Positions 1 through 56,259 of a DNA stretch of 56,259 bases are shown here, piece by piece (the stretch's first letter is position 1; every line of letters begins with the position of its first letter). A program made the translations under genes and the position numbers. The DNA lies in assembly GCA_024709105.1 (NCBI GenBank), contig JANJXJ010000154.1, forward strand, positions 1 to 56,259, in the 5' to 3' direction. Origin of the DNA: Lentimicrobium sp. (GTDB lineage Bacteria > Bacteroidota > Bacteroidia > Bacteroidales > Lentimicrobiaceae). The notes under the pieces were generated by a model. That model did not search any database. It was not told the DNA's origin and saw only the letters and a list, made by a program, of their open reading frames with translations.

Positions 1-624
1 ACCATCACCGGTAAAAACCTTCATGTCATCTATAAATAATGTATGGGTAACGCCATCGGTTTCATTTTGAGCAAAGCCAATGGTTTTGATACGGGTGAAA
101 TCAACAGGATCTCCAAAATCAAGAAACAGGCTCATGGGAACAGCAACCCGGGTCCAGATGCCGGGCAGCAAATCGGAGCACCAGGCTGAGAAGATGTGTT
201 TGGTAGTTTTGGTATTTGAAACATCTTCCATAAAGATCCTCGGCAGCAACGAATTGCTCAGGCCTTCAACAGAGTGGAGCCAGAACGTTAATGTATCGGT
301 GTTGCTTATGTTTTTTTCGGTCCAGTTTAAGCCGGCAGCAATGGCTACCCAGTCGCCTCCGGTTACCGATTTCCACTTCAGTCTCAGGCTGTTGGTGCCC
401 TGCTGGGCAGGAGTAACACTTTCAACCGGAAACCTTCGCAAATCATTGCCCTTGCGCTCCAGTTCACTGGGACCAGTAAGTTCCATCCAGCTGAAATCAT
501 ATAAATCATTGGCCGGACTATCCTGGAAATAAAGGTAGGTCTGTGCACCAACCGGCAAAGCCATACTGCTGAAATACAGCAATATGGCCAATGCGAAAAG
601 TTTCTGGTTGAAGGTTTTTATCAT
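1..624 (-). CDS. secreted beta-sandwich (CBM-like) protein, 3' end cut by window
   Basis: The frame runs open from an ATG at 624 to the window edge, giving 208 residues with no stop, so the gene continues outside. Residues 1-28 form a signal peptide ending in VGAQ. The rest has the look of a carbohydrate-binding or galactose-binding-like beta-sandwich: alternating strands rich in W/F, and a closing strand with FIDDMKVF near residues 197-204, the 'IDD' strand typical of CBM-type folds. The start lies 8 bases after the stop of the upstream sugar permease, so the two are probably one operon. In that setting it is likely part of a larger secreted or surface glycan-binding or glycan-degrading protein, but the catalytic part, if any, is not in the window. 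The exact family is not recognised; exported location is well supported. Confidence 0.75.
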   Translation of the reverse strand, partial: MIKTFNQKLFALAILLYFSSMALPVGAQTYLYFQDSPANDLYDFSWMELTGPSELERKGNDLRRFPVESVTPAQQGTNSLRLKWKSVTGGDWVAIAAGLNWTEKNISNTDTLTFWLHSVEGLSNSLLPRIFMEDVSNTKTTKHIFSAWCSDLLPGIWTRVAVPMSLFLDFGDPVDFTRIKTIGFAQNETDGVTHTLFIDDMKVFTGDG

Positions 625-632
625 AATGGGGA

Positions 633-1976
633 TTATTTTCTGATTTGACTGCCTTTTACAGCGTAGAAGAAGATGTAGAGGTAACAAATTGCCGGAACAA
701 TAAAGGCCCAGGTGTATCCAAAATTATCGGCAACACTACCCATAACAGGAGGTATGATGGCACCGCCAAAAATGAGTGTATTTATGATTCCTGAAGCGGT
801 GCTGAGTTCGCCCGAATCCAGATCCTTAACTGCAAGAGTAAAGATGTTGGGGAACATGATGGAGTTGAAAAGCCCGATGGAAACAACTGTCCACAACGCA
901 ATTTGTCCGGTTCCGAAAGTAGTTACCAGGTCAAGAATGGCGGCAACCAATGCAAATACTGCAAGTGTGCGGGCAGCTTTTCCTGTTCCGATCTGCATAA
1001 TAAGGAAGTTAACCACTGCGATGCCAAGGAAAATACCGCCAATGTTCCAGTTCCATCCGGTAACGAAAGAACCTGAAATCAGCGCGAGCAACAGTACAGG
1101 AACTGCATAAGTAATTTTCTTCGACAAGCTGATTCCCGAGAACATAAACGAACCAAAGAAACGGCCTACCATTGCACCTCCCCAGTAAATTGCGGCGTAG
1201 GTAGAAGCCATTTCAGCATCCATACCATTTGTGGATTCAAGATAGCTGATAATCAGACTTCCGTTTCCAACTTCGGCACCAACATAAAAGAAAATTGCAA
1301 GGGCTCCGAGCAGTACGTGGGGGTATTTCCATACACTCTTTTTCTCGGTGGACTCTGTCTTGGCAATTTCCGGAAGTTTTATGGTCATAATCAGAAGCGC
1401 AATAATGACAATAATTACGCTCATAATTACAAATGGCATCTGTACAGTTTCGGCTTTGGCTGCAGCATCCAGCATTTCGGATGCGCCTGAAAAAATAAGA
1501 ACAGAGATAAGCCAGGGAGCTACCATGGTGGCAATTGAGTTTAATGCCTGAGTAAGATTGAGGCGGCTGGATGCAGTATCCTCAGGGCCGAGTGCAGTTA
1601 CATAAGGATTGGCTGCTGTTTGCAGAAAAACAACACCTGCGGCAAGAATAAATGTTGACAACAGAAATAACGGGAATGATGGTATACTTGATGACGGATA
1701 GAAAAGTAATCCGCCGGCAGCCATCAAAAGCAACCCGATGATAAGAGCACGTTTGTACCCGATTTTTTTGATGTAAAGGCCAATGGGAATTGAAATGAGA
1801 GCATAAGTGATGAAAAATGCAAAATTCAGCATCTGAGCTTCAAACTCGCTCAGGGCAAAAATGTCTTTTACCTTGGCGCTCAACGTGATGATAAACGTGG
1901 TTGCAAAGCCGAAAATGAAAAAAATGGAGCCGATCACCGACATGCCCACTTTAAAGCTGTTGTCTTGTTTACTCAT
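633..1976 (-). CDS. FHS/FucP-type MFS sugar permease
   Basis: The protein is a 447-residue polytopic membrane protein with about 12 hydrophobic segments. It resembles the fucose/glucose-galactose:H+ symporter group of the major facilitator superfamily. Family signs are the N-terminal FIFGFATTFI segment, LQTAANPYV after helix 4, a RLNLTQALNS stretch, and IFGGAIIPPVMG near the C-terminus. The frame is open upstream to 2051, but the ATG at 1976 (MSKQDNSF) is chosen because it precedes the first helix by the usual distance and the extra 25 residues are basic and low in plausibility. It probably imports a monosaccharide into the cytoplasm. The adjacent secreted CBM-like gene supports a carbohydrate-utilisation role. 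The upstream leader carries a twin dyad and a LacI-like site, so it may be substrate-regulated. Exact sugar unknown. Confidence 0.88.
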   Translation of the reverse strand: MSKQDNSFKVGMSVIGSIFFIFGFATTFIITLSAKVKDIFALSEFEAQMLNFAFFITYALISIPIGLYIKKIGYKRALIIGLLLMAAGGLLFYPSSSIPSFPLFLLSTFILAAGVVFLQTAANPYVTALGPEDTASSRLNLTQALNSIATMVAPWLISVLIFSGASEMLDAAAKAETVQMPFVIMSVIIVIIALLIMTIKLPEIAKTESTEKKSVWKYPHVLLGALAIFFYVGAEVGNGSLIISYLESTNGMDAEMASTYAAIYWGGAMVGRFFGSFMFSGISLSKKITYAVPVLLLALISGSFVTGWNWNIGGIFLGIAVVNFLIMQIGTGKAARTLAVFALVAAILDLVTTFGTGQIALWTVVSIGLFNSIMFPNIFTLAVKDLDSGELSTASGIINTLIFGGAIIPPVMGSVADNFGYTWAFIVPAICYLYIFFYAVKGSQIRK

Positions 1977-2176
1977 TTGTTTTTGGTTTTTAAAAAGTTT
2001 TATTTGTGTTTCCCTCCTTCTTTGATGGCAAGGACTGCCTTCAAAGTTCAATCCATAAAATTAGCAAAAATCCTTCAATGTTAAACACACTGTCATTTAT
2101 TCCTGCAGTGCTGAAAATATGGGGCAAAAGCCTGATTTAATCTTTTTTTCTGATATCCTGAATGCGTAAAATCGTA

Positions 2177-2219
2177 GTTTGTGTATTAATTACACTATGT
2201 TTGTGTAAATCATACACTA
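2177..2219. promoter_or_regulatory. twin dyad operator, two copies of GTTTGTGTA-N5-TACACTA
   Basis: Two near-identical 21-base elements lie at 2177-2197 and 2199-2219. Each contains the inverted repeat GTGTA-N5-TACAC (2181-2195 and 2203-2217) with matching flanks GTTT and TA. The repeat period is 22 bases, about two turns of B-DNA, so two dimers would sit on the same face. They lie about 200 bases upstream of the sugar-permease ATG. This looks like a cooperative transcription-factor site; the regulator is not in the window. Confidence 0.55.
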
Positions 2220-2253
2220 ACAAGGCGTAAAATTAGATTAAGTAAATGTAAAA

Positions 2254-2267
2254 TGCAAACGATTACG
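2254..2267 (+). promoter_or_regulatory. LacI/CcpA-type operator-like sequence
   Basis: TGCAAACGATTACG matches the LacI-family consensus TGNAANCGNTNNCA at every defined position but the last. It lies between the twin dyad and the DUF4139 gene, upstream of the sugar permease, a common target class of LacI regulators. A single degenerate match can arise by chance. Confidence 0.35.
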
Positions 2268-2442
2268 AAAAAAGTTTTCTCATCATTAATAAGTGAGAAT
2301 TAATGTAAATCCAATCAGTCTGCTTATTGAAATACAAGTATTTAAACAGCAGCTGGATATTTTTTTCTTTCAGTTAAAATGTTCTGTAAATTATAGCAGG
2401 ATATAAGTGGGGCCGTTTCAAAAGGTTAAATTTGGAGCGGAA

Positions 2443-2477
2443 TTACAACCGAACCACACCGGGCGGTTCGGTTGTAA
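2443..2477. repeat. 13-bp perfect inverted repeat (hairpin)
   Basis: TTACAACCGAACC at 2443-2455 is perfectly complementary to 2465-2477, with a 9-base loop. It lies 78 bases beyond the stop of the DUF4139 gene (minus strand) and could end that transcript. There is no U-tract on the minus side, so a protein-binding or mRNA-end-protecting role is equally possible. Confidence 0.5.
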
Positions 2478-2554
2478 ATACTCCGTTTAATATTATTCCT
2501 GAGACAACCCCATATCTGGCTTTTGAATCAACCCGGATTTATCAGATGAGATTT

Positions 2555-4528
2555 CTAATCCAGTGTTATGTCTTCGTATTTAGGATATTTAACCGAATAA
2601 CTGAAGTTCAGTTCTTTTTTCTCACCAGCCTGTAAATCAAGTGTCCAGGTAATTTTGCCATTATATGAATTGACTTTGGCATCGGGAGCGCCCAATTGCT
2701 CAATCAGAACTGATTTTCTTTCCGACAAGGGATACTGATCCTGAACAAGCATTTTTACAGGTATACTTTTGTTGTTTTTGACTGTAATTTTCCAGCCGGC
2801 AACTTCACGAATGTTATTGCCAATAATTTTTTTGTCGAATTTTTCTTTATCCCCTTCGCGGCTGATAAATATACTTTTATCGCGCCCCAGAGAAATACTG
2901 AGGGTATCGCCCGAAAAATCGGTATTTAGTTGTGTTTCGCCGACAAATGTTCCCTGATAATAAATTCCTGCTTTACCGGGCAGAAGATTTAATTCATTCC
3001 AGTTGGTAAGTTCTGCAGTAAGAAATACATCGCCCGAAAGTTTTGGAATGGCATGATAAATATAATCAACAGGAATGGCCGACTCTTTTATTCTGATGGC
3101 GTAATCCTGCCCGTCAGAGGGCACTGAATAAGGAATTTCAATGGTGTATTCAAGATTGGCTATTTCTGTTCGCAGTGTGTTGGAAATAAGGTCATTGGTT
3201 ACAACCTCCCGGGATGGTTTGTAATTGTGGGTTTTTGAGGTTGAGACACCTCCTACTCTTGTAGCTACTATACCTGTTCGATCTGGAGCCTCAGATCTTC
3301 CAACCAATGTACCATCTTTACTAATTAAAGGTACTTTGTAGTCTGCAACTTCAAGACTTTCAATATTAATAACAGTTTCCTCAAGATAGATATCATTAAA
3401 GGAAGTTTTTCCTGAGCTAATTACAATGTTTGAAACCATAACTGGTTTGTACCCAACAAAACTTGCTTTAAGATCATAACGGCCGGAAGCAACCGGTTTA
3501 ATTGTATAATTGCCCTCAAAATCTGAAGTAGTTCCTGCAATTTGCCTGTTGTTTGATTCAAGTGTAATAGTAACAAAAGGAATAGGTTCTTTGGTTGTTT
3601 TGTCGAGTATTCTGCCTTTCAGCGCTCCGTCGTTTGAATTTTGTTCATCAGGCTTTTGGTTATAGTTTGTTCTTCCAAGGTACCAGGCGTCGAGTTGAGG
3701 AATTTCTCCGCTCAGCGCAGGGTTTGAGGTTGAAAGTTTAATTTTTATATTGGTCCAGTCTTCGCCTGACGATTGAAACACATTGGCATTGTAAACCACC
3801 GATAGCGGGTTGCTGATATCTCTTACCCTGAAATCATAAAACGGAGTCCAGCCGGCAGAAGGAATGTAATAGCTCAGCGACAACTTGCTGCTGACGTCCT
3901 TCTCACTTTCAACCAGAACCATAATTTTACTCTGTGCTTTCTGTTTTTCAGAGGAAATGCGGTTCAGCTTGATGTAGAGTTCTTTGAGGCTGTTGCTTTC
4001 TGTTTCTATGTCGCCCGATAGTTTTAGTTTTTCAAGACGTATCTCATTGAACCGTTGCCGGTAAAAATCTGCTGCCAGTTTTATTTCGGCAACGGATTTC
4101 ACTGTTTCTGAACTGCCAAGCATGCTGTTGTCGAGCAGCACTTTTTCCTCAATATCAAAAACGCTTAACCTGGTTTTTATGTTCCTGATGTTTTCTTCGT
4201 GAAATTTGATAGTGGCTTCTATTTCTTTTTCTTCTTTGCCTTTTACAGAGGATGATGGAACTTCGGCCTGGTGTTTTACTGATAAAATTTTGCTGTTGGT
4301 AAGCCCGCCAACTTGTATGCTGTTTGCATTCAGTTCGTAAGGTAATTTGTCGAAGATAAGCAGAGATTTGCCGGGCTTAAGTTTAATGGTTGCACTGCGG
4401 CTTATTTGAGCGCCACTGTAAAATACTGTTGCATCGGTAATAACTGATCTGGGTCTTAACGTATCGGTGCTTTGTCCTGAACCGTTTAATGCGGCAAAAA
4501 GTGAGAGCAGTAAAATGATTTTTTTCAT
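2555..4528 (-). CDS. DUF4139/DUF4140 (MuiA-like) exported protein with inserted carboxypeptidase-regulatory-like domain
   Basis: The product has 657 residues with a signal peptide (residues 1-18, ending NGSGQS). Residues about 30-125 match the DUF4140 N-domain (ITDATVFYSGAQISR). A charged, probably coiled-coil stretch follows at 125-210. The DUF4139 core begins with LSYYIPSAGWTPFYDFRV (218-235) and continues to the end. Between about 300 and 385 a complete carboxypeptidase-regulatory-like beta-sandwich is inserted (GALKGRILDKTTKEPIPFV to DIYLEE). After it, residues 389-428 resemble the linker/plug start of Bacteroidota outer-membrane receptors (ADYKVPLISKDG ... RVGGV). DUF4139 proteins are linked to 'mucoidy inhibitor A', but the biochemistry is unknown. 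Location is probably periplasm or outer membrane. The gene looks monocistronic. Confidence 0.85.
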   Translation of the reverse strand: MKKIILLLSLFAALNGSGQSTDTLRPRSVITDATVFYSGAQISRSATIKLKPGKSLLIFDKLPYELNANSIQVGGLTNSKILSVKHQAEVPSSSVKGKEEKEIEATIKFHEENIRNIKTRLSVFDIEEKVLLDNSMLGSSETVKSVAEIKLAADFYRQRFNEIRLEKLKLSGDIETESNSLKELYIKLNRISSEKQKAQSKIMVLVESEKDVSSKLSLSYYIPSAGWTPFYDFRVRDISNPLSVVYNANVFQSSGEDWTNIKIKLSTSNPALSGEIPQLDAWYLGRTNYNQKPDEQNSNDGALKGRILDKTTKEPIPFVTITLESNNRQIAGTTSDFEGNYTIKPVASGRYDLKASFVGYKPVMVSNIVISSGKTSFNDIYLEETVINIESLEVADYKVPLISKDGTLVGRSEAPDRTGIVATRVGGVSTSKTHNYKPSREVVTNDLISNTLRTEIANLEYTIEIPYSVPSDGQDYAIRIKESAIPVDYIYHAIPKLSGDVFLTAELTNWNELNLLPGKAGIYYQGTFVGETQLNTDFSGDTLSISLGRDKSIFISREGDKEKFDKKIIGNNIREVAGWKITVKNNKSIPVKMLVQDQYPLSERKSVLIEQLGAPDAKVNSYNGKITWTLDLQAGEKKELNFSYSVKYPKYEDITLD

Positions 4529-4776
4529 GGAATTTTGATGTTTTAATGGTTAAATGTGCCAATAAATGATCACACCTGATAAGTTGTGTATTGGAAAAGA
4601 AATATTCAGCAATAGCATTTCCGGATTTTTCTGCTTAAAAAGTGAGCCGGATTGCGCTGTGTAAATGTATGACAAAATTATTTCTGCATCAATGGTTTTA
4701 AAATGATTTTAGAAGTTTTGAAACGCGAAGCTGATGCGCAGCCTGAAATAATCGGAATGATAATCTTTCAATTTTG

Positions 4777-5379
4777 CTAAAGGTTAGCTCCATTATATTC
4801 ATAATGTCCGATAATTGTAAAATCGAAAAGGCAGTCTTCCAGAACCTGGCCTGCACCAATGTTGTGAATAATCATGTATCTGTTCTGGTTTGTGGCTTTT
4901 TTGCCTGAAACAATTCCAATATGGGTTTGGCCCGATGCCAGCCGCCAGCAAACGATATGGCCTGGTTTGTAATCAGTTGCATTTTTACTTCCGGGCAGTT
5001 TTATACCTTTTCTGCCAAAAAAGACCATTAGGTTGGGTACCCTGCGGTGGTCAATATTTCTGTCGGGTCTTGAAAGTCCCCAGATGGAAGGGTACAACTT
5101 AAAGTTAGCCTTCATGTCCTGATGTACTTCTTTCTGCAAATCAATTCCCATTTTTCGGTAAGCCCTAATGATAACATCCGTGCACACACCTTTGTCAGCC
5201 GGCACATCGCCCATGGGATAAGGAATTTTAAAATATGAAGGGTCATACACTACACGATCTTTAGTGAGGGTATATGCAGAGTCGGCCAGGCGCTTCAGGA
5301 TATTATGCTGTTGCTGGGCCGGCAATAAATTAATTGAAAATGAAAAAATCAGTACGAGCAGTAAATGTTTCATAATCAA
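4777..5379 (-). CDS. DUF1287 family exported protein
   Basis: This is a 200-residue exported protein with a signal peptide of about 20 residues ending NLLPAQQ. The rest matches DUF1287, a family with an NlpC/P60-like papain fold. Visible family features are DRVVYDPSYFKIPYPMGDVP, GVCTDVIIRAYR (the Cys being the likely nucleophile position), NLMVFFGRKG, PGHIVCWRL and HIGIVSGK (His). It may act on peptidoglycan peptides or another amide in the periplasm, but no activity is established. An ATG at 5373 is as likely a start as 5379. It lies 112 bases downstream of the PurF-like gene in the same direction and could be cotranscribed with it. Confidence 0.85.
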   Translation of the reverse strand: MIMKHLLLVLIFSFSINLLPAQQQHNILKRLADSAYTLTKDRVVYDPSYFKIPYPMGDVPADKGVCTDVIIRAYRKMGIDLQKEVHQDMKANFKLYPSIWGLSRPDRNIDHRRVPNLMVFFGRKGIKLPGSKNATDYKPGHIVCWRLASGQTHIGIVSGKKATNQNRYMIIHNIGAGQVLEDCLFDFTIIGHYEYNGANL

Positions 5380-5491
5380 TCGGATAAAATTATCTTAGAG
5401 GGTATGTGGTTCCCATCCCGGCTTATAGGGAAAAGATAAAAGTTTAATAAAGGTGAGAAAGTAGTTCAGGAATTGCTGATTTTCATAGCAA

Positions 5492-7399
5492 TTAAACTCC
5501 GTAAGCCCTTTCGTTTTTACCCTCAATGTAATTGATAAACGATTTATTTACCACTTTATTACCGCCCGGGGTAGGGTAGTTGCCTGTAAAATACCAGTCG
5601 CCGCTATGGTTTGGGATGGCAGTATGCAGATCTTCAATAGTTTGGTATACAACTTCCACCTCAGCTTTGCAATCGGCAGGAGTAACCAGTTGACTGATTT
5701 TCGCTGAAATTTGTGCAGCTGTAAATGGCCTGTAGATTTCCTTAACGTAATTAACAACCTCTTCTTTTGGCAGATTTTCCTGAGCTTTGCACTTCAGGTA
5801 AACTTCGTTGATTACGTGGGTCATTTTGTGTTCTTTCAGCAGTTCAATAGCTGCATTAAAAGCCACAAAATCGCCCAGTTTGGTCATGTCGATGCCATAA
5901 CAGTCGGGGTATCTGATCTGCGGAGCTGAAGACGCCACCACAATCTTTTTAGGGCCCAGCCTGTCTAGAATGCGGATGATGCTTTTTTTAAGGGTGGTTC
6001 CTCTCACGATGGAGTCATCGAGAACTACCAGGCTGTCTGTACCTGCATTAACAATGCCGTAAGTAACATCGTACACGTGAGCGACAAGGTCGTCGCGGGC
6101 ATTGTCCTGGGTAATGAAAGTGCGAAGTTTTATGTCCTTAACGGCAACTTTTTCAACGCGTGGTTTCAGGTTAAATATTTCTTCGAGGCGTCCGGGGGTT
6201 AAATTGGAGCCTTCCTTGACAATAAGATCCTTTTTTATGCTGTCGCAGAAGTTGCCCAGCTCTTCAACAAGCCCGTAAAATGCAACGGCAGCAGTATTTG
6301 GGATATATGAAAATACAGTAGTTTTCAGATTATGGTTTACTGCTCTGAGGATTGCAGGGGTGAGCATTTTACCAAGTTTTTTTCGTTCCTGGTAAATATC
6401 GGTATCTGTACCGCGGCTGAAATATATTCTTTCAAACGAGCAGGCTGCAATTTTGTTTGGTTCAAGTATCTGATGCAGGCTAACGGTTCCGTCTTTTTCA
6501 ACAATCAGAGCCTGTCCGGGTAAAAGTTCTTTCACCTGAGAATGGTGAATGTTAAGTGCTGTTTGAATTACAGGCCTTTCGGAAGCAGCAACAACAACAT
6601 CGTCGTCGTAATAATAAAACGCAGGTCTTATTCCAGATGGGTCTCTGAAAACAAAGGAATCGCCATGTCCGAAAAGTCCTGAAATGGCATAACCGCCATC
6701 CCAGTTTACTGAAGCACGCTTTAAAATATCCGGAACATCAAGTGCTTTGGCAATTTTTGCGGTGATTTCTTTTTTCGAAAAGCCTTCGGCCTTGAATTTT
6801 GAATAAAGGCGTTCGTTTTCTTCGTCAAGGAAATGGCCTATTTTTTCGAGAATAGTGATGGTATCTGAAGTTTCCACCGGATATTGACCCAATTCGAGCA
6901 ATCTTTTAAAAAGCTCATCTACATTGGTCATGTTGAAATTGCCGGCAAGCACCAGATTCCTGGTCATCCAGTTGTTGGCACGAATTACAGGATGCAGATT
7001 CTGAACGTTATTTTTACCAAAGGTGCCATATCTGAGATGCCCCAGAAACAGTTCTCCGGTAAAACCGGTATTGTGTTTGAGCCAGTTAACATCGAGTCGT
7101 CTTTCTTTTTGGTCGTTAACAGCTGTATTTATCTCATCGTACGCCCATCTGAAAACATCGGCAATGGGAGTGTTTGAATTGGATCTGTGTCTGTTGATGT
7201 ATTTGGTTCCGGGTCGCGGGTCAAATTTGATACAGGCAATACCAGCGCCATCCTGCCCGCGGTTGTGCTGCTTCTCCATCAAAAGATGGAGCTTGTTTAG
7301 TCCCCAGGTTGAGGTGCCGTAGCGGTTCAGGTAATATTCCAGCGGTTTAAGAAGTCTTACCATGGCTATGCCACACTCATGTTTAATTTGCTCGCTCAT
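5492..7399 (-). CDS. long PurF-like amidophosphoribosyltransferase
   Basis: This 635-residue protein has the class II glutamine amidotransferase plus phosphoribosyltransferase architecture of PurF. Its MSEQIKHE propeptide precedes the nucleophile Cys9 (CGIAM). Glutaminase features are NRGQDGAGIA (46-55), HLRYGT (121-126), AGNFN (152-156) and FRDPSGIRP (251-259). CSFERIYFSRG (320-330) and the PRPP loop VVLDDSIVRGTT (458-469) complete the match. PurF makes phosphoribosylamine from PRPP and glutamine, the first step of purine synthesis. This protein is about 130 residues longer than canonical PurF (about 470-505), with insertions near residues 60-115 and 380-420 and a longer C-terminus. A long form of this kind occurs in Bacteroidota beside a normal PurF. 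It may be a paralogue with a specialised role, so no symbol is given. Confidence 0.85.
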   Translation of the reverse strand: MSEQIKHECGIAMVRLLKPLEYYLNRYGTSTWGLNKLHLLMEKQHNRGQDGAGIACIKFDPRPGTKYINRHRSNSNTPIADVFRWAYDEINTAVNDQKERRLDVNWLKHNTGFTGELFLGHLRYGTFGKNNVQNLHPVIRANNWMTRNLVLAGNFNMTNVDELFKRLLELGQYPVETSDTITILEKIGHFLDEENERLYSKFKAEGFSKKEITAKIAKALDVPDILKRASVNWDGGYAISGLFGHGDSFVFRDPSGIRPAFYYYDDDVVVAASERPVIQTALNIHHSQVKELLPGQALIVEKDGTVSLHQILEPNKIAACSFERIYFSRGTDTDIYQERKKLGKMLTPAILRAVNHNLKTTVFSYIPNTAAVAFYGLVEELGNFCDSIKKDLIVKEGSNLTPGRLEEIFNLKPRVEKVAVKDIKLRTFITQDNARDDLVAHVYDVTYGIVNAGTDSLVVLDDSIVRGTTLKKSIIRILDRLGPKKIVVASSAPQIRYPDCYGIDMTKLGDFVAFNAAIELLKEHKMTHVINEVYLKCKAQENLPKEEVVNYVKEIYRPFTAAQISAKISQLVTPADCKAEVEVVYQTIEDLHTAIPNHSGDWYFTGNYPTPGGNKVVNKSFINYIEGKNERAYGV

Positions 7400-7685
7400 T
7401 CGGGAATATTTTAATTTTTGATTCCACTCACTTTTGGCTGTTCATTCTCTGGCTAAAGAGCCATCCTCCTGCAAACCTGCAAAATACTGTATTCGCTGAA
7501 TAAAATCAGGGAATCAGCTTCTGTAAAAAATCATGTACATTTGCCTGCCGATTGTTTTTCAAAAAAACATCGCTAAGGAAGTGCAAAAATACATATTTAT
7601 GCCGCCCGTCATAAATAAATTCAATTCCGGCGAATGGGATAACGGGCAAAAAGTTAGTAAAAACTTTAAATCAGAGACTTAAATT

Positions 7686-8159
7686 ATGACCTTAAAAAAA
7701 GGTGTAACTATAAGAGAAGCAACAATTCTGGACCGTGATTTTTTGGTGGAATGCCAGATTAACATGGCTGATGAAACCGAAAATCTGGCTCTGGATTTCC
7801 TCACAGTTCAGATGGGAGTTGAAGCAGTGATGAGCGATTCTTCGCGCGGATTTTATATTATTGCAGAAGTTGAGGGGAATCTGGCCGGCTGTCTTATGGT
7901 AACTCCCGAGTGGAGTGACTGGCGCAACCGCTGGGTTTGGTGGCTGCAGTCGGTTTATGTGTTGCCGCACTTCAGGCAAAACGGAATTTTCGGCACGATG
8001 TATGATTATGTAAAGAACAAGGTTCTGGAAAACAATCAGGTGGCAGGCATCAGGCTTTATGTTGACAAAAGCAACCAAAGGGCTCAAATGGTTTATGAGA
8101 GGTCAGGGATGGACGGCGGGCATTACACAACCTACGAATGGATGAAGTCAAACAATTAA
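7686..8159 (+). CDS. GNAT family N-acetyltransferase
   Basis: A 157-residue cytosolic protein with a complete GNAT fold. It starts with IREATILDRDFLVECQ (strand 1/helix 1). Motif A is around residues 94-110, where QSVYVLPHFRQNGIFG corresponds to the V-x-x-x-x-R/Q-x-x-G acetyl-CoA pyrophosphate loop. RLYVDKSNQRAQMVYER contains the usual N-x-x-A-x-x-x-Y-E near the end. The enzyme transfers an acetyl group from acetyl-CoA to an amine; the substrate cannot be read. The DUF4476 gene follows 28 bases later in the same direction. Confidence 0.88.
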   Translation: MTLKKGVTIREATILDRDFLVECQINMADETENLALDFLTVQMGVEAVMSDSSRGFYIIAEVEGNLAGCLMVTPEWSDWRNRWVWWLQSVYVLPHFRQNGIFGTMYDYVKNKVLENNQVAGIRLYVDKSNQRAQMVYERSGMDGGHYTTYEWMKSNN

Positions 8160-8187
8160 CATTGCACTCACTTAAAATGCCAAACAT

Positions 8188-9270
8188 ATGAAAATCAATC
8201 TTCTTACCCTTATTTTTGTGTTTACGGCCGCTTTAGTTTCAGGCCAAAGGCCACAGCGCTGCGATGTGCCCTTGTCAGAAAATGTATTCAGACAAAAGCA
8301 GAGGTCAGTTACCTTGCAACCCACCGAAGACCTGCGACTTAAGGTAGCCATAGCCATAGCTTCCAACAATTGCCTTTCAGTGGATCAGGTAAAGAAAATA
8401 GCTTCTCAGTTTCTGGATGACTACAGCAGGCTTGACTTTGCCAAAGCTGCCTGGTTCAATACCGTTGACAAGGAAAATTTTTACTTCGTTTACGATGAGT
8501 TTGCTTATTTTTCAACTGTTTTTATGCTTCACGATTATATTCTGAGTGTGGAAACCAGGCCAACCGATTACCTGCCGCCGTATGAACCACCGGTTACGCT
8601 GAATTTTCCGGCCCTCGACTATCCTGCATACGAAAATTACCGTGGACCTTCCAACTGCAATTACCCCATACGGGAAGATGATTTTCTGCAATTGGCTGCG
8701 CAGGTTTCGGCAAATAATTCAGAATCAAACCGTTTGCTATTACTCACTCAAATTGCTCAAAACAATTGTTTAAGCACAGCTCAGGCAATGAAGTTATCTT
8801 CCATGCTGCAATCGGAGCCCAATCGCCTTACTTTTTTCCGCACGGCAATTCTTTCGGTATTTGATCTTGGAAATCTGCCCTTCGGAGCCCAGATGTTTGC
8901 ACACATTCCCAACCGCTCAGCTTATAATGAAATGATCAGCAGGCCTGTGCCGATACCTCAGCCCGTTGAGGAGGTGGAATGTTTTGTACCTGCCGCAGAG
9001 TTTTCCCAGGCTCTTGAATCCATCAAAAAGGAGAGCTTTAACAGCACAAAGCTTACTTTAGCCAAACAAATTCTCAGGAGTAAAAAGTGCTTTACAGTAA
9101 GTCAGGTAAAAGAAATTGCAAGGCTATTCAGTTTTGATGACTCACGCCTCGAAATCGCCAAATATGCATGGGATTATACCATAGACAGGGATAATTATTA
9201 TCAGGTGGCTGATGTATTTACTTTCAGCAGCAATAAGGAGAACCTGATGAAGTTTCTGGAAGGGAAATAG
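8188..9270 (+). CDS. secreted protein with three DUF4476 domains
   Basis: This 360-residue protein has a signal peptide (1-19, ending LVSG). Three homologous DUF4476-type units follow at about 30-118, 165-250 and 268-357. Each shows a shared core: a helix ending in 'SNNCLS' or 'SKKCFT', then a Q-x-x-K/A-x-x-x-x-L/F helix, an RL-x-x-A/F-K/R-x-A segment, and a final 'D-x-x-N-x-Y/F' helix. The second unit is the most diverged. DUF4476 is a common exported Bacteroidota module of unknown function. The cysteine conserved in each repeat (residues 62, 194 and 301) is a notable invariant. A very strong hairpin terminator follows 17 bases after the stop. Confidence 0.85.
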   Translation: MKINLLTLIFVFTAALVSGQRPQRCDVPLSENVFRQKQRSVTLQPTEDLRLKVAIAIASNNCLSVDQVKKIASQFLDDYSRLDFAKAAWFNTVDKENFYFVYDEFAYFSTVFMLHDYILSVETRPTDYLPPYEPPVTLNFPALDYPAYENYRGPSNCNYPIREDDFLQLAAQVSANNSESNRLLLLTQIAQNNCLSTAQAMKLSSMLQSEPNRLTFFRTAILSVFDLGNLPFGAQMFAHIPNRSAYNEMISRPVPIPQPVEEVECFVPAAEFSQALESIKKESFNSTKLTLAKQILRSKKCFTVSQVKEIARLFSFDDSRLEIAKYAWDYTIDRDNYYQVADVFTFSSNKENLMKFLEGK

Positions 9271-9286
9271 AATCATGATAAAATAA

Positions 9287-9320
9287 AAACGGGCGGATTT
9301 AATGTAAAATCCGCCCGTTT
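9287..9320. terminator. bidirectional hairpin terminator, 14-bp perfect stem
   Basis: 9287-9300 is perfectly complementary to 9307-9320 around a 6-base loop. The stem has a GC-rich core (CGGGCGGA) and AAA/TTT ends, which supply U-rich tails in both directions. It separates the DUF4476 gene from the convergent guaC gene. Confidence 0.85.
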
Positions 9321-9422
9321 GCATTTCAGATCTTTAAAAGACAGGTTAATTCAGCGTTTTAGTTTTTAAGAGCGGAGCAAAAAAATACCATCAAAATTAC
9401 TTTCAAGGCTGAAAAACAGAAA

Positions 9423-10463
9423 TCAGTGGTTATACACCTGATTTTCCTGCTCGGCTACTCTTATAAAAGTGGTTCTTTTGCTAAGTTCCTTAAGTTGTGA
9501 AGCTCCCACATAGGTGCAGGTGCTTCGCAAACCTCCCAGAATATCGGCTACTGTATTTTCAACCTGGCCTCTGTAGGGGACTTCAACGGTTTTTCCTTCG
9601 CTGGCGCGGTAATCAGCCACTCCGCCTACATGTTTTTCCATGGCAGTTGCTGAGCTCATGCCATAAAACTGCCTGAATTTTCGGCCATTCTTTTCAATCA
9701 GTTCGCCACCGCTTTCGTCGTGTCCGGCAAGCATACCGCCCAGCATCACAAAATCGGCTCCGGCACCAAATGCCTTGGCCACATCGCCGGGTGTGGTGCA
9801 GCCACCGTCGCTGATAATCAGGCCTCCCAGCCCATGTGCGGCATCGGCACATTCAATGATGGCCGACAACTGAGGATAACCCACTCCGGTTTTTACCCTG
9901 GTAGTACAAACCGAGCCGGGGCCGATACCTACTTTGATTATGTCGGCACCTGACAACAACAATTCTTCCACCATTTCGCCGGTTACCACGTTTCCGGCAA
10001 TGATAATTTTATCGTGAAATTTTTTGCGTGCCTGTTTAACAAATGCCACAAAATGTTCGGAATAACCATTGGCAACATCAATACAAAGAAACCGGAGCCG
10101 GGGATGGGCCTCAAATATTTGTGTAAGTTTGTTCATGTCGGCATTGCTTGTGCCGGTGCTTACTGCAATAAAATCTTCGATTCCTTCAGAAGCATTATTC
10201 ATAAATTCATCCCATTCCTGTATACTGTAATGTTTGTGAATGGCAGTAAACAGTTTTAATTTATGCAGGGCTGCGGCCATTTCAAAAGTTCCTACAGTAT
10301 CCATATTGGCAGCCATAACAGGAATGCCGGTCCATTCGGTTTTGGTGTGCAGCAGCCTGAAGGTACGTTCAAGCTTAACCAACGACCTGCTTTTCAGGGT
10401 GGAGCGCTTAGGCCTGAACATCACATCCTTAAAACCCAGCTTTATTTCGTATTCTATCCTCAT
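9423..10463 (-). CDS. guaC: GMP reductase
   Basis: The protein has 346 residues, the usual length of bacterial GuaC, and belongs to the IMPDH/GMPR TIM-barrel family without CBS domains. Clear landmarks are [12 protein letters not shown] (11-22), [15 protein letters not shown] (49-63), the catalytic loop [12 protein letters not shown] with Cys186, [16 protein letters not shown], and [13 protein letters not shown]. It deaminates GMP to IMP with NADPH, interconverting purine nucleotides. The start at 10463 ([11 protein letters not shown]) is chosen over an upstream ATG at 10493 because a canonical TATCTTTG element lies at 10475-10482, between the two. Its proximity to the PurF-like gene is probably coincidental. 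Confidence 0.95.
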
Positions 10464-10838
10464 ATTTTTTCTTGCAAAGATAAAACACTGCAATTTATTT
10501 TATAATTAAAATAGTTGTGACGTAAACAATGCAACAGGAGAGGGTATTCTCAAATATAAATGTTGCACTACATTGGTTGTTTGCCAAAAGTTGCACAAGC
10601 TTAATTCAGTCTGAAGGGATATTTACCATAACAACGAAATCCCGGTCAAGAGAGTCTTGCATTTATACTTACTCAAATTCGGACATCTGTAAAACTTAAT
10701 ACAGGTTTGATTGTTTAAATTATCCTTGTAAAAATTAAACAGACTGAAGCTTGCAATTGTCATTTACATTCGTTTGTATATAGATAAAAATCAGCAGTTT
10801 AATTTTTGTCAAAAGCTAAAAAGTAAATTTCAATAATA
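10464..10838. other. intergenic region with guaC promoter
   Basis: About 375 bases separate guaC (minus) from the metallophosphoesterase gene (plus). It contains the guaC -7 element and an inverted repeat TGCAACA/TGTTGCA (10530-10536 and 10561-10567), with a third related GTTGCAC shortly after. No ORF of interest and no clean plus-strand promoter was seen. Confidence 0.5.
10475..10482 (-). promoter_or_regulatory. -7 promoter element of guaC
   Basis: The minus strand reads TATCTTTGC, an exact match to the Bacteroidota -7 consensus TAnnTTTG, 12 bases before the guaC ATG. It implies a very short leader. No good -33 TTG was seen at the usual distance. Confidence 0.6.
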
Positions 10839-11990
10839 ATGAAGTCCTACCAGTTTCTCATTTTTTTCAGCATTGTGATGCTGATCTATGCCTCGGTAAA
10901 CTATTATATTTACTCCAGAGCCATGCAGGCCATACCTGCCGACAGCAACTTCAGGAGCTGGTTCCGCTGGGGCTTCCTACTCCTTGCTTCTTCATATGTG
11001 GCCGGAAGATTTCTCGAAAGAGCCTATCTCTCCGTTTTCAGTGATGTGCTTACCTGGGTGGGTGTATTTTGGCTGGCTGTAATGCTTTACGGATTCCTGA
11101 TGGTGGTTTTGGTTGATCTCGTGCGGTTGACCGATTATTTTACAGGAGTTCTTCCCGAAGTTATGCACACCGTAAAATTCAAACAAAATGCTTTTTTTGT
11201 TTCCTCTGTGCTCATTATTCTGGTGGTTATTGGCGGACATATCAATGCAATTACACCACGCACCACAACCTTGGATATTGAAATTGATAAAACTGCAGGC
11301 GACCTTAAGCAGCTGAACATAGCCATGGCTTCAGACATTCACATGGGAACGCTGATCGGGCCAAGACGGACCTCAAAATTGGTTGACAGTATCAACAGCC
11401 TGAATCCTGATATTATTTTATTTGCCGGTGATATTGTTGATGAAGACCTGGCACCTGTGATCAGGCAGAACCTTGGCGAAGCGCTGAAAAAACTAAAGGC
11501 TCCATTGGGTGTTTACGGAATTACCGGAAATCATGAGTACATTGGAGGAGCCGAAGCTGCTGTTAAATATCTGGAAGCACACGGGATTGTTATGCTGCGG
11601 GATAGCGTGCTCAAAATATCGGATGCATTTTATGTGGCTGGCCGCGAAGACCGTGAAAAGTCACGCTTCAGCGGGAAGAACAGAAAGGAAGTGTCTGAAT
11701 TGCTTGCAAATGTGGATAAAAGCCTTCCCATTATTTTACTTGACCACCAGCCCTATTCTCTTGAAAAGGCAAGTGAAGCCGGGGTTGATTTGCAACTCTC
11801 GGGACATACCCACCACGGGCAGCTCTGGCCACTCAATTATATTACCTCTGCAATTTATGAGGTTAGTATGGGCCATAAACAAAAAGGGAAATCACATTTT
11901 TATGTATCACCCGGCTTTGGAGGCTGGGGACCTCCTGTGCGCACCGGGCATCGTCCCGAAATAGTAAATATCAGGCTAAGGTTCAGATAA
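10839..11990 (+). CDS. membrane-anchored metallophosphoesterase (YkuE/YaeI-like)
   Basis: The 383-residue protein has four hydrophobic segments in the first 135 residues (about 5-25, 42-60, 70-95 and 117-134). A calcineurin-like phosphoesterase domain follows. All metal-binding motifs are present: SDIH (165-168), GDIVD (197-201), GNHE (230-233), the single His in LDHQP, and SGHTHHGQ near 315-322. Relatives with this architecture hydrolyse phosphoester or pyrophosphate bonds of membrane lipids such as UDP-diacylglucosamine, but the substrate here is not shown. The closing stretch FYVSPGFGGWGPPVR is typical of the subfamily. The YfcC-type carrier gene starts 53 bases downstream with its own candidate promoter. 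Confidence 0.9.
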   Translation: MKSYQFLIFFSIVMLIYASVNYYIYSRAMQAIPADSNFRSWFRWGFLLLASSYVAGRFLERAYLSVFSDVLTWVGVFWLAVMLYGFLMVVLVDLVRLTDYFTGVLPEVMHTVKFKQNAFFVSSVLIILVVIGGHINAITPRTTTLDIEIDKTAGDLKQLNIAMASDIHMGTLIGPRRTSKLVDSINSLNPDIILFAGDIVDEDLAPVIRQNLGEALKKLKAPLGVYGITGNHEYIGGAEAAVKYLEAHGIVMLRDSVLKISDAFYVAGREDREKSRFSGKNRKEVSELLANVDKSLPIILLDHQPYSLEKASEAGVDLQLSGHTHHGQLWPLNYITSAIYEVSMGHKQKGKSHFYVSPGFGGWGPPVRTGHRPEIVNIRLRFR

Positions 11991-12015
11991 CGCTTTTTTA
12001 CTTCGGGGGATTTTC

Positions 12016-12023
12016 TATTTTTG
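12016..12023 (+). promoter_or_regulatory. candidate -7 element before the YfcC-like gene
   Basis: TATTTTTG matches TAnnTTTG and ends 20 bases before the ATG at 12044, a normal leader length. No -33 TTG is visible at the expected place, so this rests on the -7 box alone. Confidence 0.4.
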
Positions 12024-12043
12024 CCTTTTAATATGAACTGTTT

Positions 12044-13645
12044 ATGGCAAAAAAGAGTAAGTTTCCGCACACATACGTTATCATTTTTTATCTGATTCTT
12101 TTTTCAGCATTTCTCACCTGGGTTTTGCCCGGTGGCAGATTTGAACGTACTGTAGTTGAAGTGAATGGCAGTCAGCGCGAAATTATTGCCAGCGATTCAT
12201 TTACCTACACCGAAAGTCAGCCACAAACCTGGCAGGTGTTTTCAGCTTTCTTTGATGGGTTTGTTGACAAAGCCGATATTATTGTTTTTATACTCATGAT
12301 TGGTGGTGCTTTCTGGATTATGAATCACAGCAAAGCCATTGATGTTGGTATTTTGTCTTTTCTGTCAAAAGCCCGGCGCCTGGAGAATAACAAAAGTGTA
12401 CGAAAACTTGGGGTAGACAACATCATTGTTACACTTATTATCCTGTTGTTCAGCATTTTTGGGGCAACATTCGGCATGAGCGAGGAAACCATTGCCTTTG
12501 TCATCATTTTTGTTCCATTGGCCATTAGTATGGGCTACGATTCTATAACCGGCCTGTTTATGTGTTATGTGGCTGCATCGTTGGGTTTTGCCGGTGCGCT
12601 GCTCAATCCGTTTACTATTGGTATTGCACAGGGATTGTCTGATTTGCCTTTGTTCTCGGGTATTGAATACCGGTTTTTCTGCTGGATTATAATCAATGTG
12701 GTAGGCATAGCCTATATCTTGAGGTATATGAAACGCATAAAAAAAGATCCTTCAAGATCGCCGGTTTACGAAGAAGATGCATACTGGCGGAGCCGGCAGG
12801 AAGAGGCAGGAGATAAGGTTGATTTTACAACCCCTGTTTCGGCCTGGATCAGCTGGATATTTATCACCGGAGTATTTACCTGGAGTGCATTTGCACTTAC
12901 TTACACAAAACTTACAGTGGGTAATGCTTCAGTAGAATGGCCTGTTTTCCCGGTACTTGCAGTAGTTTTTGCAATCGGTGGATTCTTCTCACTGAGAAAA
13001 TCAGCTCATTTTTTTATTCTGCACATGCTCTCATTTACCATTCTGATGCTCATTGTTGGAGTAATGGGCTATGGCTGGTATGTGATGGAAATTGCCACTC
13101 TTTTTATGGCTTTGGGGATTTTTTCGGGAATATCAATGAATTATTCACCCAATACAATTACCAAACTTTTTCTTGAAGGGGTAAAAGACATTATGGGTGC
13201 AGCCTTAGTAGTAGGTCTGGCCGGAGGAATAATTATAATTCTTAACAATGGCCAGATTATTGATACTTTGCTTCACAACATTTCGGGAGCAATGGCCGAC
13301 ATGGGCAAAATAGCTACTGTTGGCACCATGTACATCATGCAAACAGCCATCAATATTTTTATTCCTTCAGGCTCTGCCAAAGCGGCTCTTACTATGCCTA
13401 TTATGTCGCAGTTTTCTGATTTGATAGGCCTTTCCAGGCAAGCCACAGTCATGGCTTTTCAGTTTGGTGATGGATTTACCAATATGATTACTCCTACTTC
13501 GGGGGTGCTGATTGGTGCCTTGGGAGTTGCTAAAATTCCTTTTAACAAATGGGTGAAATGGGTGACTCCGCTAATGATTATTCTGGTTATTCTTGGCTTT
13601 TTGCTTCTGATTCCCACAGTAACCATGCAATTGAATGGATTCTGA
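12044..13645 (+). CDS. YfcC/DcuC-family transporter
   Basis: The 533-residue protein has about 12 hydrophobic segments and begins with FPHTYVIIFYLILFSAFLTW. PGGRFE in the first loop, GMSEETIAFVIIFVPLAIS, and the closing TNMITPTSGVLIGALGVAKI are hallmarks of the YfcC branch of the DcuC-like carriers. Members move C4-dicarboxylates, amino acids (such as arginine/ornithine) or short-chain acids across the inner membrane; the substrate cannot be read from sequence. The last 11 bases overlap the next gene, so the two are translated from one mRNA. Confidence 0.85.
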   Translation: MAKKSKFPHTYVIIFYLILFSAFLTWVLPGGRFERTVVEVNGSQREIIASDSFTYTESQPQTWQVFSAFFDGFVDKADIIVFILMIGGAFWIMNHSKAIDVGILSFLSKARRLENNKSVRKLGVDNIIVTLIILLFSIFGATFGMSEETIAFVIIFVPLAISMGYDSITGLFMCYVAASLGFAGALLNPFTIGIAQGLSDLPLFSGIEYRFFCWIIINVVGIAYILRYMKRIKKDPSRSPVYEEDAYWRSRQEEAGDKVDFTTPVSAWISWIFITGVFTWSAFALTYTKLTVGNASVEWPVFPVLAVVFAIGGFFSLRKSAHFFILHMLSFTILMLIVGVMGYGWYVMEIATLFMALGIFSGISMNYSPNTITKLFLEGVKDIMGAALVVGLAGGIIIILNNGQIIDTLLHNISGAMADMGKIATVGTMYIMQTAINIFIPSGSAKAALTMPIMSQFSDLIGLSRQATVMAFQFGDGFTNMITPTSGVLIGALGVAKIPFNKWVKWVTPLMIILVILGFLLLIPTVTMQLNGF

Positions 13646-14135
13646 TGGTATAAATTTAAGTATCGCTATTGTTTCCAGTCCTTTGGGAAATATTGAGCTA
13701 TGCAGCTCTGAAGGATTCCTGACACGTTTGAAATTCACTGAACAACCATCATCCGGAACGCTGCCAGAGCCCCTGAAACCGGTCAAAGAAAAACTCGACG
13801 GATATTTCAGGGGAGAAAGAAAGAATTTTGAAATACCAATTTTACCAGAGGGTACTGAGTTTCAGAAAAGGGTTTGGGAAATTGTTTATGAAATTCCATT
13901 CGGGACAACCATTTCATACGGAGAAATCGCCGGCCGACTTGGGCTGAAAAATGGTGCCAGAGCTGTAGGATTGGCAAATGGAGCTAACCCGTTGGCCATA
14001 ATAATTCCCTGCCACAGGGTGATTGGCTCAGATGGCAGGCTTACCGGATATGCAGGTGGGTTGTGGAGAAAAGAATGGCTGCTGAAAATGGAGATGGCTT
14101 CATCACTCAATTCGCTGGGTGGCCTTTTTGGTTGA
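13635..14135 (+). CDS. ogt: methylated-DNA--protein-cysteine S-methyltransferase
   Basis: A 166-residue protein with both domains of O6-alkylguanine-DNA alkyltransferase: an N-terminal ribonuclease-like domain (1-70) and the DNA-binding/active domain. The acceptor motif IPCHRVIG is present with Cys126. The helix-turn-helix segment FGTTISYGEIAGRLG (89-103) and the 'Asn hinge' region GARAVGLANGANPLAI are also intact. It removes O6-alkyl groups from guanine by irreversible transfer to its own cysteine. The start ATG lies inside the end of the YfcC-type gene (11-base overlap), indicating coupling, although the two functions are not obviously related. The tail (about 20 residues after GLWRKEWLL) is slightly longer than usual. 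Confidence 0.93.
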   Translation: MDSDGINLSIAIVSSPLGNIELCSSEGFLTRLKFTEQPSSGTLPEPLKPVKEKLDGYFRGERKNFEIPILPEGTEFQKRVWEIVYEIPFGTTISYGEIAGRLGLKNGARAVGLANGANPLAIIIPCHRVIGSDGRLTGYAGGLWRKEWLLKMEMASSLNSLGGLFG

Positions 14136-14313
14136 AATTTTCCTTTTTTTGTTTCCAGTTTCTGTACGTAAGTGAACAATTGCACCTTCGAATTGGTTAT
14201 TATTCGACTGCTCCTTCTTGTTGTGGCTTGATAATCAATACATTAATCACAATGGCACAATTTTGGGATAATCATTTTATGCCAATCTGATTGTGCAAAA
14301 CCGAAACAAATCA

Positions 14314-14868
14314 ATGAAGAAAAAAATGCTTGTTACTCTGATTGTAATTGTACTGGCAATTCCAGCCATCATGGTTCTTGCTTTGGCCTGGACCGGTTTT
14401 TTTAAAAATGCAGAAATTACCGAAAAGGAAATGGGACCCTATTTTATGGTTTACGAAGACCATACCGGCCCTTACAAAGGCACTGCAAAAATCATGGATC
14501 GTCTTTATTATCAGCTGCTGGAAGATGACAAAGTGGAAACATTCAGTGGGGTTGGAATATATTATGACAATCCGAAAGAAACTCCGAAAAATGAACTGCG
14601 CAGCAAAGCCGGCTGCATCATTGAACCTGCTGATGCAGAGAAAGTTAAACAATTGGGCAGTAAGTACAAAACTTTAGAAATCCCGCGTAAAAAGTACGTT
14701 ACAGCCGAAATTCCTTTCAGGGGAGGTTTGTCGGTTTTTGCTGGCATTGTCAAGGTATACCCCGCAATTGCAGCGTACATGGAGAAAAAGGGTTATGGCA
14801 AGGTTCCTGCCATGGAAATCTATGACCATAACAAAACCATCATATACCTTTTTGAAATCAGTGAGTAA
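14314..14868 (+). CDS. membrane-anchored GyrI-like (AraC effector-binding) protein
   Basis: The chosen ATG at 14314 gives 184 residues; an in-frame GTG at 14293 would add only seven polar residues. Residues 1-25 form one transmembrane segment (MLVTLIVIVLAIPAIMVLAL). The rest resembles the GyrI-like small-molecule-binding domain: MVYEDHTGPYKGTAKIMDRL, GVGIYYDNPKETP, RSKAGCIIEP, and a final EIYDHNKTIIYLFEI with an acidic pair at the ligand-pocket position. Cytosolic relatives bind small hydrophobic or cationic ligands. Here the domain is tethered to the membrane, so it may act as a periplasmic binding or hydrolase-like protein. Function unknown. Confidence 0.75.
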   Translation: MKKKMLVTLIVIVLAIPAIMVLALAWTGFFKNAEITEKEMGPYFMVYEDHTGPYKGTAKIMDRLYYQLLEDDKVETFSGVGIYYDNPKETPKNELRSKAGCIIEPADAEKVKQLGSKYKTLEIPRKKYVTAEIPFRGGLSVFAGIVKVYPAIAAYMEKKGYGKVPAMEIYDHNKTIIYLFEISE

Positions 14869-14937
14869 AGTCAGGTAAGTAAGCCCGCCTTTCCCAACTG
14901 TCAAAATCAACCTGAAAATTCACAAAACCATACTGCC

Positions 14938-15207
14938 ATGAGAGAAGTTGTAATTTTGATTCCCGATGCGGAAACTGAACAAAACGTTGAAATTGAAGTG
15001 CGGGTTAACGGTAGAAAAAAAACCTGGCAATACCGCGTTGAACTTGTGAACTGGGAAGGAACCACTCCTGAACCCGGTGAAAGGTTTACAGTTTTGAAAC
15101 ACAGAATAGATTCCTACGATAAAGACTGGGAATTGGTAGAGATCGGAGCTCCCGACAGAGAAAATATTCCCCTGGTTTTCAGGAAAAAGCAGGAAAGAGA
15201 ATCCTAA
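14938..15207 (+). CDS. small conserved-looking protein, function unknown
   Basis: An 89-residue soluble protein with no signal peptide or membrane segment. It has a strongly alternating beta pattern (REVVILIPDAETEQNVEIEV, then KKTWQYRVELVNWEG) and a helix-free acidic/basic C-terminus. Codon use and the strict coding periodicity fit the neighbours, so it is likely a real gene. It follows the GyrI-like gene by 69 bases. Its TAA stop overlaps tail-to-tail with the stop of the TPR gene on the other strand (4 shared bases). I do not recognise the family. Confidence 0.6.
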   Translation: MREVVILIPDAETEQNVEIEVRVNGRKKTWQYRVELVNWEGTTPEPGERFTVLKHRIDSYDKDWELVEIGAPDRENIPLVFRKKQERES

Positions 15208-17438
15208 ATGCTTCCTGTTATTCTGTAGCGCACAAAGTCTGTCATCAAAGGTAGGTCCCGGGGATCAACACCATTTTCGAGCAACAACCGGCGATCGGAG
15301 ATAAATCCTTTTAGAAACGATTTTATATCACCCTTACGCAATTCTATACTTCGTATATAATTTGCGGCAGCCAGTTGTTTATCGCCGGTAATAAAAGCCA
15401 CATGCCCCGAATTCATATAGTCGTAGGCGTTGGGTTCAAGCGATAATAGCTGATTGTAATACGTTTCGGCTTCAGTAACTTTGCCTAATACCAGCAAACA
15501 CCAGGCAACCGGGCGCATGGCCCTGGCCGACCCGGGATCTGCAAATTCAATGCGATAGAAATAATCAAGGGCTTTTTCGGGCTGATTCAGGTTAAGATAA
15601 CATGTGCCAATTGCTGCTGCAGTTTTAAGATTGTCTGGTTCAGACAGATCAAGTTCAAGATAGGTTTCAAGTGCAGCCCGGGTGTCATTCATTTTCAGCT
15701 GGCACTGAGCCACTTTGCCCAGCAACCAGGAACGATTGGTGTCAAAAAGGTCAGCTTTTCTGTAATTCTCAATGGCTTCGTGGTAGTTGCCTTTCTGCTG
15801 CTGGCAATAACCCGACTTTTCAAAAAGTTCAGCAAAGGCTTCGCCTTTATCCTCAAGAGTTTTGTAGATGATCAGTGCTTCTTCGTAGTGGTTGTTATCG
15901 AAATAGAACGAAGCAATATTTTTTAAGCTGTTTTTGTCGCTGAACAGAAGTTCAAATATTTGTGTATTATGCACATCAAGCGATAAGGAAAAGATATCTC
16001 CTATTTCGCTTTTAAGCGGATGCAGTTTAAAAAACCTGTAAAGATCCTGAATGTACTGAATGATAATGCGTTTGTTGCGAAGCCGGGGGTCGGTAATTTC
16101 TTCTCCGGCAAGTTCTTCCAATTGTTCGGCTTCGGCTCCGAACATCTGAACCATCAGGTTTTTCTGGGGTTCGGGCATATGCGAAAGATTCAGGATAAAA
16201 GAGAATTTATCTGAATTACACATATACACCGATCGTTCTATTCCTTCGGAGATGGTCTTTCTGAAGCTTTCAGTTTCATTTCGTAATGCACGTACCACCG
16301 AATAATGTTCCTTATAAAATGGCATAAACCAGTTGGGAAGTTCCTGGAAAAAAGGAAACGACTTGAGCATAGAAAATGCGCTCAGAAAAACATCGGCTCC
16401 TTCCAGTTGCATATTTGTCAACTCTTCTAGTTTCCTGACCAGGCCCGGTTGATTGTCGAAGTATTTTTCCCAGTCAGGATTTTTATCTTCGAATTCATCG
16501 GCGGTCATCAGTTTGTCAATATTCAGTTTTTTGCTGAGTTCTTCATTAAGTTTAATGACATCCGGAACTATTTCATCTCTGAATTTGCGTGTGATTTTTT
16601 CAGTGTCTTTGGCTCTGATAATCTGAATGATAGCAGCTTCGGATTCTGCGGCAAAGGCGGGATTGTCGCGCAACAAATTCAGTTGATCCATAATAACCGG
16701 GTAGAGCAGAATGCGATGGTCGTATAAGCTGATGGATATAAGTATTCCCACCAGTGCCCTTTGCGAAATGTTTGGATCGGAACTCAGGTAAAGGTTGTTG
16801 AGCAATTCCATTTTTCGGGCATCAAAACATCTGATCATGCCTAATGTAAGTGCACTTACCATCATTGACTTTTCGTACCAGGGAAGCGAGGAGCTTTGAA
16901 AAATTCTGGATACGGTTTTGGCATCGTCTTCACTTAATTTCTCAGTTAGCCAAAGCAATCCGAATGCCCTGAGCATAGCTTTACGATGTTGTATGGCGGT
17001 TTCGCTTTCGGTTTCATCGTCAAACAATACTGTGCTTCGCAGCATTTCATCCAGTTCATGGTCAAAAGAGAGACCCTGAAGGCTATCGGCCATATCTTCG
17101 TTATCGCGCCGCATTTCACGTTCCAGATCATGTTTCAAAGCATTGAGCCGCGAAAATGATGTTTTACTGTTCAGCTCCATGCGTAAGGAATCAGCCAGTT
17201 CATAAACCGAGACCAACAGGCGGTTGTAAATCAAGTCCCGCTTCGGATCAGGCGCTCCCTGTATTGTATAATTTAGCATACTGGCATAGGTAAACCTGAG
17301 CTCATCAAGCCTCGAAATATGGCCTTCAAGAGCAGTTGATGTAATTGAGGCAATTTTGTCGAGCGCATCCAGCACCCGTTGCTGCCTGAGCAATTCCAAA
17401 ACTCTTTGATACCAGTCCTCTGTTTCGCGATAATTCAT
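15204..17438 (-). CDS. large TPR-repeat protein
   Basis: The 744-residue protein is predicted to be almost entirely alpha-helical, with no signal peptide. The C-terminal third contains at least five tetratricopeptide repeats, between about residues 510 and 700. Typical repeat signatures are NHYEEALIIYKTL, GNYHEAIENYRKA, NDTRAALETYLEL, NQPEKALDYFYRI and GKVTEAETYYNQLL. The N-terminal 500 residues are helical and not assigned to any family, possibly HEAT-like. TPR proteins are scaffolds, so it likely holds other proteins together in the cytoplasm. The gene stands alone on its strand, convergent with the small protein gene at its 3' end. Confidence 0.8.
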   Translation of the reverse strand: MNYRETEDWYQRVLELLRQQRVLDALDKIASITSTALEGHISRLDELRFTYASMLNYTIQGAPDPKRDLIYNRLLVSVYELADSLRMELNSKTSFSRLNALKHDLEREMRRDNEDMADSLQGLSFDHELDEMLRSTVLFDDETESETAIQHRKAMLRAFGLLWLTEKLSEDDAKTVSRIFQSSSLPWYEKSMMVSALTLGMIRCFDARKMELLNNLYLSSDPNISQRALVGILISISLYDHRILLYPVIMDQLNLLRDNPAFAAESEAAIIQIIRAKDTEKITRKFRDEIVPDVIKLNEELSKKLNIDKLMTADEFEDKNPDWEKYFDNQPGLVRKLEELTNMQLEGADVFLSAFSMLKSFPFFQELPNWFMPFYKEHYSVVRALRNETESFRKTISEGIERSVYMCNSDKFSFILNLSHMPEPQKNLMVQMFGAEAEQLEELAGEEITDPRLRNKRIIIQYIQDLYRFFKLHPLKSEIGDIFSLSLDVHNTQIFELLFSDKNSLKNIASFYFDNNHYEEALIIYKTLEDKGEAFAELFEKSGYCQQQKGNYHEAIENYRKADLFDTNRSWLLGKVAQCQLKMNDTRAALETYLELDLSEPDNLKTAAAIGTCYLNLNQPEKALDYFYRIEFADPGSARAMRPVAWCLLVLGKVTEAETYYNQLLSLEPNAYDYMNSGHVAFITGDKQLAAANYIRSIELRKGDIKSFLKGFISDRRLLLENGVDPRDLPLMTDFVRYRITGSI

Positions 17439-17751
17439 AGTGTGTCAATGATTTACTTCTATGCTTAAAATTTGCCTGTTCAGAATTTTGAAATATCAGC
17501 CCCGGGTATTTAAAATCTGAAAGTTGCAGTTTTTTAAGCAATTAACAATAAATGCTCAAAAATCGTGCTGTACCTATTTGGTCTGACAGATTTGCATATA
17601 CCACTGTCCGGCAGCGAACACTCTGCCTTTCAAAAATGAACAATGAAATTTATAGTGAATATTTTTAGTTAGTTAAGATATTGATAATCAGATATGAATG
17701 TATTGTGGCATGATTCATGAAAACGTACTTAATCCAACTCAAACTGCTGCT
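17439..17751. other. divergent intergenic region, nothing clear
   Basis: About 310 bases lie between the TPR gene (minus) and the first FtsX-type permease (plus). It is AT-rich, has no strong hairpin, no clear -7 element on either strand and no plausible small gene. An in-frame ATG at 17698 could extend the permease, but the paralogue alignment argues against it. Confidence 0.45.
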
Positions 17752-20166
17752 ATGTCATTGCTCTTAAACTATCTTAAGTCTGCCATCCGCAACATCTCCA
17801 GGCTAAGGATGCATTCGGTAATCAACATCACCGGATTAAGCATAGGTTTTACTGGTTTTATAATTATTATGCTGTATGTGAATGACGAAAAATCATATGA
17901 CCGTCATCACAGCAACGCTGAAAGAATTTACAGGGTATTAAACATAAGTGATTTTGAGGGAGTAGCCGAACGCTCGGTAAGTTGTCCTGCGCCGCTTGGC
18001 CCGACAGTAATGCAGGAATATCCTCATTTGATTGCCAACATGACCAGGGTTTATAACGATTGGTCGGCAGAATATTTTGTAGAATCGGGCGAAAAAGGTT
18101 TCAGGGAAAAGCGGTTCTTTTTTGTTGATTCGACATTTACCTCTGTATTTGATGTAGAGTTTATTTCGGGTGAAAGCAGGCAGGCATTGGAAAAGCCTTT
18201 TACAGCTGTTCTTACGGAATCAACTGCCAGGAGGTATTTCGGGAATGATGATCCGATTGGAAAAGTTATAAAAATGGAAGGAAGAGTAAATCTCACAATC
18301 ACAGCAGTTATTGCAGATACACCTCCTCAGTCTCACTTTTCGTATGATATTCTGGTTTCAATGTCAACCCTGAGAATGCTATGGGGAGGAAACATGCCCA
18401 AAACCTGGGTTTATAATCCATTCTGGACTTATTTATTATTGCAGCCCGGTGTTGATGCCGGAGAGCTTGATAAACAACTTCCGTCGTTTGTTCAAAAATA
18501 TTTTTATGATGCAGAAAAGGATCATGTAACTCTTGGGCTTCAAGCGCTTACTGATATACATTTAAAATCGGATCTCGATTATGAAATTGAGCCAAACGGG
18601 AAAATAGGCTACGTTAGAATATTGATTTTTGTTGCTGCATTCATACTTTTAATAGCTGTAATCAATTATGTTAATCTTTCCACAGCATTTGCAATCAGGC
18701 GTTCCCGGGAGACAGCCATACGAAAGGTTTCGGGGGCTACCAAACTGCAGCTGGTAGTGCAATTTCTGGGAGAGTCATTGCTGATGTCCTTTCTTGCCAT
18801 GGTTATTTCACTGGCACTGATAGAGTTACTTTTGCCCATGTTTAACAGCTTTGCGCACAAAAGCATTGACTCGTCTATTATATATAGCTATGCAATTATG
18901 CCCGATATACTTCTGCTTTGGTTACTAACAGGGCTTTTATCTGGTGTTTATCCGGCTATATTTCAGGCGGGATTCAATACATTGCGGGTACTTAAGGGAC
19001 GCAGCAACCAGAGCAGTAATGCTTTTGCACGAAAAGCACTGGTGGTGGTACAGTTTACGCTATCTATTACTCTAATTACTTCAAGTATGATGGCGTTTGA
19101 TCAGCTGGCTTTTTTACGAAAAGCTGATCTGGGGTTCAGAAAAGAAAATATAGTAATGATACCTGTTAAAAGATCACCGGTAACAGCCAAATATGAGTCA
19201 TTTCGGGATGAGTTGCTGAAGCTGTCGGGAGTTGAAGGAGTTACTGCGGTAGATTATATCCCCGGTGTAGACCATAATAACCATGAATTCAGACCAGAAG
19301 GATATCCTGATGATAAATGGCAGTTTTATCCGGCGCTGGTTGTTCGTGATGATTTTTTAAAAGTATTTGACATAAAGATTGTAGCCGGCAGAGATTATGT
19401 AAAAGGGAGCAAAACCGACCCTATGGAAGCAATTCTTATCAATGAAGCCATGGTCAAACATCTGGGGTGGAAATCAAATGAGGATGCCCTGGGAAAAAGA
19501 TTCCACAGCAGAATTGGGAACGAAAAGGTTGCAGGGGTTTTCAGAAATTTTAATGCCACTTCTCTGCATGCTGCTGCTGCCCCGTTGGTGCTGAATGTAA
19601 AAGAAGATCCCCGAGAAATAGCTGTGTTTACAAATTTTGTTGCTGTGCGAATGTCACCGGGAAAGACCGAAGAAGTATTAAATAAGATTGAAAAAGTCTG
19701 GCTGGAGTTTTCTCCCGGAAGGCCATTTGTTCATTCATTACTTTCAAGCGACCTGAATAAGTTATACCGGGAAGAAGAATATCTGGGTCAGGTTTCTGCT
19801 GTATTGTCGCTTTTAACCATTGTAGTTGCGGCTATCGGATTGTTTGGGTTGGTGTCATTTATGGCGATGCAGAGAACCCACGAAATTGGAATTCGCAAAG
19901 TTCTCGGAGCGTCGGTTTCCAGTCTGATTGCGCTTATTTCTTCGGGGTTTGTAAGGTTGGTATTGCTTAGTATTTTGCTGGCATTGCCGCTTTCGTGGTA
20001 TGTAGTAGACCGATGGTTTGAAAATTTTGCATACCGAACCGATTTTAAATGGCAGTATTTGATTGCAGCTGGCCTGTTGTCGCTTCTGATTACTTTTATG
20101 ATTACACTCTTCAAAGCCAGGGGAGCAGCTATGCAGAACCCGGCGGTCACCTTGAAATACGAGTGA
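17752..20166 (+). CDS. ABC transporter permease, FtsX/MacB type (first copy)
   Basis: This permease has 804 residues from the ATG at 17752. That start is chosen because MSLLLNYLKSAIRNISR aligns with the start of the paralogue next door; a longer frame from 17698 adds an unlikely polar leader. Architecture is the duplicated MacB form: a transmembrane helix at about 20-42, a periplasmic MacB_PCD domain, an FtsX block of three helices around 285-410, a helix near 430, a second periplasmic domain, and a final FtsX block (about 675-795). The motif GIRKVLGASV near the end is diagnostic. Such pairs usually export lipids, peptides or drugs, or transmit force to envelope enzymes, with a separate ATPase. 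No ATPase gene is adjacent. Confidence 0.88.
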   Translation: MSLLLNYLKSAIRNISRLRMHSVINITGLSIGFTGFIIIMLYVNDEKSYDRHHSNAERIYRVLNISDFEGVAERSVSCPAPLGPTVMQEYPHLIANMTRVYNDWSAEYFVESGEKGFREKRFFFVDSTFTSVFDVEFISGESRQALEKPFTAVLTESTARRYFGNDDPIGKVIKMEGRVNLTITAVIADTPPQSHFSYDILVSMSTLRMLWGGNMPKTWVYNPFWTYLLLQPGVDAGELDKQLPSFVQKYFYDAEKDHVTLGLQALTDIHLKSDLDYEIEPNGKIGYVRILIFVAAFILLIAVINYVNLSTAFAIRRSRETAIRKVSGATKLQLVVQFLGESLLMSFLAMVISLALIELLLPMFNSFAHKSIDSSIIYSYAIMPDILLLWLLTGLLSGVYPAIFQAGFNTLRVLKGRSNQSSNAFARKALVVVQFTLSITLITSSMMAFDQLAFLRKADLGFRKENIVMIPVKRSPVTAKYESFRDELLKLSGVEGVTAVDYIPGVDHNNHEFRPEGYPDDKWQFYPALVVRDDFLKVFDIKIVAGRDYVKGSKTDPMEAILINEAMVKHLGWKSNEDALGKRFHSRIGNEKVAGVFRNFNATSLHAAAAPLVLNVKEDPREIAVFTNFVAVRMSPGKTEEVLNKIEKVWLEFSPGRPFVHSLLSSDLNKLYREEEYLGQVSAVLSLLTIVVAAIGLFGLVSFMAMQRTHEIGIRKVLGASVSSLIALISSGFVRLVLLSILLALPLSWYVVDRWFENFAYRTDFKWQYLIAAGLLSLLITFMITLFKARGAAMQNPAVTLKYE

Positions 20167-20208
20167 TGATGTTTCAATCTGTTTCCTTTCACTTCAAAAC
20201 AAAAACCT

Positions 20209-22629
20209 ATGGTCGGGAATTATTTTAAGAGTGCCTACCGGAATTTCAGCCGCAACAAAGGCTATTCCCTTATCAATATCCTGGGCTTTTCGCTGGGGAT
20301 AACTTCAGCAATTTTTATATTGTTGTACATTAATGATGAGTTGGGTTACGACAAGCACTTCCCTGAATACGAGCGCATCTACAGGATGGAAGGCGATTTT
20401 ACCATTAACAACAAACATGATAGATTCGCTATCAGCTCAATGGCAATGGGGCCAGCATTAAAACTGGAAATGCCCGAAGTAGATATGTATTGTCGTTTTA
20501 ACTACAACGACAACATGATTTTGAGATATGGTGAAAAGGAGTTTATTGAAAAAGCTGCCTATTTCGCTGATTCTTCTGCAGCTTTGATGTTTTCGCTGCG
20601 CTTTACGGAAGGCTCTCCCGAAAAGTCACTCAACGAGCCATTCACCATGATCATGAGCAGGAAACAAGCTGAAAAGTACTTTGGCAGCGAACCGGCTTAT
20701 GGCAAGACCGTTATTACTGGAAATGGACGAAGCTATAAAATAACCGGTGTATTTGAGGATTTGCCCGATAATACGCATATGAAATTTGATATACTGTTGT
20801 CGATGGAAACCCTGGCTACCATTTTCGGCGCAGAGCGTTTCCGAAGCCTCGAGCCAGGTGCATTCTGGAATGTAAACTCATTTACGTTTATTTTGCTGAA
20901 CGATAATGCAACCATTGGTCAGGTTATGGATAAATTCCCTGACTTGTATAACAAATACATGAAAGAAATAGGTGACCAGATCAATGCATCGTTTCAACTT
21001 ATGGCTACCCGTATTGATAAGGTTCACCTTACTTCGAAACTTGCAGCAGATCTGCCTACAGGAAATATGGCCTATATTTATGTATTTGGCATAGTAGCTG
21101 TTTTTATTTTGTTGCTTGCAGCAATCAACTATATGAATCTGGCCACTGCCCGTGCAGCCAACAGGGCACGCGAAGTAGGACTGCGCAAAGTTGTTGGTGC
21201 CAATCGCGGACAACTGGCCTGGCAGTTTCTGAGCGAAAGTATATTGTTGTCGGTTGCTTCATTTGTCATTTCACTGGGATTGATGCAATTATTGCTTCCG
21301 CTTTTTAATGATATTTCAGGCAAACAACTTGCTTTTAGTTTTATTGATGATTCAGGGATTTTTTCAGGAATATTAGGCATTGCACTATTTACCGGGTTGG
21401 TTTCAGGGATTTATCCGGCGTTGTTCCTATCCTCCTTTCAGCCAGCTCTTGTGCTAAAGGGCAAGCTGCAAACAGGCAGAAAAAGCCCCTGGCTCAGAAA
21501 AGGATTGGTTACATTTCAACTTTTTATTTCGGTGGTGATGATTACAGGTACCATTATGGTTTACCAGCAATTAAATTATCTGAGAAAAGCTGATGTTGGT
21601 TTTGAAAAAGAGAATGTGATGGTTCTGGAAATCCAGGACACTGCCTTCAGAAGAAAAGCTGAAACTTTCAGGCTGGAATTGCTGCAAAATCCCGATATCA
21701 GCAATGCAAGCCTGTCATTCGGAATACCGGGAGGCAGAAACGGAATACAGGTAATGAGGGTTGAAAAGGAAAACAAAATGCAGGAGTATGCTTTGAACCT
21801 GATTCCCTGTGACTATAATTTCCTGGATTTGCTAAAAATTGAACTGGTGCAGGGGAGGAACTTCAGCAAGGAAATGGGGTCGGATAAGCAGGAAGCTGTA
21901 ATTATTAATCAGGCTGCTGCCCGCGAACTGGGCTGGGGTGAAGAGGCGCTTGGTAAGAAAATCCACTATAATTTTGAGCTTGATGGAACAGGGGGCAGAA
22001 TGATGAAGGTGATAGGAGTGGTTAAAGATTTTCATTACAGGTCGCTTCACAACAAAGTGGAGCCTATGATTTTGTTTATCCCCGATTTTCAAATGAATTT
22101 GCTCTCCATAAGGCTTAAACCTGGCGCAGAAAACAGAGCCATTGAATTTATCAGGGAAAAATGGGAGAGCTCCGGAGCCAACAGGCCTTTTGATTATTAT
22201 TTCCTGGAAAAGGAATATAACAATCAGTATGCTGCTGAGAGCAATTTGAGCAAGGTTTTTTCTATTTTTGCCATCCTCTCCATATTTATAGCCTTACTGG
22301 GATTGGTAGGTTTGTCGTCGTTCTCAGCAATGCAGCGCACCAAAGAGATTGGCATAAGAAAGGTACTTGGTGCCTCTGTGCAGACTATTGTAGGAATGTT
22401 TTATCGCGAGTCATTTATTTTGGTGGCTATTGCTTTTGCATTAGCTGTCCCGGTTTCATGGTTTTTCCTCAGTCAATGGCTCGATAATTTTGCATATCAT
22501 GTTTCACTCAACTGGCTGGTATTTGCTGTGTCTGGAATAATTGCACTGCTGGTGACTGTTTTGTCGGTGAGTTTCCACTCCATAAAGGCTGCAACTGCCA
22601 ACCCGGTAAACGCAATTAAATATGAATAA
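20209..22629 (+). CDS. ABC transporter permease, FtsX/MacB type (second copy)
   Basis: The 806-residue paralogue of the preceding gene starts 42 bases after it. The N-terminal helix follows MVGNYFKSAYRNFSRNKG. The periplasmic domain carries the usual 'YRM' and 'FGSEPAYGKTV' elements. The central FtsX block includes ANRAREVGLRKVVGANRGQL, and the C-terminal block contains MQRTKEIGIRKVLGAS. Both GxRKVxGA motifs, which contact the ATPase in MacB-like systems, are intact in both copies, so a functional ATPase partner is expected elsewhere in the genome. The two genes may form a heterodimeric transporter. Confidence 0.88.
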   Translation: MVGNYFKSAYRNFSRNKGYSLINILGFSLGITSAIFILLYINDELGYDKHFPEYERIYRMEGDFTINNKHDRFAISSMAMGPALKLEMPEVDMYCRFNYNDNMILRYGEKEFIEKAAYFADSSAALMFSLRFTEGSPEKSLNEPFTMIMSRKQAEKYFGSEPAYGKTVITGNGRSYKITGVFEDLPDNTHMKFDILLSMETLATIFGAERFRSLEPGAFWNVNSFTFILLNDNATIGQVMDKFPDLYNKYMKEIGDQINASFQLMATRIDKVHLTSKLAADLPTGNMAYIYVFGIVAVFILLLAAINYMNLATARAANRAREVGLRKVVGANRGQLAWQFLSESILLSVASFVISLGLMQLLLPLFNDISGKQLAFSFIDDSGIFSGILGIALFTGLVSGIYPALFLSSFQPALVLKGKLQTGRKSPWLRKGLVTFQLFISVVMITGTIMVYQQLNYLRKADVGFEKENVMVLEIQDTAFRRKAETFRLELLQNPDISNASLSFGIPGGRNGIQVMRVEKENKMQEYALNLIPCDYNFLDLLKIELVQGRNFSKEMGSDKQEAVIINQAAARELGWGEEALGKKIHYNFELDGTGGRMMKVIGVVKDFHYRSLHNKVEPMILFIPDFQMNLLSIRLKPGAENRAIEFIREKWESSGANRPFDYYFLEKEYNNQYAAESNLSKVFSIFAILSIFIALLGLVGLSSFSAMQRTKEIGIRKVLGASVQTIVGMFYRESFILVAIAFALAVPVSWFFLSQWLDNFAYHVSLNWLVFAVSGIIALLVTVLSVSFHSIKAATANPVNAIKYE

Positions 22630-22656
22630 AATTCTAACCCCTTAAATTAAAACACC

Positions 22657-23103
22657 ATGAAAAATTTAACTGCTGCTCTTTTGTTGTTTTTTGTTGCATT
22701 TTGTGCCCGGATTGTAATTGCGCAGGAGAATGCAGATGAAGCAATGATTAAGGAAGTAATTAACAAGGCCTATATTGAAGGCATTCAAAATCAGGGAAAT
22801 ATTGAGGATATCAGAAATGGGTTTCATCCCGGATTTGATTTGCTGATGATGCGAAACAACAGCCTTTCGAAATTACCTATCTATACCTGGCTTGAAACCA
22901 TAGAAAGAAGAAAGGCAGAAAACCCTTCAGGGCCTGCAGCCAAAACTTCAGTAAAATTTTTAATGATTGACATTACCGGAAACGCTGCTGTGGCCAAAAT
23001 TGAACTCCACCGGGAAGAGAAGCTTATTTTTACCGATTACCTTTCGCTTTATCGGTTTGAAGAAGGCTGGAAAATTGTAAGCAAAATCTATTATCAGCAC
23101 TAA
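22657..23103 (+). CDS. exported NTF2-like (Lumazine_bd_2-type) protein
   Basis: A 148-residue protein with a signal peptide (1-22, ending ARIVIAQ) followed by an NTF2-like cone. Family signs are helix 1 (EAMIKEVINKAYIEG), the HPGFDLLMM strand, LPIYTWLETIERRKAE and the closing GWKIVSKIYYQH. These proteins bind small ligands or act in nuclear-transport-factor-like enzyme folds; no catalytic residues can be named. It lies 27 bases after the second permease and before a terminator, so it is likely the last gene of that operon and may be a periplasmic partner. Confidence 0.82.
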   Translation: MKNLTAALLLFFVAFCARIVIAQENADEAMIKEVINKAYIEGIQNQGNIEDIRNGFHPGFDLLMMRNNSLSKLPIYTWLETIERRKAENPSGPAAKTSVKFLMIDITGNAAVAKIELHREEKLIFTDYLSLYRFEEGWKIVSKIYYQH

Positions 23104-23125
23104 ATCTATAATGCCTTCTGCCAAT

Positions 23126-23159
23126 AACAGGGATCTGAAAATCAGGCCCCTGTTTTTTT
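23126..23159 (+). terminator. rho-independent terminator after the permease operon
   Basis: AACAGGG (23126-23132) pairs with CCCTGTT (23147/23148-23153) with an inner ATCTGA/TCAGG extension, followed by a run of seven T. It overlaps the last bases of the convergent dihydrouridine synthase gene and may serve both sides. Confidence 0.8.
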
Positions 23160-24162
23160 ATTCCTGAAAATCAGAATTTTTCAGATATCCGGATGTAATT
23201 GAAATGGCTTCTGTCGCGGTTTTGGTTTCCATAAGCTGCGCTCTTAGAGCGGCAGCGCCATCGAAACCATGTACATAAATTTTAAAGAACCGCTTTAGAA
23301 TATTGTAGTTTTTTGAAGACTCCCAGGTATTTTCGAACAATTGTACATGCTTGAGCAGCAAGCTGAGTTTTTGTTTAATGGAAGGAGTTTTCACATCAGG
23401 ATTGAAAAACCAGGGATCAGAAAAAATTCCTCTTCCTGTCATGGCTCCATCAGCTCCGGAATATTTTATAAGCTCAATACCATGGCTATAATTGCTAACA
23501 TCACCGTTGCCAATTATTTTTACCGGGATATTGGATTTGTTTCTTATCTCAACAGCGGTTTTTACATGGTTCCAGTCAGCAGGTTTTTCTGACATCATCT
23601 TCTGAGTGCGGGCATGAAGTGTTATTGCGGAAAGGTTACATGATAAAAGGTGAGATATCCATTCTTCAGTAATATGCTGTTTAATGCCGGTTCTGGTTTT
23701 TACACTTACGGGTAATGAGCTGCCTTCAGCAGTTGCCTGAATAATTTCACTTACAAGCTGGTTTTGCCCGATAAGTGCAGAACACGCACCTTGTTTTACA
23801 ATCTTAGCTGCCGGGCAGCCCATGTTAATATCAATGCCATCAAATCCCCCAAGTTCAGAAATAAGTTTGGAGGCCTGATTAAACTTTTCCGGGTCATTGC
23901 CCCAAATCTGAGCAACAAGACGAGTATTTGTGTTTTTTAGCAGTTTTTGTTCAGTGTCATTTATATACAATCTGTGCATAACCGCATCTCTGCCTTTGGG
24001 ATGGCACAACCCATCCACCGAAACAAATTCTGTGAACATAATCTGAATTTTCCCGGGGGATGAGCAGGACAGGACTATCTCTCTGAAGACAGTGTCCGTT
24101 ACGTCTTCCATGGGTGCCAAAACAAAAACAGGAGTACTTAACTCCTTCCAGAAATCGTACAC
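23158..24162 (-). CDS. dus: tRNA-dihydrouridine synthase
   Basis: The 334-residue FMN-dependent TIM barrel starts with a GTG at 24162; there is an in-frame stop a few codons upstream and no ATG between. Diagnostic motifs are VLAPMEDVTD (14-23), FTEFVSVDGL, VAQIWGNDPEKF, DINMGCPAAKIVKQGACSAL with the catalytic Cys127, VKTRTGI, ITLHARTQ and GADGAMTGRGIFSDPWFF. It reduces uridine to dihydrouridine in the D-loop of tRNA. It is shorter at the C-terminus than some Dus proteins but complete. The TetR-like gene lies 77 bases upstream in the same direction. Confidence 0.93.
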   Translation of the reverse strand: MYDFWKELSTPVFVLAPMEDVTDTVFREIVLSCSSPGKIQIMFTEFVSVDGLCHPKGRDAVMHRLYINDTEQKLLKNTNTRLVAQIWGNDPEKFNQASKLISELGGFDGIDINMGCPAAKIVKQGACSALIGQNQLVSEIIQATAEGSSLPVSVKTRTGIKQHITEEWISHLLSCNLSAITLHARTQKMMSEKPADWNHVKTAVEIRNKSNIPVKIIGNGDVSNYSHGIELIKYSGADGAMTGRGIFSDPWFFNPDVKTPSIKQKLSLLLKHVQLFENTWESSKNYNILKRFFKIYVHGFDGAAALRAQLMETKTATEAISITSGYLKNSDFQE

Positions 24163-24239
24163 AAGTTTGGAATTTGCTGGCTAAAACAACAGAAATTATC
24201 AGAATGTTCGGAATGTACAGAGCTAAAACCCTGAAAGGT

Positions 24240-24857
24240 TCAGCACATTTTATAGTTTTTCCTTAGCTTTTTGTAGTGTCTGAGACCTTCATCATTGGCT
24301 ATGCCTCTTATAAAGTTATCTATCATTACATCATACAAAACTTTAAAGGAAAAGCCTTCGGAAGGAAAAAATGCGGGATTATGGAGGTCGAGCAATCTGC
24401 TGATATAGAGCCTGGCAAGTAGTTCAATACTCAGGTCTTCGCGGTAAATTCCCTGCCTGATTCCCTTTTCGATGTTGATTTTCATTTTCATTGAGATAAA
24501 ATCAACCCGCTGCTCTATATGATTGTGATATATTTCAGGATATAAATCTTTAAGGTCGGTGGTAAAGGATGGTGACAATTCGAGGAAGCGGTTGCTCATT
24601 TCCTGACTCACAATCATCAGGATTTCGATGGCGTTGGTATCTTCGAAATTATTTTCATCAAAAATTGATTTGAATGATTCTCTTTCAAATTCAAGAACGC
24701 GTTCAACCAGTTTAGCCTCATTGGGGAAAAGTGTAAGAAGTTCATTCTCCGGCATGTTGAGAAAACTTCCAAGGTTGTGAATGTTCAGCTTTTTAATGCC
24801 CGATTTCAGGATAAATTCCCTTGCTCCGGAAAGGATAATTCGCAGTTTGTCGCCCAT
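24240..24857 (-). CDS. TetR/AcrR-like transcriptional regulator
   Basis: The 205-residue all-helical protein has an N-terminal helix-turn-helix of the TetR type: a helix ILSGAREFILKSG, then IKKLNIHNLGSFLNMPENELLTLFPN where a regular TetR reads 'T...IA...GVS.GTLY.YF..K'. The match is degenerate but the spacing is right. The C-terminal domain (about 60-205) is a typical TetR ligand/dimer bundle with SIELLARLYISRL. It is preceded on its strand by a TAAATTCG element (24897-24904), a common variant of the -7 box. The target is unknown; neighbours include Dus downstream and the sialidase-fold gene upstream. Confidence 0.75.
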   Translation of the reverse strand: MGDKLRIILSGAREFILKSGIKKLNIHNLGSFLNMPENELLTLFPNEAKLVERVLEFERESFKSIFDENNFEDTNAIEILMIVSQEMSNRFLELSPSFTTDLKDLYPEIYHNHIEQRVDFISMKMKINIEKGIRQGIYREDLSIELLARLYISRLLDLHNPAFFPSEGFSFKVLYDVMIDNFIRGIANDEGLRHYKKLRKNYKMC

Positions 24858-24953
24858 TCAGCAATAATAAGTTAAAACACTTTTTTCTTTTGGCTGCGAA
24901 TTTACAAAAAATTAATAATCAAAGAATCACAGGTGCCTTAGCAACCATTATAA

Positions 24954-26510
24954 TCATGGAGAATAAACTATCTTTCTGGTTTGTAATCCATCAGGAGTTT
25001 CTATTTTAAGAATATAAACGCCATGCTTAAGTTTATAATTGACAGCATCAACGTAATGGGTGTATTTTCCTGCTTCAAGATATTGATTATCAACAAAAAT
25101 ACATATTATTCGACCTGCAACATCGTGCAGTGTAATACTTATTTTAGTTAAATCGTGCAGTTTATAAGAAAACGCAGTACTCCGGTTAAAGGGGTTTGGC
25201 CAGGAATTTATCGGTGCAATCGGAGCAGATATTCTTGTCTCATCAGATACAACAGACGAAATATCAATAATTGCAGTATAAATACTCAATTGGTTCTGAT
25301 GTAATCTTGTCCAAACGGGTCTAACAACATCGTTGATTGCAGAGATATTGGTATAATCACCAAAAAATACGGATTCAACCGGTATAAAAGGAGATTCGCT
25401 GATTTTAAAATTGGTAAATGAGTTTCCGCCATCTTCAGAGAGTGCCAGAAAAACATCAGTTTGGTTGTCATTGTAATTGCGGCGATCATAATAAACAATC
25501 CAGATTTTTCCGTTTACAGGGTCAACGGTCATCCAACTAAAGAATTGCTGCTTCCCGGGTTCATCATTATTGACTCTTATTCGTTCAGACCAGGAGTTTC
25601 CCCCATCAGTTGATTTCACTAGCCAGACATCAGTATCATTTGCGCCATTGCGCTGATCGGTCCAGTTTACATAAATAGTTCCTTTGTGGGGGCTGCTGCT
25701 CAGGTCGCAGGCTGTAACCGGTAATCCGTTGCATCTCATAATTCCCGGCACATCAAAATCCCAGCCACCAGGCTGATCACTGATAAAGATATCGTTATCA
25801 AGCCAGGTTTCACCACCATCAAGGGATCTGTCGAACAGGATTCCTTCAGGTCCGGCCCATGCAACATAAATTTGCCCTTCGGGTCCTATGGCTGGCACAG
25901 CTCCTTCCACAGTATTGTCGCTGTCAATGCAGTCGCCGGCTATTTTATTCAGGCGCAGGGGTTCGGTCCATGTATCGCCGCGGTCATATGATTTTGAAAA
26001 CCGGATAATGGAACTGTCAGCGGGGTTTGCGCTTCCATAGTTGTCAAACTGAGTCCAGGTAACATATATGTGGTTATTTTTCGGGTCAATGGCTACCCAT
26101 TCTTTATCCTGGGCTTTTGTGCCATTGAGGCCGATTCCGGTGCCATCAGTCCAGGTAACTGTAAAATCATCGGTACGCTGACAAACAATTCTGTCAATCC
26201 ATGAAGCCCCTATTGGATTTGACAAATGGAAGAAATAAAAGCTGCCGCTAGTGTCAACTGCTATACACGGGTCGCCCCAAACCCCGAGCTGAGGTGAAAA
26301 AAGCCTGTTGTTTTGCCAGGTATTTCCTGCATCATCAGAATAATAATAGTTGTCTAAATTAGCTCCCGCCACCATTTGATTGGTATTTTTGGGATTAATG
26401 GCTATGGAAGGTTCGTTGGGGTTGCGTTGATTGCCAAGCATTACATTAATATGTTGAGCGCTTGACGATAATGCAATTGTAAAAAACAGAAAAACAGAGA
26501 GTAATTTCAT
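24954..26510 (-). CDS. secreted sialidase-fold (BNR-repeat) protein with T9SS sorting domain
   Basis: The 518-residue protein has a signal peptide (1-18, ending SSSAQ). The body is a six-bladed beta-propeller of the sialidase/exo-alpha type. Asp-box (S-x-D-x-G-x-T-W) copies read YSDDAGNTWQ, KSYDRGDTWTE, RSLDGGETWLD, KSTDGGNSWSE and ALSEDGGNSFT. No obvious catalytic Arg-triad can be assigned, so it need not be a sialidase. The final 80 residues are a type A T9SS sorting domain (NSWPNPFNRST ... KISITLHDVAGR ... GVYILKIET). It is therefore exported through the type IX system and anchored or released at the surface. Confidence 0.9.
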   Translation of the reverse strand: MKLLSVFLFFTIALSSSAQHINVMLGNQRNPNEPSIAINPKNTNQMVAGANLDNYYYSDDAGNTWQNNRLFSPQLGVWGDPCIAVDTSGSFYFFHLSNPIGASWIDRIVCQRTDDFTVTWTDGTGIGLNGTKAQDKEWVAIDPKNNHIYVTWTQFDNYGSANPADSSIIRFSKSYDRGDTWTEPLRLNKIAGDCIDSDNTVEGAVPAIGPEGQIYVAWAGPEGILFDRSLDGGETWLDNDIFISDQPGGWDFDVPGIMRCNGLPVTACDLSSSPHKGTIYVNWTDQRNGANDTDVWLVKSTDGGNSWSERIRVNNDEPGKQQFFSWMTVDPVNGKIWIVYYDRRNYNDNQTDVFLALSEDGGNSFTNFKISESPFIPVESVFFGDYTNISAINDVVRPVWTRLHQNQLSIYTAIIDISSVVSDETRISAPIAPINSWPNPFNRSTAFSYKLHDLTKISITLHDVAGRIICIFVDNQYLEAGKYTHYVDAVNYKLKHGVYILKIETPDGLQTRKIVYSP

Positions 26511-26530
26511 GTTGCAGTTGTAAAGTATGT

Positions 26531-26538
26531 CAAATGTA
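26531..26538 (-). promoter_or_regulatory. -7 element of the sialidase-fold gene
   Basis: The minus strand reads TACATTTG, matching TAnnTTTG, 20 bases before the ATG at 26510. It shares a short divergent spacer with the symporter promoter. Confidence 0.5.
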
Positions 26539-26579
26539 GGGAAATATCCATTTAATTATTGATTATGCCAGTGATTATG

Positions 26580-26587
26580 TAAGTTTG
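26580..26587 (+). promoter_or_regulatory. -7 element of the symporter gene, decides its start
   Basis: TAAGTTTG matches TAnnTTTG, with a TTG at 26559-26561 (18-base spacer) as the -33 element. Transcription would begin near 26593, so the upstream in-frame ATG at 26585 is excluded and the ATG at 26615 is used. Confidence 0.6.
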
Positions 26588-26614
26588 CAGAATCATACTT
26601 TAATTATCAGACTA

Positions 26615-27850
26615 ATGAAGAAATATTTGAGGAAGCCCGAAATGCATTGGCAGATTTTAATTGCCCTGGCAGGGGGGACATTATTTGGTATATATTTTCC
26701 GGAATTAACCATTTGGATAAGCTGGATTGGCGACTTATTTCTTAAACTTCTCAAAATGGTAATCATACCGTTGATAGTCAGCTCTATTATAACTGGTATA
26801 GCAGGTATTGGTAGTCCAGAGAATCTTGGCCGACTGGGACTCAAAACTATAGGATTTTATATGGTTACCAGTTTGTTGGCTATTTTACTTGGTTTGTTTC
26901 TTGTTAATGTGATACAGCCCGGGACAGGAGCTGATCTGTCTTTTGCTGAGTCAATGACCACCCTGCCTGCTGCTGATCAGTCTATCGGGCAGTTATTGCT
27001 TGCTTCCATACCAGAAAATATTTTTAATTCGCTGGCAACAGGGAATATGTTGCCAATTATTTTCTTTGCAATGGTATTTGGTTTCTTTACCAATCTCACT
27101 GCTGAAAAGCATCAAAAGGTGATTCATGGGTTTTTCTCATCGGTTTTTGAAGTAATGATGCGCATAACAATGTCGGTGATTAAGTTGACTCCTTATGGAG
27201 TTTTTGCAATAATAGCAACCGTTATTTCAAAATATGCCGGAGATCAGGCCGGTTTAACGCAGATTTTTTCGAGAATGGGCTTATATATGATTACAGTGCT
27301 TGCAGCATTGTTTGCTCATAGTATGATTACACTTCATGTGATAGTTTGGGTAACGGCACGGATTAATCCATTCAAACATCTCAGAAATATGTCAACACCT
27401 TTATTGACTGCTTTTTCAACTTCATCATCGAGTGCTACTTTGCCGCTTACTATGGAAGCAGTTGAAAATAAAGACGGAGTTTCACCTCGCATTTCCAGTT
27501 TTACATTACCATTGGGAGCAACTATAAACATGAACGGCACAGCCCTGTATGAATGCGTTGCTGTATTGTTCATTGCCCAGGCCTATGGAGTAGAATTAAC
27601 TGTTTCACAGCAGATTATTGTTGTTTTAACTGCTTTGCTTGCTGCGATTGGGTCTGCTGGCATACCCATGGCTGGTTTGGTAATGATGGCTATTGTTTTG
27701 AAGGCGGTTGGGTTGCCACTTGAAGGAATAGGCTTGATATTAGCGGTTGATCGTATACTGGATATGTTTCGCACAACAGTTAATGTATATGGCGATACAT
27801 GTGCAGCTGTTGTAATTGCCAAAACCGAGGGAGAAAAGCTCAATTTATAA
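26615..27850 (+). CDS. dicarboxylate/amino-acid:cation symporter (DAACS/GltP family)
   Basis: The 411-residue inner-membrane protein has the 8-helix plus two re-entrant-loop fold of GltPh. The HP1 serine-rich loop TAFSTSSSSATLPLT is present, the TM7 motif appears as NMNGTALYE, HP2 as GSAGIPMAGLVMM, and TM8 as ILDMFRTTVNVYGDTCAAVV, where Asp and the following residues bind substrate. It couples uptake of acidic amino acids or C4-dicarboxylates to sodium or protons. The sequence does not settle which. There are only 31 bases between its stop and the convergent histidine kinase gene. Confidence 0.93.
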   Translation: MKKYLRKPEMHWQILIALAGGTLFGIYFPELTIWISWIGDLFLKLLKMVIIPLIVSSIITGIAGIGSPENLGRLGLKTIGFYMVTSLLAILLGLFLVNVIQPGTGADLSFAESMTTLPAADQSIGQLLLASIPENIFNSLATGNMLPIIFFAMVFGFFTNLTAEKHQKVIHGFFSSVFEVMMRITMSVIKLTPYGVFAIIATVISKYAGDQAGLTQIFSRMGLYMITVLAALFAHSMITLHVIVWVTARINPFKHLRNMSTPLLTAFSTSSSSATLPLTMEAVENKDGVSPRISSFTLPLGATINMNGTALYECVAVLFIAQAYGVELTVSQQIIVVLTALLAAIGSAGIPMAGLVMMAIVLKAVGLPLEGIGLILAVDRILDMFRTTVNVYGDTCAAVVIAKTEGEKLNL

Positions 27851-27881
27851 TGTTATAGATTGGTTTGCAAAAGTTTTACAA

Positions 27882-30848
27882 TCAGTTGATTATAGGCAGA
27901 TTGATGGTGACTTTGGTGCCTGCAGGGCTGTTGTCTTCATTAAACAGATCGGTGAATACAATTTTCATGTTAACACTATAAAAATAATTCAACAGATTTA
28001 AGCGGGTCTCTACCAGAGAGATGCCAAGCGATTTCTTTTGTTTTTCATTTTCCGGCTTCATTTCCATTGACTGGGTCCGGCCAATACCATTGTCTTCAAC
28101 CTGGCAGATGAGCTGGTCTCTTTCGCGGGAAAAAGAGATGCGTATGATTCCCTGAATTTTTAATCCCATTATTCCGTGCCAGATGGCATTTTCAACAAAA
28201 GGTTGTATGAGAAAAGCCGGGATATAGCAGGAGTCAACATCAACAGAATGATCAGTTATAATACTGAACTCAAACTTTTGCTGAAATCGGAGAGACTCAA
28301 GCTCCATATAGAGATTTAATGCAGCAATTTCATCGCTGAGGGGAATTGCCTGTTTTTGAGAATTATTAAGAATGAGCCTCATTAGTCTTGCGAATTTTGA
28401 TAAGTATTGTGAAGACGAGAGTCTGTCATTTTTAATAATATAAGATTGAATACTATTTAAGGTATTAAAAACAAAATGCGGATCCATTTGCCGGGTAAGA
28501 GCCTGCTGGCGATACCAATTGATATCATTTTGAAGAGCGTGTTCTTTTTTTACGATTTTAAGCCTGTAGTAATAAAAAGCAAGAACTGAAGCCAGGGCGA
28601 GTAGTATAACCAAAGCGATAAACCACCATGTTTGCCAGTATGGATGTGAAATTTTAAAAGAAAGAACAGCTGGTTCAATACTTGCATTTCCTTCAGAGTT
28701 GATTGCAATTACTTCAAACTGGTAGCTGCCAGGTGGCAGGAACGCATATTCAACTTCCAGGTTATTGGTTGAAATCCATTCGTTGCTTAGTCCTTTAAGC
28801 CTGTATTTATAGAGAAGATTGCCGCCATCGCGAAATGAAATACCGATAAATGATATTGTTATAAAATTTTGATTATGATGAAGTTGGTATGAATCTAGTA
28901 TTGCAGTATCGCGTTTCATGATTTTTACGTTGTTGATATAAATTGGTGGGCGGGTATTTTCCAACATGTACATACTCTTGTCAATTATTGTAAGCCCTTT
29001 GTTAGTAGCAATATAAATATAATTTTGATTACTTGATATCTTATTTATTTCATTGGATATAAGGCCATGCTCTTTCTTAAAATGAATAATTTTTGGATTA
29101 TTACTTAATTCATTAATATTTATAAGATTTAGACCATTATTTGTTCCAACCCACAGATTATTGCCTTCATGCAATAAACAAGAAATTGAATTTGAAGAAA
29201 GCCCATCGTTGCGTGTTATCTGAATTATGCTGTCACCATATTTATATATCAAACCAGAACCTTTAGTTCCCAAAATAATGTCAGATTTCTTGTCAGTGAT
29301 AATAATATCAGTAATCCTTTGTTTTAATAAAGGTATTTCATATCCCAGGTATTCGAATCTATCATCTGCAAATTTCCATAATCCATTAAAAGCTCCTATG
29401 AGTATGGTGCTATCTTTCATCATTTCTATTGATTCTATTCTAATGTCTATTTCATCTGTAAAACTTGAATTATATGTTATCATTCCACCTTCCAAAATTG
29501 AAAGGCCCTTCGCCTCTCCTAAATAAATTCTGTTTTTGGTTGGGAAGATATCTTTGATATTAAAAATATACCTGCTATTGCTTGCTGAATGATTCCGCTT
29601 GTTGAAATAAAAATTATTCATATAATAGTTAAATTTATCGCCATTATAGGAATATAGATAATCATCAGTAGCCAGCCATAATAGTTCATCATCCTGATTT
29701 TTAATTACATTGATTGATTTTGGAATTGATTCTGGGATTATTAATTCAGAAACAGAGTTATGGTCATACTTAAAAAGTTTTCCATCTGATAACCCCATAT
29801 AAATGGCATCTTTGAAGTTATCAATACTTTTTATATTATCAACGGACAAGCCATCTGAAGTGTTAATAGATTTAAGAGCGCCTGACGGCAGATAATATAG
29901 ACCATCTTCTAAGGTAGTAAACCAAGTACCACCAGAATTGTCAATATAGCTGGAAGAAACAGATAATTTGCTTAGATATTTAATAACAGGCCCTTTTTCA
30001 ATGGAATTTAATTGATACTTTTCGATCCCGGAAATTTCCTTACCAATCCATATAGAGCCATCATCAGAGCCGCTTAGCCAAAAGATCCTCTCTTTAAGAT
30101 TGTAGGCACTATATGATCCATCAGGCTTAACAATATGGAGAAATTCATTCAATGTAAACAAAACTGTCCCGTCATTTATTTTTGAAGCCATTAAGTGCAC
30201 ATGTGAATATTTCTCTGATTTTTTTATATTAACATACTTTGAGTATAATGTTGTATTGATTAGAATCTTGTTCGATTCATCTTGGCCTCCTAGCTGAGCA
30301 ACGAACAAGTGATCTGCTTTATCCATAATTAAAGCAGCCAAACCTGAATTTGCCAGATTAGTTAGTTTATTTAATTCTCCTTTTGAGTTTAACTCATAAA
30401 TAATACCTCCTCTTAACAAACTAAAAATCACATTATCCTCCTTATCGGCCATAAATGATTTCTTAACAGGAACCGCACCCCGCCCGGCAAGCATTCTTAA
30501 TACACTGTTGTATTTGTAGGGTATTATTGAATCATTCCTAAAAAAGGACAACTGAAATGGAAAACTGATGAACCAAATCCGGCCAGTTTCATCTTCATAA
30601 ACTTCAAATACAGTATTTTCTGGTAAGCCATCCTGAACATCATAGTTTTTAAAAGTTCGCCCGTCAAATCGGCTGACTCCCATGTTGGTTGCAATCCATA
30701 TATAACCCTTTTTATCCTGTATTACCTGATAAACCTCCGAACTGGGCAGGCCCTCGTCAACTGAATAGTGCCTGAATACTGGTTGCTGGGCATGCAACCA
30801 ACCATAAGCAAACACCATTATCAAAATACTGACTAAAGTCTTCGACAT
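27882..30848 (-). CDS. propeller-sensor histidine kinase (LytS/YehU type)
   Basis: This 988-residue protein has a signal peptide (1-20), about a dozen regulator-propeller repeats (e.g. GLPSSEVYQVIQDKKGYIW, GLPENTVFEVYEDETGRIW) filling residues 22-640, a Y_Y_Y domain to about 740, and one transmembrane helix near 745-765. A His-kinase domain of the LytS/YehU class follows, with the phospho-acceptor motif QMDPHFVFNTLNSIQSY. The ATP-binding N box is ENAIWHG; the G box is VEDNGIGR. No response regulator domain is fused and none is adjacent, so its partner is elsewhere. Such kinases usually sense extracellular glycans or peptides and drive LytTR regulators. The convergent and upstream neighbours do not reveal the ligand. 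Confidence 0.9.
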   Translation of the reverse strand: MSKTLVSILIMVFAYGWLHAQQPVFRHYSVDEGLPSSEVYQVIQDKKGYIWIATNMGVSRFDGRTFKNYDVQDGLPENTVFEVYEDETGRIWFISFPFQLSFFRNDSIIPYKYNSVLRMLAGRGAVPVKKSFMADKEDNVIFSLLRGGIIYELNSKGELNKLTNLANSGLAALIMDKADHLFVAQLGGQDESNKILINTTLYSKYVNIKKSEKYSHVHLMASKINDGTVLFTLNEFLHIVKPDGSYSAYNLKERIFWLSGSDDGSIWIGKEISGIEKYQLNSIEKGPVIKYLSKLSVSSSYIDNSGGTWFTTLEDGLYYLPSGALKSINTSDGLSVDNIKSIDNFKDAIYMGLSDGKLFKYDHNSVSELIIPESIPKSINVIKNQDDELLWLATDDYLYSYNGDKFNYYMNNFYFNKRNHSASNSRYIFNIKDIFPTKNRIYLGEAKGLSILEGGMITYNSSFTDEIDIRIESIEMMKDSTILIGAFNGLWKFADDRFEYLGYEIPLLKQRITDIIITDKKSDIILGTKGSGLIYKYGDSIIQITRNDGLSSNSISCLLHEGNNLWVGTNNGLNLININELSNNPKIIHFKKEHGLISNEINKISSNQNYIYIATNKGLTIIDKSMYMLENTRPPIYINNVKIMKRDTAILDSYQLHHNQNFITISFIGISFRDGGNLLYKYRLKGLSNEWISTNNLEVEYAFLPPGSYQFEVIAINSEGNASIEPAVLSFKISHPYWQTWWFIALVILLALASVLAFYYYRLKIVKKEHALQNDINWYRQQALTRQMDPHFVFNTLNSIQSYIIKNDRLSSSQYLSKFARLMRLILNNSQKQAIPLSDEIAALNLYMELESLRFQQKFEFSIITDHSVDVDSCYIPAFLIQPFVENAIWHGIMGLKIQGIIRISFSRERDQLICQVEDNGIGRTQSMEMKPENEKQKKSLGISLVETRLNLLNYFYSVNMKIVFTDLFNEDNSPAGTKVTINLPIIN

Positions 30849-30870
30849 CGAACCTGAATTATTTAATCTG

Positions 30871-30878
30871 CAAATTTA
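30871..30878 (-). promoter_or_regulatory. -7 element of the histidine kinase gene
   Basis: The minus strand reads TAAATTTG, matching TAnnTTTG, 22 bases before the ATG at 30848. No -33 TTG was found. Confidence 0.45.
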
Positions 30879-30978
30879 AACCTTTCGTTTGTTTATGATA
30901 AATATCCATTGAAATTATATTCAAATTTTTGCAGTTGTCATTCAGGTAACAAATGATTTGCAGATTAATAATGAAAAG

Positions 30979-31016
30979 AATCCGGCAATCATAATTATTT
31001 AGACTGCCGGATTTTC
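30979..31016 (-). terminator. terminator after the outer-membrane receptor gene
   Basis: AATCCGGCA (30979-30987) pairs perfectly with TGCCGGATT (31005-31013). On the minus strand the stem is followed by CTTTT. It lies just downstream of the beta-barrel receptor gene, ahead of the kinase gene's promoter. Confidence 0.7.
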
Positions 31017-31039
31017 TGTTATTTGATATGGATTCAGGT

Positions 31040-33523
31040 TTAAAAGTCTTCCATCTCCATTTCATTATTCTGGTTGTTGCGCTGGTCTCTTTCTCTTTGC
31101 CTGTTGTAATTGTTAATGCGGTATGTGAAGCCCAGATAAGCTACCCTCGACTCCATTTTTCTGTCAGTTGCAATATTAAAACCCTCACCCCACGATTCTC
31201 CAACAAACCGCCTTGAATCGAAGATGTCGCTTATTCTAAAACTAACCGAGGCTGCTTTGTTCTTTAAAAAGTCATATCTCACAGCCAAATCAGCAAAATA
31301 CATTTCTTCCATCCTGCCCTGTGCCATCGTTCTGGGAGAGTTATAGTTGGCTGCGATGCTCAGACTCAGATTTTTTAACAAAGTGAAGTTAAGATTAAGC
31401 TTAGCCATCCACTCAAAACTTTCTGCCGGGTCAATGTTCAATAAATCGCTTCCATCTATCCGGCTTTGAAACATGGAGACATTCATATTGGCTTTCATCC
31501 ATTTGGCAAACTCTCTGTTGCCTATTAGTTCTACACCATAGGCCCTGGCATTGTTCAGGTTTTCATAGGTTGTGGCAGTTACACCTCCTTCCTGCAGACG
31601 GGTAATATGGTTAATAACTCCAACTGTTTCACGGAAAAACAAGGTTGCATTAACCGAATTCTTGCCCCAGAAGTTTGACCATCCCAACTCGAAAGAGTTT
31701 ACAAATTCGGGCTTTAGTTTAGGGTTGCCGTAGCGAATATTAAGAGAATCGGAATAATCCACATAGGGATTCAGTTGCCGGTTGTCGGGGCGCCTGACCC
31801 TGCGGCTGTAACTCAGTGAGACCTGCTGACTTTGCGTAATCTCATACACTGTATGTACCGATGGGAAAAGGCTCAGGTAAGACAAATCAAATTTATCATT
31901 GTCTTTGATAATTTCAGATTCAGATAAGAGTTGCTCGGCCCTTATTCCTAGCTGATATTTCAACTTTTTGTAACTGGCTGAATATATACCGTAAACAGCG
32001 TGTATTTGCTCAAAATAGTCAAAATTATTGATGGCATTTTCATTCTCAACATATTCATCTATAGAGTAATCAAAATCTTTTAACCAGTTGCGCATAGTCA
32101 GATTTTTGATTGTACTCTTAAACCCGGTTTCAAAACGCGATCCATTGCCAAACGGGGTAGCAAAATTTGCCTGAGCAACAATCATTTTATTGGTATTCGC
32201 TGACCCTGATTTTTGAAGAGATGGCTGTATAAAACCTGATTCGGTTTGTTCTATATCCTGACTTCCTTTCATGGCATTGTCATTAAAAATCAGGTCGGCT
32301 GTTAGTTCTTTACCTTTGGTATCAAATTTTCGCTTATATGATGCAGTGTAGCTGTATGATCTGATGTTCCGGTCGCTGTCGCTCCATCTGTTAAAGTTTC
32401 TGCTCGTATCATTGGAAGCATTAAATGTATATGACTGAATATCCCCTTCATTTCCAAACGCCATGTCACGCATCTGAAAATTAAAGGATAGGGTATTGTA
32501 GTCATCCATAAGAAAATCAAAACCAGTATTCAGATTGTGCATATTTCTTTGGTTGTTCATGTTTTGGTACTGATGAAGTACTGTACTATTTTCAGAACCA
32601 AAGGTTTCGCGATTGGTGAAGCCTGTAGATTTGTTTCCTCCCAAACGGTTATCATAACCTGCAAAAACATTGAACTTGTTTTTGCGATAATTAAGGTTTA
32701 CTGAAGTGTTGTATCTTTCGCCTGTGCCGGCTGTGAACGAAACCATGCCATTTAGTCCCTGCAGGCTTTTTTTCTTAAGTACAATATTAATTATACCAGA
32801 AGTCCCTTCCGGATCGTACCTGACAGATGGGTTAGTTATAATTTCAACAGATTCTATACTTGATGCAGGTATCTGTTGCAACAGATCTCCACTGCTTATT
32901 TCAGCCAGCCCGGTTGGTTTTCCATCTACCAGAATGGTAATATTATCACTTCCCCGCAAGCTTACATTTCCATCAGCATCAACCGAAACTGATGGTATGT
33001 TTTGCATTACATCAACAGCGCTTCCACCTACTGAGGCTATGCTTTTGTCAACATTTATTATCTTTTTGTCGAGATTACTAACCATCATTTCGCGTTCAGC
33101 TGTAATTTCAACTCCCTGCAGGCTTGAAGCGGCCGGTTTAATGCTTAGATTTCCTAAGTTAACTTCCGGCTCTGTTGGTCTGAAAGCAATATCCTTTATT
33201 ATTTTGGTTTCATATCCCATAAACTGAATTCTCACGAAATAGCGGCCTGCTGGAATTTGTTCAATTCTGAAATTTCCTTTAGGATCAGTTATTGTGCCTG
33301 CTGCAACTGAGCTGTCTCTTGCACTCAAAACGGCAATGGTTCCGTATTCAATGGGTTTGCCTGTCGATTCGTCAGCAAGTTTGCCTTTTAATATACCAAT
33401 AGCCGGCCTGGGCGTGTTGGGCCCCATGCCTTGCCCTTGTGGCCTGCTCTGTGCGAAAGTAAAAGTAGAAATTGTGAGTAACACAAGTAAAATGGCCGGG
33501 AAGAACCCAAAACGGTGATTCAT
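31040..33523 (-). CDS. TonB-dependent-like outer-membrane beta-barrel receptor (OMP_b-brl_3 family)
   Basis: Using the ATG at 33523 (MNHRFGFFPAI) the protein has 827 residues; a longer frame to 33580 lies upstream of the promoter and is rejected. After a signal peptide (1-25) comes a carboxypeptidase-regulatory-like beta-sandwich (about 40-125; GKLADESTGKPIEYGTI). A plug domain follows (about 150-250; VDVMQNIPSVSVDADGNVSL, LVDGKPTG, IEIITNPSVRYDPEG-like). The C-terminal barrel is of the OMP_b-brl_3 type used in place of the classic SusC barrel. Its ligand is unknown. Nearby M14 carboxypeptidase and propeller kinase genes suggest peptide or oligomer sensing and uptake. The C-terminus NNEMEMEDF is acidic and unusual for a barrel end. 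Confidence 0.9.
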   Translation of the reverse strand: MNHRFGFFPAILLVLLTISTFTFAQSRPQGQGMGPNTPRPAIGILKGKLADESTGKPIEYGTIAVLSARDSSVAAGTITDPKGNFRIEQIPAGRYFVRIQFMGYETKIIKDIAFRPTEPEVNLGNLSIKPAASSLQGVEITAEREMMVSNLDKKIINVDKSIASVGGSAVDVMQNIPSVSVDADGNVSLRGSDNITILVDGKPTGLAEISSGDLLQQIPASSIESVEIITNPSVRYDPEGTSGIINIVLKKKSLQGLNGMVSFTAGTGERYNTSVNLNYRKNKFNVFAGYDNRLGGNKSTGFTNRETFGSENSTVLHQYQNMNNQRNMHNLNTGFDFLMDDYNTLSFNFQMRDMAFGNEGDIQSYTFNASNDTSRNFNRWSDSDRNIRSYSYTASYKRKFDTKGKELTADLIFNDNAMKGSQDIEQTESGFIQPSLQKSGSANTNKMIVAQANFATPFGNGSRFETGFKSTIKNLTMRNWLKDFDYSIDEYVENENAINNFDYFEQIHAVYGIYSASYKKLKYQLGIRAEQLLSESEIIKDNDKFDLSYLSLFPSVHTVYEITQSQQVSLSYSRRVRRPDNRQLNPYVDYSDSLNIRYGNPKLKPEFVNSFELGWSNFWGKNSVNATLFFRETVGVINHITRLQEGGVTATTYENLNNARAYGVELIGNREFAKWMKANMNVSMFQSRIDGSDLLNIDPAESFEWMAKLNLNFTLLKNLSLSIAANYNSPRTMAQGRMEEMYFADLAVRYDFLKNKAASVSFRISDIFDSRRFVGESWGEGFNIATDRKMESRVAYLGFTYRINNYNRQRERDQRNNQNNEMEMEDF

Positions 33524-33546
33524 AGTTAGTTTTTTTAAAAAAAATG

Positions 33547-33554
33547 CAAATGTA
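33547..33554 (-). promoter_or_regulatory. -7 element of the receptor gene, decides its start
   Basis: The minus strand reads TACATTTG, matching TAnnTTTG, with a TTG at 33580-33578 about 23 bases further upstream. It lies 23 bases before the ATG at 33523, so the earlier in-frame ATG at 33580 cannot be translated from this transcript. Confidence 0.55.
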
Positions 33555-33697
33555 TTGGTTTTTGTCTCTGCTATGAACAACTACAAGCTGTTCATGATTG
33601 CATTTGACACGGGTTTTCGGTTAATCTTTCAATATTTAACTAAATTTTAACATTTTAATATTTCTCAACAACCTATTCCTATCAATGAGTCTTTGTT

Positions 33698-33705
33698 TAA
33701 ATTTG
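33698..33705 (+). promoter_or_regulatory. -7 element of the M14 peptidase gene
   Basis: TAAATTTG matches TAnnTTTG, 17 bases before the ATG at 33723. A -33 TTG is not visible. Confidence 0.45.
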
Positions 33706-33722
33706 CCAATAAATCATTTTAA

Positions 33723-35519
33723 ATGAAACACAGGTTTATATTACTCGCACTTTTCTCTGCCATCATTATTAATGCCAACGCCCAGGACTGGGTAACACAT
33801 TATGAGCAATCGGGTTATAATCAGACACCCAGATATGCTGAAACCATTGAATATTGTAGCAGGCTGGCAGGTTTTTCGCCATTAGCCACTATGGTAAATC
33901 TGGGCAAAAGCCCACAAGGAAGAGATATTCCAATGTTGATAATTGATAAGGATGGATTAACCACTCCTGAAGCAATCAGGGCAAAAGGCAGAATTATAAC
34001 TTTAATTCAGGCTTGTATTCATCCGGGAGAACCCGATGGCAAAGATGCCATGCTGGTTTTGTTACGTGATATGCTGGTAAACAGGAAGGACAAAGACCTG
34101 CTTGAAAAGGCAAGTATTCTCTTTATCCCGATTCTGAATGTTGATGGTCACGAAAGGTTCGGTCCTTACAACAGAATCAATCAAAATGGGCCGGATGAAA
34201 TGGGCTGGAGGACCAATGCCTCCAATCTTAACCTCAACAGAGATTTTCTAAAAGCCGATGCTCCCGAGATGCAGCACTTTCTGAGAATGTATTCATCCTG
34301 GCTGCCTGAATTCTTTATTGACATTCACACTACCGATGGTGCCGATTATCAGTATGCACTTACTTATGATATTGAAGTATTCGGTACATTGGATTCTGGT
34401 TTAACCCGCTGGCTGAATAATATATATGAACCGCGCATCAAAGCCTCGATGAAAAATGAAGGGTTTCCCATATTTCCATATGTCCAGTTTCGCAAATGGC
34501 ACGATCCACGGAGTGGTTTGAGAACCGGGGCAGCTCCTCCTATGATTTCACAGGGATATGCTGCCTTGCAGAATCGTCCGGCTTTGCTCATTGAAACTCA
34601 CATGCTAAAGGATTACAAAACCCGGGTAGATGCAACTATTCAAATGGTGAAAAATACACTGAGTATCTTAAATCATCAGGCAGACAATCTGAAAACATTG
34701 GTTGAAATGGCCGATAAATCAACGGAATCTCCTGCTTTCAGAAAACAGGACTTTGTACTTGTTTGGAAAACCAGCCAAAAAGACAGCACTATGGTGGATT
34801 TTGAAGGGTTTGATTATGAGGTATTAAAAAGTGATCTAACCGGTGGAGACTGGTTTATTTACAATAATAAGAAACCAGTTACAATGAAGCTGCCTTTTTT
34901 TAATATCACTGAACCTTCTTTAACTACCAGACTCCCTGAAGCATATGTAATTCCGGCTGAATGGCAGGACGTTATTAACAGACTTAAACTTCATGGTATT
35001 CGCTACTATGTTTTGCATGAAGAAGTTACCATTGAAGCGAAGTCATACACTTTTAAAGATTATGAGTTCAGGAAAAACCCGAATGAAGGCAGGCATATGG
35101 TTACCACCTCAGTGGAGGAAATTTCTGAAAACCGTACTTTTTATCCGGGTTCTGCAATTGTGCCTGTTAATCAGCGAACTGCCCGTGTAATTGCCGGTAT
35201 TCTTGAACCTCAGGCACCAGGTTCGTTTGTTGAATGGGGTTTCTTTAATGCTGTTTTTGAGCAGAAAGAATACAGCGAAACCTACGTTATGGAAACTATG
35301 GCCAGAGAAATGATGGCAAAAGATCCTGCCCTAAAAACGGAATTTGAAAACCTGAAAAAGAATGATGAATCATTTTCAGCCAGCCAATGGAATATGCTGA
35401 ACTGGTTTTACCGGCAAACACCATATTGGGATAATCATTTTCTGAAGTACCCCGTTGTAAAGGTTTTCGACCAGGCTGTTATCAATCAGCTGAGAAAAGT
35501 TTCTTCAGCAGCTGAATAA
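33723..35519 (+). CDS. secreted M14 zinc carboxypeptidase
   Basis: The 598-residue protein has a signal peptide (1-20, ending NANAQ). The M14 catalytic domain occupies about residues 25-320. The zinc ligands are HPGE (His100, Glu103) and His202 in FIDIHTTDG. The catalytic Glu is Glu291 in LLIETHMLKDY, and the substrate-binding Arg/Asn region is NLNLNRDF (168-175). The C-terminal half is a beta-rich accessory region of unknown role. It removes C-terminal residues from peptides or cleaves amide bonds of cell-wall peptides outside the cytoplasm. It is convergent with the regulator gene that follows. Confidence 0.92.
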   Translation: MKHRFILLALFSAIIINANAQDWVTHYEQSGYNQTPRYAETIEYCSRLAGFSPLATMVNLGKSPQGRDIPMLIIDKDGLTTPEAIRAKGRIITLIQACIHPGEPDGKDAMLVLLRDMLVNRKDKDLLEKASILFIPILNVDGHERFGPYNRINQNGPDEMGWRTNASNLNLNRDFLKADAPEMQHFLRMYSSWLPEFFIDIHTTDGADYQYALTYDIEVFGTLDSGLTRWLNNIYEPRIKASMKNEGFPIFPYVQFRKWHDPRSGLRTGAAPPMISQGYAALQNRPALLIETHMLKDYKTRVDATIQMVKNTLSILNHQADNLKTLVEMADKSTESPAFRKQDFVLVWKTSQKDSTMVDFEGFDYEVLKSDLTGGDWFIYNNKKPVTMKLPFFNITEPSLTTRLPEAYVIPAEWQDVINRLKLHGIRYYVLHEEVTIEAKSYTFKDYEFRKNPNEGRHMVTTSVEEISENRTFYPGSAIVPVNQRTARVIAGILEPQAPGSFVEWGFFNAVFEQKEYSETYVMETMAREMMAKDPALKTEFENLKKNDESFSASQWNMLNWFYRQTPYWDNHFLKYPVVKVFDQAVINQLRKVSSAAE

Positions 35520-35540
35520 ATCTTAAATTTACTTTACTGA

Positions 35541-36245
35541 TTAGCCTTTCTGGCTGATTTCAAACATTCTGTTATAATCCAGAATGTTCAGGTGTTTACA
35601 TTCCAGGTCAATCAGGTTTTCTTCCTTGAACCGCGTAATGATTCTGGCTACACTTTCAACCGACATTCCGGCTATTTCAGCCAGTTCCTTGCGCGACAGG
35701 TGTAAAGGAAATTTCTGTGATTTGTAAATCCGGTTGGCAAGGCATAACAATACATCAGCAAACCGGCCGTAGGTCTGTTTTTGCGTCAGGCAGAAAAAGC
35801 GCCCACTAATAATGGTATTATATTCTGCAAGTAAAGCTATAACCTTGGTTGCAAAATCTGGATTTGTTCTTATAAGCTGCCTGAAAGTAGCAGAATCTAT
35901 AACGTCGAGTTTGGTATCCAAATAGGCTTGAGCCGAAAATTGGTAAACAGTATTGCCTTCAAACAAAGTGGAAAGGCCAATAATGTTCATCCCCGGCATA
36001 ATCTGCAAAATAAGGTTTTCTCCACTATTATTTTCCATGTAGATTTTAACAAGGCCGTCTCTCACCAGCATAATCTGGCTGGCAGGGGCTCCCTGTTTAC
36101 AGATAATCTCACCCTTTTTATAGTTAACCTCAGCTATTTTGGATTGTAAAAGTTCCAATTCTTGCTGCGAAAGCAGTTCCATACAAGAAAGCGAAGACTG
36201 CCCAATGGCACAACTGTGTTGCATAGATGCCTGAACTTCAGTCAT
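35541..36245 (-). CDS. Crp/Fnr-family transcriptional regulator
   Basis: The 234-residue protein has an N-terminal cyclic-nucleotide-binding-type beta-roll (about 25-140; KKGEIICKQGAPASQIMLV), a long dimer helix, and a C-terminal winged helix (LSRKELAEIAGMSVESVARIITRF). The recognition helix reads VE-x-x-AR (Glu196, Arg200), close to FNR's VE-x-x-SR, which predicts TTGA half-sites. Six cysteines are present (12, 21, 49, 151, 167, 215). The two near the N-terminus recall FNR's Fe-S ligands, but the spacing differs, so oxygen or redox sensing is only suggested. The gene is divergent from the octaheme cytochrome operon, with a matching dyad between them, and probably controls it. Confidence 0.9.
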   Translation of the reverse strand: MTEVQASMQHSCAIGQSSLSCMELLSQQELELLQSKIAEVNYKKGEIICKQGAPASQIMLVRDGLVKIYMENNSGENLILQIMPGMNIIGLSTLFEGNTVYQFSAQAYLDTKLDVIDSATFRQLIRTNPDFATKVIALLAEYNTIISGRFFCLTQKQTYGRFADVLLCLANRIYKSQKFPLHLSRKELAEIAGMSVESVARIITRFKEENLIDLECKHLNILDYNRMFEISQKG

Positions 36246-36270
36246 TTGTAAATATATTTTTAGTTACATG

Positions 36271-36287
36271 TTTGCACTTTATGCAAA
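36271..36287. promoter_or_regulatory. TTTGCA-N5-TGCAAA inverted repeat
   Basis: TTTGCA (36271-36276) and TGCAAA (36282-36287) form a 6+6 dyad with a 5-base spacer, between the regulator start and the FNR-type box. It lies where the regulator gene's own promoter should be, so it may be an operator; no partner is known. Confidence 0.35.
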
Positions 36288-36302
36288 GAAACAAAAAAAA
36301 AC

Positions 36303-36316
36303 TTGATTTACGTCAA
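36303..36316. promoter_or_regulatory. FNR-type box TTGA-N6-TCAA
   Basis: TTGATTTACGTCAA matches the FNR consensus TTGAT-N4-ATCAA at all but one base. It lies 59 bases before the regulator ATG and about 112 before the octaheme cytochrome ATG. The regulator's VE-x-x-AR helix is the kind that reads TTGA. A site near -41 for the regulator gene itself (autoregulation) and an upstream site for the operon are both possible. Confidence 0.55.
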
Positions 36317-36428
36317 ATTTTCTTGTGATGAAGTACATAAAAATCCATGTTCAGGTTGGTGGCTTAATAATAACTTAACATTGATTCAGGCTTTATTTTC
36401 GCATTGTTAATTCATTAACAACTGAACC

Positions 36429-38027
36429 ATGAATAATATTCTGCAAAAAGTTACAACGTTTCTGGTGGTACTGGTGTTGCCGGCATTGGTTTTATATGCT
36501 ACAGTTCACTTTGGAAACAAAAGGGGAACACCTGAAAAAATCGAATATCAGAACCGCGCCGACATTGATAAGAAAGTAGATCATTCAGAGTTCGAAATCC
36601 TGCAGCAGGAGTTTACCCGTCCTCAGGATCTCACTGCCGCCTGTCTTTCATGTCACAACAAACGCGATGATGAGCTAATGGCTTCGGCTCACTGGAAATG
36701 GGAACGCGAAACCACATTACCCAATGGCAGAGGAACTGTTACCATCGGCAAGAAAAACCTGATCAATAACTTTTGCATGGCGGCAGAAGGTAACAATGGA
36801 TCATGTATGCGCTGTCATATTGGTTATGGCTGGGAAGACAAAGATTTTGATTTTGAAGACCCAACCAATATTGATTGTTTGGTTTGCCACGACAATACCA
36901 ATACCTATAAAAAGCGCAAAGGTGGCGCAGGTATGCCGGCAACCGCCGAAAATGCAACCAAAGAATTTCCTGTTCCTGACTATAGTTATGTAGCTCAGAA
37001 TGTTGGGAAGCCATTGAAAGAGAACTGTGGTTTCTGCCATTTTCATGGTGGTGGCGGAAATAATGTAAAACACGGAGATCTTGAAGAGGCTATGCTTAAC
37101 TGCAACCGTTATGTTGATGTGCACATGGCCAAAGAAGGGCAGGATATGTCGTGCAACGACTGTCACCTCACTGAAAGACATAATATAACCGGACGAGCTT
37201 ACAGTGTATCGGCCGAAAACAACAACCGGGCCTATTGCGAAACTTGCCACACCGATACGCCTCACAACGACAGGGTTATTGATATGCATAATCACAAGGT
37301 AGCCTGCCAGACCTGTCATATTCCTGTATACGCTAAAGCCAATCCAACTGTAATGTACTGGGACTGGTCAGTGGCCGGGCAAAGAGATGCCAATGGAAAC
37401 CCGAGAACAGAATATGATGTTAATCATAAGTACAGCTACCTCTCAATAAAAGGGCGTTTTGTTTGGGACGACCATGTTAAGCCTGAGTACTTCTGGTTCA
37501 ATGGAACGGCTGATCATTATCTGTATGAAGATACTATCTCGGAGATTCCGGTTAAGATTAACGAACTGATGGGTGATTATTCCGATCCCGAGTCCAAAAT
37601 CTGGCCTGTTAAGGTTCATCGTGGCAAACAAGCTTATGATGTAGTAAACAAGTATCTTGCTAACATGAAGGTTTTTGCCGAAGGTCCCGGACAGGGTGCT
37701 TTTTGGGAAGACCTTGAATTTGACACTGCCATTCAGCTTGGTATGGCATATGTTGGGCGCGAATACAGCGGGCAATATGATTTTGTTGAAACAGTAGCTT
37801 ACTGGCCGCTCAACCATCAGGTATCGCCTAAAGAAATGACTCTTCAATGTACAGATTGTCATACCCGCAGTGAAGAAGGCCGGCTTGCCAACCTTACCGG
37901 ATTTTACCTGCCCGGCCGCGATTATGCCAAAGGAGTTGATTACACTGGATTTGCCATCATTATCATCTCGCTCCTTGGTGTTATCGTCCATTCAATCATG
38001 AGGCTGATGGCCCGTCCAAAACACTAA
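36429..38027 (+). CDS. octaheme cytochrome c, tetrathionate-reductase family
   Basis: The 532-residue protein has exactly eight CxxCH haem sites: C72, C126, C150, C200, C242, C270, C293 and C474 (first cysteine of each). Their spacing, with seven clustered and one distant, matches the octaheme 'tetrathionate reductase' family (Shewanella OTR; TIGR04315). It has hydrophobic segments at both ends (8-28 and 505-525), so it is probably a membrane-anchored periplasmic enzyme, unlike soluble OTR. OTR reduces tetrathionate, nitrite and hydroxylamine in vitro; its natural substrate is unsettled. It heads an operon with cytochrome b and sulfurtransferases, pointing to a sulfur substrate. A TATTTTCG element (36394-36401) is a possible promoter. 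Confidence 0.92.
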   Translation: MNNILQKVTTFLVVLVLPALVLYATVHFGNKRGTPEKIEYQNRADIDKKVDHSEFEILQQEFTRPQDLTAACLSCHNKRDDELMASAHWKWERETTLPNGRGTVTIGKKNLINNFCMAAEGNNGSCMRCHIGYGWEDKDFDFEDPTNIDCLVCHDNTNTYKKRKGGAGMPATAENATKEFPVPDYSYVAQNVGKPLKENCGFCHFHGGGGNNVKHGDLEEAMLNCNRYVDVHMAKEGQDMSCNDCHLTERHNITGRAYSVSAENNNRAYCETCHTDTPHNDRVIDMHNHKVACQTCHIPVYAKANPTVMYWDWSVAGQRDANGNPRTEYDVNHKYSYLSIKGRFVWDDHVKPEYFWFNGTADHYLYEDTISEIPVKINELMGDYSDPESKIWPVKVHRGKQAYDVVNKYLANMKVFAEGPGQGAFWEDLEFDTAIQLGMAYVGREYSGQYDFVETVAYWPLNHQVSPKEMTLQCTDCHTRSEEGRLANLTGFYLPGRDYAKGVDYTGFAIIIISLLGVIVHSIMRLMARPKH

Positions 38028-38046
38028 CCGAAAAACTTCAAAGACA

Positions 38047-38670
38047 ATGGAAAAGATTAAAATATTCTCCCGTTTTGAGCGATTCTGGCACTGGACACAG
38101 ATGGCCACAGTAATACTGCTCACACTTACAGGTTTTGAGATTCATGGAAACTATTCACTCTTTGGATTCGAAACTTCAGTAAGATTACATAATGCAGCGG
38201 CTATTACCTTCATAATTCTTGGTGTAATAACCATCTTCTGGCTCATTGTTACCGGGCAATACAAGAATTTTATCCCGACACGCGAAAAATTCAAGGAACA
38301 GATTCAGTATTACACCTCAGGCATTTTTAAAGGTGCTGCTCATCCTACCAAAAAATCTTTTGGTAATAAGTTGAACCCCCTGCAAAGAGTAATTTACTTA
38401 GGATTACTGATACTTATCTTCCCGGTACAAACTTTTACAGGACTTCTGTACATGTACTATCATTACCCACAAAACCCCATTGATGCCAACGGATTGTGGT
38501 TTGCAGTAATTACACACACTTTTGGTGCTTTCCTTATGGTTGCCTTTGTAATCGTACATGTTTACATGACAACAACCGGACACAGATTGTCAACCAACAT
38601 TAAAGCCATGATTTCGGGTTACGAAGAAGAACCCGTTGAAGAAAACAAAACCGAAAATCAACCTGCCTAA
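38047..38670 (+). CDS. membrane cytochrome b (Ni-hydrogenase/thiosulfate-reductase type)
   Basis: This 207-residue protein has four transmembrane helices and begins with FSRFERFWHWTQM, the classic start of diheme cytochrome b subunits. The expected haem-ligand histidines are His15, His47, His156 and His170, with additional conserved His178. Family members exchange electrons between the quinone pool and a periplasmic partner. It lies 19 bases after the octaheme gene and 12 before the next, so it almost surely serves as the quinone-side partner of the octaheme cytochrome. A long polar loop (about 72-105) and an acidic C-terminus are extra features. Confidence 0.9.
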   Translation: MEKIKIFSRFERFWHWTQMATVILLTLTGFEIHGNYSLFGFETSVRLHNAAAITFIILGVITIFWLIVTGQYKNFIPTREKFKEQIQYYTSGIFKGAAHPTKKSFGNKLNPLQRVIYLGLLILIFPVQTFTGLLYMYYHYPQNPIDANGLWFAVITHTFGAFLMVAFVIVHVYMTTTGHRLSTNIKAMISGYEEEPVEENKTENQPA

Positions 38671-38682
38671 ACAAGTAATAAT

Positions 38683-39195
38683 ATGAAAAAGATAGTTTTT
38701 GCAATTGCAGTTGTGTTTGCCCTTGCTTCTTGCAGCAAACAGGAAAAATTCTCCTCAGCCGATGCCATGGTTGATCAGGCGCTCAAAGAAATTAAGCTGA
38801 TTACAGCCGAGGAACTTGAAGCACTGATGAACAGCGAAGAGGTTTACACTCTCATTGATGTGCGGCAGGCCGAAGAGCATTACCTGGGTTACATACCCGG
38901 ATCTGTGAACATTCCAAGAGGTAGTCTTGAGTTTAATATTGGTGACTCAACTTACTGGGAAAAGGTTGGCCTTTATATGCCGCTTCCCGAAGAGAAAGTT
39001 ATTGTTTATGACCAGAAAGGCAAAAGAGGGATTCTGGCAGCTCAAACTCTTCAAAAGCTTGGCTATACCAACATCTTCGCCCTGAAAGATGGTTACAAAA
39101 AATGGGAACTGACCTTCCCCGACCTCTACGAAAAAAATCTTGAAATGCTTGGTGGTGGCAGCCACGATGCTCCCAAATCGGGAGGCGGTTGCTAA
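38683..39195 (+). CDS. rhodanese-fold lipoprotein without catalytic Cys, ending in Gly-Gly-Gly-Cys
   Basis: The 170-residue protein has a lipobox (ALASC, Cys17), so it is anchored to a membrane in the periplasm. Residues 38-145 form one rhodanese domain (TLIDVRQAEEHYLGYIPG, then the loop VIVYDQKGKRG). The position of the sulfur-carrying cysteine is Asp110, so it cannot work as a normal sulfurtransferase. The mature chain has no other internal Cys, yet the last residue is Cys170 in the tail GGGSHDAPKSGGGC. A glycine-rich flexible tail with a terminal Cys resembles the SoxY GGCGG carrier arm or DsrC tail in design, though there is no homology. I infer a sulfur or thiol carrier; this is not proven. 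Confidence 0.85.
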   Translation: MKKIVFAIAVVFALASCSKQEKFSSADAMVDQALKEIKLITAEELEALMNSEEVYTLIDVRQAEEHYLGYIPGSVNIPRGSLEFNIGDSTYWEKVGLYMPLPEEKVIVYDQKGKRGILAAQTLQKLGYTNIFALKDGYKKWELTFPDLYEKNLEMLGGGSHDAPKSGGGC

Positions 39196-39259
39196 ACCAT
39201 TCATAATACAAACAAAAACAAACAGAAAAACAAAACAATCACTTAAAACAACCAACAAC

Positions 39260-40222
39260 ATGAACAAATTAATGCGAATTTTCCTGGTTTTGGCCCTTGT
39301 GCCTGCGCTTATTCTTACAAGCTGCAAGAAAGACAATGATGAAACTACTTTTGATGCTCAGAAAGCATTGACCAAGTATCTGGTTGCCAATAATATGGAT
39401 ATCAATACAATTATAGGTGGATTTGTAATGAGTGCCCCGGCTGATGGAAATGTTTCGGCCAAATATGTTATTGACATCCGCACTGCAGATGAATTTGCTC
39501 AGGGCCATATAGAAGGTGCTCACCGTGTTGATCTTAAAAACATTCTTACTGAGGCCGCCAAAGCTGACAAACCTATATTGGTAGTTTGTAAATCAGGCCA
39601 AACTGCAACACACGCCGTTGCTTTGCTCCGTCTTTCGGGATATGCAGATGCAGTTGCTCTTAAATGGGGTATGAGTGGTTGGAATTCAACACTTGATATC
39701 TGGTCAGCCAACATAGGAAGTGTTGCCGAAGGAAATGCAAACTGGGTTTCTGATGCTGCTCCTGCCAACCTCACATTTGCCAGCCCTACATTTTCAAGCA
39801 CGGACACCATTCCTGCCAATATTCTGAAAGCCAGAGTTGCTGCAGTTTTGGAAGAAGGTTTTAAGACCATTCAGCCTGCTGATGTTTTGGCTAATCCTGC
39901 CAATTATTTCATCAACAATTATTTCAGCGAAGCAGACTATGCTGGTTTTGGCCATGTTAAAGGCGCTTACCGCATCAATCCATTGTTGGTTGGCGAAGCT
40001 CAGGTTAACTTCCTCGATCCATCAAAAGAAGTACTTACCTATTGCTACACCGGTCAGACTTCAGCTGCAATCACTGCTTACCTAAGGGTTATCGGATATA
40101 ATGCAAAGAGTGTTATGTGGGGAATGAATAAATTCTACAATTCAAACACAGCATGGGCTGAGTCTCCCAACAAATGGAAATCAACCATGGCTAAGAATCT
40201 TCCCATTGTAACTGGTAACTAA
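39260..40222 (+). CDS. tandem-rhodanese lipoprotein
   Basis: From the ATG at 39260 the protein has 320 residues and a lipobox (ALILTSC, Cys22). The earlier frame start at 39140 overlaps the preceding gene and is rejected. Two rhodanese domains lie at about 40-150 and 185-305. Both keep the active cysteine: Cys110 in the loop VVCKSGQTA and Cys262 in TYCYTGQTS. Both also carry the conserved Asp/Arg pair (VIDIRTADEF in the first; diverged FINNYFSEADYAG in the second). Such proteins move sulfane sulfur between donors and thiols. The 64-base gap before it is the largest in the operon and may hold an internal signal. It is likely periplasmic and lipid-anchored next to the Cys-tailed protein. Confidence 0.88.
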   Translation: MNKLMRIFLVLALVPALILTSCKKDNDETTFDAQKALTKYLVANNMDINTIIGGFVMSAPADGNVSAKYVIDIRTADEFAQGHIEGAHRVDLKNILTEAAKADKPILVVCKSGQTATHAVALLRLSGYADAVALKWGMSGWNSTLDIWSANIGSVAEGNANWVSDAAPANLTFASPTFSSTDTIPANILKARVAAVLEEGFKTIQPADVLANPANYFINNYFSEADYAGFGHVKGAYRINPLLVGEAQVNFLDPSKEVLTYCYTGQTSAAITAYLRVIGYNAKSVMWGMNKFYNSNTAWAESPNKWKSTMAKNLPIVTGN

Positions 40223-40235
40223 TAATTGTATACCT

Positions 40236-41246
40236 ATGAAGAAGCTGATTCTTGCAATAATTGCTATAGCAGCTCTCAGCGCAACCCGGGTTTCGGCCCA
40301 GGGTTGCGGCGGAGCTGCTTCTGATGAAGGAATTAAAATGTTCGGATTTCTGCAGTCGCAGTACGAACATCACATGACTGAACCTTCAAAAAACAGTTTC
40401 ACCTTCGAAAGAGCACGCATCGGAGCCATGGGTAAAATCCCATACGACTTCTCTTACTATGTTGTGTTGGAACTGAGCCCGTTTATTTCGTCAAATCCTT
40501 ACCTGCTCGACGCTTTTATTACCTACGACCGTTTTAAAATGGCCAAACTTTCATTAGGCTCTTTTAAAACCCCTTTTGGTCTTGAAACCAACACCGCTTG
40601 TAATGGACTAATGACTGTTTACCGTTCAACTGCTACCCTGCAGATGGTGGCTCCATTCCGTGATATGGGTGTGATGCTGCTCGGTGGTGATGAAACTACT
40701 TTAGTTCAATACCAATTGGGCTTGATGAACGGAGGCGGATTACTTAAATTTGACAACAACAAAAAGAAAGACATTGTTGGCCGCGTGGTGCTGCATCCAT
40801 TTGAATTTCTTTCGGTGGGAGGTAGTTTCCGCTATGGATATCCTTCATATTTGAATGATAAAGACACCCGAACCACTATTGGCGGGGAACTCAAACTCAA
40901 ATATAAGGGTTTTACTGTTTTGGGTGAGTATATCAACGATCAGGGCGACTACAACCGCGACCTCGGCGGCGGATGCAGCGGCAATCTGATTGAGCTTGGC
41001 GAAAAACGCAGCGGAGGTTATGTTACTTTGGCTTACCTCTCAAAATGGAATGTTGAACCCGTTTTTATGTTTGATTTCTTCGATTCCGGCAACGCAACCG
41101 GTTATAAAGAAAGCAACATGACTTTTGGTGTTAATTATTTCTTCAACGACTGGACCCGCCTGCAGGTGAACTACATTTACCGCGCCGAGTCTCCTGTTGA
41201 AGTTCCCTCTGACGAAATTGTTGTTCAGGTACAGGTTAAATTTTAA
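40236..41246 (+). CDS. outer-membrane porin (phosphate-selective porin O/P-like)
   Basis: The 336-residue protein has a signal peptide (1-21). The mature chain is a 14-16-strand-type beta-barrel with alternating hydrophobic residues, ending in VQVQVKF with the C-terminal Phe of Bam substrates. The middle matches porin O/P: FTFERARIGAMGKIPYDF, LLDAFITYDRFKMAKLSLG and FKTPFGLE. It probably lets an anionic substrate through the outer membrane. Cys24, Cys122 and Cys247 in the mature protein are unusual for a porin. The gene is 13 bases after the tandem-rhodanese gene and 11 before the sulfurtransferase, so it supplies the substrate of this operon, perhaps thiosulfate or tetrathionate. Confidence 0.85.
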   Translation: MKKLILAIIAIAALSATRVSAQGCGGAASDEGIKMFGFLQSQYEHHMTEPSKNSFTFERARIGAMGKIPYDFSYYVVLELSPFISSNPYLLDAFITYDRFKMAKLSLGSFKTPFGLETNTACNGLMTVYRSTATLQMVAPFRDMGVMLLGGDETTLVQYQLGLMNGGGLLKFDNNKKKDIVGRVVLHPFEFLSVGGSFRYGYPSYLNDKDTRTTIGGELKLKYKGFTVLGEYINDQGDYNRDLGGGCSGNLIELGEKRSGGYVTLAYLSKWNVEPVFMFDFFDSGNATGYKESNMTFGVNYFFNDWTRLQVNYIYRAESPVEVPSDEIVVQVQVKF

Positions 41247-41257
41247 TTCTTTAAACA

Positions 41258-42106
41258 ATGAAAAAACTATTTTTTGCTTGCATAGCTATCATAGCTTTTG
41301 GTTTTACAGCCATAGCTCAGGATCTTATTTCAGTTGCTGACCTGAGTGCCAAATTAAAAGACCCGAATGTAGTTGTTGTTTCGGCAGAATTGGAAACAGA
41401 ATATGCAAAAGTGCACATCAACAATGCAGTGAATGTTTCATACAAAAGCCTTGAGAAAAAAGGTGGTATCGAAGGTTTGCTCAATACTCCTGATGAACTG
41501 GCAAAAATCTTCGGTTCAAACGGGGTGAGTGAAAAGAAAACCATTATTGTTTATGATGAGGGTGCCGGAAAATACGCTTCAAGATTGTACTGGACTCTTA
41601 AGTATCTGGGAGCCCCCAATGTTAAGGTACTTGATGGTGGTTTGGTTGCATGGAAAGCAGGCCGTAAACCTGTTACCAAAAATCCAAGCAATGTAAAAGC
41701 TGAAACTTTTACCCCTTCCGTTAATAAAGCCATCTATGCTGATATGAAGGAAGTGCAGGCAGCAGCCGGAAATGCCAAAGTTATTCTGGTTGACTTGCGC
41801 GAAAATGTTGAATTCAGCGGCAAAGACCCGAAGAACAACAAAGGCCGTATTCCTGGTTCAATTAATGTAGACCATACCACTCTTATGGCAGCCAACAGCA
41901 CTTACAAAACTAAGGCAGAACTGGAAAAAATCTTCACAGCTGCAGGTGCAACCAAGGATAAAACCATTATTCTGGTTTGTCCAACAGGTGTAAGAGCTGG
42001 AAAAGGCTTTTTAGCCCTGAAATCAATCCTGGGTTATCCCAACGTTAAGGTTTACGAAGGTGGCGTAAACGAATGGGCCGCCTCTTCAAACAAACTGGAT
42101 AAGTAA
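41258..42106 (+). CDS. periplasmic tandem sulfurtransferase (thiosulfate:cyanide/SseA-type)
   Basis: This 282-residue protein has a signal peptide (1-20, ending TAIAQ). Two rhodanese domains follow (about 25-135 and 160-275). The N-terminal one is inactive, with Asp100 at the cysteine position (IVYDEGAGKYA), as in classic SseA/TST proteins. The C-terminal one is active, with Cys241 in the loop LVCPTGVRAG and the GGVNEWAAS close. It would accept sulfane sulfur from thiosulfate or 3-mercaptopyruvate and pass it to a thiol. It closes the operon before a strong terminator. Unlike the two upstream rhodanese proteins it is not lipid-anchored. Confidence 0.9.
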   Translation: MKKLFFACIAIIAFGFTAIAQDLISVADLSAKLKDPNVVVVSAELETEYAKVHINNAVNVSYKSLEKKGGIEGLLNTPDELAKIFGSNGVSEKKTIIVYDEGAGKYASRLYWTLKYLGAPNVKVLDGGLVAWKAGRKPVTKNPSNVKAETFTPSVNKAIYADMKEVQAAAGNAKVILVDLRENVEFSGKDPKNNKGRIPGSINVDHTTLMAANSTYKTKAELEKIFTAAGATKDKTIILVCPTGVRAGKGFLALKSILGYPNVKVYEGGVNEWAASSNKLDK

Positions 42107-42128
42107 TTTTGTTTTCCTGTTTGTATTG

Positions 42129-42160
42129 CCGGGTGTTGCTTGTAGCAGCATCCGGTTTTT
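42129..42160 (+). terminator. rho-independent terminator ending the octaheme/rhodanese operon
   Basis: 42129-42140 pairs with 42144-42155 (12 bp, two G-U pairs) around a 3-base TGT loop, followed by TTTTT-C-TTTT. It lies 22 bases after the last sulfurtransferase stop and supports one six-gene transcript. Confidence 0.85.
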
Positions 42161-42262
42161 CTTTTCCTGCATGATAAAATCAGCCGGTTAAGCCAATTCA
42201 GTTAATGTTTGAAATTAGTTTAAAGCAGAGATTAACCGTTTGACATTTACAAAATTGAAATT

Positions 42263-43357
42263 TTAAAAGCTTTCATTACTGTTACTTTTTGTACCAAGCA
42301 AATCTGCAGCAAGGCAGGAATGAACCGGAATAATTGCAACCAAATCCCCGGGCTTAAGTTGTTTTGCCCAATCACTGTCAAGCGTGAGTATTCCATGTTC
42401 CTGCGAAACAGAACTTAAATGATCCTGTCCCTCTGCTGCTGCCCAGATATTGTTTTGAAAAGGAACTGCAAGGCCGAAGGTCTTTCTTCCTTGTTCAGGT
42501 TGCAGGAATTCTTTTGATAAATGCACGGCACCACCATAAATCAGCGCTTCGTTTCTATGCGGATATACTGAAATAACCGGGCAGATTACAGCCGCTGAAA
42601 TTTGCCCAAAACCGCAGGAACCTAAATGCATTTGCATTAAATCGTAAAAAACAAAATTCCCGGGTCTTATTTCGTCAATTCCATAAAAGTCGTCAGCCAG
42701 GCTACAGGAGGGAGTATCGCCGGTTGATACAATCAAATCGGGATATTTTGCTTTGTAACGAACTTTAAGCTGTTGCAGGATATCTTTGGAATTTTGGTGA
42801 GCGGCCAATATCTCATCTGCACTCTGAGCTTTGTAAGTTTGTCCGGCATGGGTGAGAAAACCTTTGAATTTTAATGGATAAGCGGAAGCAGCAGAAATGA
42901 TTTGATCAATTCCTGAGTAGTCGGTGGGTTCCAGGCCAGCTCTGTTGTTGCCTGTATTGATTTTTATAAAATATCCAGCCACACTCCTTAGTTGATTGCC
43001 AAGTGCAGAAGCTTGTTCAGGCATATCAAACAGAACATTCAGATCGGTTGATTCAGCTAATAATGCAGCCGTTTCACTTTCTCTGATATTAAACGGGAAA
43101 GCAATGGTGATATCTTTCCAGCCCTCAGTTGCAAATTTCCAGGCCATACTAACCGAAGAAACTGTAATTGCCCTGATCCCTCCATCGCTGAACCATTTAC
43201 CAACCTCAGGTGACTGATGTGTTTTAAAGTGAGGGCGGAACAAAAGCTTATGAATGCTGGCTTTGGTGGCCATGGCAGCAATATTTTTTCTGCACTGCGC
43301 TTCATTAATCATGAGCATAGGCCTGGTGATTAAATCAGAACCTGTTTTGACAGACAT
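42263..43357 (-). CDS. D-threonine aldolase-type / alanine-racemase-fold PLP enzyme
   Basis: The 364-residue cytosolic protein has a fold type III PLP enzyme layout. The PLP lysine is Lys45 in RPHFKTHQSP. Further landmarks are KINTGNNRAG, FKGFLTHAGQ, VSTGDTPS, EIRPGNFVFYD and the C-terminal metal-binding IPVHSCLAADLL, where D-threonine aldolases carry H-x-C or H-x-D. It should cleave or dehydrate a beta-hydroxy-D-amino acid. The exact substrate (D-threonine, D-serine and so on) is not readable. The ATG at 43357 is used in place of one at 43393, which adds only a polar leader. The gene lies between the sulfur operon's terminator and a divergent lipoprotein gene. Confidence 0.88.
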   Translation of the reverse strand: MSVKTGSDLITRPMLMINEAQCRKNIAAMATKASIHKLLFRPHFKTHQSPEVGKWFSDGGIRAITVSSVSMAWKFATEGWKDITIAFPFNIRESETAALLAESTDLNVLFDMPEQASALGNQLRSVAGYFIKINTGNNRAGLEPTDYSGIDQIISAASAYPLKFKGFLTHAGQTYKAQSADEILAAHQNSKDILQQLKVRYKAKYPDLIVSTGDTPSCSLADDFYGIDEIRPGNFVFYDLMQMHLGSCGFGQISAAVICPVISVYPHRNEALIYGGAVHLSKEFLQPEQGRKTFGLAVPFQNNIWAAAEGQDHLSSVSQEHGILTLDSDWAKQLKPGDLVAIIPVHSCLAADLLGTKSNSNESF

Positions 43358-43537
43358 TTTGGTTTGTTTTTGAAAAGGTAAAGGTAACTCCAATAATTCA
43401 TACGGTCCAATGATTGCGATTGAAAAATTGTTTAATACAACCTTTATTTGAGTAGTTGATAATCAAGTGTATATAAAATAGAGAGCCAGCTAATATGTTT
43501 ATGTTTGATTATAACAATAACTTCTGAAAATCATTGA

Positions 43538-43551
43538 TTGAAATGCTTCAA
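43538..43551. promoter_or_regulatory. second TTGA-N6-TCAA dyad, inside a promoter spacer
   Basis: TTGAAATGCTTCAA lies between the -33 TTG (43534-43536) and the -7 box (43558-43565) of the lipoprotein gene. In that place a bound Crp/Fnr-type protein would block transcription. One such dyad is expected about once or twice by chance in this window. Confidence 0.35.
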
Positions 43552-43557
43552 ATGTTG

Positions 43558-43565
43558 TACTTTTG
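43558..43565 (+). promoter_or_regulatory. promoter of the lipoprotein gene, decides its start
   Basis: TACTTTTG matches TAnnTTTG, followed by CACCGC, a very common Bacteroidota promoter context. A TTG at 43534-43536 gives a 21-base spacer. The -7 box is downstream of the in-frame ATG at 43534, which fixes the real start at 43600. Confidence 0.75.
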
Positions 43566-43599
43566 CACCGCAAAAAACAAACTCAAACATCAGAAATTT

Positions 43600-44175
43600 A
43601 TGAAAAGGCTTTTTATTTTGATTGCCGTTACAGGTTTTCTTTTTTCATGTTCCAATTCCTCTCAGGCTCCCGCAACCGATGACTCAGCAACACAAATCAA
43701 CGCAGCTGAAGACAACCAGACGGTTTTTGAAAATGACATGGAAAATGTTGCTTCATTGCCGGCATTTTGGATCAATAGTAAAGTTGTTGTTAAAATGGAT
43801 GAGGTGCCTGCCCACTCAGGCAATTTTGCTTCCAAACTAGATGCAACGGAGAAATATTCCATTACTTTCAGGGAATATTTTTCAAATATCAATGCACGGC
43901 TTCCTAAACGAGTAGTTGTAAACGGCTGGTACTATCTTCCTGAAGCCAATGAGAAATCTGGTATGGTGATGGATATCAATGAAAACAATCAGACCTACAT
44001 TTGGAAAGCATATAATTTTTCAGATGTTAGTAATATTACGGGTCAATGGCAAGAGTTTACTGCATATTTTACTATAGATCAGCCTATTAAGCCTGAGCAT
44101 CAGATTAAAATATTTGCATCAGGTTTTGGTGAGAAGTTGTTTATAGATGATCTCAAGATCAGCTTTGAATATTAA
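43600..44175 (+). CDS. lipoprotein with C-terminal CBM-like beta-sandwich
   Basis: The 191-residue protein has a lipobox (GFLFSC, Cys17) and a low-complexity polar linker (18-40). A beta-sandwich at about 42-190 is shared with the C-terminal part of the polytopic protein at 52855-54708. Matching positions include the opening F-E-x-D, a conserved HSGN/HGN turn, and the closing LFIDDLKISFE versus LLIDNLKADTFE. The gene has its own promoter and is flanked downstream by a terminator. It probably sits on a periplasmic membrane face and binds a glycan; no catalytic motif is visible. Confidence 0.75.
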   Translation: MKRLFILIAVTGFLFSCSNSSQAPATDDSATQINAAEDNQTVFENDMENVASLPAFWINSKVVVKMDEVPAHSGNFASKLDATEKYSITFREYFSNINARLPKRVVVNGWYYLPEANEKSGMVMDINENNQTYIWKAYNFSDVSNITGQWQEFTAYFTIDQPIKPEHQIKIFASGFGEKLFIDDLKISFEY

Positions 44176-44200
44176 AGAAATCTTGAAATTTTAGAATATG

Positions 44201-44228
44201 GGGCGATCAAAATCTGGTCGCTCTTTTT
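44201..44228. terminator. terminator between convergent genes
   Basis: GGGCGATC (44201-44208) pairs with GGTCGCTC (44216-44223, two G-U), loop 7 bases, followed by TTTTT. It overlaps the 3' end of the AlgJ-like gene and ends the lipoprotein transcript. Confidence 0.65.
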
Positions 44229-45558
44229 AATTGTTTTTGTTTGTATATACCCATTCTGCATCTAGTCTCAACATTTCCTGGTAGGTTATTTTTTTCTCTC
44301 TGGCTTTCTGCAGAACTTTTTCCTTCCATTCGCTATTGCTGTCAATAGAGTTCATTATCTTTTCAATTTCAGCCTCCTTACGCGCTTCTGCATCAGCCTT
44401 GATCTTTGATTGATTCATAATAATGTTTTCATCAGCAAGCAATTCATAAGCCCTGTTGATAAAACCATAAGGGAAACGATACAGGTTTGCTTCGGTGGCC
44501 ATAATAATGATCACATCAGCCTTATTTAATTCCTGCTGCAAATCAAGATCTGCAGTCTTCTGTGGAGAAGGCCAGGCTGGGTTATGCGCTTCAGCGTTAT
44601 AGTACCAGAAATTGTTGTCAGCGAATATTCTTGACGAATAACCCTTGCCAAAAATGTTCCAGTAATAGCTGTCGGCTACAACCAAAGCATTGGGCCTGAT
44701 CTTGTTAAGCTCATCTCCAAAAAATACTTTTGGATATGCCATTTTATAGTGAGGTATTTTCCAAAGTAAATTCATCCCTTCAGCAATATCGTAATCAGGA
44801 TTCCTGAGTGTATCGGGTGTTTCAAATCCATTCCATCCAAAATCAACCATATCTATTTTCTGGTCTCTTTCAATATACCTGATCAATGAATCTGTTGCCA
44901 AAGCAGCACCATAGGCACTCCAGTGAATGCCGCATTGCGGGTAAAGGGGATAGGTAGCTGTATCTTTCATTTTCACAAACCATTCATTGAAATCAACAAC
45001 GGGTAGTGAGTTTCGTGCAAATTCCCGCTTAAATTCCTCATAGTTCGTAGCGGGCCCCGAAGGTCTGTTAAGGTATTCATCCGGGATATATTCAGGAAAA
45101 AAACTTGCCTTACCCGGGGCGAACACAAAAATGAGGGTTTTGCCCGATTGTTTAAGTTTGTTGTAAACAGCCAGTGATTTGGAAGCATGTTCTTTTATCA
45201 CATCCGAACCGACAAAATCCCATCCTTTAAATGCTTTTATATAATTGATTTCGTAAAGATAATTGTTCTTACCTATGATTACGCCGTTGGCCAAGGCAGT
45301 GTCGAAAACCGAAAATGCTACCTGATTATTGATCCTGACCAGCAAAGGCCTGAAACCAATGGTATGTTCAAAATAATTATTAAACGCTTCCTGATAACTG
45401 CCATCCAGCACTTTGGCAAGTGTTGCTACCGGATTTTCAGGTACACTGTATGAACCTTTGAGCGGCGTTTCGTCAAATACCGGAACCGTGCGTTGCAGCA
45501 ATGGCAGTGCGATCATGATCATCAGCACTCCGAATAGTATGTTTTTTAACCGCTTCAT
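44227..45558 (-). CDS. AlgJ/AlgX-like O-acetyltransferase (SGNH fold)
   Basis: The 443-residue protein has an N-terminal membrane anchor (5-22) and an AlgX-type SGNH domain: GVIIGKNNYLYE (92-103), YPQCGIHWSAYGAAL with His212, and ALVVADSYYWNIF with Ser297. In AlgJ/AlgX the active loop is D-x-H-W; here the Asp position is Gly210, so the catalytic triad appears incomplete or altered, which is common in Bacteroidota relatives. It likely O-acetylates a periplasmic or surface polysaccharide, using acetate passed by the MBOAT partner encoded 1 base upstream. The last 35 residues are a charged helix ending DAEWVYTNKNN, like the end of the protein at 51263-52828. Confidence 0.85.
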   Translation of the reverse strand: MKRLKNILFGVLMIMIALPLLQRTVPVFDETPLKGSYSVPENPVATLAKVLDGSYQEAFNNYFEHTIGFRPLLVRINNQVAFSVFDTALANGVIIGKNNYLYEINYIKAFKGWDFVGSDVIKEHASKSLAVYNKLKQSGKTLIFVFAPGKASFFPEYIPDEYLNRPSGPATNYEEFKREFARNSLPVVDFNEWFVKMKDTATYPLYPQCGIHWSAYGAALATDSLIRYIERDQKIDMVDFGWNGFETPDTLRNPDYDIAEGMNLLWKIPHYKMAYPKVFFGDELNKIRPNALVVADSYYWNIFGKGYSSRIFADNNFWYYNAEAHNPAWPSPQKTADLDLQQELNKADVIIIMATEANLYRFPYGFINRAYELLADENIIMNQSKIKADAEARKEAEIEKIMNSIDSNSEWKEKVLQKAREKKITYQEMLRLDAEWVYTNKNN

Positions 45559-45559
45559 C

Positions 45560-46978
45560 TCAAAACCTGAAATAAATAAACGGATTAAAACCTGAAGAAG
45601 TTATGGCAGCCAGACTAACGACAAAAAATACAACCGAAGCCAAAGTCATCCAGATGAGTACTGAAACCTTCTGTTTTTTTGCATATAACTTCATTTGCCA
45701 GTTTTCTATCTTACCAAAAGCGGCCCAAACTGCGAATAAGGCTGCAGGAATCAGAATTATCCAAACTTTCTGACTGATATAAACAGCAGGTCCGGGTGTA
45801 AAACTGAACATTCTGGCAATGTAATCCCAGGCATAGGCCATGGTTTCTGATCTGAACAACACCCAGCCTACCAGCGTAATGATAAAAGTTATGAAGATTG
45901 ATGGATATTTGCCGATGGCTTTGAAGAACTTCAACAGGAAAAGGCGGTCGGCGATCAGGAAAAACCCGTGAAAAGCGCCCCAGACAACAAAATTCCAGGC
46001 AGCGCCATGCCAAAAACCGGAAATCAGAAAAACAAACCACAGATTGAAGTATAATCTTGCCCCCGAAACCTTTTTCCCTCCGAGTGGAATATACAGATAA
46101 TCGCGCATCCACCTGCCGAGAGAAATGTGCCATCTGCGCCAGAACTCACTGATATTCTGAGAAATATACGGGTTATTAAAGTTTTCCAGAAAGTCAAATC
46201 CAATCATTCTGCCCAGTCCGATGGCCATGTCAGAATAACCGGAAAAGTCGTAATATATTTGAAAAGCATAGGCAAGAACACCCATCCAGGCAGTGGCAGT
46301 GCTCATCCCGTCCGGACTTTGGGCAAAAACGGTGTCTGCATATTCTCCCAGCACATTGGCTATCAAAACTTTTTTGCCCAACCCAAGTGCAAATCTGAAG
46401 AAACCTGTCAGGCGATTATCCACATTCTCATTATCTCGCCGGTCTTCAAGTTGATCAGCTACTTCATTAAATCGAACAATAGGGCCTGCAATAAGCTGCG
46501 GAAACATCAGAATATAAAGTGCAAAATCGCTCATTCTTTTTAAAGGAGTGTGCACCTTGCGGTAAACGTCCACCGCATAGGTCATCTTTTGAAAGCTGAA
46601 GAATGAAATTCCGATAGGCAGCGCTACTTTTGTCCATTCAGCAGGTTTACTGCCCATGGATTCAAGTAAAAGATTGAAGTTTTCGACAAAAAAGTTGGCA
46701 TACTTAAAATACAGAAGCATACCTATATTCAGGGCAATGGAAAAGGCTACCAGCAGCCTTTTTTTCCGGCCGGAAGAGGTATGCATTATTTTTACTGCAT
46801 AAAAGTCGGCTACTATTGACCCGGCAACAATAAAAATAAAGGTGGGAGCACCCCATGCATAAAAGAAAACGCTGGCGGCAAGAGCAATATAGTTCTTGTA
46901 TTTTGTTTTGGCAAAATAGTAGAATAAAAGAAATACCGGCAGGAAATACAATAGAAAAAGGCTGCTGCTGAAAACCAT
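45560..46978 (-). CDS. MBOAT-family O-acyltransferase (AlgI/DltB-like)
   Basis: The 472-residue protein has about 10 hydrophobic segments. Family signatures include FSGYSDMAIGLGRMIGF, FNNPYISQNISEFWRRWH, and the catalytic His region SGFWHGAAWNFVVWGAFHG (two His, the second being the likely catalytic one). AlgI-type proteins move an acyl group (usually acetyl) from cytoplasmic acyl-CoA through the membrane to a periplasmic partner. That partner is the AlgJ-like protein whose start follows the stop by 1 base (TGAGATG), implying translational coupling. Confidence 0.92.
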   Translation of the reverse strand: MVFSSSLFLLYFLPVFLLFYYFAKTKYKNYIALAASVFFYAWGAPTFIFIVAGSIVADFYAVKIMHTSSGRKKRLLVAFSIALNIGMLLYFKYANFFVENFNLLLESMGSKPAEWTKVALPIGISFFSFQKMTYAVDVYRKVHTPLKRMSDFALYILMFPQLIAGPIVRFNEVADQLEDRRDNENVDNRLTGFFRFALGLGKKVLIANVLGEYADTVFAQSPDGMSTATAWMGVLAYAFQIYYDFSGYSDMAIGLGRMIGFDFLENFNNPYISQNISEFWRRWHISLGRWMRDYLYIPLGGKKVSGARLYFNLWFVFLISGFWHGAAWNFVVWGAFHGFFLIADRLFLLKFFKAIGKYPSIFITFIITLVGWVLFRSETMAYAWDYIARMFSFTPGPAVYISQKVWIILIPAALFAVWAAFGKIENWQMKLYAKKQKVSVLIWMTLASVVFFVVSLAAITSSGFNPFIYFRF

Positions 46979-47014
46979 GAGATTTTGCGCTGAAATTGAT
47001 TAAGATATGGTTGG

Positions 47015-47022
47015 CAAATGTA
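47015..47022 (-). promoter_or_regulatory. -7 element of the O-acetylation operon
   Basis: The minus strand reads TACATTTG, matching TAnnTTTG, 36 bases before the MBOAT ATG. It opens the two-gene O-acetylation unit. Confidence 0.5.
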
Positions 47023-47170
47023 GTGAGTTTGTTTAATAAGAGAGCGAACACTTATACTTTTTTTAATATTGCAGACATGTTTCAGGCTGTTGAAACGATA
47101 AATTCCATGTCGAAATACGATCTTGTCAGTAAGAAAAAAAATCTATTGGGAATAAGGAATAAAAAAAAGT

Positions 47171-47178
47171 TACCTTTG
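47171..47178 (+). promoter_or_regulatory. -7 element of the delta-60 repeat gene
   Basis: TACCTTTG is a perfect TAnnTTTG, with a TTG at 47146-47148 as a -33 (22-base spacer, slightly long). It ends 25 bases before the ATG at 47204. Confidence 0.6.
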
Positions 47179-47203
47179 CTTAACATGTTTTATCCAATCA
47201 ATT

Positions 47204-48763
47204 ATGGAAGCGAAGAATATTACTTTCAGATTAAGTTTAATTATGGTCACTTCCCTTTTGCCAATCCTTATATTCGGGCAAACCAATACGTTTAAAATAA
47301 TAACCAATATGGGGTCCAATTATGATTTTGCGCATTCAATTGCTATTCAGCCTGATGAAAAAGTAATTGTTGCCGGGGATAGTTATGGCATTCCCTGTAT
47401 GATTCGTTTTGATAATGAAGGGGCACTAGATCCTTCATTCGGGAATGAAGGGAGAGTATTTACGTCCTGGGATGGTGGCAGTAATCCAGTGATTAATGAT
47501 ATTACTGTTCTTTCTGATGGCAGGATTATATTAGGGTCTAGTTATTATAACGGAAATAACAGGGATTTTATCTTGGCTTGTTTCAATCCGGATGGAACTA
47601 TTGATGATAGCTTTGGGAACAATGGGACTACAGTTACTCCGATTGGAAATTTTGAAGATATATGCTTTGCAATAGCTATGCAACCAGATGGCAAACTTTT
47701 GGCTGCAGGAGGGTCAAATAAATCTTTGGGTGCATTTGATTATAATTTTGCCCTGGTCAGGTATAATCCGGATGGAACGATTGATAATTCCTTTGGCAAT
47801 TCAGGAGTAGCCATTACTGAAATAGGGCTCTGCAATAGCATTGCTTATTCAATTGCTGTACAACAGGATGGCAGGATTTTACTGGCAGGTGAGGCTCAGG
47901 ACAGTTTGTTTGCCTTTAATGATTTTGCAGTTGTCCGTTACAATGAAGATGGATCTCTGGACAATACTTTTGGCATGGATGGTAAACTGAGAATATCTCT
48001 GAGTGAAACATATGATTATGCAAAATCCATGGTTCTTCAAGAGGACGGGAAGATAGTAATCACTGGTTATACCCAAAACGGATTACACAACTATGATTTT
48101 GCTCTTTTAAGGCTGAATTCAGATGGTTCATTTGACGATACTTTCGGGAATAATGGAATTGTTATTACTGATATTGGTAATGATTTTGCCAATTCTATTG
48201 CTATACAACAAGATGGAAAAATTGTGCTGGCCGGAAGTACAACAACAGGGACTTTATATGATTTTGCAACACTCCGTTATAACCAGGATGGGTCTTCGGA
48301 CGAAACTTTCGGAGAAAATGGAGTGATTATAACATCATTTGGAGCCGGGGATGACGAAGGAAGCTCAGTCGTTATCAGAAATAATGGTGAAATTCTAATT
48401 GCCGGGATGGTTAACACACAACCAGGTAGCTTTGATAGTGACTTTGCATTGTTGAGGCTTTTTTCTGATCTGACAATAGGAGTTAATTATAAAAGCATTG
48501 ATCTAAGCATCATCAGTGTTAATCCAAACCCGGTAGCAGAAGGTTTCACTATCAATTATTTCTTACCTGAAGCAGGCAGAATTTCGATATCCTTGTCAGA
48601 TATACAGGGAAAAAAGATTCAGATTCTTAAAGATGATAAACTACAAACAGCTGGCAGACATAATGATAGTTTTCTATTGAGCAGCACGATTTCTCCAGGA
48701 TTGTATCTATTGGAAGTAAAGACAAAGGATTACATTAAATCGATCAGGATTATCAAACAATAG
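47204..48763 (+). CDS. secreted delta-60 repeat protein with T9SS sorting domain
   Basis: The 519-residue protein has a signal peptide (about 1-25, ending LPILIFGQ). About six to seven delta-60 repeats follow (roughly 38-420), each near 55 residues. Typical units read 'RYNPDGTIDNSFGNSG' then 'IAVQQDGRILLAG', forming a beta-propeller-like structure. The last 80 residues are a type A T9SS sorting domain (NPNPVAEGFTINYFLP, RISISLSDIQGKKIQ, GLYLLEVKT). It is exported across the outer membrane and anchored or released. The repeats probably bind a ligand or other protein; no enzyme function is visible. Confidence 0.9.
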   Translation: MEAKNITFRLSLIMVTSLLPILIFGQTNTFKIITNMGSNYDFAHSIAIQPDEKVIVAGDSYGIPCMIRFDNEGALDPSFGNEGRVFTSWDGGSNPVINDITVLSDGRIILGSSYYNGNNRDFILACFNPDGTIDDSFGNNGTTVTPIGNFEDICFAIAMQPDGKLLAAGGSNKSLGAFDYNFALVRYNPDGTIDNSFGNSGVAITEIGLCNSIAYSIAVQQDGRILLAGEAQDSLFAFNDFAVVRYNEDGSLDNTFGMDGKLRISLSETYDYAKSMVLQEDGKIVITGYTQNGLHNYDFALLRLNSDGSFDDTFGNNGIVITDIGNDFANSIAIQQDGKIVLAGSTTTGTLYDFATLRYNQDGSSDETFGENGVIITSFGAGDDEGSSVVIRNNGEILIAGMVNTQPGSFDSDFALLRLFSDLTIGVNYKSIDLSIISVNPNPVAEGFTINYFLPEAGRISISLSDIQGKKIQILKDDKLQTAGRHNDSFLLSSTISPGLYLLEVKTKDYIKSIRIIKQ

Positions 48764-48892
48764 CTGGAATGTCATGTTGGATCAAACCATTTTGTTTACA
48801 AAGAATTTATTTAGAATGATTCACGGTTATATATATTTTAACCGATTTCAATATTTCCATTATTATGGGAAGAAGATTAGCCCCAGAACCTG

Positions 48893-48900
48893 TAACTTTG
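48893..48900 (+). promoter_or_regulatory. candidate -7 element of the YCF48-like gene
   Basis: TAACTTTG matches TAnnTTTG, 71 bases before the ATG at 48972. No -33 TTG is present in the right place. Confidence 0.4.
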
Positions 48901-48971
48901 AATTTCTCAATAGTCTGATGAAAAAGTTGCAAATTAACCGTTTCTTAAAAACTCTTTAAATTTAATGATTT

Positions 48972-51032
48972 ATGAAGAAGTCTTTTATTCTTATTATTTC
49001 CTTATTGCTACTCAATATTATAGTTGTAGCACAGTGGAATCCTTCAAAAGGTTTATATTCTGAATATGTCAGGTGCCTTAAGGTAAGTGGGGATACGTTA
49101 TTCGCCGGTGCAGCACCCGAGATTTATATTTCAACTGATTATGGAGATAACTGGGAGTTGATTGGCAGCAGCCCAAATCCTAACGACGTCTTTTTTTCCA
49201 TTCTTATAGATGGAAATTATATTTATGCCGGCTCAACGGAATTGCTGATGGTTTCATCGGATCGTGGCCAGACATGGACAACGCATCCTGATTATAAAGT
49301 TGTAACAAGTCTGATAATGGCTGGAGATACGATAGTTATGTCAGCCAATCGAAAGGTTTATTTCTCAACGGATCAGGGCAATAGTTTTGTGTATGGAGGA
49401 TTACAACATTCCTCAGATATACGTGATTTGGCTTATCTGAATGGAGTTTTCTATGCAGCCACCCATTCTGGCTTATTTAGATCCTATAACCGTGGCCTAA
49501 GCTGGAGCAAATATAGTAATATACCGACGTTGACCATTATAGGGTGGGAAGGACAACAAATAAGATACCCGGAGATTCTCACTTTGTCAGCTCATAACGG
49601 TTCACTTTATGCCGGAGGTATTCAACGGCTTTTTACAACGGATGATGGTGGAGAAACCTGGAATATAATTGCGGATCTAAATTATAGTCCGGTAGCAGCT
49701 GTTATTGTTAGCGATGAAGATATATATATATCATTTTTTTCGAAAACTTTTCATTCGGCAGACCACGGAGTAAATTGGACAATGATTTCAGAAGCTGGTT
49801 TTGATTGTCTTGCTAAACAAAATAATTATATTTTTGCAGCAGGGTGTTATAACTTTTATAGAGCAGATGCAAAATTTGACCATATCTTCAAAAGGATCGG
49901 AGAAGGAATGAAAACACTAACAATCAGTGAAATATATGAAAAAGATGGCGAACTATATTGTTTAGCTAAAGGAGAAGTCCCTGATTATATTACTCCAAAA
50001 GAATATTTCATGGTTGCTACTTCTACCGATGGGGTTTCCTGGGTTCCAAAGAAAAATTTGGATTTCTATTTTTCAGGGGGTTTTTATCAATCAAAAAGTG
50101 ATACGATTTATTATGGGTATGATGGGAATAAAATTGCAAAACAAACTCTGAATAGTAGCTTCTTTAAAACATATGATAGTCCTGCCAATGTAAGTTGTTT
50201 TGCATTTTCAGGAGATACCATTTTTTGCGGAAGTTCACAGGGCGTAAATTTTTCTGCGGATTACTGTCAAAGCTGGACGAGGTGCAATGATGGGATATGG
50301 TCATACGACATTACAGACCTGTTAATGGTCAACGATACGCTTTTTGCATCCACACGGGATCAGGGTGTTTTCCGTTCAACAAATCGCGGAGCTTCCTGGT
50401 CAGAGGCCCGGCAGGGAATTATAAATATGAATGTCAACAAACTTAAATTTCTGCAGGGGAAAATCTATGCATTTACCGACACAGGTTTAAGTTTCTCGGC
50501 CAATGGAGGAGTTTCATGGAATAATCTGAATTCCGGAATAGAATCGATAAAAGTCAATGATCTTGTTATTCACGGTGATGCTCTTCTGATTGCAACCGTT
50601 GATGGTCTTTATATTTCACACAACAACGGATCAAACTGGGTCAGATGGAATTCTGGTTTAGAGGGTATGGAAACCTTATGCCTCTATGCTACAGATGATA
50701 AAATCTTAAGCGGAACAAAAGATCACTCAGTCTGGTATAGACCATTGAGTAGCCTGGGAACTAGTGAGATACCTCATGTTGAGTTTGGGTTCAGTGTTTA
50801 TCCTAACCCGGCTGGAGATTTTCTTATCATAGTTAATAATAATTATCCTGAAGTGAGAAATTACGAGCTTCAGCTGGTAAACACACTTAGCCAGGTAATT
50901 TTGGACACAAAAATTACCGAAAAAGAGGCTATTGTAGATCTGAAGAAGTTGAAAAATAAAGGAATGAGTTTTCTTCAAATCAGCATTCCTGAATTGAATT
51001 ACACTGAGACCAGAAAAATTATTGTGAAATAG
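48972..51032 (+). CDS. secreted YCF48/BNR-type beta-propeller protein with T9SS sorting domain
   Basis: The 686-residue protein has a signal peptide (1-20, ending IVVAQ). It is built from about ten propeller blades with the D-x-G-x-x-W/S-type turn: STDYGDNWELIG, SSDRGQTWTTH, TDDGGETWNII, RSTNRGASWSEA and SANGGVSWNNL. It resembles photosystem-II-assembly YCF48-like and sortilin-type propellers, which bind proteins or glycans. A T9SS sorting domain ends the protein (FSVYPNPAGDFLIIV ... MSFLQISIPELNY). It shares export route with the delta-60 protein upstream, and they may be made together. No catalytic residues are evident. Confidence 0.88.
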   Translation: MKKSFILIISLLLLNIIVVAQWNPSKGLYSEYVRCLKVSGDTLFAGAAPEIYISTDYGDNWELIGSSPNPNDVFFSILIDGNYIYAGSTELLMVSSDRGQTWTTHPDYKVVTSLIMAGDTIVMSANRKVYFSTDQGNSFVYGGLQHSSDIRDLAYLNGVFYAATHSGLFRSYNRGLSWSKYSNIPTLTIIGWEGQQIRYPEILTLSAHNGSLYAGGIQRLFTTDDGGETWNIIADLNYSPVAAVIVSDEDIYISFFSKTFHSADHGVNWTMISEAGFDCLAKQNNYIFAAGCYNFYRADAKFDHIFKRIGEGMKTLTISEIYEKDGELYCLAKGEVPDYITPKEYFMVATSTDGVSWVPKKNLDFYFSGGFYQSKSDTIYYGYDGNKIAKQTLNSSFFKTYDSPANVSCFAFSGDTIFCGSSQGVNFSADYCQSWTRCNDGIWSYDITDLLMVNDTLFASTRDQGVFRSTNRGASWSEARQGIINMNVNKLKFLQGKIYAFTDTGLSFSANGGVSWNNLNSGIESIKVNDLVIHGDALLIATVDGLYISHNNGSNWVRWNSGLEGMETLCLYATDDKILSGTKDHSVWYRPLSSLGTSEIPHVEFGFSVYPNPAGDFLIIVNNNYPEVRNYELQLVNTLSQVILDTKITEKEAIVDLKKLKNKGMSFLQISIPELNYTETRKIIVK

Positions 51033-51038
51033 TGGCTG

Positions 51039-51058
51039 TAGGGCATTCCTAGTTTTTT
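51039..51058 (+). terminator. weak terminator after the YCF48-like gene
   Basis: TAGG (51039-51042) pairs with CCTA (51048-51051) and is followed by a run of six T. The stem is short, so this is only a candidate. Confidence 0.35.
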
Positions 51059-51262
51059 ATTTATCTGATGGGATAAATAATATTTCTTCTTTTGCATGTC
51101 ACCAAACAGCCGCATTATAGATATTTTTCCATTAGTCTTAATTGGGCTATTATAAGCTTGGGTACTCAATGCTAATCAAATGGGCTAATGCGTCAAGAAT
51201 AATGACATTAATGTAAATATGATTAGAAATCCGGACTTGAAATTGTCCTGAATTTTCAATGC

Positions 51263-52828
51263 TTACTTTTTATTCTTATACAGCCACAGAGCATCGCGCT
51301 TGATCATACTGTCGAGAGAAATATTTTCTTTTATTGCTTTTTCTTCCAACATTCTTATCATTTCGGGGCTATTACGGAGTTGTTTCTCGTAGAACTGAAC
51401 GTTCTTTTCTATTTTTTCAGGCACTTTTACTTCCGGTTTAGGATAAATACCTTTTTTAGCAAGCTCATAATCGGGGAAAACCAATAATTCGTAGAAGTTT
51501 CCTTGGGGCTTCAATTTGCCAAATGACTCCCAATAGGCCTCCTTTGTCATTGAAACATAGTGGATTGCCCCATTATGGTATTGTTGTAATTGAAACAAGT
51601 TGTGTGCTACAAACACGAACAACAGAAATATGGGTGCTAAACGAAGACATCTATATTTTGAAAAATTTAGGTGATCTATAAATGCTGCAATAGGGAAAGC
51701 CAGTAGTCCATACATGTCAATAAAAGCGCGGTTGCCATAACTGCCACCAAACCACCATAACCACCAACTTGCCAATATCCAGGTATTGATGACGAAGTAA
51801 ATTACTATTGGGAAAAAGAGATGTCTTTTATTTTTATAAAGCCAGTAAAATCCAATTATGGCTATAATCATGGATGGGGTATATAAGAGCCAGCCTTTCC
51901 TGTAACTGAATAGAATATTGATTAATTGTGGGTTGCCAAAGAAAAACTTTCCCCCATCGCCGTATCCATTAAAAAAGAATGTTCCTGCTGTTGATTTCCA
52001 ATAAATAATTTGTGGCAGCCAGGTAATTAGTATAACTACACCAATGATAAGAATGTGGTGCCAGTTTTTCAGCAGTGTAGTAATCCGCATTTTAAGTTCA
52101 TAAATACTGCCGATTTTCCAAAATGGAATTATTATCATTACTACAGCATTTGTTGGCCTTACCAAGGTAATCAACCCCAATATAAACCCAACCAGAACAG
52201 CCTGATAGATTGAGTTATTCTTGTAGTATTTGTCGATACAATACGTTAACCATATTATCAGAAAAAAACTGAATACATGCGAAAAAGCCGGTTCTCTTGT
52301 GTTGTAATGAATTAGGTTAGTCCCAAGAGTAAGTAGTATTAGGACTATTGAAATGGTTTTAGATGAGTAATACTGCCTTAGAATCTTTATTAACAATATT
52401 AAGGCTAGAAGAGTGTAGAATAAGGATGCTACGATCAAAGCATAATTATACGCGGACGAAAAGCCGTCTGCATCCTGCCCGGTTAACTTAAGGAAGTAAT
52501 GAACCGGAACAACAAAAGGAGAATACATTATTGACATGCCCATTGTTGTCATGATTACATATTTCCCATTGGGCGCAACAACCGGCCAGAATCTGTCAGA
52601 GAATTTTCCAGGGCTTTTTGCGACGAAATCTAAATGAAGATCATGGTACACCAGAATTGCCGGCAAAAAAGCATAATAGTGCAAAACATCCCCGTATATT
52701 ACTACTCTGTTCTTATTTTCAACAGTGAGTTGAATATTCCTGAGGATCAAAGTAAGCATTATAAATAAAACGGTTAATAGAAGTATAACCGAATCTTTCG
52801 AAAGTCTCTTTTTTAAATGTAGAATCAT
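51263..52828 (-). CDS. GT-C-like polytopic membrane protein (copy 1)
   Basis: The 521-residue protein has about 11 hydrophobic segments. The acidic residue in the first periplasmic loop (Asp47 in VVIYGDVLHYYAFLPA) and the 'LVRPTN' helix are typical of the GT-C glycosyltransferase fold. Two landmarks shared with its neighbours are LFSYRKGWLLYTPSM and WWLWWFGGSYGNRAFIDMYG. It would transfer a sugar from a lipid carrier in the periplasm, but no family assignment is certain. The last 35 residues (ending DALWLYKNKK) form a charged helix shared with the AlgJ-like protein. It follows copy 2 by 26 bases on the same strand. Confidence 0.75.
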   Translation of the reverse strand: MILHLKKRLSKDSVILLLTVLFIMLTLILRNIQLTVENKNRVVIYGDVLHYYAFLPAILVYHDLHLDFVAKSPGKFSDRFWPVVAPNGKYVIMTTMGMSIMYSPFVVPVHYFLKLTGQDADGFSSAYNYALIVASLFYTLLALILLIKILRQYYSSKTISIVLILLTLGTNLIHYNTREPAFSHVFSFFLIIWLTYCIDKYYKNNSIYQAVLVGFILGLITLVRPTNAVVMIIIPFWKIGSIYELKMRITTLLKNWHHILIIGVVILITWLPQIIYWKSTAGTFFFNGYGDGGKFFFGNPQLINILFSYRKGWLLYTPSMIIAIIGFYWLYKNKRHLFFPIVIYFVINTWILASWWLWWFGGSYGNRAFIDMYGLLAFPIAAFIDHLNFSKYRCLRLAPIFLLFVFVAHNLFQLQQYHNGAIHYVSMTKEAYWESFGKLKPQGNFYELLVFPDYELAKKGIYPKPEVKVPEKIEKNVQFYEKQLRNSPEMIRMLEEKAIKENISLDSMIKRDALWLYKNKK

Positions 52829-52854
52829 TGTTCTTAAAAGTTTTAGCTACTTAA

Positions 52855-54708
52855 TTATTCGCAATAGGGTTCAAAAGTATCTGCTTTTAAATTGTCAATC
52901 AAGAGGGGCGTTTTACTTCTGTTCCATACATAAACTTTAAAAAAGTCATTTTCATTTCTGACGAGTGGTGTCATTCTTGCAACTTCAATTTTTCCCCAGC
53001 TGCCCGGCTTATACATATTCGTATCAATTGAATATGACCTGTAATGGTATGCTCCCTCTTTTCTTTGAAACGTCAATACCAGCATGGGTAAATTATCCTT
53101 AAAACCCTTGGGTATAAATACATCAACCGAGGCTTTTACCCAGGCATAATCACATGCTGTCAGCCCCCTGAAAGTAGTACGAATTTCGGGAGAAAACTCA
53201 ATATCCCCGTCCATTTTCAACACATTGCCATGGGTTGAATCAAACAAAAAGTGATTGTTGCTTTGAATATTGTCTTCTTCAAAATCGTAATAGCCGATAT
53301 TTCGTTTTTTAAACAGGCTTTCATCTGGCATTACAGCATTGCTATTGAAGGTAAGGTCAGGCGCAAGCAGCAACTTGTCTGCTTCGGTTATTGCGGTTTT
53401 CCCAAAAATTGCGAAATAGTACTTTTTCGTCATTCGGTAAGGCTCAATAATGAAATTGTTTAACTGCCATGTTTGGAATAAGTTAAGCATGATAAAGAAA
53501 ATAATTAGTAAGTATGACAAGCTTCTAACTATTATTTTTGAATTGCCTAAATATTTAATTGTATACCCTAATGTAATAGCCAGTATGGGATATAAAGTAA
53601 TCATAGGCCTTATACTAAATGAAGCGCCATACCACCATTCTGTCCAACTGGCAATAATATAGAAGGAAATCAGGGAGTAAATCAAAGCAGGGCTAAAAAA
53701 TGATTTGTTTTCGCGATAAAGGAAAATAAATCCAACCAGAGCAAATATCATTACCGGAGTGTAAATGAGCCATCCTTTTCTAAAACTAAATAAAATATTT
53801 ATGATATGAGGTGACCAGATATCGAGTCCTACACCCGGATTTTTGTAACTATCAAAAAGAATATGTCCGGTTTCGCTGTACCAATAAAGGATTTGAGGCA
53901 ACGCAACAAATATCCCAACGAAAATTGCGGCTAAAAACTGGTGTTTATGCTCAATAATTTTTAAAAATTTGGCATGCATTGTTTGCCTGTTGTAAACACC
54001 CCATGCAAGTGGAATAAATATAACCATAACTTCACTTGGTTTAACCATGGCAGTAAGGACAATAAGAATAGCCAGGTAAATCATGTTTCTGATTTTATAA
54101 GTATTATGCCATTGAATAGAGTTCCAGATTATCAATGTTACGGTCAGGAAGAGAATATTGGCTGTTTCGAGATTTTTTGTTGTTTGAAAATGAAAATAGT
54201 TGGTGCCTAAAACAATAATTATAAGAACAATAGTTGTAATCTTCTCAGAAAAATAATTTAAAAGAATTTTTCTTAGATAAATCAATCCGATTATTGTATA
54301 AGAAATTACACCTAAAGCTAAAGAATATTGGTAAGGAAGGCTGAATCCATCTGCAGGATATCCTGAAAAAGAAGCCCATAAATGTCCGATAAGAAACCAT
54401 GGCAGATAAAATATTGACATTCCCATCAGGAAAAAGAAAATTGGATTTCCTTCCGGGCCTGATGAAATTTGATACAAAGTTTCTGTTACTTTATATTTTT
54501 CAATTATATCGTAAATCCAGCTTAAATCATTTAATCCATGATCAAAATGAATGAATAATGCTGGCAGATGAATATAATATCCCAGCACGTCCCAGCTTAA
54601 CTCGTTTAATTGCAGTGTGATGATTCTAAAAAGAATTAGAATTATGCTGAGAATAATTACAACAATCAATGAGCTACTTTTTAGTCTGGAAGAAAAAGGG
54701 AACTTCAT
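52855..54708 (-). CDS. GT-C-like polytopic membrane protein fused to CBM-like domain (copy 2)
   Basis: The 617-residue protein begins with about 11 transmembrane segments similar to the neighbouring copy: LSWDVLGYYIHLPALF in loop 1, LFSFRKGWLIYTPVM, and WTEWWYGASFSIRPMITLYP. The conserved YGNRA(Y/F) motif is replaced by SFSIRP, so it is a diverged paralogue. About residues 465-617 form a periplasmic beta-sandwich homologous to the lipoprotein at 43600-44175. The fusion hints that this domain presents or binds the glycan that the membrane part works on. It is the first gene of a pair with copy 1. Confidence 0.75.
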   Translation of the reverse strand: MKFPFSSRLKSSSLIVVIILSIILILFRIITLQLNELSWDVLGYYIHLPALFIHFDHGLNDLSWIYDIIEKYKVTETLYQISSGPEGNPIFFFLMGMSIFYLPWFLIGHLWASFSGYPADGFSLPYQYSLALGVISYTIIGLIYLRKILLNYFSEKITTIVLIIIVLGTNYFHFQTTKNLETANILFLTVTLIIWNSIQWHNTYKIRNMIYLAILIVLTAMVKPSEVMVIFIPLAWGVYNRQTMHAKFLKIIEHKHQFLAAIFVGIFVALPQILYWYSETGHILFDSYKNPGVGLDIWSPHIINILFSFRKGWLIYTPVMIFALVGFIFLYRENKSFFSPALIYSLISFYIIASWTEWWYGASFSIRPMITLYPILAITLGYTIKYLGNSKIIVRSLSYLLIIFFIMLNLFQTWQLNNFIIEPYRMTKKYYFAIFGKTAITEADKLLLAPDLTFNSNAVMPDESLFKKRNIGYYDFEEDNIQSNNHFLFDSTHGNVLKMDGDIEFSPEIRTTFRGLTACDYAWVKASVDVFIPKGFKDNLPMLVLTFQRKEGAYHYRSYSIDTNMYKPGSWGKIEVARMTPLVRNENDFFKVYVWNRSKTPLLIDNLKADTFEPYCE

Positions 54709-55071
54709 GGTTTTTTTTGCGAAGTAACGAAAATTTTTCCAGATAGTCTGTTAAAAGTGCCTTTGAGAATATTTTTCTTTTGTCAGATATTTTATCTATA
54801 TAACATATAATCAGGAGGTAATGGAAATTCTCATCCTAAATATTTTCAAAGTGTCACCTGATAAATAAAATCTTAGGATTTTCAACTATATCCTTATAAA
54901 TAGTATCAGATTGCTCAGCATAATAGTGATATACTCATTTATTGAATTATTGTAATGCATAGATGATATGAAAGAGATGTGTATGTATGACATGAGGGTT
55001 AAATTATTGTGCTGCAGTATACCAAAATACCTTTAATTTTAACAGATAGAATAAGGTTAACTTTTTTAATG
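54709..55071. other. intergenic region, nothing clear
   Basis: The 363 bases between the fusion gene (promoter side) and the downstream end of the partial gene are strongly AT-rich. They contain no hairpin with a U-tract, no clear -7 element and no plausible ORF. The promoter of copy 2 must lie here but I could not place it. Confidence 0.45.
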
Positions 55072-56259
55072 TTAATTAAATCGCTTTAAAATCTCATTAA
55101 ATCTCTCCTCAGCCCAAACAGTATAAACAGAGTCTGCACTGTTCAACAATTTCTCCTTTTCAATTTTGGTTCTAAGCTTTACATCCGTAGTTGCCATGTT
55201 CTTGTAATACTCAATTAATGTTTCCCGGTTTTTTGAAACTCTGTAAACCCATTCTTTTTTTTCTGGTTCAGTAATTTCAAAATCAGAGTAAAAAATACCT
55301 TGAACACCAATTTTATGATTGGGCATAACTAAACTTTCGTAATAGTTAGGTTGTAGTTCAGTTTGTAGGAAATTTATCCAAAATGATTCTTTTGTCGCAG
55401 CTGCATAATGTATCAAACCCATGCGGTATTGCCAGGTTTGAAAAAGGTTGAGCATGACAAAAGCGGCAAGTATAACAATTCCGGTTACATTTAACCAAAT
55501 CTTTTTAAAGCCGGCAATGGCCTGAAAAACAGCAGCTATAGCCAGGGCAAATATGCCATACGAATCAATATATGCACGGTTTCCGTAACTTCCGCCAAAC
55601 CACCAGCACCACCACGATGAATTGATGTAAGTAGTAAGCACCAGCACAGTTAATACCTGCCAGAAAAGGTTCCTGTATTTGAACCACAGCAGAGGCAGGC
55701 CGATAAAAACCAGCGTCATAAGAGGTGTGTAAACCAGCCACCCTTTGCGGTAACTGATCAGGCTGCTTATGATCTGAGGATTGTTCCAGAAGAAACCTTC
55801 TTCGCCGTAAGTATAATGAAACCAGCTGCCGCTTACCCACTTCCAGAAAAGAAGTTGCGGAGCCCATACAAGCAGAAATGCCGCCACCATAACCAATAAA
55901 CGATAGTAATTCTGAAGCAGGAAGCTGAAACGGCTAACCAGAGGCGCACCAGTGAAGAACAGCACCATAAACATAATATTGGTTGGCCTTATGAGTACAA
56001 TTAGTCCAAAAATCAGGCCTGCTGCGATGGTTAGCAACCAGCCGGGATTGTCAAACCACTTTTTTATTATGCGGTAGAATACAAGAACCAGCGCAAAACT
56101 ATAAATGTGGCTCATGGTAGCTTCGCTGCTTACATACCATGTAATATTGGTGCCAAAAGCAACTACGATAAGTGTTAAGGCTGTTATATTTTCATTAAAA
56201 TGTTCGAGTAAAATCTTACGCAATTGCCATAGACCTATCAGAAAAAAAATCAGTGCGCT
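55072..56259 (-). CDS. GT-C-like polytopic membrane protein (copy 3), 5' end beyond window
   Basis: The frame is open to the last base, giving 395 residues without a real start; the TTG near 56223 is internal. By comparison with copies 1 and 2, about 140 N-terminal residues are missing. It contains the 'LVRPTN'-type helix (as VLIRPTNIMFMV), LISYRKGWLVYTPLM, WWCWWFGGSYGNRAYIDSYG and a C-terminal tail of 70 charged residues. It is closest to copy 1. Together with copies 1 and 2 it shows a tandem family expansion, two on one side and one further left, all transcribed leftward. Confidence 0.75.
   Translation of the reverse strand, partial: SALIFFLIGLWQLRKILLEHFNENITALTLIVVAFGTNITWYVSSEATMSHIYSFALVLVFYRIIKKWFDNPGWLLTIAAGLIFGLIVLIRPTNIMFMVLFFTGAPLVSRFSFLLQNYYRLLVMVAAFLLVWAPQLLFWKWVSGSWFHYTYGEEGFFWNNPQIISSLISYRKGWLVYTPLMTLVFIGLPLLWFKYRNLFWQVLTVLVLTTYINSSWWCWWFGGSYGNRAYIDSYGIFALAIAAVFQAIAGFKKIWLNVTGIVILAAFVMLNLFQTWQYRMGLIHYAAATKESFWINFLQTELQPNYYESLVMPNHKIGVQGIFYSDFEITEPEKKEWVYRVSKNRETLIEYYKNMATTDVKLRTKIEKEKLLNSADSVYTVWAEERFNEILKRFN

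Follow-up and report, generated by a model that had tools for sequence, protein, structure and literature searches.

Octaheme c-type cytochromes of the OTR family owe their name to an activity on tetrathionate in vitro. A crystal structure is known and, to our knowledge, there is no agreement on the natural role; the operon context of the gene may reveal the natural substrate of the enzyme. In Dethiobacter, according to part of PMC10376724, a SirA-like octaheme protein encoded with rhodaneses rises under thiosulfate growth. SoxYZ bears sulfur in the periplasm on a flexible, swinging Cys arm, and in lucinid symbionts otr adjoins divergent soxY and soxZ (both from excerpts of PMC11237559). The Geobacter ext cluster includes a multiheme (seleno)cytochrome and a cytochrome b, and an extI mutant is impaired in selenite and tellurite reduction (excerpts of PMC5877670). 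For Desulfurivibrio dismutans, which also has YeeE beside them, a porin and exported (periplasmic) sulfurtransferases have been proposed for polysulfide uptake (PMC12142623, in part), and polysulfide entry has likewise been proposed for Deferribacter, where a porin and a rhodanese lie near Ttr (PMC6896113, in part). These last two sets use the molybdoenzymes Psr or Ttr, not OTR, and the excerpts of the two accounts mention no Cys arms, porin cysteines or OTR link.

The locus described here lies in a stretch of 56,259 nucleotides (the window) from Lentimicrobium sp. and is a six-gene operon with a divergent Crp/Fnr gene. The octaheme c cytochrome OTR (36429..38027) is followed on the same, forward strand by a b561-type cytochrome b (38047..38670; PF01292, 92.6 bits), by two lipoproteins with one and two rhodanese domains, RHO1 (38683..39195) and RHO2 (39260..40222), by a predicted 16-strand porin of the Porin_O_P type, POR (40236..41246; PF07396), and by an exported tandem sulfurtransferase, SST (41258..42106), with distant similarity to MST and ExtH. 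PF00581 matches RHO1, RHO2 and SST. The intergenic gaps are, in order, 19, 12, 64, 13 and 11 bases, and directly 3' of SST, also on the forward strand, stands an intrinsic terminator (42128..42162) made of a hairpin at 42128-42156, with a folding energy of -21.3 kcal/mol, and a T-rich run. The preliminary description of the window, which had listed close-set genes with gaps of 11-64 bases, eight CxxCH motifs in the cytochrome, a strong terminator and the same cytochrome b, rhodanese and porin families, was right in all of this. It was silent on C-terminal Cys arms, on the cysteines of the porin and on a second OTR operon in the genome.

OTR scores 569.1 bits against TIGR04315, above the curated cut-off of 375, and is homologous to the Shewanella protein 1SP3 over 426 residues (413 bits). 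The two share the eight hemes, and Cys116 and Lys214 of OTR, both invariant in eight aligned rows, align with Cys64 and Lys153 of 1SP3, which we take to be active-site residues. The window's protein has a hydrophobic N-terminus (residues 8-26) and, unlike 1SP3, a C-terminal hydrophobic helix (508-526), a cytochrome b partner and a rhodanese/porin operon. At the position of Cys116, all 12 TGA-bearing loci of another phylum have an in-frame TGA, which probably encodes selenocysteine; the remaining nine loci read in this comparison have Cys. The best NCBIfam match of the cytochrome b is thiosulfate reductase cytochrome b (PRK15006; 87.7 bits, below the cut-off of 204), and the protein is likely to be the quinol-side partner of OTR. 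A Pfam search of the operon proteins gave no molybdopterin catalytic subunit, and the whole genome holds one PF00384 match, on contig C140.

RHO1 ends in SGGGC, and its Gly-Cys terminus is invariant in 18/18 aligned rows. Residues 162-170, the last being the terminal cysteine, are predicted at pLDDT <50, while the rhodanese core is confidently predicted. In the window's RHO1 the rhodanese active-site Cys is replaced by Asp110, and it is kept in 17/17 aligned relatives. The earlier label of 'Cys-less' thus has to be withdrawn, for only the active-site Cys is missing, and a Cys-less pseudo-rhodanese is ruled out by the terminal Cys of the 18 rows and the active-site Cys of the 17 relatives. RHO2 has an active-site Cys in both domains (CKSGQT, CYTGQT) and SST has Asp in its first active-site loop and Cys in its second (CPTGVRAG); neither has a tail in the window. 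The SoxY arm carries the motif GGCGG. Tailed rhodaneses such as RHO1 differ from SoxYZ in having a rhodanese fold and in that their Cys is usually the last residue, and an arm role common to both is proposed. SoxY domain PF13501 had no match among the operon proteins at E 0.01; a SoxY search of the whole genome gave none either, but its control also gave no signal.

With a tail defined as C-terminal G[GS]C followed by at most two residues, a phylum sample shows tails on 29 of 31 rhodaneses of OTR operons and on 1 of 891 other ORFs. In a set of named loci the corresponding counts are 79 of 99 and 0 of 782. Rhodaneses outside the OTR operons of the same loci are tailed too, in 3/4 and 11/20 cases. 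Among 74 proteins in which YeeE is joined to a rhodanese (both locus sets pooled, linked to OTR or not; two labels look false), 71 have the tail and none the rhodanese Cys. The rhodanese end of six such fusions is placed in the periplasm by hydropathy and charge, a crude method; five have six helices and that of L057 has seven. The C-terminal Cys arms on OTR-operon rhodaneses are newly noticed here, and no description of the operon or the tails was found in the accessible portions of related open-licence papers.

The Cys-bearing porin is likewise newly noticed. C24 (QGC, just after the signal peptide), C122 (in the long loop 112-141) and C247 (in a GGGC loop) are invariant in 12/12 aligned rows; the two other Porin_O_P proteins of the genome contain no cysteine. 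If these residues move sulfur, they would suggest a new route for zero-valent sulfur across the outer membrane.

The six-gene order, for which the preliminary description had proposed a search in Bacteroidota, is kept in eight of 80 named loci (L099, L100, L101, L103, L104, L110, L112 and L113), all eight from Bacteroidota. The named set is biased, because loci entered it by their resemblance to the OTR of the window, the top 80 being taken; OTR calls in it number 79, with none for L122 or L158 and two for L172. L106, L107 and L172 have RHO1 without RHO2-POR-SST within the stretch fetched. Whether rhodanese and porin neighbours of octaheme genes are rare, as had been considered possible, has a divided answer: among the 59 OTR operons drawn from the phylum sample, 31 have rhodanese and YeeE neighbours but 0/59 a porin, and neither rhodanese nor YeeE adjoins OTR in the 20 Caldimicrobium-phylum loci examined (hand-picked from 49 matches above the cut-off, 11 with TGA and 9 without; OTR uncalled in L201). 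Since these 20 loci, like the other 28 operons of the phylum sample, Chlorobium included, have no such neighbours (for the 28, by the operon rule used), OTR is not always in need of arms, and a universal OTR-rhodanese linkage is ruled out by the Caldimicrobium phylum and Chlorobium. Linkage limited to Bacteroidota is ruled out as well, by tailed YeeE-rhodaneses in loci labelled Chthonomonadia (L122), LCP-89 (L143), Planctomycetales (L155) and Acidobacteria (L158). A few labels in these counts may be wrong, because genes were called with a simple ORF caller, operons were drawn by gaps <250 bases and rhodaneses, YeeE and porins were assigned by iterated profiles, with Pfam run for representatives only; some phylum-sample and named loci are also the same genome (e.g. 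L040/L175 and L060/L142).

The commoner type of OTR operon has genes for YeeE sulfur transporters (PF04143) and tailed rhodaneses, and the genome itself holds a second OTR operon of this type (L039). Like the window's, it comprises OTR, the cytochrome b and tailed rhodaneses, but YeeE replaces the porin and SST, and the regulators are others, MerR in 10/59. OTR is present in 35 of 38 genomes with a full-length YeeE-rhodanese match at E <=1e-120, a cut-off set after the list was seen (Fisher p 2e-32, uncorrected for kinship); in the three without OTR (G011, G016 and G134) the match is to split genes read through a stop, which is not so in the other 35. A weaker true fusion is found in G188, a genome without OTR. 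At 4/4 scanned OTR-less loci the YeeE/tailed-rhodanese cassette lies downstream of a PhsA-like molybdoenzyme. These cassettes (L180-L185) share the tailed rhodaneses with the window, and in L181 a porin and a pair of tandem rhodaneses as well, but the molybdoenzyme with its FeS and NrfD proteins (by scan, FeS in L181 and NrfD in L181 and L185) takes the place of OTR and cytochrome b. OTR and the PhsA-like enzyme thus exchange as partners of YeeE/rhodanese cassettes.

The divergent regulator (35541..36245, reverse strand) has cNMP_binding (PF00027) and HTH_Crp_2 (PF13545) domains, and a 230-253 aa gene stands divergently at its place in all eight full-order loci. A scan for TTGA-N6-TCAA upstream of OTR genes found the Crp/Fnr-type dyad TTGATTTACGTCAA (36303..36316), which begins 126 bases 5' of OTR. 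Of 18 P-type loci, seven have a TTGA-N6-TCAA box no more than 260 bases before OTR and 11 have no strict box; in the scan, OTR genes of other types had none. Fnr oxygen sensors have four cluster-binding cysteines. The regulator has an N-terminal Cys pair (SC-x8-C), conserved among the homologues listed. Of the earlier proposal of an FNR-type regulator with a matching dyad the Crp/Fnr-family gene and the box stand, and an Fnr-type iron-sulfur site is putative at most. The regulator presumably controls the operon.

The earlier view of the operon as a sulfur-linked electron-transfer module gains from the order kept in eight loci, the YeeE sister operons, the PhsA-linked cassettes and the Cys/Sec site of OTR, and as far as sequences can tell its link to sulfur chemistry is well supported. 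We put at about one in two the probability that it encodes a menaquinol-linked enzyme that reduces sulfane-sulfur compounds anaerobically and receives its substrate bound to cysteines of partner proteins; the substrate, the reductive direction and the delivery from arm to OTR are the parts that we infer. A compound of the tetrathionate, polysulfide or thiosulfonate type would enter through the Cys-bearing porin or be relayed by it. RHO2 and SST, with their rhodanese domains, would charge flexible arms with sulfur, the C-terminal GGC of RHO1 being one such arm. It would offer a Cys-S-S(-SO3) adduct at the active site of OTR, where Cys116, beside the Lys-ligated heme, may attack the S-S bond. 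Electrons would pass from quinol through cytochrome b to the eight OTR hemes, and expression would be governed by the Crp/Fnr regulator. Counting against this reading, beside the OTR loci described above that have no rhodanese, no porin, only part of the gene set or no strict box, are the window's RHO1, without its rhodanese Cys, and its RHO2 and SST, without tails, together with the resemblance of POR and SST to ExtI and ExtH of a selenite/tellurite cluster. Given its Cys/Sec site, the cysteine arms and the genes around it, OTR has a role that few constructs would suffice to test. If the substrate does arrive on arms, what has been measured with free anions is a side reaction, and counts of otr as 'tetrathionate reduction' in sulfur-cycle surveys (e.g. 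PMC7887784, in part) need revising.

We entertain more tentatively the stronger proposal that protein-bound sulfur is itself the terminal substrate, the thiol porin and the Gly-Gly-Cys rhodaneses relaying sulfane sulfur to a Cys/Sec octaheme reductase. Outer-loop, pore-loop and periplasmic porin cysteines would then provide a cysteine-to-cysteine relay across the outer membrane, and the module would be a Mo-free counterpart of Phs/Psr that mirrors, in the reductive direction, the carrier cycle of SoxYZ.

It is doubtful, if conceivable, that OTR reduces free tetrathionate or thiosulfate directly and that the tailed rhodaneses only salvage or detoxify sulfide, sulfite or persulfide products. The family name and the in vitro activity behind it fit this well, as do the OTR-cytochrome b pairs that exist without rhodaneses (Chlorobium, and 14 of the 20 Caldimicrobium-phylum loci), but the frequent Cys arms on several rhodanese architectures and the invariant porin cysteines are left unexplained.

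Less likely is an oxidative chain, modelled by analogy on SoxAX, in which OTR would couple thiosulfate or sulfide to the Cys arm and pass electrons to quinone. The arms may be likened to that of SoxY, otr lies beside soxY and soxZ in the lucinid symbionts (PMC11237559, in part) and OTR occurs in Chlorobium; the cassette's alternative partner, however, is a PhsA-like reductase, and the Crp/Fnr box upstream of OTR also argues against oxidation.

We think it improbable that selenite or tellurite is the natural substrate, with the porin and rhodanese acting as an ExtHI-like pair. Such a pair is shared with Geobacter, POR has no NCBIfam match other than ExtI, in 3/3 ExtI with an ExtH neighbour the sole Cys falls at C122 of POR in the alignment, the C-termini of these ExtH are GGGGC, GGGC and VVGC, and there is the phenotype of the extI mutant (PMC5877670, in part). 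The scores are nevertheless far under the equivalog cut-offs (POR 41.5 of 150 bits, SST 79.3 of 200), and the YeeE genes and PhsA-like enzymes of the sister loci favour sulfur. The operon also differs from the ext cluster in its cytochrome, OTR scoring 17.6 bits as ExtKL against a cut-off of 250, and in its Crp/Fnr-family regulator, that of the ext cluster being LysR-type (PMC6148476, in part).

Least credible of all is an ammonifying nitrite/hydroxylamine reductase with incidental sulfur genes: the Shewanella octaheme protein does reduce both compounds in vitro (from a title cited in PMC11237559, itself seen in excerpt), but the neighbouring sulfur genes are conserved, nitrite chemistry would not be expected to call for a Cys/Sec site, and the context lends such a role no support, the operon having no match to the cytochrome c552 family (PF02335) and the genome a separate NrfA-family protein on C219 (PF02335, 583 bits).

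In the clade that holds the P-type OTRs, 18 of the 19 rows are of type P; its SH-aLRT is 99, in a quick tree that has this support only and includes some identical rows. Five plasmid records hold OTR, one from Photobacterium, where the region is unannotated, and four from Paracoccus; on the Paracoccus ferrooxidans plasmid, cysteine desulfurase and suf genes lie near OTR.

The six-gene operon of the preliminary description stands, its gene borders, gaps (19, 12, 64, 13 and 11 bases), terminator hairpin and the eight CxxCH motifs of its octaheme cytochrome all being borne out. It lies on contig C196 of a 4.47-Mb genome (completeness 97%) whose closest OTR relatives are in Bacteroidales/Marinilabiliaceae assemblies. 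Pfam and NCBIfam recognize a Crp/Fnr regulator beside the operon and three rhodanese proteins within it, namely the lipoprotein RHO1, the tandem-rhodanese lipoprotein RHO2 and the exported tandem sulfurtransferase SST. The octaheme cytochrome (OTR) is a member of NCBIfam TIGR04315 (569 bits, cut-off 375), and Pfam assigns the cytochrome b (CYB) to PF01292 and the porin (POR) to PF07396. OTR aligns with Shewanella 1SP3 over 426 residues (413 bits) and has a hydrophobic helix at the C-terminal end in addition to the N-terminal one.

The gene order is conserved and not due to chance. Among the 80 loci most similar to the window OTR (the named set), the identical six genes with a divergent gene of 230–253 aa occur in eight (L099, L100, L101, L103, L104, L110, L112 and L113), and in L108 and L171 the same genes are rearranged or interrupted. 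L102, L105 and L109 stop shortly afterwards, and L111 extends less than 1 kb past RHO1; L106, L107 and L172 have RHO1 without RHO2-POR-SST in the part fetched. The OTR tree places the window in a clade of 19 rows, 18 of them of this porin-bearing (P) type (SH-aLRT 99). Of the 18 P-type loci, 7 have a TTGA-N6-TCAA box in the 260 bases preceding OTR; it was not found in that interval in the other 11, nor at any of the remaining OTR genes scanned. The parts of the open-licence literature consulted contain no description of the six-gene operon or of the cysteine tails discussed below.

OTR scores above the cut-off in 55 of 395 sampled Bacteroidota genomes, from which 59 OTR operons were fetched. 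The P-type is rare, as none of these 59 has a porin neighbour. A cytochrome b gene is present in 39, a MerR gene in 10, and YeeE/YedE together with rhodanese genes in 31 (PF04143 confirmed in the representatives scanned), the usual layout being OTR-CYB-YeeE-YeeE/rhodanese. Both types coexist in the window's genome, where contig C140 carries a YeeE-type operon (L039, 1133–6909) of OTR, CYB, tandem rhodanese, YeeE, YeeE-rhodanese and a 203-aa protein that is a rhodanese by our own profile and not by Pfam. Full-length matches to a YeeE-rhodanese model, at a limit of E 1e-120 or better chosen after the list was seen, come from 38 genomes, of which 35 also have OTR (Fisher p 2e-32, ignoring kinship). 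In the three without OTR, the match joins a split gene across a stop; genome G188, also without OTR, has a weaker but true fusion. E. coli YeeE imports thiosulfate (PMC11073785). In two YeeE-type operons, the gene directly before OTR (L057:8406-8873, L052:8343-8819) encodes a MerR-type regulator whose C-terminal part is rich in Cys and which may sense sulfur or redox state.

A C-terminal cysteine tail, defined as G[GS]C followed by no more than two residues, marks the rhodaneses of these operons. In the phylum sample 29 of 31 rhodanese-family proteins have it, as does 1 of 891 other ORFs; in the named set the figures are 79 of 99 and 0 of 782. RHO1 ends in KSGGGC, its last Gly and terminal Cys being invariant in 18 aligned rows (GGC in 17, AGC in L111). 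Its rhodanese active-site Cys is kept in 17 of 17 relatives and is Asp in the window alone. An AlphaFold2 model of RHO1, with many rhodaneses among its PDB matches, is confident in the rhodanese core and falls below pLDDT 50 at the C-terminus. Tandem rhodaneses have the tail in 18 of 43 cases; neither RHO2 nor SST of the window has it, nor do the two unlinked rhodaneses of the same genome. Of 74 YeeE-rhodanese proteins, 71 have the tail and none keeps the active-site Cys, which looks as though the tail Cys stands in for the lost active site. For six fusions, crude hydropathy and charge criteria assign the rhodanese end to the periplasm; five of them have six helices and L057 has seven. The sulfur-carrying swinging arm of SoxY (PMC11237559) is an analogy and not a homology.

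POR also carries cysteines. Three are invariant in 12 aligned porins, eleven from near OTR and one from L181, a locus with a PhsA-like enzyme: C24, in QGC directly after the signal peptide; C122, in loop 112–141 of the AlphaFold2 model; and C247, in GGGC within the low-confidence loop 244–250. The model has 16 strands (mean pLDDT 80) and matches OprP/OprO best. Usual porin topology would put C122 and C247 on the pore and outer sides, with C24 on the periplasmic side. The two other Porin_O_P proteins of the genome have no cysteine.

C116 of OTR aligns with Cys64 of 1SP3, which we take to lie beside the Lys153-ligated heme. Of the 49 OTR matches above the cut-off in the Caldimicrobium phylum, 20 have a single in-frame TGA; at the 21 loci read, the C116 position is TGA in all 12 TGA-bearing genes and Cys in the other 9. 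At L178 and L190-L200 of this phylum the TGA occupies the conserved NNF-C position, and these OTRs are likely selenoproteins. A selenol here would argue for thiol-type S-S chemistry. A review tabulates the OTR family among selenoproteins annotated in GenBank, with no motif given (PMC13188914).

The preliminary description proposed a sulfur-respiration module relaying sulfur over the rhodanese domains, in either redox direction. The sulfur reading is strengthened and its mechanism changed. Most likely, electrons would pass from quinol through cytochrome b and the OTR hemes to Cys116/heme, which would reduce an S-S bond presented by the docked carrier arm; sulfur would enter via POR and be handled by RHO2 and SST. 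The genes, their conservation, the tails, the cysteines and the exchange of partners are direct observations, from which the substrate, the direction and the docking are inferred. Parallels are an octaheme SirA-like protein that is encoded alongside rhodaneses and increases in Dethiobacter on thiosulfate (PMC10376724), and, in lucinid symbionts, otr adjoining divergent soxY and soxZ (PMC11237559). The import idea has precedents in Desulfurivibrio dismutans, with a porin alongside YeeE and exported sulfurtransferases (PMC12142623), and in Deferribacter, with a porin and a rhodanese in the vicinity of Ttr (PMC6896113).

The cassette also exchanges its partner. In genomes G016, G134, G188, G337 and G006, which lack an OTR match, and in G389, with OTR elsewhere, YeeE and tailed-rhodanese genes follow genes of about 740, 180 and 315 codons; for G011 the contig is too short to judge. 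Scans of four of the large proteins (L181, L182, L184, L185) give PhsA thiosulfate reductase as the best match, at 463–536 bits and short of the cut-off of 694; FeS and NrfD partners are confirmed in L181 and NrfD in L185, and L180 and L183 are assigned by gene size and order only. At L181 (3597-13837) the PhsA-like molybdoenzyme is joined by a pair of YeeE genes, two rhodaneses with GGC tails, two more of the tandem type and a Cys porin homologous to POR. A multiheme cytochrome beside these genes matches ExtM below the cut-off.

As to substrate, POR and SST resemble ExtI and ExtH of the Geobacter selenite/tellurite cluster. In the three ExtI/ExtH pairs seen, ExtI has one Cys, aligned with POR C122, and ExtH, above the NCBIfam cut-off, has a C-terminal Cys tail (L218:2768-4135, GGGGC; L219:2806-4245, GGGC; L220:3-1424, VVGC). 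The ext cluster may likewise work with Cys arms; the likeness supports the arm-porin idea without fixing sulfur or selenite/tellurite as substrate. A nitrite role for OTR would be redundant because the genome encodes a separate NrfA-family protein.

Some observations count against the arm-delivery reading. At the 20 Caldimicrobium-phylum OTR loci examined (OTR of L201 was not called), CYB adjoins OTR in 14 and no rhodanese or YeeE neighbours were found, and Chlorobium has OTR-CYB without either; the arms are therefore an addition in part of the family. Their restriction to Bacteroidota is ruled out by tailed YeeE-rhodanese proteins at loci labelled Chthonomonadia, LCP-89, Planctomycetales and Acidobacteria.

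Downstream of the window's operon, on the opposite (−) strand, a D-serine dehydratase/alanine racemase-fold PLP enzyme (42263–43393) looks unrelated to it. Further on, a putative exported protein (44227–45558, − strand) adjoins an MBOAT acyltransferase (45560–46978, − strand), and the pair (44227–46978) resembles those of the alginate-acetylation type.
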